Shown piece after piece: positions 1 through 64,000 of a stretch of DNA of 64,000 bases (position 1 is its first letter; the number at the start of each line of letters is the position of its first letter). The DNA lies in the NCBI RefSeq assembly GCF_000597725.1, contig NZ_JFBL01000001.1, positions 186,001 through 250,000 of the forward strand, in the 5' to 3' direction. The position numbers and the translations under genes were made by a program. Source of the DNA: Sulfurospirillum arcachonense DSM 9755 (GTDB taxonomy: Bacteria; Campylobacterota; Campylobacteria; Campylobacterales; Sulfurospirillaceae). A model generated the notes under the pieces. It saw nothing but the letters and a program-made list of their open reading frames with translations. It had not been told where the DNA came from and ran no database searches.

Positions 1-1
1 A

Positions 2-583
2 ACTACTACGCATCTTAGCTCATCAATTTTAATTATGTTTATCTCTTTAATTATAACTCTCGCTTTAGTTGCATTTTTAAATTACGTTGCTAAAAAAACA
101 AACAATATGGTAATTAAATCTGATGCTTTACACTATAAAACAGATGTTCTTAGTAATGGGGCTATTTTAATTTCATTGATTCTTATCTTTACTACTGGTT
201 TTGATGTAATCGACTCTATTATGGGTATAATTATTTCAATCTATATTATTTACTCAGCTTATGAAATTATTAAAGAGGGCGTCTATATTCTTTTAGATGC
301 TGCTTTAGATGAAGAGATTGTAACTCAAATAAAAACCATAATAGAAAGTGAAAAAGAAGTTAGCGACTATCATTATCTAAAAACTCGTAAATCAGCAAAT
401 ACAAATTTTGTTGATGTTCATCTTGTTTTTAACGATGGAATGTCATTGTTAAAAGCACACACTTTAGGTGACAGAATAGAAGATAATATTATGAAAATCA
501 ATGATAATGAAGAATGGGTCATCAATGTTCATCTAGACCCATATGATGATTCTATCATCAATGATAGTGAAAATAAAAACTAA
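2..583 (+). CDS. Cation diffusion facilitator family transporter, C-terminal part (cut by window start)
   Basis: The reading frame is open to the left edge, so only the C-terminal part is present. It shows two hydrophobic segments, around a H-x3-D motif (HYKTD in the SDALHYKTD context) typical of the metal site in the fifth membrane helix of CDF transporters. A roughly 90-residue soluble tail follows, ending in VHLDPYDD, as in the dimerising cytoplasmic domain. The family exports divalent metals such as Zn, Fe or Mn from the cytoplasm in exchange for protons. Which metal cannot be told from this part. It converges with feoB, and the two share a hairpin terminator, which makes iron or zinc efflux next to iron import a plausible but unproven theme. 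Confidence 0.85.
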   Translation, partial: TTTHLSSSILIMFISLIITLALVAFLNYVAKKTNNMVIKSDALHYKTDVLSNGAILISLILIFTTGFDVIDSIMGIIISIYIIYSAYEIIKEGVYILLDAALDEEIVTQIKTIIESEKEVSDYHYLKTRKSANTNFVDVHLVFNDGMSLLKAHTLGDRIEDNIMKINDNEEWVINVHLDPYDDSIINDSENKN

Positions 584-604
584 AGGGAAAATCCCTTTAG
601 TTTT
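576..604. terminator. Bidirectional hairpin terminator between the CDF gene and feoB
   Basis: A perfect 13-bp inverted repeat (AAAACTAAAGGGA / TCCCTTTAGTTTT) with a three-base loop spans the two converging stop codons. It has A-runs on one side and T-runs on the other, so it can work as an intrinsic terminator in both directions. The feoB stop codon lies inside the right arm. Confidence 0.85.
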
Positions 605-2702
605 AAATTAACATTGCAGTTATATTGTATCCAATAAACGCAATTATCCAAGCTATAGCTGTTGTAAAAATAAATAAATAACCCAGATATTTATAGCTTC
701 CTGACTCTTTTGCAAAAACGATCGAAGCTGCAAAACAAGGAAGATAAATCATAACAAAAAGAACAAATGAAACTGCCGATGCAAAAGGTATATTTGTCTT
801 AATCGCATCAAGGAGGCCTCCTGTCGCTTCATCCACATCTTCACCCAAGGCATAAAGAACCCCTAAAGTAGAAACAACAACTTCTTTAGCTGCAATTCCT
901 GTTTCAAGTGCAACAGTCATCTTCCAATCAAACCCAAGTGGGCTAAAAAATGGTTCTGTTGTTTTACCAATAATACCTAAGTAACTTTTCTCTAATTTTA
1001 ATTGTGTTAACTCATTTGATAATTCAGATTTTTTATCTTCACTCGCTGCTAATTCTATTTTTTTCTCATATTGAATATCTAAGTCTAATTGTTTAGGATA
1101 ATTACTTGCAAACCAAATAAATATACTTGCCACAAGAATAAAAGTACCAGCCTTTTTTAAATACATAATAGATTTAGTTATAACTGTGTGCCAAACAAGT
1201 TTAAAAGAAGGCATACGATACTTTGGCATCTCCATAACAAAAGGTTCGTCTTTGCCTTTAAAAACAAATATTTTTAAAGCTTTTGCAGCAAATAAACCAA
1301 ATAGTGCGCCTGCAATATAAATAATAAAAAGAACATTACCAGCATTTTCTTCTCCAAAAAATGCTCCTGCAAAAAGAACATATACAGGTAGTTTAGCGCC
1401 ACAACTCATAAAACCTATAATAAAAAGTGTAATTAATCTATCTTTATCATTTTTAAGTGTTCTTGCACTCATATAGGCAGGAACAGAACATCCAAAACCT
1501 GTTACTAAGGGAATAAAACTTTTTCCATGCAATCCAAACTTATGGAAAAACCCATCGAGTAAAAAAGCTACTCTTGACATATAACCTGTCGTTTCTAACA
1601 ATGCTATTCCCAGAAAAAGTATCATGATATTTGGTAAAAACAAAACAACAGCGCCAACCCCAGCAATAGCACCATCAGCTATAAGGGAGCCTAAATCACC
1701 TTCACCAAAGATAGTTTTTGCATAATCACCAAGTGATCCAAAAAAGGCATCAATCCAGTCCATAGGAACAGAACCAAGTTCAAATGTTAATTGAAATAAT
1801 CCCCACATAAGAAAAAGAAAAATAGGAATTCCCAAAATATTGTTCATTAAAATGGAGTCTATCTTTTCAGTGAGATTTTTTGACTCTTCTTTTTTAAATT
1901 CTACTGTTTCCATAACAGCACCTTTTGCAAAAGCGGCTTTTTCTTCTGCAAAAATTTCATCTATATCTTTTGTATCATAATGAATATATAAATGGCTAAG
2001 AGCCTCACGAATAATAGGAAGTAACTCTATCCATATGGGCTCATCATGCATTTTTTTATATGTTTTTGGCTCTTCTTCTAAAAGCTTAATTGCTAAGTCT
2101 CTATATCCTTCTTCATTTGGATATTTTTTCTCACCTAAAAAAGTAACTATGTTTGAAACTTCTTCTTCAACAGTAGCACTATAAACTAACTTAGAACCTT
2201 CATACTCAAAACTTGATATATCCACGGCTCTATTAACTAATTTACCTATACCTTTTTTTGTTGCAGCTGAAACTTTTACACAAGGAACACCTAAAATACT
2301 ACTAAGCTGTTCGTCATTTATACAGATTCCTTCTTTTTTAGCTTCATCCATCATATTTAAAGCTACAATCATCTTTTTATTCAAGCTTAAAAGCTGTGTT
2401 GTTAAAAAAAGATTTCTTTCTAAATTTGTTGCATCTATAACATTGATAATCATGTCATAATCTTCGTTTTCCAAAAACTCTTTGGTCACTTTTTCTTCTT
2501 GAGTATAATCATTAAGTGAATACGTACCAGGTAAATCTATAATATTGATTGAATAATCATGAAAATCAAAACTTACTTCTGCTTTTTCAACTGTAACTCC
2601 AGAAAAGTTACCAACTCTAAGTCTTGAATTTGAGATAGCATTGATAAGCATACTTTTTCCAACATTTGGTTGTCCAACTAATGCTATTTTTAAATCTTTC
2701 AT
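603..2702 (-). CDS. feoB: Ferrous iron transport protein B (FeoB)
   Basis: FeoB imports Fe2+ across the inner membrane and is coupled to a G-protein domain. The N-terminal GTPase is clear: G1 at residues 10-17 (GQPNVGKS), a Thr in SGVTVEK for G2, DLPG from residue 56 for G3, and NMMD at 116-119 for G4. A helical linker follows, then a membrane domain with the two gate motifs (GCSVPAYM and SCGAKLPVYV), each with the conserved Cys. At 699 residues it is slightly shorter than the E. coli protein, as is usual for Campylobacterota. It lies downstream of feoA on the same strand with an 82-base gap, so the two probably form one iron-responsive operon. Confidence 0.97.
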   Translation of the reverse strand: MKDLKIALVGQPNVGKSMLINAISNSRLRVGNFSGVTVEKAEVSFDFHDYSINIIDLPGTYSLNDYTQEEKVTKEFLENEDYDMIINVIDATNLERNLFLTTQLLSLNKKMIVALNMMDEAKKEGICINDEQLSSILGVPCVKVSAATKKGIGKLVNRAVDISSFEYEGSKLVYSATVEEEVSNIVTFLGEKKYPNEEGYRDLAIKLLEEEPKTYKKMHDEPIWIELLPIIREALSHLYIHYDTKDIDEIFAEEKAAFAKGAVMETVEFKKEESKNLTEKIDSILMNNILGIPIFLFLMWGLFQLTFELGSVPMDWIDAFFGSLGDYAKTIFGEGDLGSLIADGAIAGVGAVVLFLPNIMILFLGIALLETTGYMSRVAFLLDGFFHKFGLHGKSFIPLVTGFGCSVPAYMSARTLKNDKDRLITLFIIGFMSCGAKLPVYVLFAGAFFGEENAGNVLFIIYIAGALFGLFAAKALKIFVFKGKDEPFVMEMPKYRMPSFKLVWHTVITKSIMYLKKAGTFILVASIFIWFASNYPKQLDLDIQYEKKIELAASEDKKSELSNELTQLKLEKSYLGIIGKTTEPFFSPLGFDWKMTVALETGIAAKEVVVSTLGVLYALGEDVDEATGGLLDAIKTNIPFASAVSFVLFVMIYLPCFAASIVFAKESGSYKYLGYLFIFTTAIAWIIAFIGYNITAMLI

Positions 2703-2784
2703 CTGATTATCTCCTTTTCAAAAGATGGATCATAAAAAGACTTATTATGAGTACTAATTAAATTTAAAAATTGTGTATTTTTCA

Positions 2785-3012
2785 CTATTGGCTTACCTCT
2801 ATTTCTCTAGCTTCTTCAAGTCTTAAAGCTATCATGCCTGTGCCACCTACTTCAATTTCCATAGTGTTTTTATTCATACTCAATGCTTTGACTTGAATAG
2901 CTGCATTTTTTCTAACACCAAAAGAAAAAAGTCTATGTTTCAACTCCCCTTCTGCTTTGATTTTTGTAATCATTGCTTTTTCTTCTGCTTTTAGATCCGC
3001 TAATGTGCCCAT
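2785..3012 (-). CDS. feoA: Ferrous iron transport protein A (FeoA)
   Basis: Small SH3-like cytoplasmic partner of FeoB. I place the start at position 3012 (MGTLADLK, 75 residues) rather than at the first ATG of the frame at 3066. AGGAG stands about 8 bases before the inner ATG, and FeoA proteins normally begin close to this point. The extra 18 residues of the longer form (NNYYQKEKNRR and so on) would be translated from the promoter and Fur-box DNA. The body shows the usual pattern, with the motif LKHRLFSFGV and a C-terminal beta strand ending in REIEVSQ. It is the first gene of the feoAB unit. Confidence 0.93.
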   Translation of the reverse strand: MGTLADLKAEEKAMITKIKAEGELKHRLFSFGVRKNAAIQVKALSMNKNTMEIEVGGTGMIALRLEEAREIEVSQ

Positions 3013-3037
3013 AAATAATCTCCTATTTTTTTCTTTT

Positions 3038-3060
3038 TGATAATAATTATTGAAATTATA
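3038..3060 (-). promoter_or_regulatory. Putative Fur box and -10 element of feoAB
   Basis: Positions 3038-3052 read TGATAATAATTATTG, which matches the 7-1-7 Fur consensus (TGATAAT-N-ATTATCA) at 12 of 14 positions. On the minus strand a TATAAT hexamer lies at 3060-3055, directly upstream, so Fur would sit on the transcription start region. This fits iron repression of feoAB. It is a motif match by eye. Confidence 0.6.
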
Positions 3061-3125
3061 ATTCATTAAAGATTAAATTCTTATTAATTTGGGTATTATA
3101 TTACAAATAATACGGAGAATCTAAT

Positions 3126-3320
3126 TTGAATAATATGTATTTTACAGATAAACCAAGTATACATATAAAAGTAAATTATTATAAAAACATTATGCAACTA
3201 TCATACACTACAACAAACTTTAAAATTGGAGAAAAATCAATACTTACTACAACTCTTACATGTAAAAAAGGCTCAAGTTCTTCACATGTAAAACAAAATT
3301 ATCAAATACTTGAGTGCTAA
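3126..3320 (+). CDS. Small hypothetical protein (64 residues), doubtful gene
   Basis: The frame starts with TTG at 3126, after a GGAG about 9 bases upstream, with an in-frame ATG at 3135. I do not recognise the product. It is a soluble, polar 64-residue peptide with two Cys (LTCKKG and the C-terminal EC) and no signal peptide or membrane segment. The 3' half holds one TACATGTA palindrome (3258-3265) and one near copy (CACATGTA, 3283-3290), and their use in frame produces the TCK and HVK residues. It is divergent from feoA and 48 bases before the chemoreceptor gene. It could be a real small iron-related or chemotaxis-related protein, or a chance ORF. Confidence 0.4.
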   Translation: MNNMYFTDKPSIHIKVNYYKNIMQLSYTTTNFKIGEKSILTTTLTCKKGSSSSHVKQNYQILEC

Positions 3321-3368
3321 AATATAGCTTACATGGATAATGGAAAGCTACCAAATAAAGGATAAATT

Positions 3369-4265
3369 ATGTTTTTTAAAAAAGCAATAAATGAAAATGA
3401 AATAACAATATCAAAAGAAGAATATAACAAAATTATTCAAAAAGCTTTACTTTTTGATGAAATACAATTAGATGAATCAAAAAACCTTGCAAACACTATC
3501 ACAAATAATGCAATAGCTGTCAATAAAGCTTCACAAACTAAATTAAAGCAAATATGTGAAATAGAAGAACTTACTCATGATTTTATAGATAAATCTAATG
3601 AAATAAAAGAAATATCTACAAAAAGTTATGACTCATCCACAGATGCTGTAAAAACAAGCGAAGATGTTGTAAATACTATTCAAGCATTAACTAAACTTAT
3701 TGATGAGTTATCGACTATTATGAATGAATACTCAACTATTCATAAAGATTTAGATGTTAAAAACAAAGTGGTCTTTTCTAAAATTGAATCAATATCAGAA
3801 ATAGCAGACCAAACAAATTTATTGGCTCTAAATGCTGCAATAGAAGCAGCTCGTGCAGGAGAACATGGACGAGGTTTCGCAGTGGTTGCTGAAGAAGTTA
3901 GAAAACTAGCTGATGAGTCTGAAATTTCTGCTACAGAAATAGCAACTGAAACAAAAAATATGATAGAAATATCAGATAAAGCTCAAAGAAGAAGTCAAAG
4001 TGCTTTTAAGCTAGTAGAAGAGAGTCAAGAAGTAGCTCTTAAAGGAGTTGAGCTTTTAAACAACCTTATGAGAAAAGCACAAGAGAATAAAAGTGAAATA
4101 GATAGATCTTTAAGACATATAGATGCTCAACTTAAAGATTCTGATGAAATAAAAACAAAAATGACAACCATTGTTGATGATACAAAAAAAGCGATTGAAG
4201 GGAGTGCTACAAATATGGAATTAGGAAAAAACTTATTAGGAATACTGAAAAATGTTAAACGATAG
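3369..4265 (+). CDS. Soluble methyl-accepting chemotaxis-type signalling protein
   Basis: This is a 298-residue chemoreceptor with no membrane segment, so it should act in the cytoplasm. The highly conserved hairpin tip that contacts CheA/CheW is intact at about residues 146-181 ([20 protein letters not shown], then [15 protein letters not shown]). The remainder is long amphipathic helix. The N-terminal 40 residues are short and charged and show no PAS, heme or Cache domain, so the ligand is not evident. The next gene, an aguB-like amidase, starts 14 bases before its stop, which suggests co-translation. AAAGGATAAATT before the ATG supplies the ribosome site. Confidence 0.9.
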
Positions 4266-5142
4266 AAAGCTTACTATAGGACTTATTCAACAAACTTTTT
4301 TGGACTCTAAAGAAAAAACTGTTCAAAAAACTATTCAGATGATAAAAGAAGCAAAAAATAAAGGTGCAAAATTAGTACTTTTACAAGAACTACACCAAGA
4401 TAGATATTTTTGTATTAATGAAGATACAAATAGCTTTGATAAAGCAGAAAGTTTTAACGAAGATATAAAATTGTGGTCAAACGTAGCAAAAGAAGAAAAT
4501 ATTGTTTTAGTCACTTCTTTGTTTGAAAAAAGGACTGCTGGAATTTATCATAATACTGCTGTTATATTTGAAAGTGATGGAAGTATAGCAGGAAAATATA
4601 GAAAAATGCATATACCTGATGATCCTGGTTTTTATGAAAAATTTTACTTTACACCTGGAGATTTAGGATATGAGCCTATTCAAACAAGTGTAGGTAAACT
4701 AGGTGTTCTAATTTGTTGGGATCAATGGTATCCTGAAGCTGCTCGTCTTATGGCTCTTAAAGGGGCAGAGATTCTAATATATCCAACAGCAATAGGTTGG
4801 TTTGATGAAGATGATGCAAATGAAAAACAGAGGCAACTAGAGGCTTGGATAACAGTGCAACGTGGACATGCCATTGCAAATGGACTTCCACTAGTTGCAA
4901 TAAACCGCGTAGGAAAAGAATTAGATAACTATAAACATCTTGATGGAATAAGATTTTGGGGAAACTCTTTTGTTGTAGGTCCTCAAGGAGAATTTATTAC
5001 AAAAGCGAGTGAGAATAAAGAAGAAGTAATTATTTGTGAGATAGACTTAAAAAACAGTGAAAATGTCAGAAGAATTTGGCCATTTTTACGAGATAGAAGA
5101 ATAGAAACTTATAGCGATTTAAATAAACGTTTTATTGATTAG
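4252..5142 (+). CDS. aguB: N-carbamoylputrescine amidohydrolase (nitrilase family)
   Basis: It converts N-carbamoylputrescine to putrescine, CO2 and ammonia, the last step of the agmatine route to polyamines. The nitrilase catalytic triad is visible as Glu46 (LLQELHQD), Lys118 ([10 protein letters not shown]) and Cys155 ([12 protein letters not shown]). The length of 296 residues and the strings ELHQDRYF and [16 protein letters not shown] are typical of AguB rather than of other omega-amidases. It starts inside the chemoreceptor gene (14-base overlap) and its 3' end overlaps the converging Nudix gene by 11 bases. The agmatine deiminase partner is not in this window. Confidence 0.92.
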
Positions 5143-5698
5143 TTTTAAAATACCACATTAGAGCAAACATTAAACCTGATGTGGTAGCAATACCTTCATC
5201 AAACATAAACTCTATAGCTTCATCTTTTTTTAGATAAATAACTTCTATAGCTTCATTATCTACCCCACCACCTTCACTTACTTTCATGCTATTATCAATA
5301 ATTGCAAAATAAAGTGTTTGACGACCTCCTGCAAAACCAACAGCGGTATAAAAAGATGTGATTTTTTTGACTTCATCTAAAGGAACATCATATCCAGTCT
5401 CCTCAAGAATCTCTTCATAAGCTATCTCTTGTAAAGTCTTCTTTTTATCTACTAATCCTGCACAAAGCTCATATGTAAAACCATCATCATTTTTTAAATA
5501 AATAGAAGGACGAAACTGTTTTACAAAAACAAAAGAATCCAAATCTTTATGATATAAAAGGATTGCTACGCTATCATGAGTATCAACAATATCCCAACGT
5601 TTTTCTACACCATTTTGCATGTAAAACATACTTTGTGGTTTTATAAATGCTGAGTTTGTACATGTTTGCAAATTTAAAAATTTTATTTTGTTTTTCAT
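5132..5698 (-). CDS. Nudix hydrolase, probably acting on ADP-ribose or UDP-sugars
   Basis: Cytoplasmic 188-residue Nudix enzyme that should hydrolyse a nucleoside diphosphate linked to another group. The Nudix helix is at residues 81-103, with the catalytic Glu pairs kept at 95-96 and 99-100 (YEEILEETGY). The first Glu and the Arg of the textbook box are replaced (Lys87 and Glu95), a pattern I also know from NUDT14-type UDP-sugar pyrophosphatases. The strings VKQFRPSIYLKN and YELCAGLVDKK also resemble NUDT14. It lies 14 bases downstream of mgtE on the same strand. The substrate assignment is inference from family resemblance. Confidence 0.85.
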   Translation of the reverse strand: MKNKIKFLNLQTCTNSAFIKPQSMFYMQNGVEKRWDIVDTHDSVAILLYHKDLDSFVFVKQFRPSIYLKNDDGFTYELCAGLVDKKKTLQEIAYEEILEETGYDVPLDEVKKITSFYTAVGFAGGRQTLYFAIIDNSMKVSEGGGVDNEAIEVIYLKKDEAIEFMFDEGIATTSGLMFALMWYFKTNQ

Positions 5699-5712
5699 GT
5701 GACTATCCCTTT

Positions 5713-7080
5713 TTACATCAACACTAAACTTGCAAGTCCTAAGAAACTAAAGAAGCCAACTATATCTGTAGAAGTTGTTAAAAAGACACTACTTCCAACT
5801 GCAGGATCTATTCCAAGTCTTTTTAGCATTAAAGGAACCATCGAACCAATCAAACCTGCACAAAGTAAATTTACCAACATTGAAGCAGCTATAACCAAAC
5901 CAATTTTATTATCTTCAAACCATAAATAAGCAATTAAACCCATAAGGAGCGCAAAAATAAAACCATTTGCGATTGCTAAAATCATCTCTTTTTTGATAGC
6001 TTCTTTTGCATTTTCATTATCTATTTCACCAAGTGCTAATTGTCTTACCATAATAGTAAGTGATTGTGTACCGGCATTTCCTCCCATAGAAGCTACTATA
6101 GGCATTAATACAGCTAGTGCAACATACATACTTAAAACATTTTCAAAAAGACCTATTACTGCTGAAGCAAGTATTGCTGTTAAAAGATTTATAAAAAGCC
6201 AAATAACCCTAGCTTTTCCTGCTTCAAAAATACTCTCTTCATGCTCAGCTTCTTCATCAACACCAGCTAAATTATATATCTGGTCTGTTGCTCTTTCTTG
6301 AATAATATCATAAATATCATCTGAAGTAATTCTTCCTAAAAGCTTTCCATGATAATCTACAATAGGAAGTGCAATAAGATCATAGTCTTCAAATAGTTCT
6401 ATTACTTTAGATATGTTTTCATCATCTCTTACATGTCTTGCTTTAAAATTATCTTCTTTCCCTTTTATCTCTTCACGGAAACTTTTTGTAAAATTAAACG
6501 TAATTAAATCTTCTAAAGATATACTAAAAAGTAATCTATCTAACTTTTCCACGATAGAGACTTGATGAATATTTTCTAATTCACCCTCTTTTTTTAACTC
6601 TCTTAGTCGATCTACAGCATCTTGTATTTTTTCATCATATGAAGCGGTAAAAACCTCTGTTTGCATATACGCACCAGCTTCTTCTTCATCATATCTAATA
6701 AGTTTTTTAATATCTTCTTGGTCTTCTTTATCAAGGCCTGATAATATCTCTTCTGCTTTTTGCTCATCAATCTCTTCAATATCTTGAATTAAATCTGTTG
6801 CATCATCACTTTCTAAATCTTCAATAGCTTCAGTTAATTGAACAGAAGGAATGTTTTCTATAATCTGTTTTAAATAATGTTCAGGAAGTTCTATTACAAT
6901 ATCACCCAAAATGTCATTAGGAAATTTTTGTAGGAGTTCAAAAAAGAGAGTTTCATCCTCTTTTTTAATAGTTTTTAGGTGTTTTGCTAAATCTGAGACT
7001 GATATTTCATAATCTATTTCATCAAGAAGGTATGACTCTATTATCTCTATGCTATCTTTAACATCTCTATTTTTAGACAT
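5713..7080 (-). CDS. mgtE: Magnesium transporter MgtE
   Basis: It is a homodimeric Mg2+ channel of the inner membrane, gated by intracellular Mg2+. The 455 residues follow the family order: an acidic helical N domain (about 1-130), a pair of CBS domains (about 135-265) and five hydrophobic helices from about 290 to the end. The pore signature is visible in PIVASMGGNAGTQS followed by RQLALGEI. Length and order are normal. It is followed closely by the Nudix gene and preceded by the Csd3-like peptidase with a 19-base gap, so the three minus-strand genes are probably cotranscribed. No Mg-responsive leader is evident in the short upstream gap. Confidence 0.95.
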   Translation of the reverse strand: MSKNRDVKDSIEIIESYLLDEIDYEISVSDLAKHLKTIKKEDETLFFELLQKFPNDILGDIVIELPEHYLKQIIENIPSVQLTEAIEDLESDDATDLIQDIEEIDEQKAEEILSGLDKEDQEDIKKLIRYDEEEAGAYMQTEVFTASYDEKIQDAVDRLRELKKEGELENIHQVSIVEKLDRLLFSISLEDLITFNFTKSFREEIKGKEDNFKARHVRDDENISKVIELFEDYDLIALPIVDYHGKLLGRITSDDIYDIIQERATDQIYNLAGVDEEAEHEESIFEAGKARVIWLFINLLTAILASAVIGLFENVLSMYVALAVLMPIVASMGGNAGTQSLTIMVRQLALGEIDNENAKEAIKKEMILAIANGFIFALLMGLIAYLWFEDNKIGLVIAASMLVNLLCAGLIGSMVPLMLKRLGIDPAVGSSVFLTTSTDIVGFFSFLGLASLVLM

Positions 7081-7099
7081 ATATTTTACCTATGATTAT

Positions 7100-8284
7100 T
7101 TAATTTGGTTGTTCTGCTATTTTATCCAAACTTACAATATAATCAAAGTCTTTTTCTTTTGATGGATTAGAATAGTCATTTAATGCTACTTCAATATCTT
7201 TTTTATACTGTTTTATATAAGCAAAAAATTCTTTTCTTTTCTTCCCTGTGAGTTTACTTTTTGTAATTTTTACTACACTATTAGGATTGATTGCACGGTT
7301 GTTTTTATAAAGACCAAAATGAAGGTGAGGTCCAGTACTAATACCAGTACTTCCAACATAACCTATAACTTGACCTTTTTTCACCCATTTGCCTCTTCTC
7401 ATTCCCTTTCTATAACCTTTCATATGAGCATAAAGGGTTTTATAACCATTTTGATGTCTTATCATAATAGTCTTACCATAACCACCTTTTCTGCCAACAT
7501 AAGTAAGTTTACCATTTCCAGCAGCTCTTATAGGTGTTCCTCTATTTGCAGCATAATCAATACCCAAATGAGCTCTATATCTTTTTAAAACGGGATGCCA
7601 TCTTTTATAGGTAAATCTTGAAGATATTCTACGATAATTTACTGGTTTAGATAAAAAGAAACCTTCTACTTCTTTTCCGTTTGCATCATAATATCTACCT
7701 TTGTTATAACTAAAAACATAATTTTTACGGCCTCTAACTTCAACCATAGCTGCTTCAATCTTAGGTGCTCCAAATTGGCGTCCTAATCTCGTTCTTTTTG
7801 TATAAAATATAACGACTTTATCACCTTTTCTTAATAACTTAAAATTGACGCTACTTTTAAAAGCTTGTATAAACTCATGTGCTAAAAGATAATTATTTGT
7901 TTCATCTATGATATCTTCATAAGGAGATCTTTTTATCTCTACAGTTACTGCAAGTTTTTCTTCTTGAAATGATATAGGTGTTGTAGTAAGCTCATATCCG
8001 TTTTTTTCTTTAATCAGATGAAGTTGTAACTCTTCACCAATTGGAATCATTACTTGTTCTATTTCATCATTGTCATTTTTTAAAATTTGATAATCAACGT
8101 TAGACATTATTTCTGTAGCTAACTCTTGCTCTTCACGTGCTAAATCATAATATATTTTCAGAGGTAATTTGTTTTTTTCAAGAAAAGTTAGGAATGTTTC
8201 ACCTTTTGACCATTTTTTTACTTCCAAAGTAGCAGCTTCTAAAGCAAAAGTACACAGCAGTAATAAAAATAGTGTTCTTATCAT
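7100..8284 (-). CDS. csd3: M23 (LytM) peptidoglycan peptidase, Csd3/HdpA-like
   Basis: Secreted zinc endopeptidase or carboxypeptidase that trims peptidoglycan peptides. A signal peptide covers about residues 1-18 (LLLLCTFALEA). The C-terminal LytM domain keeps all zinc and catalytic residues: His239 and Asp243 (HLGIDYA), His287 (LYAHM), and His320/His322 (GPHLHFG). The overall length (394), the N-terminal inhibitory-type region and the RYYDANGKEVEGFFLSKP string match Csd3 of Helicobacter and Pgp3 of Campylobacter, which shape helical cells. The family is certain and the orthology is likely. A second M23 gene of Csd1 type lies at 36934-37833. It is divergent from the PgbA-like gene. Confidence 0.88.
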   Translation of the reverse strand: MIRTLFLLLLCTFALEAATLEVKKWSKGETFLTFLEKNKLPLKIYYDLAREEQELATEIMSNVDYQILKNDNDEIEQVMIPIGEELQLHLIKEKNGYELTTTPISFQEEKLAVTVEIKRSPYEDIIDETNNYLLAHEFIQAFKSSVNFKLLRKGDKVVIFYTKRTRLGRQFGAPKIEAAMVEVRGRKNYVFSYNKGRYYDANGKEVEGFFLSKPVNYRRISSRFTYKRWHPVLKRYRAHLGIDYAANRGTPIRAAGNGKLTYVGRKGGYGKTIMIRHQNGYKTLYAHMKGYRKGMRRGKWVKKGQVIGYVGSTGISTGPHLHFGLYKNNRAINPNSVVKITKSKLTGKKRKEFFAYIKQYKKDIEVALNDYSNPSKEKDFDYIVSLDKIAEQPN

Positions 8285-8372
8285 ATTCCAAACAATCCTT
8301 CTTAAATGTCATGAAGATTTTACCAAAAGAAATCTTATAAAAGACCAAATCTTCCTTTAAAAACAGTTATTG

Positions 8373-8378
8373 TATAAT
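8373..8378 (+). promoter_or_regulatory. -10 promoter element for the PgbA_N-glcD-brkB unit
   Basis: TATAAT preceded by TTG stands 31 bases before the TTG start codon at 8410. A ribosome site (AAAGGAG) follows at about 8398-8404. No clear -35 is seen, which is common in Campylobacterota. Confidence 0.55.
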
Positions 8379-8409
8379 CTTTGAAATATTTAAAGCAAAA
8401 GGAGTTCCA

Positions 8410-9129
8410 TTGCGTAAGTTATTGGCTATTGTTACTATTTTTTTAATCTCTTGGCAATTTGCATATGCTAAGCCTATTTTCAACCCATTTAATACAGAGA
8501 TATTAAAAATATCAGGCAGAAATGCAACTATTAAAAACTCAAAAGATATTGTTATAGGCTCATCAGGTATAGTTACTCATACATTTAAAAATGGTATCTC
8601 AACTATTGTTGCACGTGTTAATGTTATCAAAAAAGAAGCTGACACTGCTACGGTGAGATTTGAGGTTTTTAAACTTTCCGCTCAAGATGCCTTCCCAAAA
8701 CCTGGTATTTTACCAGCTGTTGGAGACAAAGTTACACTAAACTATTTATATGACAGAGCACTTATAGTTGCTCCTAACTATAAGGTATATAATGAAGTAA
8801 CTAAACACTTCAAAGACATGGAGTGGATTCACCCTGACGTAGTTGCTGCATATCTTGCAAAAGAATTTAGACCAAATCCAAGTAGAGCAACATTTAGAGA
8901 AGTTTGTAAGATAAACTCTGCAGCTATTATCTTTTTTGCTCTAAATAACAATGGATACTTTGTAGATTGTAATAACTTTAGAACAATTAAAAAAGTCAAA
9001 ACTGCAAGAATTAAAAAAGCACAAGCACCATTTTACACTCGTGTAAAAAACATTGAGACAAGTTGGTTAAACTGGGATAGTAGCCAAATAAATGACTATA
9101 ACTCTTATTATAGAAGTTTAATAAGGTAA
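8410..9129 (+). CDS. Plasminogen-binding-protein N-terminal domain (PgbA_N) family secreted protein
   Basis: The start is TTG at 8410, with AAAGGAG just before it. A signal peptide is clear (residues 1-20, ending AYA before KPIF). The 239-residue body resembles the PgbA/PgbB N-terminal domain known from Helicobacter pylori surface proteins (PF15436): GIVTHTFKNG..IVARV, YDRALIVAPNYKVY and the Cys pair in EVCKINSAAIIFFALNNNGYFVDC. In H. pylori full-length Pgb proteins bind plasminogen through C-terminal lysines. This protein lacks the long repetitive C-terminal region, so I do not infer plasminogen binding. It is probably a periplasmic or surface protein of unknown role. It is 4 bases upstream of the glcD-like gene. 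Confidence 0.7.
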   Translation: MRKLLAIVTIFLISWQFAYAKPIFNPFNTEILKISGRNATIKNSKDIVIGSSGIVTHTFKNGISTIVARVNVIKKEADTATVRFEVFKLSAQDAFPKPGILPAVGDKVTLNYLYDRALIVAPNYKVYNEVTKHFKDMEWIHPDVVAAYLAKEFRPNPSRATFREVCKINSAAIIFFALNNNGYFVDCNNFRTIKKVKTARIKKAQAPFYTRVKNIETSWLNWDSSQINDYNSYYRSLIR

Positions 9130-9133
9130 AAAG

Positions 9134-10513
9134 ATGGATAAAAAACACATAAAATACTTTAAAAAACTCCTTGGAGAGGAAAATGTTTTTGATGATAAAG
9201 CTCATTGCATAGCATATGCATATGATGCTACAAGAAACAGATACGAACCAGACTTAGTAATTTTTCCAAGAGATGAACAAGATGTAAGCGATGTTTTAAA
9301 ATATTGTAATGAACATAAGATAATTCTTACTCCTCGTGGTGCTGGTAGTGGGTTTACAGGTGGATCACTTCCTGCTAATGGTGGTATTGTTTTAGCATAT
9401 GAAAAACATATGAATAAGATTTTAGAAATCGATATGGAAAATATGGTAGCAGTTGTGCAACCTGGTGTTATTAATATGGATTTACAAAAAGCTGTTGAAG
9501 AAGTGGGACTTTTTTATCCACCAGATCCAGCAAGTGAAAACTACTCAACTATTGGTGGAAACGTAAGTGAAAATGCAGGTGGCATGAGAGCTGCAAAATA
9601 TGGTATAACAAAAGACTATGTAATGGCATTACGTTTAGTTATTCCAAATGGTGAAATTATAAGAGCTGGAAAGAGAACAATTAAAGATGTCGCTGGTTAT
9701 AACATTAGTGGGATTATAATTGCTAGTGAAGGTACTCTTGGGTGCATCACAGAAATCACACTTAAACTTATATCAAAACCTACACTAAGCCAGAGTATGA
9801 TGGGTGTATTTCCTACAGTAAATGATGCTATGAACGCTGTATATAAAACAATGGCTGCAGGTGTTACACCAGTAGCTATGGAGTTTTTAGATAACTTAAC
9901 TATTCGTGCGGTAGAGCAAAAATACAATAAAGGTTTGCCTACAGATGCTGGTGCAATTTTGATTGCTACAATTGATGGTAATTTAGATGTAGAACTACAA
10001 AAACAATTAGAGATTTTACAAACAAAATTTAAAGAGAATGGTTGTAGTGATTTTAAAGTAGCAAAAGATGAAAAAGAAGAAGCTGACCTTTGGTTTGCAA
10101 GAAAAAATGCTAGCCAATGTATAACAACATATGGTAGTAAAAAACTCAATGAAGATATAACTGTTCCAAGAAATAAACTTCCTGATTTACTAAAAGCCAT
10201 AGATGAAGTATCTCAAAAATATAACGTAAAAGTTCCTTGTTTTGGACATACTGGTGATGGTAACGTACATACAAACGTTATGGTTGATGGAAGTGATGAA
10301 AAGCAACTAGAAATTGGACATCAAGCTATCGAAGAGATTTTCAAAGCTACCGTTGCACTTGAAGGAACCTTAAGTGGTGAGCATGGTATAGGACTCAGTA
10401 AAGCACCTTACATGCATTTAGCTTTTAGTGATGGTGAAATGGAACTATTTCGTTCAATCAAAAAAGCATTTGATCCAAACAATATACTAAATCCAAATAA
10501 AATGGGACTATGA
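9134..10513 (+). CDS. glcD: FAD-linked oxidase, GlcD / D-lactate dehydrogenase type
   Basis: Cytoplasmic or membrane-associated flavoenzyme of the FAD_binding_4 family that oxidises a 2-hydroxy acid such as glycolate or D-lactate. The FAD-binding motifs are clear (TPRGAGSGFTGGSLPANGG and PPDPASENYSTIGGNVSENA), and the C-terminal oxidase domain ends with GTLSGEHGIGLSKA and the usual FDPNNILNPNKM. Length 459 is normal. GlcE and the iron-sulfur subunit GlcF are not neighbours, so it may act alone or with distant partners. It is tightly packed between the PgbA_N protein and the BrkB-family gene, probably in one operon. The exact substrate is not decided. Confidence 0.9.
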   Translation: MDKKHIKYFKKLLGEENVFDDKAHCIAYAYDATRNRYEPDLVIFPRDEQDVSDVLKYCNEHKIILTPRGAGSGFTGGSLPANGGIVLAYEKHMNKILEIDMENMVAVVQPGVINMDLQKAVEEVGLFYPPDPASENYSTIGGNVSENAGGMRAAKYGITKDYVMALRLVIPNGEIIRAGKRTIKDVAGYNISGIIIASEGTLGCITEITLKLISKPTLSQSMMGVFPTVNDAMNAVYKTMAAGVTPVAMEFLDNLTIRAVEQKYNKGLPTDAGAILIATIDGNLDVELQKQLEILQTKFKENGCSDFKVAKDEKEEADLWFARKNASQCITTYGSKKLNEDITVPRNKLPDLLKAIDEVSQKYNVKVPCFGHTGDGNVHTNVMVDGSDEKQLEIGHQAIEEIFKATVALEGTLSGEHGIGLSKAPYMHLAFSDGEMELFRSIKKAFDPNNILNPNKMGL

Positions 10514-10514
10514 C

Positions 10515-11354
10515 ATGATTAAACTAAGAGAAGCAATTGACTTTTTGAAGAAGGTTAAAGACCCTTCAATAGTTCATTACGCTTCTTCTCTTAGTTTTCA
10601 TACTATTCTTTCTCTTATCCCTATACTTCTTATCTCTTTTAGTATATTTACAAAGCTTCCTAGTTTTAAAGAGTATTACGCAAAAATTCAACATTTTATT
10701 TTTAACTCCTTAATGCCAGCCCAACAAGATGCAATAACTCCCTATATAAACAAATTTTTAGAAAATACAGGGAGTATGGGATCAACTGGACTTATATTTG
10801 TTTTGTATGTTTCAATTATGTTCTTTTTAGACTATGAAAAAATTATCAGTAAGATTTTTAAAGCACAAAAAAGAACTCTTTGGGAATCACTCTCTACTTA
10901 CTGGACTATGCTTACGATGATGCCTTTAGGACTTGCGTTGTCTTTTTATCTTTCCTCTTTAGTGAGTGGTTTTTTATCTTCAAATGAAGTTACAAGTTCT
11001 ATAAACTTTTTACCATTTTTACCCTATCTTATTATATGGTTTTTATTTTTTATCATGTTTACTATTTCTGCAAATATAGCATTAAATAGAAAAGTGACTA
11101 TACTAGCTTCTTTTATCACGTCTCTTATCTGGTATATATCAAAATCACTCTTTGTCTATTATGTGGCTTACAACAAAACTTATCTTAGTATTTATGGCTC
11201 ATTTAGTATCTTGATGTTCTTTTTTGTTTGGGTCTATTTTTCTTGGCTTATATATCTTTATGGTGCTAAATTATGTCAAGTTTTAAATGAAAAACAAAAT
11301 CAAAGCCAGCAAGGGCAAGAAAATAGCAATCAACCTAACCCTGATAGCAACTAA
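10515..11354 (+). CDS. YihY/BrkB family inner-membrane protein
   Basis: The 279-residue integral membrane protein has about six hydrophobic helices and the family strings HYASSLSFHTILSLIPILLI and SIYGSFSILMFFFVWVYFSW. These were once called ribonuclease BN, but the biochemical role is unsettled. It starts one base after the glcD stop. The last 22 residues are Gln/Asn-rich (QNQSQQGQENSNQPN), and their DNA is also the antisense of the last 24 codons of the converging comEC gene (72-base overlap). The tail composition may be a by-product of that shared coding. Confidence 0.88.
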   Translation: MIKLREAIDFLKKVKDPSIVHYASSLSFHTILSLIPILLISFSIFTKLPSFKEYYAKIQHFIFNSLMPAQQDAITPYINKFLENTGSMGSTGLIFVLYVSIMFFLDYEKIISKIFKAQKRTLWESLSTYWTMLTMMPLGLALSFYLSSLVSGFLSSNEVTSSINFLPFLPYLIIWFLFFIMFTISANIALNRKVTILASFITSLIWYISKSLFVYYVAYNKTYLSIYGSFSILMFFFVWVYFSWLIYLYGAKLCQVLNEKQNQSQQGQENSNQPNPDSN

Positions 11355-12521
11355 AGAAGACACAATATAACATCCTAAAAACCAAAATGGAGTAGAAATA
11401 GAATTAACCTCTACATGTAAAGAGAAAAACCAACTTAAAAAATGATCAAAAATATCACCAAATTGTATTACATGTAAAGCTAAACTAAGTGGATAAAAAA
11501 CTATAAAAAACATACTCAAAAGTGGTGAAAAAAGCTGATACAGACTAAATACATCAAAAACATAATGAACGATAGGAAGCATTAAAAGATAAACCCAAAA
11601 ATGTAAAAGTATAAAAACCAATGCTTTGTTTAATCCTGAAAAATGGTATAAAAAAAGAAAAATATAAAATACACCAGCTACAGAAAATAAAAAAGCAATC
11701 GAAAACATTAACTTAGGAAACAAAATTAAAATAGCACACACTGTAATAAAAAGTGTCCCAAAGGATATAATTTTGATATTCCTTGAAAAAAGTAAAAATC
11801 CTATAATACTCATTACATAAGCTCTTAATACAGAAGGTGTCATATCTATAAAATACGTATAAGTTCCTAAAATAACAAAAACTATAAATGCTAAATCAGC
11901 ATATGAATTTCTATAAGGAAAATATTTATCTTGAAAAAAAGTATACAAAGGTTTCAATAAAAAAAACAAAATTCCACTGAGTATTCCTAGATGAAACCCA
12001 CTTATTGCTACAAGATGTGCAATGCCCCACTGAGATATATTTTCTCTTAACTTTTTGCTAATAGGAGTAGCAAAATACAAAGCAGAATATAACTCTTTTG
12101 CTAACTCATTTTTATGCTGATTTTCTACAAATGAAATTAAACTGTTTTGCTTATATTTGTTCTTTACATGTAAAAATTTTGTAGTGGCATAAAAACCTTT
12201 AAGATAATTAATAAAATCAATTTTATTAGTAAAAAATCCTATTTTGACTGTATCTCCTCTAGTAAGATTTCTATCTTTCCAACTTACTGTATAAAAAGTA
12301 AAATCTTGACTTTTAAGTTTTAATACATGATAAACTTTATCATTTTTATTTTTTTTAGGATAATACTTCAAAACTTTTGCATCTGTTACATGTAAAGAGT
12401 ACGTAGTGACTTTTTTATATTTATAAAACTCATAAGAGAGTGAAGAGAAAAAAAGAAGTGCCACTACAAAAAGAGTATAAAAAAACTCTTTTTTCGTAAT
12501 AAACAGTGGCACACTTGTCAT
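11283..12521 (-). CDS. comEC: ComEC/Rec2-family DNA-uptake channel protein (competence domain only)
   Basis: It is the inner-membrane channel for single-stranded DNA in natural transformation. The ComEC/Rec2 core is recognised by WGIAHLVAISGFHLGILSGIL and TPSVLRAYVMSIIGFLLFSR. An N-terminal beta-rich segment (about 30-110) resembles the family's OB-like domain. At 412 residues it lacks the C-terminal metallo-beta-lactamase-like nuclease domain of Bacillus-type ComEC, as in other Campylobacterota. It overlaps dnaB by one base (TAATG), so translation is coupled. Four TACATGTA palindromes lie in the gene, encoding Leu-His-Val four times. The 3' end overlaps the brkB-family gene by 72 bases. Confidence 0.9.
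   Translation of the reverse strand: MTSVPLFITKKEFFYTLFVVALLFFSSLSYEFYKYKKVTTYSLHVTDAKVLKYYPKKNKNDKVYHVLKLKSQDFTFYTVSWKDRNLTRGDTVKIGFFTNKIDFINYLKGFYATTKFLHVKNKYKQNSLISFVENQHKNELAKELYSALYFATPISKKLRENISQWGIAHLVAISGFHLGILSGILFFLLKPLYTFFQDKYFPYRNSYADLAFIVFVILGTYTYFIDMTPSVLRAYVMSIIGFLLFSRNIKIISFGTLFITVCAILILFPKLMFSIAFLFSVAGVFYIFLFLYHFSGLNKALVFILLHFWVYLLMLPIVHYVFDVFSLYQLFSPLLSMFFIVFYPLSLALHVIQFGDIFDHFLSWFFSLHVEVNSISTPFWFLGCYIVSSLVAIRVRLIAIFLPLLALILFFI
11412..12394. repeat. Cluster of four TACATGTA palindromes in comEC
   Basis: Copies lie at 11412-11419, 11469-11476, 12165-12172 and 12387-12394. Three of the four carry AAAG on the right side. All four use the same reading frame (TTA CAT GTA, giving Leu-His-Val). 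See the finding on the iterated palindrome. Confidence 0.8.
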
Positions 12522-13948
12522 TAGATTGGTTGCATACTTATTGTGGCTTCTCTGCCATCCATATTTGACTCATCATAAACAACTTCGATAGGAATTCCAC
12601 CAGCATCTATAAATTTTGTACATGCTTTTTGAAAAAGAAGATTGGCAACCCCAATAGGTCCATTTCTATTTTTACCGATAATAATTTCAGCACTCTCTTC
12701 AGGTTTATCAAAAAAGTTACTTTTATACTCTTTCCCCTCAACTCTTGCTTTTTGCTCTTTATCTTTCTCTTCACGCATTCTATATATGTCATCACGATAT
12801 ACAAACATAATCATATCAGCATCTTGTTCAATTGAACCAGACTCTCTAATATCACTCATCATAGGTCTTTTATCATGTCTACTTTCAACTCCACGATTTA
12901 GCTGAGAAAGTGCAATAATTGGCATCTCTAGCTCACGAGCTAAAAGTTTTAACCCACGAGATATATCACTTACTTCTTGATGTCTATCTTTATTACCAGC
13001 TCCTGTCATGAGTTGTAAGTAGTCAATAACACAAAGAGAAATTTCAGGATGTTGCGTTTTTAGTTTTCTAAGTTTTGCTCTTACATTGTGTATATTCACA
13101 TTACCATTGTCATCAACAAAAAGTTTCTTTTGACTCATAGTATCAGCAGCACTATTTAACCTACTCCACTCATCATCACTCATATCACCAACTTTAAGTT
13201 TTTGAAGAGGAATCGAAGTCTTAGCACTAAGCATTCTTAACATTAATTGTTCTGCTGGCATCTCCAAAGAGAAAATTGCAACACCCTTATTATCATCAAT
13301 TGCTTTTTGTGCAAGATTTAGCGTAAAAGCTGTTTTACCCATCGCTGGACGAGCCGCAACAATAATCAAATCCCCAGCACCAAAACCAGTTGTAAGTCTG
13401 TTTATCTCAGCAAATCCAGTATCAAGTCCAACAACACCTGCATTTCCTCTTTTTTTCATCTCTAAGATATGCTGTATTGTTGCATTGGTCATCTCAGAAG
13501 ATTCACGAAACTCTTTTGAACTGCTATCACTGGTGATTTGATAAAGTTTTTGCTGCACCAAATCAACTACTTCACTTGAAGGCAAATCTTTCTCAACTGC
13601 AACTTCTCTAATATCTCCAGTAAGTTTTACCAAATCTCTTTTTATAGATTTTTCACGTATCTCTTCAACATAAGCTTTTATGGAAGGAAGTGGATTTGTT
13701 GAAAGAATTTCCAGCATAACTTCTTCATCAAATCTCTCTTCTTGCTTGAGTTTTTTCTTTACAAACTCTTCATCTATAGGAAGATCTTCTCTTTCACACT
13801 CTTCCATCGCTTCAAATATATATTTATGAGCAGGAAGATAAAAATCTCTTGGTTTTATATTTGATGCAACCTCTTCATAAGTTGCTGGGTTAAAAAGGAT
13901 TGAGCTTAGAACTGAGCGTTCAATGTTTATATTGTGTAAATTATCCAT
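12521..13948 (-). CDS. dnaB: Replicative DNA helicase DnaB
   Basis: Hexameric 5'-3' helicase that unwinds DNA at the replication fork and loads primase. The N-terminal DnaG-interacting domain spans about residues 1-110. The RecA-like motor shows Walker A at about 200-207 (RPAMGKTA), Walker B ([10 protein letters not shown]) and a typical DnaB C-terminal region with [13 protein letters not shown]. Length 475 is normal and no intein is present. It is flanked by ispG (8-base overlap at its start) and comEC (1-base overlap at its end), which suggests an ispG-dnaB-comEC operon. Confidence 0.97.
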
Positions 13949-15002
13949 TTTCTTTAGCTGCTTTCTCTACTTCTTGCATAAATCTATCCACAAGTTCATC
14001 CTCTTTTAATTTTGCCACAATTTCACCACTTCTCATAATAAGACCTTGCCCTTTTCCAAAAGCTATAGCAACATCAGCATGTTTTGCTTCACCAATAGCA
14101 TTTACGACACATCCCATAACTGAAATATTTAGTGGTGCTTTTATATCTTTTACTCTTTTTTCTACTTCAGCTACTGCTTTAACCAAATCAGCTTCAATGC
14201 GTCCACAAGTTGGACATGAGATGATATTGACCCCACTCTTAACGACTCCACTATCTTTGAGTATCGCACGAGCCACATTTATCTCTTCTTCAAGCTCTCC
14301 TGTCATTGAAACTCTCATCGTATCACCAATGCCTTCAAGTAAAAGTGTTCCCAAGGCAATAGAAGATTTTACAGTGGAGTGAAACTTTGTTCCAGCTTCA
14401 GTTACTCCAAGATGAAAAGGATGATTAGTCAAAGGTCTTAGCATACGATAAGCTTCTACAGTTCGCTCAACGTCACTCGCTTTGAGTGAAACTTTTATAT
14501 CGCTAAAACCTAAATCTTCAAGATATTTTATATTATAAAGTGCAGATTCAACCATACCTTTTGAAGTTGGACCATATTTTGTATCGAACTCTTTTTCTAA
14601 ACTTCCAGAATTCACACCAATACGAATTGGTATATTTCTTTGTTGGCACGCTTTTACAACTTCTTTTACTCTGTCTTTATTTCCAATATTACCAGGATTG
14701 ATACGAATACAATCAACCACTTCAGCAGCTATCAAAGCCAAACGGTAGTTAAAATGGATATCTGCAACAAGAGGTAGTTTTATCTGTTTTTTTATCTCTT
14801 TAAGTGCATTTGCATCTTCATAATCAGGAACAGCGACACGAACAATATCACATCCTGCAAAATGGAGTTTTTTTATCTGCTCAACTGTAGCCTCAACATC
14901 ATGAGTTTTTGAGTAAGTCATAGATTGAACCGATATAGGTGAATCTCCTCCTATAGGCACATCACCAACATAAATTTTATTTGTAGGATAGCGTTTTATC
15001 AT
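13941..15002 (-). CDS. ispG: 4-hydroxy-3-methylbut-2-enyl diphosphate synthase (IspG/GcpE)
   Basis: Iron-sulfur enzyme of the methylerythritol phosphate route to isoprenoids. It makes HMBPP from the cyclic diphosphate. Family strings include [17 protein letters not shown] and [13 protein letters not shown]. The 4Fe-4S ligands are Cys263, Cys266 (SCPTCGR) and Cys298 ([10 protein letters not shown]), with Glu305 as the fourth ligand candidate. Length 353 is the usual bacterial single-domain form. It heads a unit with dnaB and comEC. A copy of the dispersed repeat element (15019-15046) lies right before its ribosome site. ispE, another enzyme of the pathway, is at 57998-58762. Confidence 0.96.
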
Positions 15003-15018
15003 TTTAATTTTTCCATTT

Positions 15019-15046
15019 CACTAAAGCTTCTGCTTTGCATAGAATA
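15019..15046 (-). repeat. Dispersed intergenic element, copy A (upstream of ispG)
   Basis: This 28-base segment differs at one position from 43996-44023. On the gene strand it begins TATTCTATGCAAAGC and continues to GCTTTAGTG. It has a small AAAGC-AGAA-GCTTT hairpin. It lies 17 bases upstream of the ispG start codon, in the 83-base gap after priA. Confidence 0.75.
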
Positions 15047-15085
15047 TTGTATATTTTATTGAAGTTCTATTATACTAAAAAAGTG

Positions 15086-16918
15086 TTAAGAAAAAGATAA
15101 TGGATCTATATCAATCTCTACTGGATACTGTTTACATGTATGAGCAAATTTGAGTAATTCTTTGGTGTTTGAGCTTCTTAAAAGCATATTGTAGCGATAT
15201 TTTCCTGCTATTTTTTCTATATTTGCTTTACCATAACCCACTACTTCAACTAAAGGAAAATCATGCGTTATTTTTTCTATTTGATTTATAACATCATTTG
15301 CTTTTTCATCTTTGATATGCGAGACTAAAACTTTTAAAAGTTTTTTATAAGGAGGATATATCTCTTGTCTGTATTGTAATTCATCATTTAAAAATGCTTC
15401 ATAATCTTCAATAAACTCTTCAAAAAATTCTCTATTTTGAGTTTGGATAAAAACTTCACCCTCACCTTTTCTCCCTGATCTTCCTGCAACTTGAAGTAAA
15501 AGAGACATTGCTTTCTCACGAGCTCTAAAATCAGGCATATTCAAAATCGAATCAATCCCTATAATAACACTGAGCCCCACACTATGATAATCATGGCCTT
15601 TTGAAAGCATTTGAGTACCAACCAGTATATCTATCTCTTTTTCATTAAAAGCATTGAGTGTAGCTTTGAGTTTATTAGCTGTGCTCACTTCATCTCTGTC
15701 AAACTTTTTTATGACCTTATCGCTAAACTCTTCTTGAAGTCTTTTTACAACTTCAGCTGTTCCTATTCTGTTTGAATGCATTGCTTCACTCTTACAACTT
15801 GGACACTCTTTTGGAATCCTCATAGCAAAATTACAATAGTGACATTTTAAAGCATTTTTATCTACATGTAAACTCATTCCAACACTACAATACGGACACG
15901 TGACATTCGCACCACAATCTCTACATGTAATATATTTAAAATTGGCTCTTGTAGGTAAAAAAACAATAATCTGATTTTGTTTTTCTAAATGCTCATGTAT
16001 TTTATTTAGTATATTTTGACTTAATTCACTGCCACAACTCTCATAAAAGTACTTTTTATTTGAATCAAAGTATGTTCCCCTAAGTCTATGTTTAGGAAGA
16101 TTTTTAAAACTACTTAAACTTGGAGTTGCACTCCCAAGTATAACTTTTGCTTCTTTTCTTGTTCCAAACAAAAGAGCTAAATCTCGAGCGTTATAACGAG
16201 GCCTTTGACTCGATTTATAACTATCATCATGTTCTTCATCTACTACTATTAATCCAAGATTATGAACAGGAAGAAACAAAGCTGAACGAGTTCCTGCTAT
16301 GACCGAGATTTTTCCAATCGCCAAATCTTTTAAAATTTTTTCTTTTTTCTTTTTTGTTATTTTTGAGTGCCAAATAGCAACCATATCACCAAAAACATTT
16401 TTAAGACGCTTTTTTGTTTGCGGAGTAAGTCCAATCTCAGGCATAAGAAAGATAGCTTTTTGACCACTATTTATAGTATGTTCTATACACTTTATATACA
16501 CTTCTGTTTTGCCACTTCCTGTATCTCCAAAAAGTAAAGACCTATCATGACGCTGTATAAACTCATACGCTTTTTGTTGTTCAGGTGAAAGTTTTATATC
16601 GGTGTTTATATGTTGATTGATATGCAAAGAATTTTTTGGAAAAAAAACAAAAAGATTGAGTGCATCACCTAAAGAGCAAACATAATATTCACTAATAAAC
16701 TTTGCAATACTCAAAGTAACTTTATCAAAATATCCATCTTTTACAGAGAGTATATCTGTACATGTAAACTCAGGTTTTTCAGTTTTAGAGATAACAACAC
16801 CTAACTTTGATTTTGAGTTCAGTGTAACTTCTACAATATTGCCAGATTTTAGCTCTTCATCATAAGTATAAGTTAGAGACTGTAAGGGAGAATTTAAAAG
16901 AGAAACTAAATAATGCAA
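15086..16918 (-). CDS. priA: Primosomal protein N' (PriA helicase)
   Basis: PriA restarts stalled replication forks as a 3'-5' helicase. The 610-residue protein has a DNA-binding N-terminus, Walker A (LFGDTGSGKTEVY), a DEEH box (VVDEEHDDSY) and the zinc cluster inserted in the helicase, with Cys pairs CRDC, CPYC, CHYC and CPSC. The start used is TTG at 16918, which directly follows the pilin stop codon with no good ribosome site, so its translation may depend on coupling. It contains four TACATGTA palindromes. One of them (15922) encodes the TC of the zinc-cluster segment YITCRDC. Confidence 0.94.
   Translation of the reverse strand: MHYLVSLLNSPLQSLTYTYDEELKSGNIVEVTLNSKSKLGVVISKTEKPEFTCTDILSVKDGYFDKVTLSIAKFISEYYVCSLGDALNLFVFFPKNSLHINQHINTDIKLSPEQQKAYEFIQRHDRSLLFGDTGSGKTEVYIKCIEHTINSGQKAIFLMPEIGLTPQTKKRLKNVFGDMVAIWHSKITKKKKEKILKDLAIGKISVIAGTRSALFLPVHNLGLIVVDEEHDDSYKSSQRPRYNARDLALLFGTRKEAKVILGSATPSLSSFKNLPKHRLRGTYFDSNKKYFYESCGSELSQNILNKIHEHLEKQNQIIVFLPTRANFKYITCRDCGANVTCPYCSVGMSLHVDKNALKCHYCNFAMRIPKECPSCKSEAMHSNRIGTAEVVKRLQEEFSDKVIKKFDRDEVSTANKLKATLNAFNEKEIDILVGTQMLSKGHDYHSVGLSVIIGIDSILNMPDFRAREKAMSLLLQVAGRSGRKGEGEVFIQTQNREFFEEFIEDYEAFLNDELQYRQEIYPPYKKLLKVLVSHIKDEKANDVINQIEKITHDFPLVEVVGYGKANIEKIAGKYRYNMLLRSSNTKELLKFAHTCKQYPVEIDIDPLSFS
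15133..16766. repeat. Four TACATGTA palindromes in priA
   Basis: Copies lie at 15133-15140, 15863-15870, 15922-15929 and 16759-16766. One is read as Leu-His-Val and three as Thr-Cys. The two middle copies are 59 bases apart. Confidence 0.8.
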
Positions 16919-17428
16919 TTAATTTGTTAAATCACTACACAAGTTTGCATTTGGATTTGCAGCACCAACTGTTCTATTGCAATCAAAAGTGCCTGTATTT
17001 GAATTATATGTAAATAATACAGAAGTACCTTCTAAATAAAATCTATATCTAATATTTACAGGGGAAGCAGCTCCAACATCTACTTTTTGCCAATCTCCAT
17101 CATTTGTAGCACCAACAAAACCATATTCAAGTATATCTCCAGATTCTCCACGATTAAAAAGATTAGAAGTTGTATTGTTTACATCTAAAGTTCTTGGTAT
17201 AAAAGGTTCTGTTCCTTCAAGAAGTCTACGTGACCTTTGCATAGCAATACCACTTCGTATTGCAGACACTTGTGATTTTCCTTTTACAAGAACAGCATCA
17301 TCACGGCTTGCTGCTAGTCTAGGTATAGCAACCGCAGCTAATACACCTAAAATAACAATGACAAAAATAAGTTCTATCATAGTAAAGGCTGGTTTAAAAC
17401 CAGCCTTTTTATTTAATTTTTTAATCAA
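16919..17428 (-). CDS. Type IV pilin / pseudopilin-like protein with unusual leader
   Basis: A 169-residue prepilin with a long charged leader and the hallmark segment TMIELIFVIVILGVLAAVAIPRL (about residues 16-38). The residue before the cleavage site is Ala (PAF-TMIEL) rather than the usual Gly, and the leader is about 15 residues instead of 4-6. The leader codons for KAGFKPAF form a 25-base palindrome (17384-17408). The C-terminal part has two Cys (TFDCNRT and NLCSDL) that could form the D-loop disulfide. It follows the other pseudopilin by 4 bases and is probably cotranscribed. It may be a minor pilin of a pilus or DNA-uptake system. Confidence 0.85.
   Translation of the reverse strand: MIKKLNKKAGFKPAFTMIELIFVIVILGVLAAVAIPRLAASRDDAVLVKGKSQVSAIRSGIAMQRSRRLLEGTEPFIPRTLDVNNTTSNLFNRGESGDILEYGFVGATNDGDWQKVDVGAASPVNIRYRFYLEGTSVLFTYNSNTGTFDCNRTVGAANPNANLCSDLTN
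17384..17408. repeat. Near-perfect palindrome / hairpin inside the pilin leader codons
   Basis: Twelve-base arms AAAGGCTGGTTT and AAACCAGCCTTT flank a single central A. On the plus strand a T-rich run follows, as in an intrinsic terminator. On the coding (minus) strand the hairpin is preceded by A-runs and followed by TTTACTATG. It lies 20 bases inside the second pilin gene. Confidence 0.8.
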
Positions 17429-17432
17429 TTGA

Positions 17433-17963
17433 TTACCACTGAACTCTTCGTCCAGCCATTGAAATATTTGCTTCAGTTACGCCTAAACCATTATTAACAT
17501 CCCATAAAGTAGCACATATACCATTCATACCTCCTGGTTGAATAACTCTAAATACTGGTGCTGAATTAGGATTGGCTCCACCCCAAGCACCATTATTACT
17601 TGTATTAATATCTAAACCAGCACCAATAGTAGCAACTGAATCCTGTGCGGCAGTACCATTCATATCCCAAACCGCAATAGTAACACAAGGTGCACCATCT
17701 ATTGAAAGAGTATAAGATTCTACCCCCGGATTTGGTTTAGCCCATTGAGCAAGATCAATACTCACAGCTTGTTCAATTCTTGCATCTCTTTGTCCCTGAT
17801 ACCATGCTGGTATTGCATTCATAAATGTACCAATATCTGTTTTTATAGCAGCTAATCTAGCATCATCTCTAGTTGCTGCAAGTCTTGGAATAGCAACTGC
17901 TGCTAAAATACCTAAAATAACGATTACGAAAATTAATTCGATCATAGTAAAACCTTTTTTCAT
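17433..17963 (-). CDS. Type IV pilin / pseudopilin-like protein
   Basis: A 176-residue prepilin with a canonical short leader (MKKG, cleavage before FTMIEL) and the hydrophobic helix with Glu5. A strong ribosome site (AAGGAG) precedes the ATG at 17963. The first 35 residues are almost the same as in the next gene, but the C-terminal globular parts differ, so this is an old duplication with divergent heads. The globular part has two Cys (APCVTIAV and GICATLWD). It probably works with its neighbour in a type IV pilus, type II secretion or competence pseudopilus. No assembly ATPase or prepilin peptidase is in the window. Confidence 0.88.
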   Translation of the reverse strand: MKKGFTMIELIFVIVILGILAAVAIPRLAATRDDARLAAIKTDIGTFMNAIPAWYQGQRDARIEQAVSIDLAQWAKPNPGVESYTLSIDGAPCVTIAVWDMNGTAAQDSVATIGAGLDINTSNNGAWGGANPNSAPVFRVIQPGGMNGICATLWDVNNGLGVTEANISMAGRRVQW

Positions 17964-17987
17964 GGTTTACTCCTTTTTTAATTTTGA

Positions 17988-18033
17988 TTGATACACTTAT
18001 CAACCTTTACATAATTTTATTCTTTTACATGTA
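17988..18033. promoter_or_regulatory. Pilin upstream region: small inverted repeat and a TACATGTA site
   Basis: In the 79-base gap before the pilins there is a TTGATA-CACT-TATCAA inverted repeat (17988-18003) and an intergenic TTTTACATGTAAAG palindrome (18026-18033 core). This is one of only four copies outside ORFs. Either could be an operator or a terminator of the upstream small genes. I see no clear -10. Confidence 0.35.
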
Positions 18034-18042
18034 AAGATTTGC

Positions 18043-18261
18043 TTAAACTTCGTCTATTTTATCTGCTATTTTTTTGTACTCTTTTTTATTGAGGTATTCA
18101 TCATAACTTTTTTGAACATACGCCCATAAAAGTTCTTTTGTCTCTATGTTGTTTTTATGTCCAAAAGTCTCTTTAAAATCTTCTTCAAAAAACTTAGAAA
18201 ACTCTTCATCTAGTGTTATATCAAAGTCTTTTGAACCTATAGAGACAGTTATCTTACTCAT
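18043..18261 (-). CDS. Small hypothetical protein (72 residues)
   Basis: I do not recognise this protein. It is acidic and soluble. It starts with a beta-type segment (KITVSIGSKDFDITL) and continues with charged helix (KELLWAYVQKSYDEYLNKKEYKK). The layout of a short beta strand plus helix next to a coiled-coil partner recalls the ZapA/ZapB division proteins, but I see no decisive motif. It overlaps the upstream coiled-coil gene by 4 bases (ATGA), so the two are translationally coupled and probably work together. Confidence 0.7.
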   Translation of the reverse strand: MSKITVSIGSKDFDITLDEEFSKFFEEDFKETFGHKNNIETKELLWAYVQKSYDEYLNKKEYKKIADKIDEV

Positions 18262-18491
18262 CTTCTCAGAACTTCCTCGATTTTTCCAAGTATTTCATCT
18301 GATTCTATATCTTTGTTCATCAAATCTTCTTCAAGTTTTTCTATTTGAGAACTTTTTGCTTGATTTTGTGCTTTTAGTGTAATAACTTCTTGTCTAAGTG
18401 TTTCATTTTGTACTTTTATATCTTCAAATCTAACCAATAAGTCATTTACTTTTTCTGATAATTTATTGACGTTTACCTCTTCATTAAACAT
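18258..18491 (-). CDS. Small coiled-coil protein (77 residues)
   Basis: Almost the whole protein is a predicted coiled coil with heptad-like spacing ([19 protein letters not shown], then [12 protein letters not shown] and [13 protein letters not shown]). No membrane segment or signal peptide is present. Size and composition resemble ZapB-like or SlyX-like proteins, but this is only a structural likeness. It is divergent from uvrB, and the start codons are about 55 bases apart, so both promoters sit in a very short gap. It is coupled to the 72-residue gene. Confidence 0.7.
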
Positions 18492-18546
18492 TATTTTTCC
18501 TCATTTTCATAACTTTGCTATAATTGTAACAAAAAAAAGTAAAGAT

Positions 18547-20523
18547 ATGGCAAAATTTGAACTAAATAGTAAATTTTCTCCCGCAGGAGACCAACCACAA
18601 GCCATAGATAAAATCTATGCATCCATAAAAAATGGCAATCAATACCAAACTTTAATAGGTGTCACAGGAAGTGGTAAAACCTTTACTATGGCTCAGATTA
18701 TTCAAAAGCTTCAAATGCCAACGCTTATCATGACTCATAACAAAACATTGGCTGCACAACTCTATAGTGAGTTTAAAGGATTTTTTCCTAAAAATCATGT
18801 TGAGTACTTCATAAGTTATTATGATTATTACCAACCTGAAGCCTATATCCCTAGAAGTGATCTGTTTATAGAAAAAGATAGTTCTATAAATGATGAACTT
18901 GAAAGACTTAGACTTTCTGCAACTACTTCACTTTTAAGTTTTGATGATGTTATTTGTGTAGCATCGGTCTCTGCAAACTACGGTTTAGGAGATCCTAGCG
19001 AATATAAAAGTATGGTACAAGCCATAGAAGTAGGACAAGAGATAAACCAAAAAACCCTCCTTTTACAACTTGTTGACATGGGATACAAAAGAAACGACAA
19101 CTTTTTTGATAGAGGTTGTTTTAGAGTAAGTGGAGATGTTATAGATATCCACCCAGCATATAACGAAGAAGAAGCTGTACGTGTAGAGTTTTTTGGTGAT
19201 GAAGTAGAATCTATATACTATTTTGAAGTATTAAGTAACCAAAAAATAAAAGATTTGAAAAAAATAGTCATTTATGCAACAAATCAGTTTATAGTTGGAC
19301 AAAACCGCCTTTCAAAAGCTACAAAATTTATAGAAGAAGAGCTTGCTACGAGATTAAACTTTTTTCAAAGTGAAGACAAACTCGTAGAATATCAACGCTT
19401 AAAAAGTAGAGTAGAGTTTGATTTAGAAATGCTTCAAGCAACGGGAGCTTGTAAAGGAGTTGAGAATTACTCAAGATATCTAACAGGAAAAAAAGAGGGA
19501 GAAACCCCTTATTCTATGTTTGATTATTTTGAAACTATTGGTAAAGAGTATCTTGTCATAGTAGATGAATCACATGTAAGCTTGCCTCAGTTTCGAGGTA
19601 TGTTTGCAGGAGATAGAAGCAGAAAAGAAGTTTTAGTAGAGTATGGATTTAGGCTTCCTAGTGCCTTAGATAATCGTCCTTTGATGTTTGATGAATTTAT
19701 AAACAAAGCTCCAAACTATCTTTTTGTCTCAGCAACCCCAAGTCCCATTGAGCTTGAACTCTCAGGAAGCAATACAGCCGAGCAAATCATAAGACCAACT
19801 GGCTTACTTGATCCAAAAGTAGAAATTCTTGATAGTGAATTTCAAGTAGAAACACTCTTTGATGAGATTAAAAAAACTATAGCAAAAAACGAGAGAGTTT
19901 TAGTCACAACGCTAACTAAAAAAATGAGTGAAGAGCTCAGTCGATACTACAGTGAACTTGGATTAAAAGTAAAGTACATGCACTCAGATACTGATGCGAT
20001 TGAGAGAAATCAAATCATAAGAAGTTTAAGACTAGGTGAATTTGATGTGTTAATAGGAATCAACCTTTTAAGAGAAGGACTTGATCTGCCTGAAGTCTCA
20101 CTCGTAGCTATTTTAGATGCAGACAAAGAAGGTTTTTTAAGAAGTAAAACTAGTCTAATTCAGACAATGGGAAGAGCTGCTAGAAATCTCAATGGTCGAG
20201 TTATTATGTTTGCAAAACGCATAACAGATTCTATGAAGTATGCAATTGAGACAACAGAAAAAAGAAGAAAAGTACAAGAAGAATTTAACAAAAAACACAA
20301 CATCACTCCACAATCTACTCTGAGAGAATTGGACAAAAATCTTAAAGTAGAAGATATGGGTGAGCTTATAAACAAAATGGATAAAAAAGATAAAATCCCA
20401 CCAAGTGAAAAGAAAAAAATATTAAAAGAGATGACAAAAGCAATGCACGAAGCTGCAAAGTCACTAGAGTTTGAAAAAGCAGCAAAATTACGAGATGATA
20501 TAGCAAAGCTCAGGAAACTTTAA
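18547..20523 (+). CDS. uvrB: Excinuclease ABC subunit B (UvrB)
   Basis: The damage-verifying helicase-like subunit of nucleotide excision repair. I choose the ATG at 18547 ([16 protein letters not shown], 658 residues) over the longer frame beginning at 18466, because UvrB proteins start here and the longer form would overlap the divergent coiled-coil gene. Motifs are Walker A ([12 protein letters not shown]), the beta-hairpin region ([15 protein letters not shown]), the DESH box and the C-terminal UVR motif ([17 protein letters not shown]) that binds UvrC. UvrD (59914-61956) and Mfd (33636-36596), which act with it, are also in the window. Confidence 0.97.
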
Positions 20524-20541
20524 TTTAAAGCCATCTTATGT

Positions 20542-20547
20542 TATAAT
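20542..20547 (+). promoter_or_regulatory. -10 element upstream of the small metalloprotease gene
   Basis: TATAAT lies in the 43-base gap after uvrB, 20 bases before the ATG at 20567, with AGGAG between them. The transcript leader would be very short. Confidence 0.5.
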
Positions 20548-20566
20548 AAGACCATAGGAGTTAGTT

Positions 20567-21100
20567 ATGAAAGTAGGTGGCTTTTTAAATTCGTCTTTAA
20601 CTAGGGTTTCAAATCCATATGAGCAAACTGTTGTCCAAAAAACAGCAGATGAAACAAAAGAGACTAACAAACAAGAAGAATTAACAACTTCCCAAAAATC
20701 TCTTATAGCCAGACTTCAAGCAACAGACCAAGCAGTAAGAAAACATGAAGCAGCACATATTGCTGCAGGTGGTGGTGTTATAAGAAGTGGCGCAAACTTT
20801 ATTTATCAAGAAGGTCCTGATAAAAAACAGTATGCAGTTGGAGGAGAAGTTAGTATAGATACCTCGACTGAAGCCACTCCTGAAGAGACTATTCCAAAAA
20901 TGCAATTAATAAAAACTGCTGCACTTGCCCCAAGTGATCCTAGTAGTACTGACTATCAAGTAGCTTCAACTGCAACCATGTTAGAAATGCAAGCAAGACT
21001 TGAGCTCTCACTCCAACTTAAAGAAGAATTAGCCAACAAAAATGTTTCACAATACGCCAATAATGAAAATAGTGAATCAAAGTTTTCTATTTATGCCTAA
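20567..21100 (+). CDS. Putative metalloprotease, CJM1_0395 / SprA-related family
   Basis: The 177-residue protein carries a zinc-metallopeptidase motif at residues 60-64 (RKHEAAHIAAGGG), followed by the family's glycine-rich sheet (YQEGPDKKQYAVGGEVSID) and the string DPSSTDYQVASTA. These match a small family annotated as putative metalloprotease (SprA-related, PF12118) in Campylobacterota and other Proteobacteria. It has no signal peptide, and the N-terminal 45 residues are polar and probably disordered. No substrate is known. It has its own promoter-like TATAAT and is followed by ppk. Confidence 0.8.
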   Translation: MKVGGFLNSSLTRVSNPYEQTVVQKTADETKETNKQEELTTSQKSLIARLQATDQAVRKHEAAHIAAGGGVIRSGANFIYQEGPDKKQYAVGGEVSIDTSTEATPEETIPKMQLIKTAALAPSDPSSTDYQVASTATMLEMQARLELSLQLKEELANKNVSQYANNENSESKFSIYA

Positions 21101-21141
21101 ATTTTGATAGAATACAATAAAAAATTGCAAAGGGATGCGTA

Positions 21142-23241
21142 GTGCCTAGTATAAATGACCCAAAAAATTATATCAATAGAGAATTATCGTGGTTAAGATT
21201 TAACTCAAGAGTCCTTAGTGAATCTATGAAAAAAGAGTTACCTTTACTAGAACGTTTAAAATTTTTAGCTATTTATGCAACCAATTTAGATGAGTTTTAT
21301 ATGATAAGAGTAGCTGGCCTCAAACAACTTTTTACAGCTGGAGTTATAGTAACTGGTAGTGATGAAATAACACCATTGGAACAGCTTCGTGAAATACGCT
21401 CTTACCTTTCTAAAGAAAAAGATATTTTGCAAAGCAGTTACAAATCAATAATGCAAAAACTTGAAGAAGAAAACCTTCATGTAACCAACTATAGTGACTT
21501 AAGTCGTGAGCACACAAAACTTGCTGATGATTATTTTTTCTCAAACATATTACCAGTCTCCGTACCAATCGCTGTTAATGCAACCCATCCTTTTCCACAC
21601 TTAAACAACTTAGGATTTTCCTTAGCAGTGAAGTTACAAGATGAACAAGGTTCTGGAAATTATAAATATGGGATGATTAGAATTCCAAGAGTATTACCTC
21701 GTTTTTATCAAGTATCTGATAATGTTTATGTTCCTATTGAAAGTATTGTTGAAAAACATGCTGAAGAAATTTTTCCAGGTTATAAACTTATAGCTGCAGC
21801 GGCATTTAGAATCACAAGAAATGCCGATATGGTTATTGAGGAAGAAGAAGCTGATGATTTTATGATGATCATGGAACAAGGCTTAAAACTTCGTCGTCGT
21901 GGTGCTTTTGTTCGATTAGAAATTGAAGAGAATCCTGATGAAGATTTGATGAAGTTTTTAAACTCTCATATGCAAATCTTTTCTAAAGATATATACCAAT
22001 ACAGTATCCCTTTAAATCTTGGAGCACTTTGGCAAATCATCAATAATAAAGATTTCTCTTACCTTACATTACAACCACATAATCCAAAAATATTGCCTCC
22101 GTTTAGTAAAAACGAGTCTATATTTAAAATTATATCAAAACAAGATGCCCTACTCCTTCACCCTTATGAGAGCTTTGATACCGTGACCAAACTACTAAAA
22201 GAAGCATCAAAAGACCCTAATGTAGTGTCTATTAGAACAACTCTTTATAGAGTAGAAAAAAACTCACAAATCATTCAAGCACTCATAGATGCTGCAAGTG
22301 ATGGCAAACAAGTAACTGTTATGGTTGAACTTAAAGCGAGATTTGATGAAGAAAACAACTTACACTGGGCAAAAGCACTAGAACAAGCTGGCGCTCATGT
22401 AATATACGGGATTACCGGCTTTAAGATACATGCAAAGGTAACTCAAGTGATTCGCCAAGAATCAGGTAAACTCAAATTCTATATGCATCTTGGAACGGGT
22501 AATTATAATGCAACTACTGCAAAAATTTATACCGATGTGAGCCTTCTTACATGTAAAGAAGAATTTGCAAAAGACACAACAACATTTTTTCATATCCTCT
22601 CAGGCTTTTCTAAAAACAGAAAACTAGAATGCTTAAAAATGTCACCTACACAAATAAAACCAAAACTTATCTCTCTTATCAATGCAGAAGGAAAAGCGGG
22701 AAAAGATGGTTATATCATCTTAAAAATGAACTCTTTGGTTGATACAGATGTTATAAAAGCTCTCTACAATGCTTCAAAATTAGGTGCAAAAATCGAACTG
22801 ATTATAAGAGGAATATGTTGTCTACGTCCTAATATTGAGGATCTAAGTGAAAATATAAAAGTAAAATCTATTATAGGAAAATACCTAGAACATTCTCGCG
22901 TATTTTATTTTAAAAATAATGAACCAAATATTTTTATTTCAAGTGCTGATTGTATGCCAAGAAACTTAGAGAGAAGACTTGAGCTTATGTCTCCAATATA
23001 TGAAAAATCTCTTCAAGAAAAACTTTTTGAGATGCTACAACTTCAAATTACAGACAATACCTTAAGTTGGGAACTACAAAATGATGGAGAATATAAAAAA
23101 TCTGAACGAGGAAAAGAGAAGGTAATAAATAACCATATTATCTTAGAAGAGTATATAAATAAAATATATAAAACAATGAAAAAAGATACAACCTCAAGTA
23201 AAGCTGAAAATTTAGCGAGAAAACTGTTTAAAGAAAGTTAG
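21142..23241 (+). CDS. ppk1: Polyphosphate kinase 1
   Basis: It makes long-chain polyphosphate from ATP and is linked to stress survival and motility in related bacteria. The start is GTG at 21142 ([18 protein letters not shown]), after AAAGGG. The two catalytic His residues are visible: His430 (FKIHAK), the autophosphorylated one, and His584 (EHSRVFYF). [10 protein letters not shown] at the N-terminus is a family hallmark. At 699 residues it is normal length. A TAGAAT -10 with an upstream TG lies at 21108-21113. One TACATGTA copy is at 22548 (LLTCKEE). Confidence 0.97.
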
Positions 23242-23250
23242 GATATTATT

Positions 23251-23787
23251 ATGATAATGAAGTTTGAAGAAAATTATCCTGTAATAAATAAGAGTGTATT
23301 TACTGCACAAAGTGCTGATATCATAGGCGATGTAAGTATTGATGAAGATAGTTCTATCTGGTTTGGTTGTGTTGTTCGTGCAGACATACACCACATAAAG
23401 ATTGGAAAACGCTCTAATATTCAAGATTTAAGTATGCTCCATGTTACACACTTTACAAAAGAAGATAAAAGTGATGGAAATCCAACCATTATAGGTGATG
23501 ATGTTACTATTGGACATAGAGTAATGCTTCATGGTTGTGAAATAAAAAATGCTTGTCTGATTGGTATGAGTGCAACTATACTTGATGGTGCTGTTATAGG
23601 AGAAGAATCTATTGTAGGAGCTAATTCTCTTGTGACAAAAGATAAAGAGTTCCCTCCAAGATCACTTATCATGGGAAGCCCTGCAAAAGTAATAAGACAA
23701 TTAAATCAAGATGAAATATCTTTTTTATACCAATCAGCAAAAAACTATGTCGAATATAAAAATCGATATTTAAAAAACATGTTATAA
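23251..23787 (+). CDS. Gamma-carbonic-anhydrase-like hexapeptide-repeat protein (YrdA/PaaY family)
   Basis: A 178-residue left-handed beta-helix protein with repeating hexapeptides (VFTAQSADIIGDVSIDEDSSIWFG, split by turns) and a short C-terminal helix. The three metal-binding His of the family are present in the HHIKIG, MLHVTH and TIGHRVMLHG regions. The family includes true gamma carbonic anhydrases and close relatives without proven activity, so carbonic anhydrase is only possible. It lies 9 bases after ppk and is probably cotranscribed. Two ATG codons compete for the start (23251 and 23257). AGGA at about 23241 fits either. Confidence 0.85.
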   Translation: MIMKFEENYPVINKSVFTAQSADIIGDVSIDEDSSIWFGCVVRADIHHIKIGKRSNIQDLSMLHVTHFTKEDKSDGNPTIIGDDVTIGHRVMLHGCEIKNACLIGMSATILDGAVIGEESIVGANSLVTKDKEFPPRSLIMGSPAKVIRQLNQDEISFLYQSAKNYVEYKNRYLKNML

Positions 23788-23788
23788 T
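23783..23788 (+). promoter_or_regulatory. -10 element for the first Sel1-like gene
   Basis: TATAAT overlaps the stop codon of the preceding gene and stands 31 bases before the TTG start at 23819. ATAGGAG is the ribosome site. Confidence 0.5.
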
Positions 23789-23818
23789 CAATTTTTTTAC
23801 AATAATAGGAGTTTATTC

Positions 23819-24238
23819 TTGAGATATATAATTTTATTTTTGATTGTCCTTTCAACTTTACTTCAAGCAAATAATTTTACTAAAGGTATGCGAGCATATA
23901 AAAAAGGTGATTTTGATCAAGCAAAAAATCTCTTTGAATTGGCACAGACAAAAGACAGGGTACTACATGCTCATTATATGCTAGGAAGAATGTATCTTTA
24001 TGGACAAGGTGTAAAAGCTGATACTACTAAAGCAATTAAACTATTAACAGAAGCTTTTGATGCTGGGAATATTCCAGCTGGTTGCTACATAAGTGAAGCT
24101 TATATGAAAGAAGGAATCCATTCTGCTTTGTTGGCTGAAGGGTTAGTAGCTGGGCTTAGAAAAAAAGTACCTTATTGTAAAACAGTTTTTGAAAAATACA
24201 AGACTTACTCTTTTCCTGCAGAATTTCATTATAACTAA
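23819..24238 (+). CDS. Secreted Sel1-like repeat protein, paralogue 1
   Basis: TTG start at 23819. A signal peptide covers about residues 1-17 (LIVLSTLLQA). The rest holds about two Sel1/TPR-type helical repeats (GMRAYKKGDFDQAKNLFELA and MYLYGQGVKADTTKAIKLLTEA), which usually bind other proteins in the periplasm. Two Cys (AGCY and PYCK) are shared with the next paralogue and could form a disulfide. Function is unknown. The downstream paralogue has the same start type, signal end (LLQANNFT) and repeat layout, so the pair is a tandem duplication. Confidence 0.8.
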   Translation: MRYIILFLIVLSTLLQANNFTKGMRAYKKGDFDQAKNLFELAQTKDRVLHAHYMLGRMYLYGQGVKADTTKAIKLLTEAFDAGNIPAGCYISEAYMKEGIHSALLAEGLVAGLRKKVPYCKTVFEKYKTYSFPAEFHYN

Positions 24239-24344
24239 GTATTCTTTTCTAAAGTTGTAGTTTTTAGCTAAATATATTGTTAAATTAATTTTTTGTGCTA
24301 TAAAGTCAATCTATGAGAAAGTAACTCTAGTTTATAAATCAACT

Positions 24345-24384
24345 GATAATGATATATATTATAAAAATAAATATATGGTATAAT
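24345..24384 (+). promoter_or_regulatory. Putative Fur box and -10 element of the second Sel1-like gene
   Basis: Positions 24345-24363 (GATAATGATATATATTATA) match the 19-base Fur consensus at 15 of 19 positions, with an unbroken first half. A TATAAT -10 follows at 24379-24384, so the box covers the -35 region. The paralogue upstream has no such box. The remainder of the 177-base gap is AT-rich with nothing else I can name. Confidence 0.6.
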
Positions 24385-24415
24385 CCTTTTTTAATTAAAT
24401 AAATAGGGAGTTTTT

Positions 24416-24817
24416 TTGATAAAACTTACAATTTTAACTTTAGTAGTAAGTTCCGTATTACTTCAAGCGAATAATTTTACTGATGGAATGAGAGCCTATA
24501 GAAAAGCAGATTACGATAAAGCAAAAGTATTTTTTGAACTAGCTTTAGAAAAAGATAAGGTATATAATGCAAGTCACTTATTGGGTAAAATGTATCTAAA
24601 TGGCAATGGTGTTGAACAAGATATTGATAAATCTATTAAGTATTTTGAGTTTGCTCACAAACAAGGGAATATAATCGCTGGTTGTTATGCAAGCAAAGCT
24701 TATATGGAAAAAGGAATATACAACTGGGGTATACTTGAAAATGGTTTAATACGTGGTCTTAAACATAAAACAAAATACTGCTTTAAAGTTGTAGATATTT
24801 GGATGAATAACAACTAA
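24416..24817 (+). CDS. Secreted Sel1-like repeat protein, paralogue 2 (possibly Fur-regulated)
   Basis: TTG start at 24416 after AGGGAG. It has a signal peptide (LTLVVSSVLLQA) and two Sel1/TPR-like repeats (GMRAYRKADYDKAKVFFELAL and MYLNGNGVEQDIDKSIKYFEFA). It keeps the same two Cys sites as paralogue 1 (AGCYASKAYM and KYCFKV). About half of its residues match the neighbour. A strong Fur-box-like sequence upstream suggests that only this copy answers to iron, so the two copies may have split in regulation. Its 3' end overlaps the converging exonuclease gene by 4 bases. No function is known. Confidence 0.8.
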   Translation: MIKLTILTLVVSSVLLQANNFTDGMRAYRKADYDKAKVFFELALEKDKVYNASHLLGKMYLNGNGVEQDIDKSIKYFEFAHKQGNIIAGCYASKAYMEKGIYNWGILENGLIRGLKHKTKYCFKVVDIWMNNN

Positions 24818-25602
24818 TTTTCTTTTTTCTTTCTTTTTTTAGGATTAGGTTTCGCAAACTTTACTAAATCTTCTGTAGTTATAATTGAACTTGGAAGATT
24901 TTGAAGACTTTTTTTAAAAACGATACTTGCTGCATACGCATCTGAATATGCACGATGATGTTGTGTTATCTCAATATCTAACTCTTTTATTAAAAATCCT
25001 AATCCATATTTTTCTGAAGTTATAGTTTTTTTCGCTAAATCTATAGTACATATTTTTCTATTTAACAATGGTCCAAAACCAGCTTCTTCCATAGAATAAG
25101 ATATAAAATTATAATCAAAATTTACATTATGCGCTACAAAAACTGCATCTTTTAAAAAAAGTCTAAACTTAGCCAAAGTATCTTTAAGAGATGGAGCATC
25201 TTTTACATCATCTAAAGTAATATTGGTAAGATGTACTATATTTTCTGGTATTTCATCTGCTTTTACAAAAGTTTCAAACTTATCTATAACTTTACCATTT
25301 TCTATCATAGCAGCACCAATTTCAATAATTTGAGCACTGCTTGGCTTACTTCCATTTGTTTCAATATCAACAATACAAAATTTTTGTTTTTCTATAGGTG
25401 TAAAAGTGGTTTCTAAAGCCATTAAATTATTGTTTAATTCTACAAATGGTACACCCAATAATCGAAGATTTTCTAAACTTTCACTAACTGTCTCAAAATC
25501 ATAATTTTCTAACTCTTTAATTTTTTTAAATTTAGCTCTACATTCACAAAAAGGTTGTGGATTCTCTGTCATTTTTTGTATCAATTTATCAAAATTTCTC
25601 AA
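24814..25602 (-). CDS. DEDDh-type 3'-5' exonuclease (DnaQ-like)
   Basis: A 262-residue protein with a winged-helix-like N-terminal part (about 1-70) and a DnaQ-fold exonuclease domain. The acidic metal sites are DxE (CIVDIETNG), the middle Asp (HNVNFDYNF) and the C-terminal H-x4-D (HHRAYSDAYAA). It could be the proofreading epsilon subunit of DNA polymerase III or a related repair or RNA exonuclease. The N-terminal extension is longer than in E. coli DnaQ. The start overlaps the end of trpF by 4 bases, so it is the last gene of an rpe-trpF-exonuclease unit. Confidence 0.88.
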   Translation of the reverse strand: MRNFDKLIQKMTENPQPFCECRAKFKKIKELENYDFETVSESLENLRLLGVPFVELNNNLMALETTFTPIEKQKFCIVDIETNGSKPSSAQIIEIGAAMIENGKVIDKFETFVKADEIPENIVHLTNITLDDVKDAPSLKDTLAKFRLFLKDAVFVAHNVNFDYNFISYSMEEAGFGPLLNRKICTIDLAKKTITSEKYGLGFLIKELDIEITQHHRAYSDAYAASIVFKKSLQNLPSSIITTEDLVKFAKPNPKKRKKKEN

Positions 25603-26189
25603 TTTTTTGCTCTTTTTAAAAACTCTTCTATTTTTTTACAATCTTTTTTACCTTTTGTTAATTCAACCCCACTACTAACATCTAAACCATAGAAATTCAA
25701 ACCTTTTACCTCTTCAATATTTTCTGCATTAAGTCCACCAGCTAAAATAATTTTAGAACAATCAACTCCATCAAACCAACTTATATCTACTCGTTTTCCT
25801 TCTCCACCATAACTCTGTACAAAAGCATCTACAATAACGTATTTATCATTTAACTTGAGAATATCTTCTTTACATGTAGCTCGTATTACTTGCAGGTACG
25901 GTAACTCAAGTTGTGTATATAAACTTTCATCTGCTTCAAAATGTATTTGAGCTAAACTCATATGAGAATCTTTACATATAGTGTTTATTTCTGTAGCCGT
26001 CTTATTAACAAAAAGCCCTACTCTTTCTATAAAAGGAGGTAATTGTTGGACTATTTCTAAAGCTTTTTTAGGTTCAATATATCTAGAAGATTTTTCATAA
26101 AAAACAAAACCTAGAGCATTTGCACCATATTCGATTGCACACAGTGCATCTTTTAAATTAGTAATACCACAAATTTTAACTCTTGTCAT
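25599..26189 (-). CDS. trpF: Phosphoribosylanthranilate isomerase
   Basis: It isomerises N-(5'-phosphoribosyl)anthranilate in tryptophan synthesis. The TIM barrel shows the catalytic Cys region (VKICGIT), the catalytic Asp strand (VIVDAFVQ) and the phosphate-binding loops (LAGGLNAENI and DVSSGVE). Length 196 is normal. No other trp gene is nearby. It sits between rpe (1-base gap) and the exonuclease (4-base overlap), so it is probably expressed with them and not with the trp operon. One TACATGTA copy (25871) encodes IRATCKED. Confidence 0.96.
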   Translation of the reverse strand: MTRVKICGITNLKDALCAIEYGANALGFVFYEKSSRYIEPKKALEIVQQLPPFIERVGLFVNKTATEINTICKDSHMSLAQIHFEADESLYTQLELPYLQVIRATCKEDILKLNDKYVIVDAFVQSYGGEGKRVDISWFDGVDCSKIILAGGLNAENIEEVKGLNFYGLDVSSGVELTKGKKDCKKIEEFLKRAKN

Positions 26190-26190
26190 T

Positions 26191-26829
26191 CTATTTTAAA
26201 CTACTTATTGCATTTTTATATGAAGAGTTTGAAAAAACATAATTACCAGCAACTACAATATCAACACCAGCATACTCAAGGTCTTTTACATTTTTATCAT
26301 TGACTCCACCATCAACTTCAATAAGAGTATTTAGATTTTTTGCATTTATCATCGCTTTTAATTTTCTTGCTTTTTCTATTACTGAAGTAATAAACTTTTG
26401 GCCACCAAAACCAGGATTAACGCTCATTAAAAGTACCATATCTAAATCTTCTAAAAGATATTCTATTGCTTCAGGAGGCGTGTGAGGATTTAAAACAATA
26501 GCAGGTTTTATACCATAACTTCTAATTTTTTGAATAAGTCTATGAGGATGTTTTTCTTCTTCTATATGAAATGAAATATACTCTGGTTTAAAAGGAGCAA
26601 ACAGATCAACAAAAAAAGAGTTATTTTCAACCATCAAATGAATATCAAGTGGTTTTGTAGCTGCAGCAGCTACTGACTTTACAACGACTGGTCCTATAGT
26701 ATGATTTGGAACAAAATGACCGTCCATAACATCTACATGAACAAAATCACATCCACCTTCACATATACTTTTTATCTCTTCATTCAACTTTCCAAAATCA
26801 GCAGAAAGTATACTTGGTGCTATTAGCAT
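26191..26829 (-). CDS. rpe: Ribulose-phosphate 3-epimerase
   Basis: It interconverts ribulose 5-phosphate and xylulose 5-phosphate in the pentose phosphate and Calvin-type pathways. The TIM barrel shows IAPSILSADF at the start, metal-binding DVMDGHFVPNHTIG, phosphate-binding VNPGFGGQKFI and VDGGVNDKN. Length 212 is normal. It heads the short unit with trpF and the exonuclease. The 78-base gap to the CheX-like gene upstream is AT-rich and probably holds its promoter. Confidence 0.97.
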   Translation of the reverse strand: MLIAPSILSADFGKLNEEIKSICEGGCDFVHVDVMDGHFVPNHTIGPVVVKSVAAAATKPLDIHLMVENNSFFVDLFAPFKPEYISFHIEEEKHPHRLIQKIRSYGIKPAIVLNPHTPPEAIEYLLEDLDMVLLMSVNPGFGGQKFITSVIEKARKLKAMINAKNLNTLIEVDGGVNDKNVKDLEYAGVDIVVAGNYVFSNSSYKNAISSLK

Positions 26830-26907
26830 TTATTACCTTTTCATTTTATTTCTTTTTGAACTTATGAAGCTCAATTTATATATTACATAACATTATTGTT
26901 ACTCTAT

Positions 26908-28293
26908 CTATCTTGTTAAAAATAGTGTCAAATTTTTTCCATCAACATTTAAATTAACTTGTGCACCACGAACATCATGCTGAGATGCAATAATATCTTT
27001 GACACTATCAAAAGTTCTTGGCATTGTTAAATCAATTTTAATGCTTTTTTTAAGTAATTGCTGAGAAATTTTTTCACCAATTATATATATAAATTCACTT
27101 AATGCATCTATGACATCAGCCTCTGTACTATCTTCTTCGAGAAGTATTTTACAAACTTCTTTAACAATATTTTTGTCAAAAAGTAAAAGTAAAATTCCTC
27201 CAATATCTCCATAAAAACCTATTGAAACAGTTAACATATCCTCTTTATTGGATATTTCTAAAGGCTGAACTTTAATGTATTCTTTTTTTGTATTATAACC
27301 TGAAAGTACTTCAATAATCTTTACAACTTCTTGTATTGTAACCGGTAAAATAGCAATAAGATTTTTTGTTATTCCTAAACTTTTTTTAGCAACACTTGAA
27401 TTTTTATTAGCTTCATTTAGAAGTTCCTCATCATCAAAAAGGCTTTTTAAAGAAGGATATATAAGAACACCTGAATCTTCTAAATCATTTCTTAATTTTT
27501 GAGTAATTTTTCTATTATTCAGTCCTGTAATAACTATCGATGCTCCATATTCTGCCCCTGCTGTTGAGAGTTTTGATATAAAGTTAACACCATGTACATT
27601 AATTGATGAAACTTTTTCTGCATCAAATAAAAAAAGTTTAAATCCTATTTTTAAAGAGTTAATTTGATATTGCATATCAAAACTCTTTGCTATATCTGAA
27701 TCAACAAAACCTTTTAAAGTATATATTATTACATTATCTTTTATATATACCGTTGGTGTTTTATCCAATTTTCCAAGATACGAATTTTCTATAACAAATT
27801 CTGCTTCTTGTTTTTTTACTAGCAAATCACTCATATCTTTTGCTATAACTGGAGTAAAACCTCTTTCATACAATTCTATTGTTAATTGATTTTTTTGCTC
27901 ATTTTTTTCACTAAAAACAACTATTTTTTTCTCTTTTGGATTCTTTAAATTATCTCCTACAAAAAGCATAACAATTTCAGAAGTATCAAAAAGCGAAAAA
28001 TTCACATTCTTAGGAAACATATCTAAAATCATCTTGTATTTTTTACTATCATAATCGCAAAAACCAACAATTGTTCCACATTTTTCTCTGACTCGTTGTA
28101 AAGATTCTATTAAAAGCGTAATTCCTTTTTTATTAAAAAAAACTACTTTTTTTAATGAGATAAATGCTCCTTCTTGTTTAGTTTGTATTAAAAAGTCAAT
28201 ATCTGCAGGATTAATAATATCAATAGCATTTTCACCATCTAAAAATCCCATTGGTGAAAAAAAGGCAACTTTTTGTTTAACAACTGGTTTCAT
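26908..28293 (-). CDS. Multi-domain protein with STAS-like segments and a C-terminal CheX-like domain
   Basis: A 461-residue soluble protein. The first 280 residues show two segments that look like STAS/anti-sigma-antagonist folds (for example VFFNKKGITLLIESLQR and LFLFDAEKVSSINVHGVNFI). The last 160 residues resemble the CheX/CheC phosphatase fold (VSIGFYGDIGGILLLLFD, then ALSEFIYIIGEKISQQL, and a proline strand DLTMPRTFDS). In active CheX the helix carries E-x2-N; here the Asn position is Tyr (SEFIY), so phosphatase activity may be lost. It lies 3 bases after an HDOD protein gene, and the two are probably coexpressed signalling components. Confidence 0.7.
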   Translation of the reverse strand: MKPVVKQKVAFFSPMGFLDGENAIDIINPADIDFLIQTKQEGAFISLKKVVFFNKKGITLLIESLQRVREKCGTIVGFCDYDSKKYKMILDMFPKNVNFSLFDTSEIVMLFVGDNLKNPKEKKIVVFSEKNEQKNQLTIELYERGFTPVIAKDMSDLLVKKQEAEFVIENSYLGKLDKTPTVYIKDNVIIYTLKGFVDSDIAKSFDMQYQINSLKIGFKLFLFDAEKVSSINVHGVNFISKLSTAGAEYGASIVITGLNNRKITQKLRNDLEDSGVLIYPSLKSLFDDEELLNEANKNSSVAKKSLGITKNLIAILPVTIQEVVKIIEVLSGYNTKKEYIKVQPLEISNKEDMLTVSIGFYGDIGGILLLLFDKNIVKEVCKILLEEDSTEADVIDALSEFIYIIGEKISQQLLKKSIKIDLTMPRTFDSVKDIIASQHDVRGAQVNLNVDGKNLTLFLTR

Positions 28294-28296
28294 ATA

Positions 28297-29112
28297 TTAA
28301 TCTTCATGTTCTAAAATAGCATAAAAATTATTTGCAATTTCATCATCAAAAATAGGTTCAAAATCAAAAAGATCACTCAATCCACTCTTAATCATCATTG
28401 GGCGACTCATTTCATAACTAATCAGTAATCTAAGATAAGTAATTGCAAGAGCATTCTCTCCAAAATCTCCCTCCTGTGTATCTCCTATTTTTTTAATTAA
28501 TTCAATAGTTTTATCCGAAAAACTCCATTTTTTAGCAATTAAAGATGCTATATCAAAAAAAGTTCTATTAGTCATTTTAATGAGTATTTTCTCATAACTC
28601 ATCTGCTTTTTTTCTCTTAAAAGTTTCACTGTACTATTAATATCACGAAAAAGTATTTCACATACAATTAAAGATGCTGGAATAATACTAATAGCTTGAA
28701 TTATTTCTGCATCTTCTTTTTGCAAAAACTTCATTATTTTTCCCCAATGATGAATCAATCTTGCTTGAAAATCTTGAAATTCTTTAGAACTAAAACCAAA
28801 GACTTCCCATTTCTTTGGTAAAATTAAAAGAAGATAATATCCATATATAAGTTGCTTTGCTCTTAATATTCCTAATATTCCAAAAATTTGTCTTGCATTT
28901 TTCACTTCATCTCTAAAGCCAAATATTGGTTTATTTATAATACTTTGAAGATAGTGTATAAGGGCTCTATCCTCATTTGCTATATCTGCTGCATGAACTA
29001 AATCACCATCATCTAAAGCTTTAACACAATGTTTGACAATTTTAGGTATTGGAGGAATCGATTCAATATATTCGCTAATAGTCGTATCTGAAAGCATATT
29101 TACCCCTTGCAT
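28297..29112 (-). CDS. HDOD-domain signalling protein
   Basis: A 271-residue soluble protein made mainly of an HDOD domain, a catalytically dead relative of HD phosphohydrolases. The segments SIPPIPKIVKHCVKALDDG and ARQIFGILGILRAKQLIYGY are typical. No metal-binding HD pair is visible. HDOD proteins act in chemotaxis, motility and c-di-GMP-linked control. The first Met is followed by a second at residue 6, and either could be the start. It is divergent from rpmB, and its promoter must lie in the 145-base gap between them. It is paired with the CheX-like gene. Confidence 0.85.
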   Translation of the reverse strand: MQGVNMLSDTTISEYIESIPPIPKIVKHCVKALDDGDLVHAADIANEDRALIHYLQSIINKPIFGFRDEVKNARQIFGILGILRAKQLIYGYYLLLILPKKWEVFGFSSKEFQDFQARLIHHWGKIMKFLQKEDAEIIQAISIIPASLIVCEILFRDINSTVKLLREKKQMSYEKILIKMTNRTFFDIASLIAKKWSFSDKTIELIKKIGDTQEGDFGENALAITYLRLLISYEMSRPMMIKSGLSDLFDFEPIFDDEIANNFYAILEHED

Positions 29113-29174
29113 AGATTTATTTACTCCATGATTGTATCTTTACTTTCATAAAACATTTATAAATGTTATGCTAT

Positions 29175-29180
29175 TATACT
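29175..29180 (+). promoter_or_regulatory. -10 element upstream of rpmB
   Basis: TATACT stands 78 bases before the rpmB start. It would give a leader of about 70 bases. The HDOD operon must be read in the other direction from the same 145-base gap. Confidence 0.4.
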
Positions 29181-29257
29181 CGATTACATATTCACAGTTT
29201 AAGCATATATTTTGCTTATTTTGTGTAAAATTCCAACAAAATTTCAAGGAACTAACC

Positions 29258-29446
29258 ATGGCAAGAAGATGTGCAATTACTGGCAAAGGCCCAATGAGCG
29301 GAAATAACGTGAGCCACGCTAATAACAAAACAAAAAGAAGATTCCTTCCAAACCTAAGAACTGTAAGAGTTACTTTAGAAGATGGAACAACAAGAAAAAT
29401 TAAAGTTGCGGCTTCAACACTTAGAACAATGAAGAAGAACGCTTAA
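29258..29446 (+). CDS. rpmB: 50S ribosomal protein L28
   Basis: A 62-residue basic ribosomal protein with the family strings [19 protein letters not shown] and [18 protein letters not shown]. The start is the ATG at 29258, after AAGGAACTAACC. The open frame extends upstream to 29132, but those residues are translated leader, not ribosomal protein. It has its own promoter and is followed 24 bases later by the potassium-channel gene. Two short alternative hairpins (29443-29471) occupy that gap. Confidence 0.97.
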
Positions 29447-29470
29447 TCACAAATCCAATAAGGGGATTAA

Positions 29471-30601
29471 GTGACACTTACTCAAAAGTTAAAGAAACTT
29501 CTTAACTGGTCAAGTAGATCAGCCCCTCATATAGACTTAAATACTGAACTGTATCAACAGTTAAAACCATTTCGTCTCCCACTTATTCTCGTAGTTTTTA
29601 TGATTATGGTGGGAACACTCGGTTATGTTCTCATTGATGGATTTACTTTATTAGATGCCGTTTACCAATCAGGTATTACATTTACTACAGTAGGTTTTGG
29701 AGAAATCTCACCTATATCCCCAGCAGGAAGACTTTTTACTATTACTCTTATTATCTTAGGTTTTGGAGCATTTTCATTTTCCATAGGTATATTAGTTGAA
29801 GTTTTAAACAAAGGTCAACTTGTAAAAATTATCAAGGAGCGAAGTATGTTATACAAAATCGCTAGGCTAAAAAATCATTTCGTAATTTGCCACCACAGTG
29901 AAATTACTATCGAACTTTCTAAACAATTTCGTGAAAATCATATTCCGTTTGTTGTTATTGACCCAAGAGATGATTTGGCAGAATTGGCAATTGAACACAA
30001 ATATCCTTATTTTGTACAAGAAGATCCTCATACAGAAGCTGCTCTTTTAAAATCTTATCTTTCAAGTGCAAAAGGGCTCATAACCCTTAGTGAAAATACG
30101 GCTGATAATATCGCTCAAATAGCTTCTACTAGGTTATATGAAAATGAAATTGGACTTCAAAGACCTTACTATATTATTACAAGTGCATCAAATGAAAGTG
30201 ATATGGTTAAACTAAAAAAACTAGGAGCGGATAGAGTAATAAGTGCAACTAAACTTATGGCAGAAAGATTAAGAGCTATGAGTCTTAGACCAGATATGGA
30301 AAATATGCTTGAAAAACTTCTTTACAGGCAAGATGCTCCAATTGATATGGAAGAGATAAAAGTACCTGATCACTCATGGATGAGATTTAAAAAGCTTAAA
30401 GAAGCTCATTTAAGAGACATAACCAATGTAAGTATTGTAGGTATTAGAGATGCTAAAGATACTTTTATACCTATGCCTAAAGGTGATGTGCTTATTGGTA
30501 CAGGTTGTAAACTTTTAGTCATTGGAACAGGTGAGAGCATTCGTGCGACAAAAAGAATAATTAGAAAAAAACAAAAACCAGAAGAGTTAAAATATGTTTA
30601 A
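29471..30601 (+). CDS. Potassium channel with TrkA-N (RCK) domain
   Basis: A 376-residue protein with two membrane helices around a pore loop that has the K+ selectivity filter (TFTTVGFGEISP). It continues into a cytoplasmic Rossmann-type RCK domain (HFVICHHSEITIELSKQF) and a C-terminal TrkA-C-like part (KVPDHSWMRFKKLKEAHLRD). This is the Kch/MthK type of ligand-gated K+ channel. The start is GTG at 29471 after AGGGG. The ribosome site can pair in a small hairpin with the end of rpmB, so translation may be coupled. Its end overlaps argJ by 8 bases. Confidence 0.93.
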   Translation: MTLTQKLKKLLNWSSRSAPHIDLNTELYQQLKPFRLPLILVVFMIMVGTLGYVLIDGFTLLDAVYQSGITFTTVGFGEISPISPAGRLFTITLIILGFGAFSFSIGILVEVLNKGQLVKIIKERSMLYKIARLKNHFVICHHSEITIELSKQFRENHIPFVVIDPRDDLAELAIEHKYPYFVQEDPHTEAALLKSYLSSAKGLITLSENTADNIAQIASTRLYENEIGLQRPYYIITSASNESDMVKLKKLGADRVISATKLMAERLRAMSLRPDMENMLEKLLYRQDAPIDMEEIKVPDHSWMRFKKLKEAHLRDITNVSIVGIRDAKDTFIPMPKGDVLIGTGCKLLVIGTGESIRATKRIIRKKQKPEELKYV

Positions 30602-31808
30602 TATATTCCCAATAAAAAATGGATTAGATAACGTTGAAGGATTTTTTTGCAACGGCGTTAATGTAGGTATGAAAACAAACCCAGCAAATTCAGGCTCAAG
30701 TAATATTGATGGAGATGTTGCTTTTATTAGAAGTGATGAACTGTGTGAAGTCTCTGCTATTTTTACTAAAAACAAATTTACAGCTGCTCCAATAAAACAC
30801 TTTTTGGAACATCCAAAAAATTTCAAGACAAACTTTATCCTTATGAACTCCAAAAATGCAAATGCTATGACAGGAGAAAAAGGTGTTGAAGATATTAAAT
30901 CAATCTTTGAAACTTTAAAAACAAAACTACCAACAGTACAAAACCCTATTATGAGTTCAACAGGAGTTATAGGATATAGACTAAGTAGAGAAAAAATAAC
31001 ATCAGCCTTTGATAAATTTGATTTTAATTCAAAAAATTCAGATGCAACTGCTCGTGCTATTATGACAACAGATCAATTTAAAAAAGAGTTATGTTTTAAA
31101 GTAGAATTAGAAGATGGAAAGTCATTTCATATAGCAGCTATTTGCAAGGGTGCGGGTATGATAAATCCTGCTATGGCAACTATGCTCTGTTTTATCTTAA
31201 CTGATGCAAATATCCCTAAAAATGATATGGATGAGCTTTTAAAACAAGCAGCTGAGCAATCTTTTAATACAATTAGTGTTGATGGAGATACATCAACAAA
31301 TGATACAGTCATGTTACTTTCTTCAAAAAAATCAAAAGCTTATGATAAAACAGCATTTAGTGAAGCACTCAACCAACTTACTAAACATTTAAGCCAAGAA
31401 ATTCTTCGAGATGGTGAAGGTTCAAATAAAGTAGTCGCTTTTGAAGTAAAAGGTGCATTAAACAAAGAAGAAGCAAAAAAAGCATCTATGGCTCTTAGTA
31501 ACTCCTTACTTGTAAAAACAGCACTATTTGGTGAAGATCCAAACTGGGGAAGAATTGCTTCAACAATAGGAGCTAGTAGAGTTACATGTAAAGAAGAAGA
31601 TTTAGTCATCTCTTATGAAAATATTATTGTTTACTCTAAAGACAATCCTAGTTTAGACGCAGAAACTGAAAAAAAAGCATGTAAAATTATGCAACAAGAC
31701 TCTTATAAAATTACTTGTGACCTTAATGCTGGAACATCTTCATTTACTTCTTATGGTTGTGATCTTAGTTACGAATATGTCAAAATAAACGCAGATTATC
31801 GATCATAA
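30594..31808 (+). CDS. argJ: Bifunctional ornithine acetyltransferase / N-acetylglutamate synthase
   Basis: It recycles the acetyl group from N-acetylornithine to glutamate in arginine synthesis and in some species also uses acetyl-CoA. The precursor cuts itself before a Thr in the motif seen here as DGDTSTNDTVM. Other family strings are KGAGMINPAMATMLCF and GEDPNWGRIASTIGAS. Length 404 is normal. It starts inside the channel gene (8-base overlap). One TACATGTA copy (31583) encodes RVTCKEED. Whether it is bifunctional or only an acetyltransferase cannot be told from the sequence. Confidence 0.95.
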   Translation: MFNIFPIKNGLDNVEGFFCNGVNVGMKTNPANSGSSNIDGDVAFIRSDELCEVSAIFTKNKFTAAPIKHFLEHPKNFKTNFILMNSKNANAMTGEKGVEDIKSIFETLKTKLPTVQNPIMSSTGVIGYRLSREKITSAFDKFDFNSKNSDATARAIMTTDQFKKELCFKVELEDGKSFHIAAICKGAGMINPAMATMLCFILTDANIPKNDMDELLKQAAEQSFNTISVDGDTSTNDTVMLLSSKKSKAYDKTAFSEALNQLTKHLSQEILRDGEGSNKVVAFEVKGALNKEEAKKASMALSNSLLVKTALFGEDPNWGRIASTIGASRVTCKEEDLVISYENIIVYSKDNPSLDAETEKKACKIMQQDSYKITCDLNAGTSSFTSYGCDLSYEYVKINADYRS

Positions 31809-31837
31809 TATTTACCTTTGGTTTACTACTTTTTTGT

Positions 31838-31939
31838 TATAATTTAACTGTATAAGTTCTCAATCTAATTGAGACTTCAGTTAAATAGTTTTCAAAGATT
31901 TTCTATCTTTGAAAAAACATTAATCATAAAGGGGAAATA
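31838..31939 (+). promoter_or_regulatory. Promoter and structured 5' leader of the ydcH-like gene
   Basis: TATAAT (31838-31843) is followed by about 90 untranslated bases with two hairpins. The first (31858-31874) has arms TCTCAAT/ATTGAGA around CTA. The second (31889-31915) has perfect 11-base arms TTTTCAAAGAT/ATCTTTGAAAA around a 5-base loop. GGGGAAATA precedes the ATG. The second hairpin ends in A, not T, so it is not a plain terminator. It could stabilise the transcript or bind a regulator. Confidence 0.55.
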
Positions 31940-32167
31940 ATGTTACATGAGTATAGAGAGATAATTTCAGATATCAAAGTAAATAACTCACATTTTGCAA
32001 AGATTTTTGAAAGGCATAATGCTTTAGACGAACAAATAAATAATATTGAAAGTGGTCGTGAGCATATGGAACAACTAGAACTTGAATCCCTAAAAAAAGA
32101 AAAACTAAAACTCAAAGACGAAGCATATGCTATGATTATGGCATATAAACAAGAACAAGAATTATAA
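31940..32167 (+). CDS. YdcH family (DUF465) small coiled-coil protein
   Basis: A 75-residue helical hairpin protein of the DUF465 family. Family features are the N-terminal MLHEYREIISDIK and HFAKIFERHNALDEQINNIE, and the C-terminal LESLKKEKLKLKDEAYAMI. The molecular function is not known, although the family is widespread and dimeric. It has its own promoter and a leader with two stem-loops, which is a lot of control for such a small gene. It converges with magIII. Confidence 0.88.
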   Translation: MLHEYREIISDIKVNNSHFAKIFERHNALDEQINNIESGREHMEQLELESLKKEKLKLKDEAYAMIMAYKQEQEL

Positions 32168-32175
32168 ATTCTTAT

Positions 32176-32200
32176 GGGTTTAGAATATTATTCTAGACCC
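32176..32200. terminator. Hairpin between ydcH and magIII
   Basis: Arms GGGTTTAGAAT and ATTCTAGACCC (11 pairs, one G-T wobble) around an ATT loop lie at the convergent ends, covering the magIII stop codon. T-runs are weak on both sides, so its strength as a terminator is uncertain. Confidence 0.5.
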
Positions 32201-32856
32201 AAAATATCAATATTTACATTTTTTCCACGCATATTTTCTTTACAAAACTCTACAATTTTCCCATGAAATCTTGCATAAATAGTATTTAAATCCATCTCTT
32301 TTTTATAGAGTTTATTGATTTTGTCATAATTACTTTCTATTCCTTGAATTAACCACTCTTGAAGCTCACTATAACTTTCAAATTCATAACCAAATTTCGT
32401 TAAAAGTCTATTAGTATAACTATCTACTACCATAGTTTCTTGTCCACATGCATAACAAAGTATACTATCACAACTCTCTTCACCTATACCTTTTTGAGAC
32501 AGTAACCACTCTTTTGTTACATGTAAAGCAAATTCTTCAAAGCTTCCAAAATCTTCACTTATATTTTGACACAATTTTTTAAGATTTTTTGCTTTATTAT
32601 TATAAAATCCGCTTGGTTTTATCAATAATGAGAGTGCTGAAACATCTATAGAAGCAATCGAATCTAAATCCAATAAATTACGTTCACGTAAATTTTCTAA
32701 ACATATTTCTACTTTTTCCCATTTTGCCTGTTGTGTTAAAACTGTACCAACTATCACTTCAAAAGTTCTACTTTTTGGCCACCATAACTCTTCTCTCTCT
32801 TCTTTTATGTAACCAGCATCTTTTAATGCTTTAAATAAATCATAACTACTTTGCAT
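32188..32856 (-). CDS. magIII: 3-methyladenine DNA glycosylase, MagIII-type (endonuclease III superfamily)
   Basis: It removes alkylated adenine bases from DNA. I choose the ATG at 32856 (MQSSYDLFKALKD, 222 residues), because AGGA lies about 9 bases upstream and the H. pylori MagIII protein begins at the same place. The longer frame to 33003 runs through the DUF815 gene. The match to MagIII is close: WWPKSRTFEVIVGTVLTQ, PSGFYNNKAKNL, the helix-hairpin-helix QKGIGEESCDSILCYAC with catalytic Asp in VVDSYTNRLL, and YARFHGKIVEFCK. No Fe-S Cys cluster is present, as expected for MagIII. One TACATGTA copy (32518) encodes ALHVTKE. Confidence 0.93.
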   Translation of the reverse strand: MQSSYDLFKALKDAGYIKEEREELWWPKSRTFEVIVGTVLTQQAKWEKVEICLENLRERNLLDLDSIASIDVSALSLLIKPSGFYNNKAKNLKKLCQNISEDFGSFEEFALHVTKEWLLSQKGIGEESCDSILCYACGQETMVVDSYTNRLLTKFGYEFESYSELQEWLIQGIESNYDKINKLYKKEMDLNTIYARFHGKIVEFCKENMRGKNVNIDILGLE

Positions 32857-32866
32857 ACTATAAATC

Positions 32867-33628
32867 CTAAATAATTTGTGAGTAATAATTATAAAACTGC
32901 TTAGCAGTTCTTCCACTTCTTGAAGCTCTATATGATGCAAATATTTTTGCTTGTTTATGTAACTCATCTTTGTCACAATTAAAATCAATAAAATAAGAAT
33001 CAACTATCTTTAAGTACTCAGTAAAACTTCCTTGATAAAAAGATATCCACAAACCAAATCTATCAGATAAAGATGTTTTTTCTTCTATGGTATCGGAGTA
33101 ATGTATCTCTTGATTTTCAACAACAGTTCCAATTTTATCCTTATGATACTCTGTAACTAAATGTCTCCTATTTGAAGTAGCATAAATAAGAACATTTGAA
33201 GGAGGTAACTCAATGGAACCTTCAAGTATAGGTTTTAAACCTTTATAACTATTATCTCCCTCTTCAAAAGATAAATCATCACAGAATATAATAAACTTAT
33301 AGGGTAATATTCTAATTTCATCTACAATTTCAGCTAAATCACCTAAATCCTCTTTAGCAAACTCTATTACTCTTAAATTTTCTTTTTTTAAATAATTAAA
33401 AATAGCTTTGACTAATGAAGATTTTCCAGTACCACGAGCGCCCCAAAGTAAAACATTGTTACAAGGTTTATTTTGAATAAATGCTTTTGTATTCTCTAGT
33501 ATTTGTGTTTTTTGTGTATCTATACCTATCAATTTATCTAAACTAATAGGATCAATTTCCTCAATAGCTTTTAATTGCATTTTTTTAGGACGCCAAATAG
33601 CTGCATAAGTCTTTTGCCAATCAATCAT
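32867..33628 (-). CDS. DUF815 family AAA ATPase
   Basis: A 253-residue AAA-type ATPase with Walker A (LLWGARGTGKSSLVKAIF), Walker B (FIIFCDDLSFE), sensor region (LIYATSNRRHLV) and a C-terminal SRSGRTAKQFYNYY. It belongs to the DUF815 family, whose substrate is not known. DnaC/DnaA-like loading roles have been suggested from fold alone. It sits between mfd (7-base gap) and magIII (10-base gap), so it is expressed with two DNA-repair genes, and a part in DNA metabolism is a reasonable guess. Confidence 0.88.
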   Translation of the reverse strand: MIDWQKTYAAIWRPKKMQLKAIEEIDPISLDKLIGIDTQKTQILENTKAFIQNKPCNNVLLWGARGTGKSSLVKAIFNYLKKENLRVIEFAKEDLGDLAEIVDEIRILPYKFIIFCDDLSFEEGDNSYKGLKPILEGSIELPPSNVLIYATSNRRHLVTEYHKDKIGTVVENQEIHYSDTIEEKTSLSDRFGLWISFYQGSFTEYLKIVDSYFIDFNCDKDELHKQAKIFASYRASRSGRTAKQFYNYYSQII

Positions 33629-33635
33629 AAGAGTA

Positions 33636-36596
33636 TTACCTCCTTTTTCGCAAGTACTCTAAAACAGTATCTATAATATCATCATCATCTTTACTTCTTG
33701 ATTTTAAATGCTCTTTTTTTTCATTTATATCTTTAAGTGTTATATTTTGTCCAAAATTTGAGATAGAAACTATATTTGCCAAAGATGAAAGTATTTTTAT
33801 TGTTATAATATCTAAAAACTGTTTTGTATAAATATCAAGTTTTCCAAATCTATCTACCATCTCTTCTTCAATATCTAAAACTGCTCTTACATTCTCACAT
33901 TTACTTAATCTTCTATATAACTCTAAGCGCACTCTATCTTCACTCACATAATCACTACTTACAAAAGCACTAACTGAGAGTTTTATCTCTACTTCTTTTT
34001 TAGCTACTGGCGTATTGTTTAAAAGTGTATTTATAGCATCTTCTAGCATCTTAAGATACAAAGCATATCCTATATTTTTTATATGACCACTTTGTGCTTC
34101 ACCAATTAAATTACCACCACCTCTAATCTCTAAATCATGATAGGCTAAAACAGAACCACTCCCCAAATATGAGTTTGCTTCAAGTGCGATTAACCTTTTT
34201 TTAGATTGTTCTGTTAATTTTGCCTTGTCTTTGACTAAAAAGTAACAATACCCTTGTCTTTTACTCCGCCCTACGCGTCCTCTCATTTGATGAAGATCCG
34301 CTATACCAAAGTTTTCACTCCCATCAATAATAATAGTGTTTACATTTGGTATATGAATTCCTGATTCAATGATTGAAGTAGAAAGTAGCAAGTCATACTC
34401 TTTTTCTTCAAAATGCATCATCTCCTTTTCAGTTACTGCTGCACTTATTTTTGAGTGCAAAACAAGGATTTTTAAACCAGGCATTAACTCTTGGAGTTCT
34501 TTCTTTTTATTTTCTATACTCGCAATTCTATTATGAACAAAAAAGATTTGCCCACCACGTCGTAATTCTCTAGAAATTGCTTCTTTTAAAGATTTATCAT
34601 CATATTCTTTTACAAAAGTTCTTATATCTTCTCTATCCATTGGTGCAGTTAATATTTGAGAGTATTGTTTAATAGAGCTTAGTGCCATATTTAAACTTCT
34701 TGGGATTGGCGTTGCACTCATTGAGAGAATATGCACATTTTCTCTCATTTGTTTGAGCTTTTCTTTTTGTTTTACACCAAACTTATGCTCTTCATCGAGT
34801 ACAATAAGTGCTGGATTTTTCATCTCTACTCCAAGCAAAGAGTGAGTTCCTACACATACTTTTAATTCCCCACTTTTTAGCTCTGCTATGATTCTACTTT
34901 TTGCTTTAGTTGAAGTAAAACGGTCAAGTTTTTCTACTCGTATACCATACTTTTTAAATCGCTCATAAAGCGATTTAAAGTGTTGTGCACTCAAAAGTGT
35001 AGTTGGAGCTAATAAAATGCTTTGAAAGCCATTTATGGCCGCTAAAAACATAGCATTCATAGCTACTTCTGTTTTACCAAAGCCAACATCTCCACTTAAA
35101 AGCCTATCCATCATCTTCGAAGACTTTAAATCACTAAAAATTTCGTTGATTGACTTTTTTTGATCATCAGTATATTCAAAACCAGCATCTTTTTGAAACT
35201 CTTTAATTTTTGCTTGTTTATGAAGTGCTGTTGCCTCTATCATCTCTCTTTTTGCTGCAACTGCAATAATTTCACTTGCAATCTCTAAAAGTTTTTCTCT
35301 TGTTTTGGCTTTAAGCTTTTGGAAACTTCCTTTTCCAAGTTTATCAACTATCGCTAAATGTCCACCATCACTTATATATCTATCTATAACATCCAAATTT
35401 TCAACAGGGAGTAAAAGTTTATCTTCACCTTGATACTGCACTACAACAAAATCTCTCGTACTTCCTAAAACTGTTGTATTTTGTAAACCTTTAAAAAGCC
35501 CTACTCCATAATTTTCATGAACGACTAAATCACCAATTTTAAGTTCATCCAAAATCATTGAAGCTTTTTTTCTTCTTCTCTTTTTTGTGGTTTTATTTAA
35601 AGATACTATAACTTCTTTAGCACTTATAATATTTACTATTAAATCACTTTGTTTAAATCCAAAATTTAAATCAATCTCTTCTTGACGTAAAAGAATTTCA
35701 CTTTTTGCTAGGATTGTTATTTTCTTATCTTTATGAAAGTCCAAAAAAGTTTTTAACGAAGCAATCTCTAAAGGTTTAAACTCTTTAGCTTGTGGTAATA
35801 TTTTTAAAGATTTTAACCGTTCATTAGCTTCTGTATTAAAAAGAGACAGTTCTTCTATCTCTTCTTCTAAATCAGGTAGCAAAGATATATCAAACTCTTC
35901 AAAATAGTCTTTACAAATATCTTTAATAGCCCATAATCCTAAAGAGTGTATATCTTTGACAAAACTATCACTATCTATTTTTTCTATTTTTTCACTTATT
36001 TCATCGTATTCTTGATTATTTAATGAAAATAGTGCTGGAGATATACTAATCGATTCTAACTCTTCTTTTTGGCTCTTTTGTGTTTCACACTCAAAAAACC
36101 TTATGCTCTCTACAGTATCATCAAAAAATGAAATTCTTATAGCATATTTTGAATCAATTGGAAAGATATCTATAATATCTCCACGAAAAGAAACTTCACC
36201 TGGACTCTCTACAACATCAACTACACTATATCCCCAATTTAACATCTGTTCTTTAAAAAGAGTAAATTCTAAAGAATCTCCAAATTCTATTGTTTGAGAA
36301 TCAAATAAATGTTCAGGAGGTAAAGGAGTAAAAAGTGTTCTTATAGGAATTATTAAAACTTTTTTTGTAGATTTATCTTCATAATACTTTTTAAGAGAAG
36401 TTAATAAAGAGTGTATTTCTTCATTGAAAGAGAGTAAATCATCACCAAAACTAGCTCTTAAATCAGGTAATATATAAACATTTTTTCCAGTAAGTTGGAC
36501 TGCATGTGAGACACTAAAAGCATCTTTTTCATTGGCAACACCAATTATATCGGTATTGCCACCATTTTTAAAAAACTCATAAACACAGGATTGCAA
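33636..36596 (-). CDS. mfd: Transcription-repair coupling factor Mfd
   Basis: It releases RNA polymerase stalled at lesions and recruits UvrA. The 986 residues follow the family order: a UvrB-like N-terminal region, an RNA-polymerase interacting domain (LKIGDLVVHENYGVGLFKGL), a RecG-like translocase with Walker A (LLSGDVGFGKTEVAM), the DEEH box (VLDEEHKFGV) and MRGRVGRSKRQGYCYFL, and a C-terminal TRCF domain. It is shorter than the 1148-residue E. coli protein because the N-terminal UvrB-like part is reduced. It is between bactofilin and the DUF815 ATPase, with gaps below 10 bases. No TACATGTA copy occurs in its 2961 bases. Confidence 0.96.
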   Translation of the reverse strand: MQSCVYEFFKNGGNTDIIGVANEKDAFSVSHAVQLTGKNVYILPDLRASFGDDLLSFNEEIHSLLTSLKKYYEDKSTKKVLIIPIRTLFTPLPPEHLFDSQTIEFGDSLEFTLFKEQMLNWGYSVVDVVESPGEVSFRGDIIDIFPIDSKYAIRISFFDDTVESIRFFECETQKSQKEELESISISPALFSLNNQEYDEISEKIEKIDSDSFVKDIHSLGLWAIKDICKDYFEEFDISLLPDLEEEIEELSLFNTEANERLKSLKILPQAKEFKPLEIASLKTFLDFHKDKKITILAKSEILLRQEEIDLNFGFKQSDLIVNIISAKEVIVSLNKTTKKRRRKKASMILDELKIGDLVVHENYGVGLFKGLQNTTVLGSTRDFVVVQYQGEDKLLLPVENLDVIDRYISDGGHLAIVDKLGKGSFQKLKAKTREKLLEIASEIIAVAAKREMIEATALHKQAKIKEFQKDAGFEYTDDQKKSINEIFSDLKSSKMMDRLLSGDVGFGKTEVAMNAMFLAAINGFQSILLAPTTLLSAQHFKSLYERFKKYGIRVEKLDRFTSTKAKSRIIAELKSGELKVCVGTHSLLGVEMKNPALIVLDEEHKFGVKQKEKLKQMRENVHILSMSATPIPRSLNMALSSIKQYSQILTAPMDREDIRTFVKEYDDKSLKEAISRELRRGGQIFFVHNRIASIENKKKELQELMPGLKILVLHSKISAAVTEKEMMHFEEKEYDLLLSTSIIESGIHIPNVNTIIIDGSENFGIADLHQMRGRVGRSKRQGYCYFLVKDKAKLTEQSKKRLIALEANSYLGSGSVLAYHDLEIRGGGNLIGEAQSGHIKNIGYALYLKMLEDAINTLLNNTPVAKKEVEIKLSVSAFVSSDYVSEDRVRLELYRRLSKCENVRAVLDIEEEMVDRFGKLDIYTKQFLDIITIKILSSLANIVSISNFGQNITLKDINEKKEHLKSRSKDDDDIIDTVLEYLRKRR

Positions 36597-36598
36597 AC

Positions 36599-36994
36599 TT
36601 ATTTATCCTTTGGAAGCTCTTTGTTTAATTGAGTAACATTGTCTCTTTTAATCTTACTTTCACCTTCAAACTCAGCTTTTGCTTCTATCATTAACTCTTT
36701 AGATTCTACTTTACCTAAAAATTTACCACCAGCGAGAACTTCAACACCATCACAATTAGCTTCACCTTCAAAAAGACCGTTTACAATAAGTCTATTTGCT
36801 GTTATTTCTCCATTGATTTTTCCACCCTTACCTATGGTTACTATACTTTTTGAATTTATTTGACCAGTTATCTCTCCATCTACATGTAAACGTGAATTAC
36901 AATTAAAAACGCCATCTATCTTAGCTCCACTTGCTATGATTGTGGTTTCGGAAGACGCAGGTGATTCTGCATCAGTTTTATTAAAGATTGCCAT
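36599..36994 (-). CDS. ccmA: Bactofilin (CcmA-like cytoskeletal protein)
   Basis: A 131-residue polymer-forming protein with a central right-handed beta-helix of short repeats (GAKIDGVFNCNSRLHVDGEI, then GQINSKSIVTIGKGGKINGEI and LIVNGLFEGEANCDGVEVL), flanked by disordered ends. In H. pylori CcmA organises Csd shape enzymes. The first 61 bases of this gene lie inside the 3' end of the upstream M23 peptidase gene, in another frame. The same adjacent and overlapping arrangement is known for csd1-ccmA in H. pylori. One TACATGTA copy (36881) encodes SRLHVDGE. Confidence 0.92.
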   Translation of the reverse strand: MAIFNKTDAESPASSETTIIASGAKIDGVFNCNSRLHVDGEITGQINSKSIVTIGKGGKINGEITANRLIVNGLFEGEANCDGVEVLAGGKFLGKVESKELMIEAKAEFEGESKIKRDNVTQLNKELPKDK

Positions 36995-37833
36995 GAAACT
37001 CTTTTCTCCTTTTTAAATATCTTTTCAAAATTTGAACTATTCCATTTTGTAAAGTTCTCTGGATTTAAAGGTCTTGTGATAAACCGTACTTCATAATGAA
37101 GATGTGGGCCTGTTGAGAGTCCACTATTTCCAGTGTATGCAATAATATCACCTTTTTTTACAAAAGTACCTGACTTAACAGGAAACTTTTTACTTAAATG
37201 AGCATACGTTGTTTTAAATCCATAATTATGGTCTATTATAACTAAATTTCCAAAACCACTGCTTTTATGATAGCCTGCATACTCAACAACCCCATCAGCA
37301 GGAGCATGAACTGGTGTCATCTTTTTTGCTCTTAAATCTAAGCCTCTATGAAACTCTTTTCTTTTTAAAATAGGATGTGTTCTCCAACCAAACTTTCCAC
37401 TATAACCGTTAGAAGCAACAACAGGACCATTTGGTATATTATTAAAGAAAACTTTTTGTTGCGCTGAAGTAAATTTAATATTTTGAAGCCTGACATCTAC
37501 TTCTGTTTCTAACGATGGTGTAATACCAACTAAAGCTTCCATATCAGTAATTGATTCTTTTATCGTATTATATTCTTCATTTTTTACTTTGATTTCAGCA
37601 AGTAATTTATCATTTTTATTTTTTAAAATTACTTGTTCATTGACTATCTTCTCTTTTTTATGTTCTAGGTCATCAACTTGATCAATTAAAAAATTAATAA
37701 GATATGAACCTGCAGCTATCAAAAATATTATAAATAACGTAAAATAAAGTACAAATCTTTTTATAATTTGATTTAAAAGATAATGTTTTGAACCATTCAC
37801 ATCTGTTATGGTTATAGTAAACTTATCGCGCAT
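36934..37833 (-). CDS. M23 (LytM) peptidoglycan endopeptidase, Csd1/Csd2-like
   Basis: A 299-residue membrane-anchored peptidase with one N-terminal membrane helix (about 27-50), a coiled coil (about 50-100) and a LytM domain. The zinc and catalytic residues are intact: HRGLDLRA, TTYAHLS and GPHLHYEVR. Length, topology and the neighbouring bactofilin match the Csd1/Csd2 enzymes that cut peptide cross-links to set cell curvature. Which of the two it is cannot be said. The gene starts 11 bases inside folC and ends 61 bases inside the bactofilin gene. Confidence 0.88.
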   Translation of the reverse strand: MRDKFTITITDVNGSKHYLLNQIIKRFVLYFTLFIIFLIAAGSYLINFLIDQVDDLEHKKEKIVNEQVILKNKNDKLLAEIKVKNEEYNTIKESITDMEALVGITPSLETEVDVRLQNIKFTSAQQKVFFNNIPNGPVVASNGYSGKFGWRTHPILKRKEFHRGLDLRAKKMTPVHAPADGVVEYAGYHKSSGFGNLVIIDHNYGFKTTYAHLSKKFPVKSGTFVKKGDIIAYTGNSGLSTGPHLHYEVRFITRPLNPENFTKWNSSNFEKIFKKEKRVSWQSLIKLMQNHLRLPKPQS

Positions 37834-38968
37834 TTAAAAACTTCTCCACTACCGAAAAAGAACCAAAAACTAAGTACTCTAAATCTTTTTCTATTTTTTT
37901 GAATTGTGAGTATTTTATATTTTGAGAATTTAAAGCCTCTTCTAAAGAACTTTTTAACACTTCTCTCTCATTTGATATATCTATAATTTGAACCTCTTGA
38001 ATAATAGGGTGTAAAATAGACAAAATTTTTGTATACTCTTTATCATTGTAGCTATTATAAACTAAAACTACTTTTTTTGTTCTAAAATGTTCTAATAAAA
38101 CCGATGCAGCCATAGGATTATGCCCCACATCAATAGTTACGTTATTAGATATTTTTTGACATCTTCCAAAAAGTTTTAGACCATCTAATAGATTTACATC
38201 AACTTCAAAACCTAAAAGTCTATATGCACAAAATGCTGTAGAAAAATTATTATAAAAAAATGCTGGATAATTTTTACTTTGTATATAATTTTTTAAGTCA
38301 TCATAAAATTCATCTTCTAAAAAACTATCAGCAAAAAACAGATCTCTTTTTATTTCATTCACTCTTTTTAAAGCTAAATCATATACCATATTATCATACT
38401 GCTTAGCTAAAAGTGCATCATTATTTATGCTTCTTAATTTTGTATTTGCAATTTCTTCAATACTATGTCCTAAAAAGGATTCGTGATCGTACCCAATAGG
38501 AGTAACTATACTAAGCTCCTTTTTAAAAACATTTGTAGCATCGTATTCACCACCAAGACCCGCTTCTAAAACAACATATTCACAGTTTTCACAAAAAATC
38601 AACATTGCTAATAAAGTTGTATATTCAAAATATGATAGAGCATTAGAATCATCAACATCCAAAATATTTTGTAATTTTTTATGTGTACTTTCAAGTAAAT
38701 TATCTTCTACATCTAAGCCATTAACCCATATTCGCTCATTAAACTTTAAAATATGTGGTGAGCTATAATGTCCAACTTTATAACCTTTTACATGTAAAAG
38801 ATGGGCTAAAGCTCTCCCTGTTGAGCCTTTAGCATTCGTTCCAACTATGTGCACTATTTTAGGCAATATAAAATATTTTTCTATTTTTTTATATATGTTA
38901 GGAAATCTTTCATAATCTATTTTCTCATAAAAAAGTGGCTTTGCTGCCAAAAAATTTTCTAATCTCAT
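37823..38968 (-). CDS. folC: Dihydrofolate synthase / folylpolyglutamate synthase
   Basis: It ligates glutamate to dihydropteroate and folates with ATP. The Mur-ligase-type P-loop is visible as VGTNAKGSTGRALAHLL, followed by YSSPHILKFNERIWVNG and the ATP/Mg loop LEAGLGGEYDATNVF. The C-terminal domain begins near IDVGHNPMAA. At 381 residues it is a little short compared with E. coli (422) but similar to other Campylobacterota. Its ATG directly follows the diguanylate cyclase stop (TAG-ATG). One TACATGTA copy (38789) encodes HLLHVKGYK. Confidence 0.94.
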   Translation of the reverse strand: MRLENFLAAKPLFYEKIDYERFPNIYKKIEKYFILPKIVHIVGTNAKGSTGRALAHLLHVKGYKVGHYSSPHILKFNERIWVNGLDVEDNLLESTHKKLQNILDVDDSNALSYFEYTTLLAMLIFCENCEYVVLEAGLGGEYDATNVFKKELSIVTPIGYDHESFLGHSIEEIANTKLRSINNDALLAKQYDNMVYDLALKRVNEIKRDLFFADSFLEDEFYDDLKNYIQSKNYPAFFYNNFSTAFCAYRLLGFEVDVNLLDGLKLFGRCQKISNNVTIDVGHNPMAASVLLEHFRTKKVVLVYNSYNDKEYTKILSILHPIIQEVQIIDISNEREVLKSSLEEALNSQNIKYSQFKKIEKDLEYLVFGSFSVVEKFLNAR

Positions 38969-40516
38969 CTATTTTGGATTAGGCATAACTTGATTTCTTC
39001 CACCCTCTTTTGCTTTATAAAGCATCTTATCTGCATTTGATATAACTTCTTTCCCAGAAGCTGAATTAGCTCTTTGTGCAATACCACAACTAATTTTTAT
39101 ATCTATTCTCTCGTTTTTATATATAAATTTATAATTTTCTATGATTTTTCTTATTTTATCAGCAAACAAAGAACCTTGATTTAAATCAACTCCAGGTAAA
39201 ATTGCTAGAAACTCTTCGCCACCATATCTCCCAACAAAATCTGCTTGCCTTACATATTTTCTTAAAATTTTTCCAAGAGTTGATAGAATAAGATCACCTG
39301 CTTCATGCCCATAAGTATCATTTACGACTTTAAAATGATCAATATCTAAAAAACAAATAGTATAATCAATCTTATATCTAATATAAGCTTCTTCTACTCT
39401 TTTTAACTCTTTTTCTAAAGCTCTTTTTGTTGCTACATTTGTTAAAAAATCTTCTTTACTCTCTTGCTTTGCAATTAATAAAGCGTTTTCTAATTTTTTA
39501 ACTCTTGTATGAAGTTTAGCTATAGTCTTTTGGTTCTCACCCATTTTAAGACTTAAACCTTTACTTTCATTTTCTAAAGAATTTGCAATATTAATTAACC
39601 TATTATGAATTGATTCAAAACCATCTTTAGAAAAATTGATATCATTTAAATCTTTTTTAATATTTTGAACTTCTTCACTACTCATATTAGTACTGTCTAT
39701 AAGATCAAATATTTTTTTATTAATCTCATCTAAAATTTTATCTAAAGTAGAAATTTTATTTTTTACTTCTTCTTTATCTAATTCTATTCTCTTTTTTATA
39801 AACTGTTTAATTTCATCTTGCATAGCAGGAGAAGATATTGCCTGAGGAGAATTTCTAAGTTCATAACTAATCGTTGCTAAATCATCATTCATACTTGAAG
39901 CAATTGATGGAGTAAGTGTGGCAACAATCAATGGTGCGACAACTTTATATATTTCACTATCTTCATCTTTAGACAAAATTTTATTGATGTCAAAAACCAT
40001 TTTTTCAACATCTTCTTTATTTATTTTTCCAAATTTATCAAGTTTTTTTAAAAAAGTATCATCATAATCAGATATAAATTCAAACCATTTGTCTTTTATA
40101 ATTTCCATTGATTTTACATTTTGTTTTGACTCTAATTTATCTAAAGAAGCATTTGCTAGATTAGTTGCTCGCTTATTATGTAACAATGTTACGGCTTGTA
40201 GCACTCTTTTTAATAAAAGTGAAGAAGCAGCTATAAGTTGCTCACTCTCAGCTGCATTACTCTTATTTAATCTTGCTACAAAAAAAGCCAATAATTGATC
40301 TATTGTAGAAACATTGATTTTTTTAGCTTCAGCAGACAACCTGGTATCAAGCTTATTTATATATTTTGCGACTTTTTGACAATCTTCAACTACAACACCT
40401 TTTCTTTTTGCCACTTCGCAAAAAACTTGACTATAATTATCTGGCGTAAGTGATAAATGATCAGCTCTTATTTTTTCAATACTCTCTTTGATTATTTCAT
40501 TAATTGTGCTTGCCAT
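38969..40516 (-). CDS. Diguanylate cyclase (GGDEF domain) with helical N-terminal region
   Basis: It makes the second messenger c-di-GMP. The GGDEF domain occupies about residues 345-515, with the active-site loop GGEEF (FVGRYGGEEFLAILPG) and the inhibitory I-site RxxD just upstream (RQAD), so feedback inhibition is likely. The N-terminal 340 residues are helical and coiled-coil-like, with no membrane helix or known sensor. A TIPRAP-like adaptor role cannot be excluded. It lies between lptE (13-base gap) and folC. GAGCGA before the ATG is the only ribosome-site candidate. Confidence 0.93.
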   Translation of the reverse strand: MASTINEIIKESIEKIRADHLSLTPDNYSQVFCEVAKRKGVVVEDCQKVAKYINKLDTRLSAEAKKINVSTIDQLLAFFVARLNKSNAAESEQLIAASSLLLKRVLQAVTLLHNKRATNLANASLDKLESKQNVKSMEIIKDKWFEFISDYDDTFLKKLDKFGKINKEDVEKMVFDINKILSKDEDSEIYKVVAPLIVATLTPSIASSMNDDLATISYELRNSPQAISSPAMQDEIKQFIKKRIELDKEEVKNKISTLDKILDEINKKIFDLIDSTNMSSEEVQNIKKDLNDINFSKDGFESIHNRLINIANSLENESKGLSLKMGENQKTIAKLHTRVKKLENALLIAKQESKEDFLTNVATKRALEKELKRVEEAYIRYKIDYTICFLDIDHFKVVNDTYGHEAGDLILSTLGKILRKYVRQADFVGRYGGEEFLAILPGVDLNQGSLFADKIRKIIENYKFIYKNERIDIKISCGIAQRANSASGKEVISNADKMLYKAKEGGRNQVMPNPK

Positions 40517-40529
40517 CTTAAATCGCTCC

Positions 40530-41030
40530 TTATTTCATACCCTTAATAGCTATTTTAGATATGAATTCGTTTAATGCATCCAAAGATGCCAATTTAATAG
40601 CCTCAAATCTTTTTGAATCAGAGATTATACTATTAGCCTCAATAGGGAAATCATACTCTCCTGTAGTTGAAAAACTCTCACTTTTACCATCTTTTGTTGT
40701 GTATTTTGTTTTGAGTGAAACTAAAGCTTTATAAGATACTACATAACCATCTACATCATATAAAATAGCTGAAAATGTCGTAGATCCTATAGAAATATTT
40801 AAATGTGTATCAGCTAATTCTTTACTGCTAAGTTTTCCACCAAGCCTAGTAATCACTGCTTCATTTACAGCATCTTTAATAACAACACTATTTTTTGGAT
40901 CTTTTCTACTAATTGAGACTTCTACATGTATACGTTCACCTAATGCTTCTCTAGCATATCGAACTGAAGGTTTGTACCCACATGCACTTATAAAAACTGC
41001 TATTAAAAAAAATCCAAAAATTTTATTCAT
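40530..41030 (-). CDS. lptE: LPS-assembly lipoprotein, LptE-like
   Basis: A 166-residue lipoprotein with a signal sequence ending in the lipobox ISAC (residues 14-17), followed by GYKPS. This is the common start of LptE, the outer-membrane plug that helps LptD insert lipopolysaccharide. The body has alternating beta strands (LNISIGSTTFSAILYDVDGY and VVSYKALVSLKTKY) and a helix at the end. Sequence identity to E. coli LptE is not visible, so the call rests on size, lipobox, strand pattern and the leuS neighbour, which is conserved in Campylobacterota. It overlaps leuS by one base. Confidence 0.75.
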   Translation of the reverse strand: MNKIFGFFLIAVFISACGYKPSVRYAREALGERIHVEVSISRKDPKNSVVIKDAVNEAVITRLGGKLSSKELADTHLNISIGSTTFSAILYDVDGYVVSYKALVSLKTKYTTKDGKSESFSTTGEYDFPIEANSIISDSKRFEAIKLASLDALNEFISKIAIKGMK

Positions 41031-43480
41031 TATTTTACCACCAAGTTTACTAATCTATTTGGAACATAAATCTCTTTTATTATACCTTTATCTTCTATCC
41101 ATTTGCTAGCTGCTTCTTTAGCAAGAGTTAATATCTCATCTTTTGATAAATCTTTTGCTACTTCTATTTCTGTTCTTTTTTTACCATTTACTGTAATAGG
41201 TAAAACAATACTTGATTCTACAAAAACTTCTTCTATAAGTTCTAATTTTTTAAAGTTGTTAAGTCCAAAAAGATTTTGACTAAGTTCCCAACAAGTATGA
41301 GGTATGATTGGTTCAAGTAGATTTAAAAGTACAAAATATCCTTCAGTCCATACATCTTTATTTTCTTGTGCATGTAAAGCATTTAATGCTTCCATTGATG
41401 CTGCAATTAAAGTGTTAAACGCATAACCACTTTCAAAAACTTCATTAGATTTTTTCAAAGCTTCATACACTTTTTTTCTTGCTAATTTTGACTCTTTAGA
41501 CAATGAAGAGTGATCGATACTTGGTATCTCTTTTACTACTTGAGCATTTTCACTTCTATCACTTAAACGTTTAATAAATTTATAAGCACCTTCAACAGCG
41601 CTATCATTCCACTCTAACTCTTTTTGCGGAGGAGCAGCAAATAGTATAAAAAGTCTCGCGGTATCTGCACCATATTGTTTAATAATTGCATCAGGATCAA
41701 TTGTATTGCCTTTTGATTTACTCATTTTTGAGCCATCTTTAAGTACCATACCTTGAGTTAAAAGATTTTCAAATGGCTCATCTGCAGAACTGTATCCCAT
41801 ATCTCTTAATACTTTTGTAAAAAATCTTGCATAAAGTAGATGTAAAATAGCATGTTCAATCCCACCAACATACTGATCTACATTCATCCAATAATCACTG
41901 CTTTTTTTATCAAATACTTTATCTTCCCACATAGATTGATCAGTTGTATATCTCATAAAATACCAACTAGATTGAAAAAATGTATCCATAGTGTCCGTTT
42001 CTCTTAGAGCATCCTCCCCACAACAAGGACATTTTGTATGTTTCCAAGTAGGATGCGTATCAAGAGGATTTCCTTCTCCTGTAATATCGACATCAGAAGG
42101 TAAAGCCACTGGTAGATTTTCTATTGCTTCTGGAACTAACCCACATTTTTTACAATGAATCATAGGGATTGGAGCCCCCCAATATCTTTGACGACTAATT
42201 CCCCAATCTCTTAGTTTAAAGTTAATCACTTTTTTACCAAGCTCGTTTTGCTCAAAATCATAAATGATTGCTTTTTGTGCTTTTTTAGAAGTCATTCCTG
42301 TATATTTATCAGAATTTACAAGTTTTCCATACTCTGTTGTTGGCTCAGTTCCATCAAAACTATTTTTTTCATTTTCTATTGATTGGATTATTGGTAAATC
42401 ATATTTTGTTGCAAATTCGAAATCTCTTTCATCATGAGCAGGAACAGCCATAACTGCACCTCCACCATACTCAATTAATACAAAATTTGCCACCCAAACT
42501 GGTACTTTTTCACCCGTTAGAGGATGAATTACATCTATCTCTAAACTAAGACCTTCTTTTTCATTTTGAGCACGTTCACGAGAACCCACAGCTTGCATCT
42601 CTTTAATTTTTTTGATTTTTTCTTCACTTATAAGTGAATTTTTCATCAAATATTTTACTATTTCATGCTCAGGGGCAAGAGCAGTATATGTTACACCATA
42701 AATAGTGTCAGGTCTTGTTGTAAAAACAGTGTATGCGTCAAAATTATTTCCAAGTTTTTGTTTTGACTCGTCACTTAATTGAAAATCAAACTCTAAACCT
42801 TCACTTCTTCCTATCCAATTTTCTTGCATAGTAAGAACTTGACTTGGCCAACCTTTTTCAAGTTTTTTACAATCATCTAAAAGTTCTTGTGCATAATCGG
42901 TGATTTTTAAGTAATATCCTGGCATTTGACGTTGTTCAACTGGGTTATCACATCTCCAACAACATCCCTCTTCTACTTGCTCATTTGCTAAAACTGTATG
43001 ACAAGTTTCGCACCAATTTAGAGTTGAACTTTTTTGGTATACTAAACCTTTTTTAAACATTTCTATAAAAATATGTTGTTCATGTTTTGTATAAAGTTCA
43101 TCACTTGTAGCAAACTCTCTTGTTTTAGAAAAAGAAAGCCCTAAAGAGTTTAACTCTTTTTTCATATAATCAATATTTTCATAAGTCCATTTTTTAGGAT
43201 GAATACCATGTTTAATAGCCGCATTTTCTGCAGGCATACCAAAAGAATCCCAACCAATAGGATGAAGTACGTTAAAATCTTGCTTTCTAAAATTACGAGC
43301 AATAGCATCACCAATAGTATAGTTTCTAACATGTCCCATGTGAATACGTCCACTTGGATATGGGAACATACTTAAAATATATTTTTTTTCTTTACTAAAG
43401 TCATTACTTGGTTCATGAGAACTATTTTCATTCCAATAATTTTGCCATTTTTGCTCTATAATACTAGGATTGTAATCCAT
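41030..43480 (-). CDS. leuS: Leucyl-tRNA synthetase
   Basis: Class I aminoacyl-tRNA synthetase for leucine. The HIGH motif is present as [14 protein letters not shown], the KMSKS loop as [16 protein letters not shown]1 editing domain lies between ([12 protein letters not shown] and [12 protein letters not shown]). Zinc-like Cys clusters occur at [12 protein letters not shown] with CCWRCDN and at CPCCGED. Length 816 is normal. GGAGAATTTTGA precedes the ATG. It shares a one-base overlap with lptE. No TACATGTA copy occurs in its 2451 bases. Confidence 0.98.
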
Positions 43481-43555
43481 TCAAAATTCTCCATATCAAT
43501 ATCTATTTTATTTAATGTCTTCGTTAATGTGAACAAATCAAATTAAAGAAAACAT

Positions 43556-43585
43556 TAAAGCACAAAACGAGAGTTATGTGCTTTA
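43556..43585 (-). terminator. Hairpin terminator after the DUF6394 gene
   Basis: Nine-base perfect arms TAAAGCACA and TGTGCTTTA flank a 12-base loop, 12 bases past the DUF6394 stop codon. On the minus strand the right side continues with AATGTTTTCTTT. The gap also contains the leuS promoter region. Confidence 0.6.
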
Positions 43586-43596
43586 AAGTTTATTAT

Positions 43597-43935
43597 CTAA
43601 AATTCTTCGCTTGTTTTTAATGCTTCAATAAGTACAAGTGCTAAAGAAAACATATTTGCAATAATTGCACCAATAGCTAGTGAAATCGCTATAGTCATGT
43701 TACCAGACACTTGTAACACAATAAAAGCAGGGATTAGATGTAAATCTGCTACTAATGAACTTGCAAAAAGCTCTGCTGAGAGTATATTTTTTACACCAAT
43801 TTTTAAAAGTGTTGAGATCAAGTTAATACTTGCCGCAACAAATAGTGCAACTTCATTATGCTCATAAAGAAAACCAGCTGTTGTAGTTAAACTCATCAAA
43901 GCAAAAAAGATATATATTACTTTTCCCCAATCCAT
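43597..43935 (-). CDS. DUF6394 family small membrane protein
   Basis: A 112-residue protein with about four hydrophobic helices (VIYIFFALMSLTTTAGFLY, then VALFVAASINLISTLLK, HLIPAFIVLQVS and AISLAIGAIIANMFSLALVLI). It matches a small family of Campylobacterota membrane proteins without known function (DUF6394). It lies between secF and leuS. Its upstream gap carries two odd elements, a duplicated GTCTCCTTTTTAC segment that includes the ribosome site and the dispersed hairpin element, copy B. Confidence 0.8.
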   Translation of the reverse strand: MDWGKVIYIFFALMSLTTTAGFLYEHNEVALFVAASINLISTLLKIGVKNILSAELFASSLVADLHLIPAFIVLQVSGNMTIAISLAIGAIIANMFSLALVLIEALKTSEEF

Positions 43936-43941
43936 TTTTAC

Positions 43942-44023
43942 GTCTCCTTTTTACAGTCTCCTTTTTACTGAACAAAGTCCAGTAAAAATTCCTCTCACTA
44001 AAGCTTATGCTTTGCATAGAATA
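43942..44023 (-). repeat. Dispersed intergenic hairpin element, copy B (upstream of DUF6394)
   Basis: It has two parts. The first is a hairpin with arms TTTTTACTG (43962-43970) and CAGTAAAAA (43980-43988) around a 9-base loop. The second is the 28-base segment CACTAAAGC...AGAATA at 43996-44023, shared with copy A at 27 of 28 positions. A 14-base segment with the ribosome-site complement (GTCTCC) is tandemly repeated at 43942-43969. Copy C near truB has the same layout. Confidence 0.8.
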
Positions 44024-44042
44024 AACTGTAGTATCTTTTGAA

Positions 44043-44075
44043 TAGCTTTACATGTAGCATCTACATGTAAAGCTA
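44043..44075. repeat. Large perfect inverted repeat made from two TACATGTA sites after secF
   Basis: Fifteen-base arms (TAGCTTTACATGTAG and CTACATGTAAAGCTA) flank CAT. Two copies of the iterated octamer (44049-44056 and 44062-44069) are placed head to head so that the whole is one long hairpin. It begins 5 bases after the secF stop. It has no T-run, so if it ends transcription it is not a classical terminator. Confidence 0.85.
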
Positions 44076-44079
44076 AATT

Positions 44080-45051
44080 TTAGACAATACCTTGTTCGTA
44101 TTGTGCTCTCATCTTTTCTTTGTCTATTCTTCTTTTCTCTTTCATTGCTTCTTTTTTCTTATAATCTTCCACATTAAATTTTAACCATTTAAGTAAAGGA
44201 GAAGCAACAAAAATTGAACTATACGTTCCTATAATAATACCTACGAGTAAAGTAAATCCAAATCCATGAATAATTTCTCCACCAAACATCCATAACGTTA
44301 AAACAACAAAAAATGTTGTAAGTGAAGTTAAAAGTGTACGTGTTAAAGTTTTTGAAATAGAAAAATTTATAATTTCAAATAGATCAAAACTTTTTGAATT
44401 TTTCACTTCTTCTCTAATTCTATCAAATACAATAATAGTATCATTCAAGGAGTAACCTAGCAAAGTTAAAAGAGCTGCTAAAATATCTAAGTTTACATCA
44501 ATTTCAAAAAGAGCTAAGGCTCCCATAGCAATAGATATATCATGCACCAAAGCTATAATAGAAGCAACGGCAAATCTCCACTCAAATCGAATAGTGATAT
44601 ATATAAGAATGGCTATTATAGAAATAATCATTGCCATAATACCTTTTTCTCTAAGCTCACCACCTACTTTTGGCCCAACTATATCTACTCTTCTAATTTC
44701 AAAAGTACCAGTGCCTTTTAATAAACCACTAACAATATCGCCTAAATCTTCTTTCACAGAATCACTAGTATTCATAAAGCGTATAACAACTTCATCAGGA
44801 GCTCCAAATTCAGTAATTGAAGCATTAGCAAACATTGGATTAACAACAATTTGATCTCTCATCTTTTGAATTGGGGCATTACCTTCATATTTTACCTGAA
44901 CTATAGTACCACCTGAAAAATCTATACCGTAGTTAAGACCTTTTGTTCCTAAAAAAACATAAGAAGCTATTATCAACATCAATGAAAAAATAATAAAAGG
45001 AAGACTTTTACCCATAAAATTATAAGTTTTATCTTTAGAAAAAATTTGCAT
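44080..45051 (-). CDS. secF: Protein translocase subunit SecF
   Basis: Membrane subunit of the SecDF complex, which uses the proton gradient to pull proteins out of the SecYEG channel. It has six predicted helices in 323 residues, a first periplasmic domain with GLNYGIDFSGGTIVQVKY, and a core with LLTLLGYSLNDTIIVFDRIRE, the family signature. It overlaps secD by one base. Length and order yajC-secD-secF are standard. Confidence 0.97.
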   Translation of the reverse strand: MQIFSKDKTYNFMGKSLPFIIFSLMLIIASYVFLGTKGLNYGIDFSGGTIVQVKYEGNAPIQKMRDQIVVNPMFANASITEFGAPDEVVIRFMNTSDSVKEDLGDIVSGLLKGTGTFEIRRVDIVGPKVGGELREKGIMAMIISIIAILIYITIRFEWRFAVASIIALVHDISIAMGALALFEIDVNLDILAALLTLLGYSLNDTIIVFDRIREEVKNSKSFDLFEIINFSISKTLTRTLLTSLTTFFVVLTLWMFGGEIIHGFGFTLLVGIIIGTYSSIFVASPLLKWLKFNVEDYKKKEAMKEKRRIDKEKMRAQYEQGIV

Positions 45052-46634
45052 TATTTACCTTCCCCTTTTATTCCAAACCATAGTGAAAGGTTTTTACTTT
45101 TTTCAATACGAGGCATAAAATATTCATATATACCATGAGTTCCTAAAATCGCAGTTAGCATCGATGCTAAGATACCTATACTCATAGTAACTGCAAACCC
45201 TTTAATAGGACCTGTTCCATATGCATAAAGTACAACTGAAGCTAAAAGTGTTGTAATGTTCGCATCTAAGATTGCACTCATTGCATTATCATAACCTTTT
45301 TCAATTGCTTTTTGAATGCTACTACCAGAGCGAAAAAGTTCACGAATTCTTTCGTTGATAATAACATTGGCATCAACGGCCATACCAACAGTAAGAACGA
45401 TACCTGCCATACCAGGAAGCGTAAGAGTTGCTCCAAACAAGGCCATAACTGCTAAAACTATAAATAAATTTGCAATCAAAGCCACATTTGCAATCACTCC
45501 AGCTATGCCATAATATACAATCATAAAAACTACAACTAAAACAAATCCTGCAAGTAAAGCAAATGTACTAGCTTTAATACTATCAGCACCTAAACTAGGT
45601 CCCACACTTCTTTTTTCTAAAAGCTTCACAGGAGCTAAAAGTGCACCACTTCTAAGAGCAATAGCAACATCACTAGCTTCTTCTGGAGTAAAACCACCAC
45701 TAATTTGTCCGCTTCCTCCACCAATTCTTTCACGAATAACAGGAGCAGAATAAACTATGTTATCTAAAACTATAGCTAAGTGAGTACCTACATTTTTACC
45801 TGTAAAATCACCAAATATTTTTGCACCTTCACTATTGAGTGAAAAGTTAATCACTGCTTGATTCATTTTATCAAATCCAACTTTAGCATCAGTAAGCATA
45901 CTACCGTCTAAAAGAGGAACAGCTTTTAAAACATGCCTCATTTTTGGATTTCTAGAATCTGGCAATATAACATCACCATACTCACTAGCTTCTTCATCAC
46001 TCATATCATATGCTCTATCACTTCTTAGCTCATCAACTGTCATCATTTGAAGATGTGCTGCTTTAGCAATAAGTTCACGTGCACGTTGTTCTTCTTCACC
46101 TGTTTTAATACCAGGAAGTTCCACTAAGATTTTATCTTCACCTTGTCTTGCAACATTAGGTTCAGCTAAACCAAACTGATCAAGTCTATTTCTTATAGTC
46201 TCTACTGCTTGATTGATTGCAAACTGTTTTGTCGCTTCTTTTTCTAATTCATTAAGTGAAATATCATAATTTAAAGTATTTTTTTGAAGTACTAATCCAG
46301 GAATTTTTTTTAGCATTTCATCCAGATTTTTTTCTTCATCCGGATCAACTAAAGTAAGAGTAACTTTTTCATTATTAATTTTCAAATCATCTATGATGAT
46401 GTCATTATCATCTGTGAAAAACTTTATACTAGATGCTATAGATTTGATTTTTGATTTTATCGCTTCGTCTGTTTTTACACCTAAAAGCATATAAAGACCA
46501 CCTTGGAGATCTAACCCCAAGGAAATCTTAGCGCCTTTTTCAGTCTGTAGGAATGTCGGAGCTGACAAGCCTAGTCCAAAAACAATCGCAAGGAAAAAAA
46601 TCACCAATCGGTAATTTAATCCACCTTTACTCAT
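45051..46634 (-). CDS. secD: Protein translocase subunit SecD
   Basis: The larger partner of SecF, with six membrane helices and a periplasmic head. Family strings are GLDLQGGLYMLLGV (first loop), ELPGIKTGEEEQRARELI (head domain) and MVLTVGMAVDANVIINERIRE-like residues (here IVLTVGMAVDANVIINER). Length 527 is normal for the shorter Campylobacterota form. The start is next to the yajC stop (1-base overlap). It is followed directly by secF. Confidence 0.97.
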   Translation of the reverse strand: MSKGGLNYRLVIFFLAIVFGLGLSAPTFLQTEKGAKISLGLDLQGGLYMLLGVKTDEAIKSKIKSIASSIKFFTDDNDIIIDDLKINNEKVTLTLVDPDEEKNLDEMLKKIPGLVLQKNTLNYDISLNELEKEATKQFAINQAVETIRNRLDQFGLAEPNVARQGEDKILVELPGIKTGEEEQRARELIAKAAHLQMMTVDELRSDRAYDMSDEEASEYGDVILPDSRNPKMRHVLKAVPLLDGSMLTDAKVGFDKMNQAVINFSLNSEGAKIFGDFTGKNVGTHLAIVLDNIVYSAPVIRERIGGGSGQISGGFTPEEASDVAIALRSGALLAPVKLLEKRSVGPSLGADSIKASTFALLAGFVLVVVFMIVYYGIAGVIANVALIANLFIVLAVMALFGATLTLPGMAGIVLTVGMAVDANVIINERIRELFRSGSSIQKAIEKGYDNAMSAILDANITTLLASVVLYAYGTGPIKGFAVTMSIGILASMLTAILGTHGIYEYFMPRIEKSKNLSLWFGIKGEGK

Positions 46635-46912
46635 TAAACATTCTTTTCGATTTTTTTAGCTATATAATCTCTTGAAACTTTTACAGCTACGTCTTCATTA
46701 AGTTTAACTTTGATAAAATCATCTTCAGGTTTAATAACCTCACAAATAATACCACCGTTAGTTATAACACTGTCGCCTTTTTTCAAATCGGCAATCATGT
46801 TCTTATGTTCTTTAGCCTGCTTTTGTTGCGGTCTAATAACTAAGAAGTAAAAAATCGCAAAAAGAACGATTAATGGAAGCAACGACTGAACAATATCTGC
46901 ACCACCTTGCAT
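46634..46912 (-). CDS. yajC: Preprotein translocase subunit YajC
   Basis: A single-pass membrane protein that associates with SecDF. I choose the ATG at 46912 (MQGGADIVQSLLP, 92 residues) because AAAGGA lies 6-11 bases upstream. The longer frame from 46939 adds an unsupported MKIYYQRIR. Family features are the helix LIVLFAIFYFLVIRPQQKQ and the soluble tail with KKGDSVITNGGIICEV. It heads the yajC-secD-secF unit. Its start is nested in the 5' end of the divergent lnt gene. Confidence 0.93.
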   Translation of the reverse strand: MQGGADIVQSLLPLIVLFAIFYFLVIRPQQKQAKEHKNMIADLKKGDSVITNGGIICEVIKPEDDFIKVKLNEDVAVKVSRDYIAKKIEKNV

Positions 46913-48156
46913 ACGAATCCTTTGATAATAAATTTTCAAGGAATTATTCTAGCACTTTTTTTATAATAAAAGGCTTTTTTCTAGCACTTTGTTTTAGTTT
47001 ATTTATTTATCTTGCTCACTTTTCCTTACATGTAAAGATATTAGATACTATTTTTGCTTTTTTGGGTTTTTATTTTCTTCTTACATGCCAGAAAAAAACT
47101 CTTTTACCAACAGGATTTTTTATAGGAATTTTTTGGTTTTATTGGATTAGTTTTAGCTTTAGGTATTATGACTTATCTTATCTAATTCCTCTTGTAATTT
47201 TAGGAGTTGGGATTATCTATGGTCTTATATTTTGGTTTATAGGATTTTTAGGTAGAACTATTGAAATAAGAGCGATTTTACTTCTTTTATTGTCTTTTTT
47301 CTCTCCTTTTGGATTTAATTGGTTCAAACCTGAACTTATATTTATCAACTCTTACTTTTCTACTAATTTATATCTTTATGGGTTATTTTTATTATCTCTA
47401 ATTCTGCTAATTAGACTAAAAAAACAATGGAAAATCTTAGGTTTAACTTTGCTTATTGCTTTGTGTTTTATAAATACAAAAAATACATTTATAAAACCAT
47501 CTTTACATGTAGCAATACCCATTATGAATTTGTCACAAGATAAAAAATGGGAAAAAAGATATAAAAATGAGATTACAAAAAATAATTTTGCTTTTATAAA
47601 CAAAGCAATAAACGATAAACAAGATTTAATAATACTCCCAGAAAGTGCCTTTCCAACATATTTAAATCTTGATGCTAAAACCCTTGAAAAACTCAAGTTA
47701 CTCTCTTATAAAATAACTATTTTAACAGGAGCTTTATCAGTAAAGAACAACAAAGTATTTAACTCTTCTTACCTTTTAAAAAATGGTGAATTTGAAGTTG
47801 CAAATAAAGTTGTACTTGTCCCTTTTGGCGAAAAAATTCCTTTTCCTAAGTTTGCTGTTGATTTTATAAATAAAACTTTTTTTGACGGAGCAGATGACTA
47901 TGAAAGTGCCACAAAAGTACATAATTTTACAATAGATAATTATACATTTAGAAATGCCATCTGTTTTGAAGCAACCGTAGATAAACTCTACGAAAATAGT
48001 CCTAAGTACATGATAGCTATAAGCAACAATGCGTGGTTTACTCCATCGATTGAGCCAACTTTACAAAACTTACTTTTAAAATACTATGCAAGAAAATACA
48101 ACACTATAATTTATCATAGTGCAAATAGCGGTATTAGTACTATTATTTATCCTTAA
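46873..48156 (+). CDS. lnt: Apolipoprotein N-acyltransferase
   Basis: It adds the third acyl chain to lipoproteins in the inner membrane. About seven hydrophobic helices precede a nitrilase-type domain with the triad Glu (LPESAFPTY), Lys (KVVLVPFGEKIPF region) and Cys (NAICFEATVDK). Length 427 is similar to H. pylori Lnt. The only standard start codon before the first helix is ATG 46873, which puts the first 40 bases antisense to yajC and gives an odd N-terminus (MEATTEQYLHH), so the true start is uncertain. Two TACATGTA copies encode SLHV twice. The 3' end overlaps the DUF2461 gene by 14 bases. Confidence 0.88.
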   Translation: MEATTEQYLHHLAYESFDNKFSRNYSSTFFIIKGFFLALCFSLFIYLAHFSLHVKILDTIFAFLGFYFLLTCQKKTLLPTGFFIGIFWFYWISFSFRYYDLSYLIPLVILGVGIIYGLIFWFIGFLGRTIEIRAILLLLLSFFSPFGFNWFKPELIFINSYFSTNLYLYGLFLLSLILLIRLKKQWKILGLTLLIALCFINTKNTFIKPSLHVAIPIMNLSQDKKWEKRYKNEITKNNFAFINKAINDKQDLIILPESAFPTYLNLDAKTLEKLKLLSYKITILTGALSVKNNKVFNSSYLLKNGEFEVANKVVLVPFGEKIPFPKFAVDFINKTFFDGADDYESATKVHNFTIDNYTFRNAICFEATVDKLYENSPKYMIAISNNAWFTPSIEPTLQNLLLKYYARKYNTIIYHSANSGISTIIYP

Positions 48157-48838
48157 GAGTAAGACTCATTTCATAGACCCACTGTTGCAGTTCACTCATG
48201 TCTTCATAAATTTTAAAAACCTTATCTACTATCTCATCTTTAAAAAAAACATCATCTATCATAAACTCTTGATAAGCAAACATTGCACCAAAACGAGAAA
48301 GATAAATATGTTCTGCATCTTTATCAAATCCTTGTGGTACCCTTTTATATTTTAATTCAGGAAGCAAATATCCTTTAGTTTTTAACTCTTCTAAGATTAC
48401 ATGTAAAGACTCTCTTTTATTTTTGTTTTTTATGTATTCTCTGTATGTTTTTAAAAGAGGTGGTTTAAAATTTCTTATGCCACTTGCAACAAAATAACTC
48501 TGTTTATCATAGTGCATATAAAAGCTGCTACTTTGCATACGATGAGCTTGTCCTTGCCAAAACAGAAGTCCTATTTTACTTTTCATAGGTGTTTTGTCTT
48601 TACTAAATCTTACATCTCTGTAAATTCTAAAAAGTGAGCCAGATACTTTTGGTTTAAAATGTATTGTAGGGACTAATATTTGTAGAGTTTCGCCCATCTC
48701 TTGGACAAAATTTGTATTTGGAAGAAGTATCTCCTTCTCCCAAATACTACGATGATTTTCAAACCAAGCTTTAGTATTGTTTACTTCAAGTTCTTTTAAA
48801 AACTCTATGCCTTTTTTACTAAAGCCTTTAAATTGCAT
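48143..48838 (-). CDS. DUF2461 family protein
   Basis: A 231-residue soluble protein of the DUF2461/TIGR02453 family. Recognised by FKGFSKKGIEFLKELEVNNTKAWF at the start, LFRIYRDVRFSKDKTPMKSKIG in the middle and SFYMHYDKQSYFVASGIRNF. The molecular role is unknown. It lies 6 bases after metK and ends 14 bases inside the converging lnt gene. One TACATGTA copy (48398) encodes ESLHVILE. Confidence 0.88.
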   Translation of the reverse strand: MQFKGFSKKGIEFLKELEVNNTKAWFENHRSIWEKEILLPNTNFVQEMGETLQILVPTIHFKPKVSGSLFRIYRDVRFSKDKTPMKSKIGLLFWQGQAHRMQSSSFYMHYDKQSYFVASGIRNFKPPLLKTYREYIKNKNKRESLHVILEELKTKGYLLPELKYKRVPQGFDKDAEHIYLSRFGAMFAYQEFMIDDVFFKDEIVDKVFKIYEDMSELQQWVYEMSLTLKDK

Positions 48839-48844
48839 ATTTTC

Positions 48845-50047
48845 TTATTTTAGAGCTTCAAAAACTTCTAAAGCGTCTAATTTTTCCCAAGGATAATCAC
48901 TTTGTCCAACTTGACCACGAGCAGCCACGTCAGCATAAAGGAAAGTATCTGCACTAGGCTTATCTAGGCTAAATTTTTCTGTAATCCATTTTGGTGTTAG
49001 ACTAAATGTATTGAGTACAAATTCTGAAAGTTTATCATCATCTATACTGGTATGTGTACCAAAAGTATCAACACTCACTGAAACTGGTTTAGCAACCCCA
49101 ATTGCATATGAAAGTTGTACGGAGCATTTTTTAGCAAGTCCTGCTGCTACGATATGTTTAGCTATCCAACGTCCTGCATAAAGACCACTTCTATCTACTT
49201 TTGTATAGTCTTTAGAACTTTGTGCTCCACCACCTATTGGAGAGTATCCACCAAAACTATCTACGATAAGTTTACGTCCTGTAAGACCTGAATCATGAAG
49301 TGGACTATGATTTACATAACGTCCTGTTGGATTTATATGAATGATTGTATCATTTGGATTATAAAGTTCTGTTGGAAGCCCCGCATCATCGATAAGAGAT
49401 TTAATTAAAGTTCTTACTTCTTCAATTGGCATTGATTCAGTGGAAGGAGCAGAAACAACTATAGTATGAATTTTTTGAGGTTTACAATTTTCAAAATTTT
49501 CTTTTGAACCATAATCAATAGTAACTTGAGTTTTAATATCAACCCCAAGTTTCTGATTGTTTTTTAATGCATAATCATATACTTTATCACTTAATATTCT
49601 AGCGTACATTATCGCAGCTGGCATTAATTCTTTTGTTTCACTTGAAGCAAAACCAAACATGATTCCCTGATCACCTGCACCTATTTCTCCACTTGTTTGA
49701 TCAACACCTTGATTAATATCTGGACTTTGTTGATTTAAAAGTACTTGCACATCTACATCCTCAGGATATAAACATTGCTCTCTTGTAAAAGCTGATTTTC
49801 CATCGTAGCCTATTTTCACTAAAGCTTGTTTTACTATTTCTACATAATCTGGATGATTTTTACTTGCTACTTCACCACCAACGATAACGTGCTTACCTGC
49901 AACAAAAACTTCACTTGCAACACGTGAATTTTTGTCATTGATTAAAAGAGCATCTACAATGCTATCTGAGATTATATCTGCACATTTGTCTGGGTGACCT
50001 GCACTTACTACTTCACTAGTAAAAAGATATTGTGTTTTGTTTTGCAT
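48845..50047 (-). CDS. metK: S-adenosylmethionine synthetase
   Basis: It makes SAM from methionine and ATP. Family motifs are SAGHPDKCADIISDS, GAGDQGIMFGFA (ATP loop) and GGGAQSSKDYTKVDRSGLYAGR. Length 400 is normal. The ATG at 50047 has no good Shine-Dalgarno sequence. Instead a run of 15-base repeats with in-frame ATG codons lies directly upstream. The DUF2461 gene follows. Confidence 0.97.
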   Translation of the reverse strand: MQNKTQYLFTSEVVSAGHPDKCADIISDSIVDALLINDKNSRVASEVFVAGKHVIVGGEVASKNHPDYVEIVKQALVKIGYDGKSAFTREQCLYPEDVDVQVLLNQQSPDINQGVDQTSGEIGAGDQGIMFGFASSETKELMPAAIMYARILSDKVYDYALKNNQKLGVDIKTQVTIDYGSKENFENCKPQKIHTIVVSAPSTESMPIEEVRTLIKSLIDDAGLPTELYNPNDTIIHINPTGRYVNHSPLHDSGLTGRKLIVDSFGGYSPIGGGAQSSKDYTKVDRSGLYAGRWIAKHIVAAGLAKKCSVQLSYAIGVAKPVSVSVDTFGTHTSIDDDKLSEFVLNTFSLTPKWITEKFSLDKPSADTFLYADVAARGQVGQSDYPWEKLDALEVFEALK

Positions 50048-50132
50048 TTTTGTTTTCCATTTCTTTGTTTTCCATAGAGAATATTCTCTAATTGTTTTCC
50101 ATCCTTTTGTTTTCCATTTCTTTATCTTCCAT
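50016..50132 (-). promoter_or_regulatory. Repetitive leader of metK with two short Met-rich ORFs
   Basis: On the minus strand, ATG codons start at 50132, 50117, 50102, 50075 and 50060. Each begins a copy of ATGGAAAACAAA or close to it, spaced 15, 15, 27 and 15 bases apart. The first three form a 14-codon ORF (MEDKEMENKRMENN, 50132-50088). The last two form a 19-codon ORF (50075-50016) that enters metK in another frame. Between them lies the perfect palindrome AGAGAATATTCTCT (50076-50089). Neither ORF has a clear ribosome site. Confidence 0.6.
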
Positions 50133-50227
50133 TTGAGGAAAGTTAAAATAAAATTTAAAAGATTGAATTGAGGTCCTAATAACCCACCTTATTTATAAAA
50201 GACAATTCTACTCCCTTTTAGCTAAAT

Positions 50228-51133
50228 CTATATTGAATTATTGACTATATAATTCCAAAAAGGAACTATAATGAACGAAGCCAATATACCTAAGCCTAAA
50301 GTATTTATCGCTAAATCCTTATTTAATCCTCCTCTAATAGCCAATACTGTAGCCATAGTCATTGGTGGCATTGCAATTTCTATAAAAGTTATCTTCATCC
50401 AAGTAGCATTAAAATCAAAAAATGGGTACAAAATTCCCAACATAATAAGTGGAACTAAAAACATTTTTACGCCAAGTGCCATTATACTTTCTTTGAAAAA
50501 ATTCTTAAATGCTTTTATCTCAAGTTTCATACCAACTATGATAGTAACTAAAGGGATAAGTGTATATTCTAACTTTACTAATATCCCCTCGACATATTCA
50601 GGAAAAACTACTCCGTGAAAAATTACGGCAAAAATAATAGCTTGAAGAGGAGGAGTAAAGAACATTTTGATTTTTTGTTTGAGTGTGCTTCTTTCTTCTC
50701 TTTGAGCTCCCCAAGCAATAAGAACCATTCCTAAAGTCAAAATAGCTACAAAAGTTCCTATTTGATCATAAACTAAAGGGTAGACTAACTCTTTGCTTGA
50801 GTAAAATGACTCAACATAAGAAAAACCTACAAAAGAAGTATTCCCAAAAATAGATACGACCATAAAAGTAGCTAAGATATTGCGTTCGAGTTTTAACATT
50901 TTCCCAACAGCAAAAGAGACGATAGCAGAAACGAACATAGCCAAATAAGCAATAAAAATTATATTAAAAACTACTTCATCAAAATCTAGTGTTCGAATTT
51001 TAACAAGAGCGAGTGCTGGAAGAGAAAAACATATAACAAAATCTATAAGCCCTTCTGAAATATCTCTTTTAAAAACTTTAAAAAAATACCCAAGTGCTAC
51101 AAATAAAAACACTGGCATAATATCTGAAATCAT
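50228..51133 (-). CDS. AEC (auxin efflux carrier) family transporter
   Basis: A 301-residue membrane protein with about ten hydrophobic helices. It belongs to the AEC family (bacterial members move malate, malonate or other organic acids). It starts FLFVALGYFFKVFKRDISEGL and has GNTSFVGFSYVESFY and MPPMTMATVLAIRGGLNKDLA, which fit the family. The substrate is not known. It overlaps aat by 4 bases and ends the clpS-clpA-aat unit. The 180-base gap downstream holds the metK leader, and I see no strong terminator there. Confidence 0.88.
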   Translation of the reverse strand: MISDIMPVFLFVALGYFFKVFKRDISEGLIDFVICFSLPALALVKIRTLDFDEVVFNIIFIAYLAMFVSAIVSFAVGKMLKLERNILATFMVVSIFGNTSFVGFSYVESFYSSKELVYPLVYDQIGTFVAILTLGMVLIAWGAQREERSTLKQKIKMFFTPPLQAIIFAVIFHGVVFPEYVEGILVKLEYTLIPLVTIIVGMKLEIKAFKNFFKESIMALGVKMFLVPLIMLGILYPFFDFNATWMKITFIEIAMPPMTMATVLAIRGGLNKDLAINTLGLGILASFIIVPFWNYIVNNSI

Positions 51134-51795
51134 AAAAAATCTACCTTTTTATCTTTACATGTAGCTAACATTTGTAAGTACTCTTCTCGTGCTACTTTTT
51201 TAGAACCAAGTGAGAGTAGATGATCTGTTGGCATTTGACAATCTATAAAATCTCCACCATGTTTTTTCATCAACTCACACAATTCCCAAAGTGCTACCTT
51301 TGAAGCATCGCTTGCTAAACTAAACATAGACTCTCCACAAAAAACAGACCCAACAATAACCCCATATAATCCTCCAACTAACTTTTCATCTTTATAACAC
51401 TCTATACTCTTAGCATAACCCTTTACATGTAAAGATATATAAGCTTCTTGCATCTCTTTACTTATCCATGTGTCTTTTCTTAATCTTTTACATGTAGAGA
51501 TAACTTCTTCAAAATTTGTATTGTATTTTATTGTAAATTTTTTTCTACTTTTTTTTAATGATTTGGAAATTTTAAAATCTTTTGGGAAAAGTAAAAGTCT
51601 AGGATCTGGTGACCACCAAAGTATAGGGTCATTTTGACTATACCAAGGAAATATTCCTTGACTATAAGCACTCATAAGTCTATTTACACTTAAATCTCCA
51701 CCCCAAGCCAAAAGCCCTTCTTTATGAGCTTTATTTGGATTGGGAAAGATAAACTCATCCTCTAAGAGTCTAGGAATCTCTAGGGACATACTCAA
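51130..51795 (-). CDS. aat: Leucyl/phenylalanyl-tRNA-protein transferase
   Basis: It adds Leu or Phe to N-terminal Arg or Lys of proteins, making them ClpS-ClpA substrates. Family strings are YSQGIFPWYSQNDPILWWSPDPR, GGLYGVIVGSVFCGESMFS and LGSKKVAREEYL. The length of 221 is normal. The first 26 bases lie within the end of clpA, so the two are translationally coupled. Three TACATGTA copies occur in this short gene, the highest density in the window with ispE. With clpA and clpS the complete N-degron branch is present. Confidence 0.96.
   Translation of the reverse strand: MSMSLEIPRLLEDEFIFPNPNKAHKEGLLAWGGDLSVNRLMSAYSQGIFPWYSQNDPILWWSPDPRLLLFPKDFKISKSLKKSRKKFTIKYNTNFEEVISTCKRLRKDTWISKEMQEAYISLHVKGYAKSIECYKDEKLVGGLYGVIVGSVFCGESMFSLASDASKVALWELCELMKKHGGDFIDCQMPTDHLLSLGSKKVAREEYLQMLATCKDKKVDFL
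51156..51496. repeat. Three TACATGTA palindromes in aat
   Basis: Copies at 51156-51163, 51424-51431 and 51489-51496 read MLATCKDK, ISLHVKGY and ISTCKRLR, so both permitted frames are used within one gene. Confidence 0.8.
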
Positions 51796-53974
51796 ACGTT
51801 AACGCTTTTTTCTTCATATCTATTTTAACTGTTCCACCATTTTTTAACTGGCCAAATAGTATTTCATCACTTAGTGGTGTTTTGACTTCATCACTAACAA
51901 CTCTTTGCATAACTCTTGCTCCAAGTTCTTGACTATAACCTTTTTGGGCAAGATATTTTTTAGCTCTTAAAGTCGCTTCTATTTTTATATTTTTTTCTTT
52001 AAGTTGCTCTTCTAATTGCTTCAATTGTTTTTCAACAACAAAAACCATAACTTCTACTTTAAGTGCTGAGAAGTTAACTATAGCATCTAGTCTATTTCTA
52101 AACTCTGGAGCAAAGAAACTTTTTATAGCTGCATCACTCTGATGTGATTCTGTTTTTGTAAAACCAACTTGCGCTGCTTCTTTTGTTCCTAGATTTGAAG
52201 TCATAATGATAATAACATTTCTAAAGTCTGTTTTATTGCCGTCATTATCTGTAAGCGTTGCACTATCAAAAACTTGTAATAAAATATTTAACAAATCAGG
52301 ATGTGCTTTTTCTATCTCGTCAAGTAAAAGAACACTATAAGGATGTTTTTTTATAGTCTCTGTGAGTTGCCCACCCTCTTCATATCCTACATAACCTGGA
52401 GGCGCACCAATAAGTCTACTTACTGTATGTTTTTCCATATACTCACTCATATCAAATCGCTCAAAGTGAATACCTAACTGTTCTGAAAGTTGTTTAGCAA
52501 CTTCTGTTTTACCAACACCTGTTGGTCCGGCAAATAAAAATGAGCCAACAGGACTCTCAGGATTTGACAATCCAGCTCTTCCTCTTTTTATTGCAGTTAC
52601 AAGAGTTTCTATCGCTTCATCTTGTCCAAATACTTTTGATTTAAGTTTTGTATCTAAATCTTTCATAAGCTCAGTTTCATCACTACTTACACTTCTTGTT
52701 GGTATATTTGCCACACGAGAGAGTATAGTTTCTATGTCATGAATACTTACTGCTTTTCTTTTTCTTTTTAAAAGATGAAAAGAAGCTCCCACCTCATCAA
52801 TCAAATCTATTGCAGAATCTGGTAAAAACTTGTCATTGATATATTTTTTTGCAAGCTCTACTGTACTTCTTAATACTTTCAATGGGTATTTAACCCCATG
52901 ATGCTTTTCATAATGATCTTTTAAACCAAGTAAAATATGATAAGAATCATCTATGCTAGGCTCACTAATATCAAGTTTAGAAAAACGACGAGACAAAGCT
53001 CTGTCTTTATCAAAAAAGTTTCTAAACTCACTATATGTTGTTGCACCTATACACTTTAACTCTCCACTAGCTAGTGAAGGTTTTAACAAGTTTGATAAGT
53101 CCATAGAACCACCACTTGTAGCACCTGCTCCTACTATAGTATGGATTTCATCTATAAAAAGTATAGCATTTGCCTTAGCTTTTAACTCAACTAAAACATC
53201 TTTAAGCCTTTTTTCAAAATCACCTCTATATTTTGCACCTGAAAGAAGTGCTCCAATATCAAGGGCGTAAAGTTGTGCTGTTTTCAAAATATCAGGAGTT
53301 TCATTATGGGCTATCTTTAAAGCAAGTCCTTCTACAATAGCTGTTTTACCAACTCCTGGTTCACCCACTAAAATAGGATTGTTTTTCTTTCTTCTACATA
53401 AAACTTGCATAAGTCTTTGTACTTCTTCTACCCTTCCTATTAATGGATCTATTTTCTTTTTTCTTGCTAATTCAACTAAGTTAATAGTGTATTGCTCCAA
53501 AGCACTTTTTTTATCATCGCCAGGACTCTCTTGTTTAATTGAAGGGTCTATGTGATTTGTAATCGCTTCTAAAACATCTAGTTTTTCAACGCCTTGTTGT
53601 TTTAAAAGTAAAATACTATAAGAGTGTTCTTCATCAAAAAGAGCAACTAACATATCTGTTAGATTTGCTTCAGTTTTACCGGCTCCTCTCACATGTATCA
53701 TCATACTTTCAATGACTCTTGTAAGAGAAACTGTTTCAAAAGGCTCAAAGTTCTTACTAACTGGCATTTTTTCTATATTTTTCATAAAATATATTTGCAA
53801 ATTTTGGCGTAAAACTTCAATATTAACACCACATTCAACCAAGATATCTACAATAGTTTGATTATGTGCTAATGCAAAAAAAATGTGCTCTACTGTGATG
53901 TATTCATGCCTATTTTCTTTAGCATAATTAATAGCATCACTAAAAATTGAATTTAGTTCTTGACTTACCATCAT
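51770..53974 (-). CDS. clpA: ATP-dependent Clp protease ATP-binding subunit ClpA
   Basis: The 734-residue unfoldase of ClpAP. The order is an N domain with two Clp_N repeats (about 1-145), AAA domain 1 (Walker [14 protein letters not shown], Walker [12 protein letters not shown]) and AAA domain 2 (Walker [15 protein letters not shown], Walker [12 protein letters not shown]). The second domain carries the IGA-like tripeptide region expected for ClpP docking, but I did not confirm it. It overlaps clpS by 4 bases and aat by 26. Confidence 0.97.
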
Positions 53975-54273
53975 TCTTCCTCCATTACAGCTCTTAAAGG
54001 GAATTTATTCTTTTTTGCTGAATTTAAAACCTGTGCGACTTTTGTTTCAGCAATCTCGTTCGTATAAACTCCACATAGTCCACTTCCACTATTATGAATC
54101 CGAAGCATAATAGTATATGCATCTTCTTCACTTTTGTGAAAGATATTCATAAGCGTACTTACAACAAACTCCATACTAGTATAATCGTCATTTAAAAGCA
54201 GAACCTTATACATCTTAGGTCTTTTAAGTTCTATCTCTTCTTTTACTTCACTTTCAAATTCGTTTTCTATCAT
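53971..54273 (-). CDS. clpS: ClpA adaptor protein ClpS
   Basis: A 100-residue adaptor that carries N-degron proteins to ClpA. The binding-site strings are conserved: [42 protein letters not shown]. The first 20 residues are acidic and flexible. It is at the head of the clpS-clpA-aat line, with overlaps of 4 and 26 bases, and touches the upstream TlpA-like gene (1-base overlap). Confidence 0.96.
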
Positions 54274-54866
54274 TACATCTTCTTTATTTTATCAAGGTCT
54301 TTTTGTATTATATCTATATCTACTTTACCTATATAAAACTTATTTTCAGGATTTTCTTCATAAATATCTGTAATCTTTTGATATTTTCCATCTTTTAATA
54401 CTACTTTAAAAGGTAATTGTACTGCTTTATCGTACTTAATATCTTGTGTTATTGTATTGACTATTTTTTCATTCTTCGGTGAATTTACTATAAAATAATA
54501 AGCATTATACTTTGAAGAAAAATTATCTACAACATACTGATTTGTAACCTCTTCTAGGTAATTAAAACCTATTAAAATAACATCTTTATCGTTTTTAAGT
54601 TGAAAATTCATGAGATTAGCGGCTTCTTCTTGACAAGGCTGACAAAAAGTACCAAAGATATCAAAAAGCAAGATCTTACTTTCATCACCAGCAACTACAA
54701 AGCCACCATTTTTTCTAAGAAGAGTTATCTTACTACCAACAACACTTACTAATTCTACTTTGTCGCCGTCTTTATAGGTAGGTTTTTGTGCTGTTCCTTC
54801 TTCTACTCCACATCCAACAAAAGCAAGTACTAAAAATAAACTAACTAAAACTTTCCAATAACGCAT
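54273..54866 (-). CDS. TlpA-like thioredoxin-fold lipoprotein
   Basis: A 197-residue lipoprotein. I choose the ATG at 54866 because AAAGGA lies 5-10 bases upstream, and this start gives a good signal peptide ([16 protein letters not shown] with lipobox FVGC). The longer frame to 54911 spoils it. The thioredoxin fold has the redox motif CxxC in [12 protein letters not shown] (CQPC), so it probably reduces or isomerises disulfides in the periplasm. The client could be a cytochrome c maturation factor or another protein, but no neighbour points to it. Confidence 0.88.
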
Positions 54867-54973
54867 AAATTTCCTTTTCTCATTAATCCTGTGTCGCTTT
54901 ACATGTAGCAACAGATTTATATATTTATTTTATCAATACTTTGTAAATATTATCTAAATATAAAAAACTAATA

Positions 54974-55435
54974 TTATTTATAAAAGTGGTTTTTCATCGC
55001 AGTCTGCGCTTCACGATTGGCTGTTCTTCTTTTTAAATCTTCTCTTTTATCATGAAGTTGTTTACCACGAGCCAAAGCAATTTTAATCTTTATAAAATTT
55101 TTGTGATTAAAATACATACTTGTTGGAACTATAGATAAACCATCTTTACTTGATTTTTCTTCTAACTTCTCAATCTCTTTTAGATGTAAAAGAAGTTTTC
55201 TCTCTCTTCTCTCATCTGGTCTATAATGAGAATGTGTAGTGTCAAGATTTGATATATGAGCATTGAGTAAAAACGCTTCACCTTTTATAATCTTTACAAA
55301 AGAGTCTTTTAGATTGACCCTACCTAGACGTATAGCTTTAACTTCACTACCTTTTAAAACCATACCAGCTTCATAACTATCCAATATCTCATAGTCATGA
55401 TACGCCTTTTTATTTCTTGCTATTGTTTCACCCAT
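54974..55435 (-). CDS. smpB: SsrA-binding protein SmpB
   Basis: It brings tmRNA to stalled ribosomes for trans-translation. Family strings are [39 protein letters not shown] and [20 protein letters not shown] at the basic C-terminal tail. The length of 153 is normal. The tmRNA gene itself is not in the window. It sits downstream of the ATPase-HNH pair and upstream of the tlpA-like gene. The tag it helps to add is read by ClpA and, if the SspB-like assignment is right, by the protein at 62997-63443. Confidence 0.97.
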
Positions 55436-55504
55436 TGTTCTTAATTTTCCTAATTCTCTTTTTATGTTCTATTATATCAAATCAATCCTAATTCTTCGGA
55501 TACA

Positions 55505-56392
55505 TCATTTATGAAAATTTTTCAACTGCTTTTTAATATCTTGAGTTAGTTTTGAATGATTTCTTTTATTTATATCTTTTTCTTCTAAATAATTACTAAA
55601 CACAAAATTTTCAACATCTTCTTTTGAATATCCTAATTCTTTATAAAAGCTATTGTATAACTCTTTTATTCTGTCTTCATTATATACTTGTGTTTTGTTC
55701 CAAATCTCTTTTGCTATATCTTCATGTTCTTCATATATTTTATCTAAATGAAATCTTTTTATAGTAGTTTCGCATTTTGTATCATCTTTTTCATTTGATT
55801 TTAATTTCACTTTTAACTCTATGTCTTTACTTACGGGTAATCCATCTACATGTAAAGAAAAAGTTGCTCTTTTATGAAAATCATCCTTATATGGATGAAG
55901 AATATTCCCTACATATGAAGCTTTTCCTCTAAATTTACTATTGCAAATATAACAAGAAGGAATTAAATTATAAAATGAAAGAGAAAGATGTGGATACTTT
56001 GCTTTTGGATAATAATGCTCTAATGTTGCTACAGTGTCATCATATTCTTCTGAATTTTTTTTATAAAAATAAACATAATTATTATTGCAAAAAGGACAAC
56101 TTTTTATACCAAGCTTACTAAAGTTTTTAATAAACTTTTCTTTTGCCCTATGTCCAGTATAATTAAAAATATTTTCTATTTCTTTTAAATCTTCTTTACT
56201 TTTCCCAGCCAATAAGTTTCTGTAACGCATTTCTATTTTATCTATATCTGATTTAATGATAGATTCTAAATTATCAGCAATATAATCTAAAGAAAGCTCT
56301 TTTAGTTTTAATTTTATATTCTCTATATTTATAGAACTTATATAATTATTTAAAAAAGATTCATCAACTAAAGACAAATCAACTTTTTTCAT
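55505..56392 (-). CDS. HNH endonuclease of a Septu-like (PtuB-type) defence pair
   Basis: A 295-residue protein with an HNH domain in the middle. A zinc-binding CxxC pair is Cys99/Cys102 (SCPFCNNN), the second is Cys147/Cys150 (SCYICNSK). The catalytic string is LEHYYPKAKYPHLSLSFYNLIPSC, with His126, Asn142 and Asn151 as the nearest HNH residues. This layout is typical of PtuB-like nucleases, which act with an ATPase against phage DNA. It overlaps the upstream ATPase gene by 14 bases, so the two are coupled. The flanking N- and C-terminal helical parts are not recognised. One TACATGTA copy is at 55847 (FSLHVDG). A TIGR02646-type HNH is a possible alternative name. Confidence 0.72.
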   Translation of the reverse strand: MKKVDLSLVDESFLNNYISSINIENIKLKLKELSLDYIADNLESIIKSDIDKIEMRYRNLLAGKSKEDLKEIENIFNYTGHRAKEKFIKNFSKLGIKSCPFCNNNYVYFYKKNSEEYDDTVATLEHYYPKAKYPHLSLSFYNLIPSCYICNSKFRGKASYVGNILHPYKDDFHKRATFSLHVDGLPVSKDIELKVKLKSNEKDDTKCETTIKRFHLDKIYEEHEDIAKEIWNKTQVYNEDRIKELYNSFYKELGYSKEDVENFVFSNYLEEKDINKRNHSKLTQDIKKQLKNFHK

Positions 56393-57995
56393 TTTTCTCT
56401 CGAATATCTTGTATTTGTTTTTCTATCTCTTTTTGTTTTCTTTCTAACTTTTGAAGTTCATTTTCACTTCCATAAACTTTTTCATTAAGCATAGCTTGGA
56501 GTGTATTTTGAAGTACAGGTTCTCCAATCAAAGATATAACATTTGTACAATGTTTAAATTCTTCTTTAGATAATTCATCTTCTTTTTTTAAACAATCTAT
56601 AACCTCATTTATCTTTTCTTTAGCAAACTCGCCCATAAGTCCATCTTTCATAAAAAAGCCATGACTTAAAAGTGTATGGATATTTGCTCCAAAAGTTTCG
56701 ATGTTTGGATTTTCTTGTTTTCCATTTTTTAAAAAAATGACATTTTCTTTTGGTAAGTCTGAAAGAATAAATGGAGAATGAGAAGATAAAATAAATTGTA
56801 TATTCTTATATTCATAATTATTTTTTGAAAATTCATATAAGTAATTAAGATATTTTTTTTGCCAATTTGGATGTAATGAAATTTCCCCTTCATCAATTAA
56901 TATTAAAGCGTTGTTTTTATAATATTTATCAAATATCCTACTAAATAATAGTAAAAAACTATATTCTCCATCACTTAACTTTATATCAAATCTAAAATTA
57001 AGAAAATTAAGATCATTTTCCATAGAAGAACCTTTTTGATAAGTTATCTTTCTATAATTCTTAATAAAATCCTTATCTAAGTCCTCTATGGCAATTTTAT
57101 ATTCTGTAAAATACTTATTTGGCCTAAATTTATTTTCAATTTCTGAAACTATATAATTAATTGTTTTTAGTTTATTTTCATCGGTTTTATTTTGAAAGTT
57201 TGTTAAAATAGAATCAAAGTCTTCTAAATCTATATCAAAAAAATTACTTGAATAAAAATTATTTAAATTAAGGTCTAAATGTGAATTTGCAATCATCAAA
57301 TTGAATTTAAGTAATTTTATTCTATCTTCTTTTAAATCGTAATCTATATTAGAGAAAATATCGCCATTAAAATTTCTTTTTTCTTTTAGCATTCTTTTCA
57401 TTAAATCATGTAATTTTTCTATTTCACTTGAAATTGTATCAATTAGTAAATATTTTGGAGAATCAAAAGGAATGCTTATACTATTATTCTTTAATAAATT
57501 TACAATTAACTGCATATCTGTATTAGTCTTTCTATAATCAACAGTAATTACTTCACCCCAAAATGAATTATAATTTTTTTCCTTATTTACTAAAAATATT
57601 TTTTGATAATTATTGATATAAAAATCATAAATATTAGTATTGTGTTTAATATCTATTATTTTATTTTCACCAATTGTCAAATGACCAAATAATAATTTTT
57701 CATTAAGCGTATGTTTGATGTATAAATTATTATCATGAGAATAAATTAAAATTTTTCTTATTTTTTGATTCATATCAGTTATTACATTTAATAAAGAAGT
57801 TTTCCCACTCCCATTCTCACCAACAATTGCAGTAATATTTATGTTTTCAGGAAAGATACTTACATATTTTTTATCTTCATCGATAATAAGGTTATTAGAA
57901 TCTTTATCGTAGTTACATGTAAACCGAGGAGAAAAGTTAAAACCTTGGTTTTTTATGTTTTTATAATCTTCAACCCAAAGATAAACAAGTTCCAT
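56379..57995 (-). CDS. AAA/ABC-type ATPase of a Septu-like (PtuA-type) defence pair
   Basis: A 538-residue protein of the RecF/SMC-like AAA_21 class. Walker A is at 59-67 (GENGSGKTS), the signature at 341-344 (SDGE), Walker B at 364-369 (LILIDE), and the H-switch at 404-406 (SSH). The stretch FGANIHTLLSHGFFMKDGLMGEFA after the ATPase core is typical of the large family of defence and retron-linked ATPases, of which PtuA is one. The last 30 residues form a coiled coil. It starts 2 bases after ispE without a visible ribosome site and overlaps the HNH gene by 14. The gene looks more AT-rich than its neighbours. The exact system type is inference. Confidence 0.75.
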   Translation of the reverse strand: MELVYLWVEDYKNIKNQGFNFSPRFTCNYDKDSNNLIIDEDKKYVSIFPENINITAIVGENGSGKTSLLNVITDMNQKIRKILIYSHDNNLYIKHTLNEKLLFGHLTIGENKIIDIKHNTNIYDFYINNYQKIFLVNKEKNYNSFWGEVITVDYRKTNTDMQLIVNLLKNNSISIPFDSPKYLLIDTISSEIEKLHDLMKRMLKEKRNFNGDIFSNIDYDLKEDRIKLLKFNLMIANSHLDLNLNNFYSSNFFDIDLEDFDSILTNFQNKTDENKLKTINYIVSEIENKFRPNKYFTEYKIAIEDLDKDFIKNYRKITYQKGSSMENDLNFLNFRFDIKLSDGEYSFLLLFSRIFDKYYKNNALILIDEGEISLHPNWQKKYLNYLYEFSKNNYEYKNIQFILSSHSPFILSDLPKENVIFLKNGKQENPNIETFGANIHTLLSHGFFMKDGLMGEFAKEKINEVIDCLKKEDELSKEEFKHCTNVISLIGEPVLQNTLQAMLNEKVYGSENELQKLERKQKEIEKQIQDIREKNEKS

Positions 57996-57997
57996 GA

Positions 57998-58762
57998 TTA
58001 GTCATTTTCTACTGTAAAAAAACTACTTCCACTTCCGCTAAAGTACCAGTCTTTTTTTCTGTACTCTTCTAGTTCTTTATACACACTTAAAGATGCTCCA
58101 AAGAGGTCATTCAGTGTAATATCATCATAAGTATTTAAAAGCTCTTGTGAGCTCATTTTAGACATCTTTGTGGCTAAATCTACGTCTACCTTATAGTCTT
58201 GTCTAAAAGCTCTATAAACAGCTCCTGTGTCGCACTTTATATTTGGTGTCATAGTCTTTACATGTAAAGGTTCTTCTTTGAACTCTTTTACTACTTCACC
58301 TATACCACTTACATTGGCACTATTGTAGCCATATACGAAAAAAGGAACATCGGCTCCAACACTTAGTCCAATGTTGGCTAACTCTTCATTGCTAAGGTTT
58401 AGATTTACTTCTTTGTTTATCATATGCAAGAAGATTGCAGCGTCGCTACTTCCTCCACCAAGTCCAGCAAATGAAGGGATATTTTTCTTTACTGACAAAG
58501 CTTTACATGTAAAGAACTCTTTGAGCTGTTTTTCAAATCCTGCCTTACATGTAGCATCATACGCTTTGTAAATAGTATTTGATTTTAACTCACATCCAAA
58601 CTCGCCATGGAGTTCAAACGCATCATCTGTTTTTTTTTCAACAAACTCTAACTCATCAAAAAGATTTTTTACTAAAATAAAACGAGACAACAGTTCATGA
58701 TAGTTATCTCTTTTGCCAACTATTTTTAAAAAAATATTTACTTTAGCGTAAGCTTTATACAT
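57998..58762 (-). CDS. ispE: 4-diphosphocytidyl-2-C-methyl-D-erythritol kinase
   Basis: GHMP kinase of the MEP pathway to isoprenoids. The ATP loop is PSFAGLGGGSSDAA, and the N-terminal strings KAYAKVNIFLKIVGKRDNYHEL and the C-terminal FSGSGSSFF fit the family. Length 254 is typical of Campylobacterota. It overlaps csrA by one base and is followed after 2 bases by the ATPase of the defence-like pair. Three TACATGTA copies lie in it. Confidence 0.95.
   Translation of the reverse strand: MYKAYAKVNIFLKIVGKRDNYHELLSRFILVKNLFDELEFVEKKTDDAFELHGEFGCELKSNTIYKAYDATCKAGFEKQLKEFFTCKALSVKKNIPSFAGLGGGSSDAAIFLHMINKEVNLNLSNEELANIGLSVGADVPFFVYGYNSANVSGIGEVVKEFKEEPLHVKTMTPNIKCDTGAVYRAFRQDYKVDVDLATKMSKMSSQELLNTYDDITLNDLFGASLSVYKELEEYRKKDWYFSGSGSSFFTVEND
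58259..58553. repeat. Three TACATGTA palindromes in ispE
   Basis: Copies at 58259-58266, 58504-58511 and 58546-58553 encode EPLHVKT, FFTCKAL and DATCKAG. The last two are 42 bases apart. Confidence 0.8.
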
Positions 58763-58998
58763 TATTTTTTCTTAAGTTTTTTACTAAAATCTTTTAAAGC
58801 TGTTACATCTTCAACTTTACTTGTTGCTCCAATATTAGCTTGTTTTACTTCTTCTTCTAACTCTTCACGTAGTATGAGCATATCGTTTGGTGCATCAAAA
58901 CCTATACGAACTACTCCCTTAGATATATCGATAACTCTAACCGTAATCTTTTCATCTAAGACAACTGCTTCACCTACTTTTCTCGAAAGTATTAGCAT
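58762..58998 (-). CDS. csrA: Carbon storage regulator CsrA
   Basis: A 78-residue RNA-binding regulator of translation. The canonical N-terminal MLILSRKVGEAVVLDEKITVRVID and VRIGFDAPNDMLILREE are intact, with the conserved Arg6 and Arg44-type contacts. The C-terminal tail (about 20 residues, lysine-rich) is longer than in E. coli. It overlaps truB by 7 bases and ispE by one. In Campylobacterota CsrA is usually controlled by FliW and acts on flagellin, but FliW is not here. Confidence 0.96.
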   Translation of the reverse strand: MLILSRKVGEAVVLDEKITVRVIDISKGVVRIGFDAPNDMLILREELEEEVKQANIGATSKVEDVTALKDFSKKLKKK

Positions 58999-59831
58999 AA
59001 TTTCACCTTGTTTAGTATGTATTCTACTCTTTCATTTCCATCAACTATTTCCAAAACAGACAACTCATCACCGTGGACTATTTTATATAACCCTTCTTGT
59101 TTTATCTTAAAATTGTCTATAAAAACTTTACGTCCTAGTTCTATATCTTCTATATCGCCCAAATACTCATTATCTTCTATATCTATATAATCAATTGGGT
59201 TTAAAGCTTTTTCATTATCATATACAAACTCACCTTCATTTAAACGCTCCAAGCTACTTAAAGCTCCATCAAACCCGAGTTTACTCGCTATGATACTTCC
59301 CATACTTCGTATATATCCACCTTCACTTATGGTGATTTCAAAAGTTAAAAAAGGATGCATATAATGGAGGATTTTAAAATCATGGATAGTACTTTTAATA
59401 GCATTGAGTTCAAACTCTTTATCTTCACGAGCCAAGGCATACGCACGTTTTCCATCTACTTTTTTAGCACAATACTTTGGAGGAAGATACTCAATCTCAC
59501 CCTTCATGGAATCAGCTATGATTTTAATCGAATCTGGAGCAAAAGGCATAACTTCTTCTACTTTTTCTACTTTTTCAATATCTAGTGTAGGACTCGTTGC
59601 TCCTATCCATAGAGTTGCACGGTACGCTTTTTTCTTTTTTTTCAAAAATCGAAAAAGTTTTGTATACTGTCCAAAAGCTATGATGAGAGCACCTTTTGCA
59701 AAAGGGTCTAACGTCCCTGAAAATCCTGCTTTTTTTACATTATACTTACGTTTTATTTGACCTAAAAATCTATTAGAAGACATATTTGTCGGTTTATACG
59801 CAACAAAAAGTCTGTTAAAGTTTTCTCTCAC
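58992..59831 (-). CDS. truB: tRNA pseudouridine(55) synthase TruB
   Basis: It makes pseudouridine 55 in tRNA. The catalytic Asp is Asp42 (KKAGFSGTLDPFAKGALI). The start is GTG at 59831, with GGAGAC about 8 bases upstream, and the residues MRENFNRLFVAYKPTNMSS fit. Length 279 is normal. It heads the truB-csrA-ispE unit and the 82-base gap upstream carries copy C of the dispersed hairpin element, which contains its ribosome site. Confidence 0.95.
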   Translation of the reverse strand: MRENFNRLFVAYKPTNMSSNRFLGQIKRKYNVKKAGFSGTLDPFAKGALIIAFGQYTKLFRFLKKKKKAYRATLWIGATSPTLDIEKVEKVEEVMPFAPDSIKIIADSMKGEIEYLPPKYCAKKVDGKRAYALAREDKEFELNAIKSTIHDFKILHYMHPFLTFEITISEGGYIRSMGSIIASKLGFDGALSSLERLNEGEFVYDNEKALNPIDYIDIEDNEYLGDIEDIELGRKVFIDNFKIKQEGLYKIVHGDELSVLEIVDGNERVEYILNKVKLC

Positions 59832-59843
59832 TCTAATGTCTCC

Positions 59844-59904
59844 TTTTCACAGAGCAAAGCACTGTAAAAATTCCTAGCACTAAAGCTTTACTGAAGTAAG
59901 AATA
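59844..59904 (-). repeat. Dispersed intergenic hairpin element, copy C (upstream of truB)
   Basis: The hairpin arms are TTTTCACAG (59844-59852) and CTGTAAAAA (59862-59870) around a 9-base loop. Compared with copy B the second pair from the loop is swapped (A-T for T-A), which keeps the stem. The downstream segment CACTAAAGCTTT (59878-59889) begins like copies A and B and then diverges. Confidence 0.75.
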
Positions 59905-59913
59905 AAAAAACAT

Positions 59914-61956
59914 TTAGATTTTTTCTATAAATGAAGCAAGAATGTCTCTTTTTGTACCAGAAAAATTAATCTTGAGTTTAAATTCACGTTTAACTTTACT
60001 TATCTCAAAAACACGACCAATACCAAATATTTTATGTTTTACCAAGTCACCTTTTTTATAAGAGGTGGTTTTTTCTAAAACAAGGGATCCTTTACAAACC
60101 CCTGACTCTTTTAAAAACCTACTCTTTGTAAGCTCTGTTCTTCTACCTTTGTAAAATCTACTCTCTGAAAAACTCAAGGTCAATTCTTCTCTTGCACGTG
60201 TAATTGCTACGTATCCAAGACGTCTCTCTTCTTCTATATCGCTTCCATCTCCAACTAGTGGCAAAAAGCCCTCTTCCATCCCTATAACAAACAGATGGTC
60301 AAACTCCAAACCTTTACTTGCATGAATACTCATAATAGAGATATTTTCACTATCTACCCCATCTTGATCACTTTGAAGAGCTAAGTCATTTAAAAACTCA
60401 TCTATACTCATCTCAGGATTTTGTTTTACCATATCTCTAAAAAGACCATAAAATTCATCTATATTTGAAACACGCTCAAGTGAATCAGGTAACTGGTCAA
60501 AATATTTTTTGATACCAAAAATATTTTCTAATTCATCGATGATATTATAAGTCGCTTCATGAGATACTTCTACCAGTCTTTGTATATTTTGAACAAACTC
60601 CATCAAAGAAGCGTAACATTTTTTACTTACCATTGCTTGTAAGTCTTCGCCTTTTTGATTTATATAATCATAAACAGAAAGTTGATTTTCATAAGCACCT
60701 TTTAAAATTTTATCTACTGTTACTTTTCCTAAACCTCTTTTAGGTCTATTAATAACTCTTTTTATAGAAAAATCATCATGTGGGTTTGCGATAATTCTAA
60801 GATACGAAATCAAATCTTTGATTTCTGTTCTCTCATAAAACTTTACTCCTCCAACCATGTTATAAGGAACGCCAAAACGATTGAGTCCCTCTTCTAAAGA
60901 ACGACTCAATGCATTTATACGGTAAAGAACAGCGATGTCTTTTGCACTCACTCCCTTGTCTATAAGAGCTTTAATTCTTTTGGCTATAACTGTAGATTCA
61001 TTTTTTTCATCAATTGATTCTATTGTTGCTATTTTAGCCCCATCACCTTTTGTGCTTTTTAAAATTTTTCCTATTCGAGAGCGATTATGTTCTATAAGTT
61101 CATTAGCTGCTGTTAATATGTTTGTGGTTGAGCGATAATTGTTTTCTAACTTTACTACTTTAGTACCTTCAAAAGAGTCTTTAAAATCTAAAATATTTTT
61201 TATATTAGCTCCACGCCAACCATAGATACTTTGGTCATCATCACCAACAACACAAATATTATCATGTGTTGAACAAATCTTTCTAAGAAGTTGATATTGC
61301 AAGTCATTTGTATCTTGGTACTCATCTACCATAATGTACTTATAACGCTCACTTGTCTCTTTACATAAATCTTCATTTTCATCTAGTATTTTATAAGGAA
61401 GTACTAATAAATCATCAAAATCTACCAAATTGTTATCTGCTATATATTTTTCATATTTTTCATATGCATTGGCTATTTTTTTATAGTTTTCTTGTTCTGC
61501 TTTATCCCAAGCTACTTGTGGGTCTATAAGTGAGCTTTTATATCTAGATATTTCACTTGCAACTAAGCCTATTGGTAAATCAATACCAAAACTTTTTATA
61601 ATTCTCTTTTTATCATCAGTGTCAATTACTACAAAACTATTTTTTCTTCCTAGTTTTTCCATGTGAAATTTTAAAAATAGAAGTCCAAACTTATGAAAAG
61701 TACAAAGAAGTGGAGGATAAGAACTCCCTTCTATAAGACTTAATGCACGATCACGCATTTCATTGGCTGCTTTATTGGTAAAAGTAAGCGTAAGTGTATT
61801 GGCTGGGTCAATTCCCAAAGAAATAAGATACGCTAATCTAGCTGTAATAGTTTTTGTTTTACCACTACCTGCACCTGCTAATATCAGAACTGGTCCATCT
61901 ATCGTTTTAACTGCTTCTTGTTGTGCTTCGTTTAATGTTTCTAATATATTTTGCAT
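59914..61956 (-). CDS. uvrD: ATP-dependent DNA helicase, UvrD/PcrA/Rep family
   Basis: Superfamily 1 3'-5' helicase of 680 residues. Motifs are Walker A (LAGAGSGKTKTITARL), DEYQDTN (motif II), VVGDDDQSIYGWRGAN (motif III), and the C-terminal motif VI region YVAITRAREELTLS. It probably acts in excision repair with UvrB, also in this window, and in replication. A short C-terminal segment (YKKGDLVKHKIFGIGRVFEI) is the Tudor-like polymerase-binding end of PcrA/UvrD. UvrD, PcrA and Rep cannot be separated by eye. Confidence 0.95.
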   Translation of the reverse strand: MQNILETLNEAQQEAVKTIDGPVLILAGAGSGKTKTITARLAYLISLGIDPANTLTLTFTNKAANEMRDRALSLIEGSSYPPLLCTFHKFGLLFLKFHMEKLGRKNSFVVIDTDDKKRIIKSFGIDLPIGLVASEISRYKSSLIDPQVAWDKAEQENYKKIANAYEKYEKYIADNNLVDFDDLLVLPYKILDENEDLCKETSERYKYIMVDEYQDTNDLQYQLLRKICSTHDNICVVGDDDQSIYGWRGANIKNILDFKDSFEGTKVVKLENNYRSTTNILTAANELIEHNRSRIGKILKSTKGDGAKIATIESIDEKNESTVIAKRIKALIDKGVSAKDIAVLYRINALSRSLEEGLNRFGVPYNMVGGVKFYERTEIKDLISYLRIIANPHDDFSIKRVINRPKRGLGKVTVDKILKGAYENQLSVYDYINQKGEDLQAMVSKKCYASLMEFVQNIQRLVEVSHEATYNIIDELENIFGIKKYFDQLPDSLERVSNIDEFYGLFRDMVKQNPEMSIDEFLNDLALQSDQDGVDSENISIMSIHASKGLEFDHLFVIGMEEGFLPLVGDGSDIEEERRLGYVAITRAREELTLSFSESRFYKGRRTELTKSRFLKESGVCKGSLVLEKTTSYKKGDLVKHKIFGIGRVFEISKVKREFKLKINFSGTKRDILASFIEKI

Positions 61957-62052
61957 ACTTGCTTCTTTTTAAAATTTTTATATTAGTATTTATTATAGCT
62001 AAAATCTAATAACAGAAAGTTTAATGAAAATTTCTCTTGTAATTATTATTAT

Positions 62053-62069
62053 TTTTAGTTATACTAAAA
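62053..62069. promoter_or_regulatory. Operator-like palindrome over the -10 of the lysR gene
   Basis: Seven-base arms TTTTAGT and ACTAAAA flank TAT, and the TATACT hexamer (62060-62065) lies inside. The GTG start is 24 bases on. This could be the autoregulatory site of the LysR protein or simply a promoter. Confidence 0.45.
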
Positions 62070-62092
62070 TTAAAAATAAGTAAGGATTATAC

Positions 62093-62995
62093 GTGTTAAG
62101 AGATTTTACAAAAATAGAAACATTTTTAACTGTAGTAAAAGAAAAAAGCTTCTCAAAAGCTTCTAAAAAACTTGGTATTAGCCAACCTGCAGTTACCCAA
62201 CAAATAAAAATTTTAGAAGATTACTTAGATGCAAGAATAGTTGATAGAAAGAAAAATGGTATCAAACTTACCAAAATAGGTGAAGAATTTTTCAAAATAG
62301 TTACTAAACTTGATAAAAGTATTGTGCAAGCTGAAAAAGATATTATTAAAATTATCAATAAAGAATTAGTCTTTATCATAGGTGCTTCTTATATCATAGG
62401 AAACTATATTCTTCCTGATTTTTTAACAGAAATACAACATGCAATTGACAATGAAGTACTTATTAAAGTAGCAAATTCAGATTCAATCACAGAAGAGCTT
62501 TTAGACAAAAAAGTTGATTTAGCACTTTTAGAATCTCCTATTTTTCAAGATGGTATTATCTATAGAGAATGGATGGAAGATGAGCTCGTCTTAGTAAGTA
62601 AAACTCCCCTACCAAAAATAGTTAAACCAGAAGATTTAAATTCTTTTAGATGGATTTGTAGAGAAGAAGAGTCTCACACAAGACAAATTATTAAAGCAGA
62701 ACTTGAGAAAGTTGGTGTTGAATGTAATTCATTTGATTTAAGAAGTGTAGTTACAAGCTCAACTGCAGTAAAGCAAACTATTTTAAAATCACCTGAAATA
62801 GATGGTTTTAACACTGTTTCTATTATTTCTAAACATATGATAAATGACGAAATAGCAAGAGAAGAACTATTTTATGCAAGAATTAAAGGGGTAAAACTCT
62901 CACGTAAACTCTATCTTGCATATAGCAAAGAGAGAAAACAAGATGCATTTATGGATAGAGTCATAAACTACATTATAAGTAAACGTAGAGTATAA
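62093..62995 (+). CDS. LysR-family transcriptional regulator
   Basis: A 300-residue regulator. The N-terminal winged helix-turn-helix is clear (FLTVVKEKSFSKASKKLGISQPAVTQQIKILE), and the C-terminal effector domain begins near residue 88 with LVFIIGASYIIGNYILPDF. The start is GTG at 62093 after AAGGATTAT. The target genes are not clear. It is divergent from uvrD and converges with the SspB-like gene with a 1-base gap. The effector is not predictable. Confidence 0.94.
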   Translation: MLRDFTKIETFLTVVKEKSFSKASKKLGISQPAVTQQIKILEDYLDARIVDRKKNGIKLTKIGEEFFKIVTKLDKSIVQAEKDIIKIINKELVFIIGASYIIGNYILPDFLTEIQHAIDNEVLIKVANSDSITEELLDKKVDLALLESPIFQDGIIYREWMEDELVLVSKTPLPKIVKPEDLNSFRWICREEESHTRQIIKAELEKVGVECNSFDLRSVVTSSTAVKQTILKSPEIDGFNTVSIISKHMINDEIAREELFYARIKGVKLSRKLYLAYSKERKQDAFMDRVINYIISKRRV

Positions 62996-62996
62996 A

Positions 62997-63443
62997 TTAC
63001 TTTAATAATTTCTCGTTTTCAGGGTTTGAAAGAAGTGCTTCCATACTTCTTTTAACCCCTTTGGTTTTTTCTTGAGGTGCTTCTTCTGTATCTACACTTA
63101 AGTTTATAAGTATAGGTGTTTCATCAACAATAATTTGTAAAACTGATAAAAGAGGAACTGAAACCAAAGAGCCAAAGTTATTATGACCAAAACCAGCCTC
63201 AAAACTTATACCCCAATCATCAACAACGCAACTCTCAAAAGTATACCCAGCCAATACAAACATAGTAATTGGTTTAAAAGTAGAACTAATATCTTCTGGT
63301 AAAGCAGGTTCAAAACCTATTTCATTTACGTTTGTAAGTATTGAAAAATTTGTTCCCTTTTTTAAAAGGTACTCCAGCACATATTTTACATGGCGTTTCA
63401 TTTCCTTACTAAAAGAAGGATCATTTAGTACGTCTTGAAGCAT
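62997..63443 (-). CDS. SspB-like protein, possible ClpXP adaptor
   Basis: A 148-residue soluble protein with the layout of SspB: an N-terminal helix (KYVLEYLLKKGTNFSILTN), a beta segment (PITMFVLAGYTFESCVVDDWGISFEAGFGHN) and a string resembling SspB VPLAAVLAI (VSVPLLSVLQI). An acidic, flexible stretch follows (SVDTEEAPQEK), then a short conserved-looking tail. In E. coli SspB delivers SsrA-tagged proteins to ClpXP. This assignment rests on eye alignment. It overlaps pepF by one base. Confidence 0.5.
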   Translation of the reverse strand: MLQDVLNDPSFSKEMKRHVKYVLEYLLKKGTNFSILTNVNEIGFEPALPEDISSTFKPITMFVLAGYTFESCVVDDWGISFEAGFGHNNFGSLVSVPLLSVLQIIVDETPILINLSVDTEEAPQEKTKGVKRSMEALLSNPENEKLLK

Positions 63444-64000
63444 TATTCTTCCCCTTTGAATTCTTTTAAAAGCTTTCTTATCTCTTCAATTCCTATTTTC
63501 CAAAATTCTGTATCATCTATATCAAATCCAAATTTATCAATAAGGATTTTTGGGCTTTTACTTCCACCTGCACTTAAAAAATCTATATATAGTTCTACAA
63601 ACTTCTCATTTTGGCCACTTTTATACAATCCATATAAAGCTAATACTAAAAGTTGCCCATATGAGTAAGAGTAGCAATAAAATGGAGAATGAATAAAATG
63701 CGGTATATAACTCCACCACATTTCATAATTTTTTCCTAGCTTAACACTTGAGCCAAACATCTTCTTACTCTCTTCTAACCAATACTTATTAAAAGTAGAA
63801 AGGTCTAATTCGCCTTCATGAGCATGAACACGTCTTTCAAAAGTTGTAAAATTTATCTGTCTGTAAAGTGTTGCAAAAATATCTTCAATTTTTCCAGAAT
63901 ACAGAGCGATTTTTTCATCTTCATTTAATGTATCTTTTATATAATCAAAAACTAGCATTTCTGCAAAAACTGATGCTGTCTCAGAAGTTGTAAGAGGTGT
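63443..64000 (-). CDS. pepF: Oligoendopeptidase F (M3 family), C-terminal part, cut by window end
   Basis: The frame is open through the right edge, so only the C-terminal 185 residues are visible. They follow the M3B pattern, with SETASVFAEMLVFDYI directly before, then HFIHSPFYCYSYSYGQLLVLALY, which contains the substrate-binding Tyr-rich segment. The HExxH zinc motif would lie upstream, outside the window. The family cuts short peptides in the cytoplasm. It overlaps the SspB-like gene by one base, so the two are probably cotranscribed. Confidence 0.88.
   Translation of the reverse strand, partial: TPLTTSETASVFAEMLVFDYIKDTLNEDEKIALYSGKIEDIFATLYRQINFTTFERRVHAHEGELDLSTFNKYWLEESKKMFGSSVKLGKNYEMWWSYIPHFIHSPFYCYSYSYGQLLVLALYGLYKSGQNEKFVELYIDFLSAGGSKSPKILIDKFGFDIDDTEFWKIGIEEIRKLLKEFKGEE

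Follow-up and report, generated by a model that had tools for sequence, protein, structure and literature searches.

Between ispE and smpB, the 64-kb window (the whole stretch of DNA that we analyzed, 64,000 nucleotides from Sulfurospirillum arcachonense DSM 9755) carries a pair of genes that we refer to as M62A and M62B. M62A encodes an ABC-type ATPase of 538 amino acids, and M62B encodes an HNH nuclease of 295 amino acids. Both are on the minus strand, as is the entire line of genes from truB to clpA, and the pair interrupts the housekeeping series truB-csrA-ispE-smpB. The features of the locus are as follows:

57998..58762, minus strand: ispE, the upstream border of the insert, kept by relatives
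56379..57995, minus strand: M62A, ABC/OLD-type ATPase, PDC-M62A (PADLOC model PDLC04737, E = 1.8e-106)
57771..57995, minus strand: constant N-terminal block of M62A, residues 1-75, MELVYLWVxxYKNI...GENGSGKT, with Walker A (from conservation)
56991..57770, minus strand: variable arm of M62A, residues 76-335, proposed to be an exchangeable sensor (from variability)
56964..56978, minus strand: ABC signature LSDGE, residues 340-344; S341 and G343 are at least 95% conserved
56859..56909, minus strand: Walker B and D-loop, the LILIDEGEISLHPNWQ region, with D368 and E369, at least 95% conserved
56616..56696, minus strand: constant C-terminal block of M62A, TFGANIHTLLSHGFFMKDGLMGEFAKE, residues 434-460 (from conservation)
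55505..56392, minus strand: M62B, HNH nuclease, PDC-M62B (PADLOC model PDLC04743, E = 1.9e-59; AlphaFold pLDDT 86.9)
56087..56098, minus strand: first CxxC pair of M62B, C99 and C102, probable zinc ligands, invariant in 48 sequences
55940..56020, minus strand: HNH core of M62B, E125-H126...N142...C147xxC150-N151; H126, N142, and the cysteines are invariant in 48 sequences
55477..55521, minus strand: what appears to remain of the M62B tail of an earlier allele, KIFINDVSEELGLI-stop, in a different reading frame from the present M62B (from a tail profile)
54974..55435, minus strand: smpB, the downstream border of the insert

M62A and M62B overlap by 14 bases; 2 bases separate ispE from M62A, and 69 bases separate M62B from smpB. 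A check of the window's open reading frames agreed with the first-pass annotation on the positions, the overlap, both gaps, and the PtuA-PtuB order of the genes. Of 71 full M62A genes, 66 are likewise followed by M62B, the two genes overlapping slightly or lying a short gap apart, so the pairing is a pattern beyond chance. No integrase ORF adjoins the pair and no repeats bracketing it were found in the window, which is also what had been noted at first reading. A promoter scan identified 34 sites, near the 31 expected from shuffled sequence. Because promoter-like sites are at the level of chance, it is plausible that the pair has no promoter of its own. Its expression would probably depend on read-through and translational coupling from ispE.

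M62A contains the motifs GENGSGKT, LSDGE, LIDEGE, SSHSP, and TFGANIHTLLS...GEFAK, and both Walker A (GENGSGKT, with K65) and Walker B (D368-E369) are intact and at least 95% conserved. M62B has an HNH core flanked by two CxxC pairs. The distance from H126 to N142 is 16, which is the same as for H75 and N91 in the PtuB protein of Septu EcB88 from E. coli; mutating that PtuB motif, or the Walker motifs of PtuA, abolishes immunity, and the cleavage target of EcB88 is tRNA-Tyr (PMC13096335). Both M62 proteins match the PADLOC models for PDC-M62 over most of their length (with the E values given above), and the two genes are adjacent and in the same order as in that type; we judged membership by model matches plus adjacency. 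All 45 aligned relatives of M62A match PDC-M62A, and all 48 aligned members of the M62B family match PDC-M62B.

Most of what the first-pass annotation said about these proteins stands. The FGANIHTLL-GEFA stretch of the ATPase and the two CxxC pairs of the nuclease are present, and the models and motifs bear out a Septu-like ATPase and HNH pair in the PtuA-PtuB order. The HMM comparison with the PtuA and PtuB families, which it had proposed as a check, assigned the pair to a family of defense candidates, PDC-M62, and not to any non-defense family. It had also suggested a distinct subtype: the subtype is distinct, but PADLOC had already catalogued it as a candidate. Similarly, the extra helical ends of the nuclease are real, but they are a family trait: across the family, the N-terminal part is helical and variable, and the C-terminal tail is helical and conserved.

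We considered whether PDC-M62 is just another label for canonical Septu, so that the pair would lie within the PtuA/PtuB family. M62A and M62B do have weaker PADLOC matches to PtuA1 (E = 8.6e-24) and PtuB1 (E = 1.6e-10), the gene order and the catalytic spacing are alike, and double Septu/PDC-M62 calls occur in the Bacillus cereus group (PMC11811056). However, the PDC-M62 models score far higher, and both proteins are far below the NCBIfam cutoffs: M62A scores 57.6 bits against the PtuA model (NF041760; cutoff of 500 bits), and M62B scores 23.8 bits against the PtuB model (NF041761; cutoff of 150 bits) and 27.3 bits against TIGR02646 (cutoff of 52.15 bits). A profile of M62B does reach a TIGR02646 protein in PDB (E = 2e-5), but when the predicted structure of M62B (pLDDT 86.9) was compared with solved structures, nothing significant was found and the solved PtuB was not recovered. 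M62B also differs from PtuB in its extra helical N- and C-terminal parts, and M62A differs from PtuA in its constant MELVYLWV start and its variable arm. Since the pair fails the PtuA, PtuB, and TIGR02646 cutoffs and keeps the catalytic residues that Septu needs, it is best described, from these comparisons, as Septu-like and not as canonical Septu; we consider the canonical assignment unlikely. Among other families, the second-best match for M62B is PDC-M01 (E = 1.5e-15), a PADLOC candidate that also combines an ATPase with an HNH protein, but this match is much weaker than that to PDC-M62. The AriA protein of PARIS is an ABC ATPase that is related to M62A, but its partner AriB, which is not an HNH protein, is absent here.

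Retrons of type I-A (Eco7/Ec78 and Ec83) use PtuA and PtuB as effectors, and by sequence, the top match of M62A in PDB is the PtuA of retrons Ec83 and Eco7. PtuA is also its top fold match (E = 1e-6), with a low TM-score and from a poor model (pLDDT 65). As the closest solved relatives are retron proteins, the pair might be the effector half of a retron whose reverse transcriptase was lost or is encoded elsewhere. However, the source genome as a whole has no match to the reverse transcriptase family (RVT_1, PF00078). No Rfam RNA reached the gathering score at positions 54000-60000, in a scan that could miss any retron RNAs that Rfam lacks. In the related loci, the only families that recur next to the pair are generic or syntenic ones, and no third gene recurs besides these. 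We rejected the retron identity because neither a reverse transcriptase nor an RNA family was found, and we view it as very improbable. With no consistent third gene and no reverse transcriptase, we read the pair as a complete two-gene system.

The pair is accessory and inserted. The genes ispE and smpB almost abut in nearly all relatives, where the stop codon of ispE is at the ATG of smpB or between a few bases and a few tens of bases away from it, and among six genomes of its genus, only the source genome (G000) has the M62 pair. Other genomes of the family have other genes at the junction: G001 and G013 have a PemK/MazF toxin gene, and G004 has a sulfate-symporter-type gene on the opposite strand. 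Because the site is empty in relatives and holds toxin or transporter genes in others, we conclude that it takes up extra genes, and the comparison shows that the pair does not belong to the core gene set here, within the housekeeping operon, as had been suspected. The junction might be a minor hotspot for insertions. In two of the loci that we collected (L040:7426-7737 and L041:5618-6853), the stop codon of the PemK/MazF toxin gene abuts the ATG of smpB, and the junction in G013 has a further gene that weakly matches a TIR effector model. We also considered a functional link with smpB, but besides the window, just 2 of 80 loci (L085 and L137) are within 7 kb of smpB, versus about 0.5 expected by chance, which is too weak.

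Elsewhere, M62 pairs have another home. In at least 10 Sulfurospirillum (g3) genomes, the pair lies about 55 bases behind an aguB-like gene (a carbon-nitrogen hydrolase). This site is empty in other genomes, including G000, so the window's pair is at a different site from its relatives' pairs. No relatives were found in viral contigs, whether by single protein or by alignment; phage records gave distant ATPase matches only, and plasmids gave distant relatives that cover at most half of the query. At the aguB-like site in Sulfurospirillum, the conserved leader between the aguB-like gene and M62A contains two copies of TTTACATGTAAA, 22 bases apart, which could pair with each other (L045:7058-7111, L048:6257-6310, and L050:6176-6229); this leader is absent from the empty sites that we examined. 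In three genomes (G031, G056, and G007), the copies of M62A (in L046, L053, and L054) have stops or inserted sequence and M62B is open. In G304, an M62 pair with another type of nuclease (L165:4220-7502) has the same M62B tail as its neighbors at the aguB-like site, and a MazF-like gene comes after it.

The ends of M62A are conserved and the arm between them is not. Across 67 distinct proteins, 16 of the first 20 positions are at least 90% identical, although M62A loci were found largely via the conserved N-terminus, so this conservation is partly selected for. At residues 441-460, 15 of 20 positions are at least 90% identical, and from residues 81 to 339, no position is. The arm ranges from 119 to 384 amino acids, and just 121 of 2,278 pairs of arms (5.3%) are detectably related, versus 100% of pairs for the N-terminal end, the C-lobe, and M62B. 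For the arm in the window itself, the 399 genomes of the order yielded no convincing relative; M62B is matched in 82 of them, including the source genome. As a control, we compared seven PtuA proteins: 38% of the arm pairs matched, versus 71% and 100% for the two ends. Variable arms are general in this group of ATPases, with a sharper contrast in M62A.

Arms and nucleases have also been reshuffled. Three pairs of loci (L043/L048, L045/L048, and L125/L130) have M62B proteins that are 92% identical and arms that are unrelated. Conversely, in four other pairs of loci (L044/L066, L093/L116, L045/L086, and L097/L102), the arms are 69-86% identical and M62B is just 39-68% identical. For L044 and L066, identity falls from 69% in the arm to 54% in the C-lobe and 39% in M62B; for L097 and L102, it is 86% in the arm and 58% in M62B. 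Across 58 pairs, similarity in the C-lobe tracks similarity in M62B (rho = 0.63; none of 500 permutations was as high). For the arm, rho was 0.00 and 237 of 500 permutations were as high, but most arm similarities are at the level of noise, which limits the power of this test.

The aguB-like site offers a view of exchange at a fixed locus. Between G034 and G007, identity is 0.84-0.90 upstream of the pair, 0.15-0.71 within it, and 0.88-0.98 downstream, with breaks where M62A starts and within the final codons of M62B. Across eight alleles from this site, pairwise identity is 0.74-0.96 in the flanks and 0.25-0.59 in the region of the arm. These alignments indicate that replacement at this locus in Sulfurospirillum affects arms as well as whole pairs and leaves the flanks conserved.

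A similar event seems to have left a trace in the window. The 69-base gap, which the first-pass annotation had recorded simply as a gap, is more than a spacer: it contains what remains of an M62B tail. M62B proteins commonly end in SKLIKDISEELGLI-stop; the window's M62B ends in SKLTQDIKKQLKNFHK instead. When we scored the window with a profile of M62B tails, the remnant scored the highest of 127,912 positions, with 19.6 bits; the maxima for shuffled windows were 7.6-13.0 bits. At other loci, no remnant tails above threshold were found downstream of M62B. The simplest account of the remnant of a different M62B in this gap is that an earlier allele was replaced: apparently, a different M62B allele was once present between ispE and smpB, and when the present pair replaced it, the breakpoint would have fallen within the tail, like the one at the aguB-like site.

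The pair does not look ameliorated. Its G+C content of 22.7% is the lowest of 124 stretches of the same size in the window (median 30.6%); defense genes are commonly low in G+C. The opposite had been suggested at first reading from one copy of TACATGTA in each gene. The copies are there, at 57914 in M62A and 55847 in M62B, but a stretch of 2.5 kb with two copies is close to average for this genome (1.05 expected at the genome's density; P of two or more = 0.28).

Our preferred interpretation, which we consider probable, is that M62A and M62B together make up a complete anti-phage system of the PDC-M62 type, which is Septu-like and consists of two genes, with the arm as an interchangeable sensor. 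By analogy with Septu, the ABC ATPase M62A probably oligomerizes and keeps the HNH nuclease M62B in check. A cue of infection would be sensed by the long arm, which separates Walker A from the signature motif. An ATP-dependent rearrangement would then release M62B to cut nucleic acid (perhaps DNA or tRNA), which would stop phage production, probably by abortive infection. The effector unit would be the C-lobe of the ATPase together with M62B, which would stay together, and recombination between the conserved ends would swap arms or whole pairs. The strongest candidate for the sensor is the arm, because no other part varies as much and because its movement is independent of the nuclease.

Two other explanations bear on this interpretation. 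The arm might simply be free of constraint and diverge quickly in place, with neither modular exchange nor sensing; this would fit with the arm being the least conserved part of other PtuA-like ATPases as well. However, rapid divergence in place does not fit with arms whose similarity exceeds that of the rest of the pair (L044/L066 and L097/L102), with the sharp breaks at the fixed aguB-like locus, or with the remnant M62B tail in the window, and we think it improbable. Alternatively, the pair might not be antiviral at all: it might combine a repair ATPase of the SMC/Rad50 kind and a nuclease, or it might be a module that excludes plasmids or resembles a toxin. M62A does have distant matches to SMC/Rad50 proteins, and some relatives have a MazF toxin between ispE and smpB. 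However, the patchy presence of the pair, the exchange of alleles, and the matches to HMMs of defense families are unlike repair genes, and the closest structural relative is PtuA. A function outside of defense therefore seems quite unlikely to us.

PDC-M62 might also be a combinatorial immune system, with a fixed C-lobe and HNH effector and with sensor arms taken up by recombination between the constant ends. This is a real possibility, but we lean slightly against it. If so, a lineage could change which phage cue it detects and leave the killing machinery unchanged, a logic that is comparable to how type I restriction enzymes exchange their recognition domains. To our knowledge, how Septu-like systems recognize infection is unsettled. 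That the arm is exchanged freely, while the rest of the ATPase and the nuclease are linked, points to the arm as the sensor, and the natural arm swaps in the M62 family provide material for direct testing. We found no published exchangeable arm in Septu-like systems in the full-text literature (preprints and most subscription papers lay outside the search). Thus, the exchangeable arm and the remnant tail are new as far as the literature that we searched shows; the PDC-M62 type itself was already catalogued. The locus also has putative defense genes placed between housekeeping genes, outside of defense islands, where searches based on islands would miss them.

Finally, TACATGTA is a highly iterated palindrome, and no literature printing it for these bacteria was found. 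It has 31 copies in the window, versus 1.2 expected, and 1,124 copies in G000, versus 54 for a reversed control word. It is at background level in the other families of the order and is enriched in almost all genomes of this family, with up to 1,727 copies (the exception is G009).
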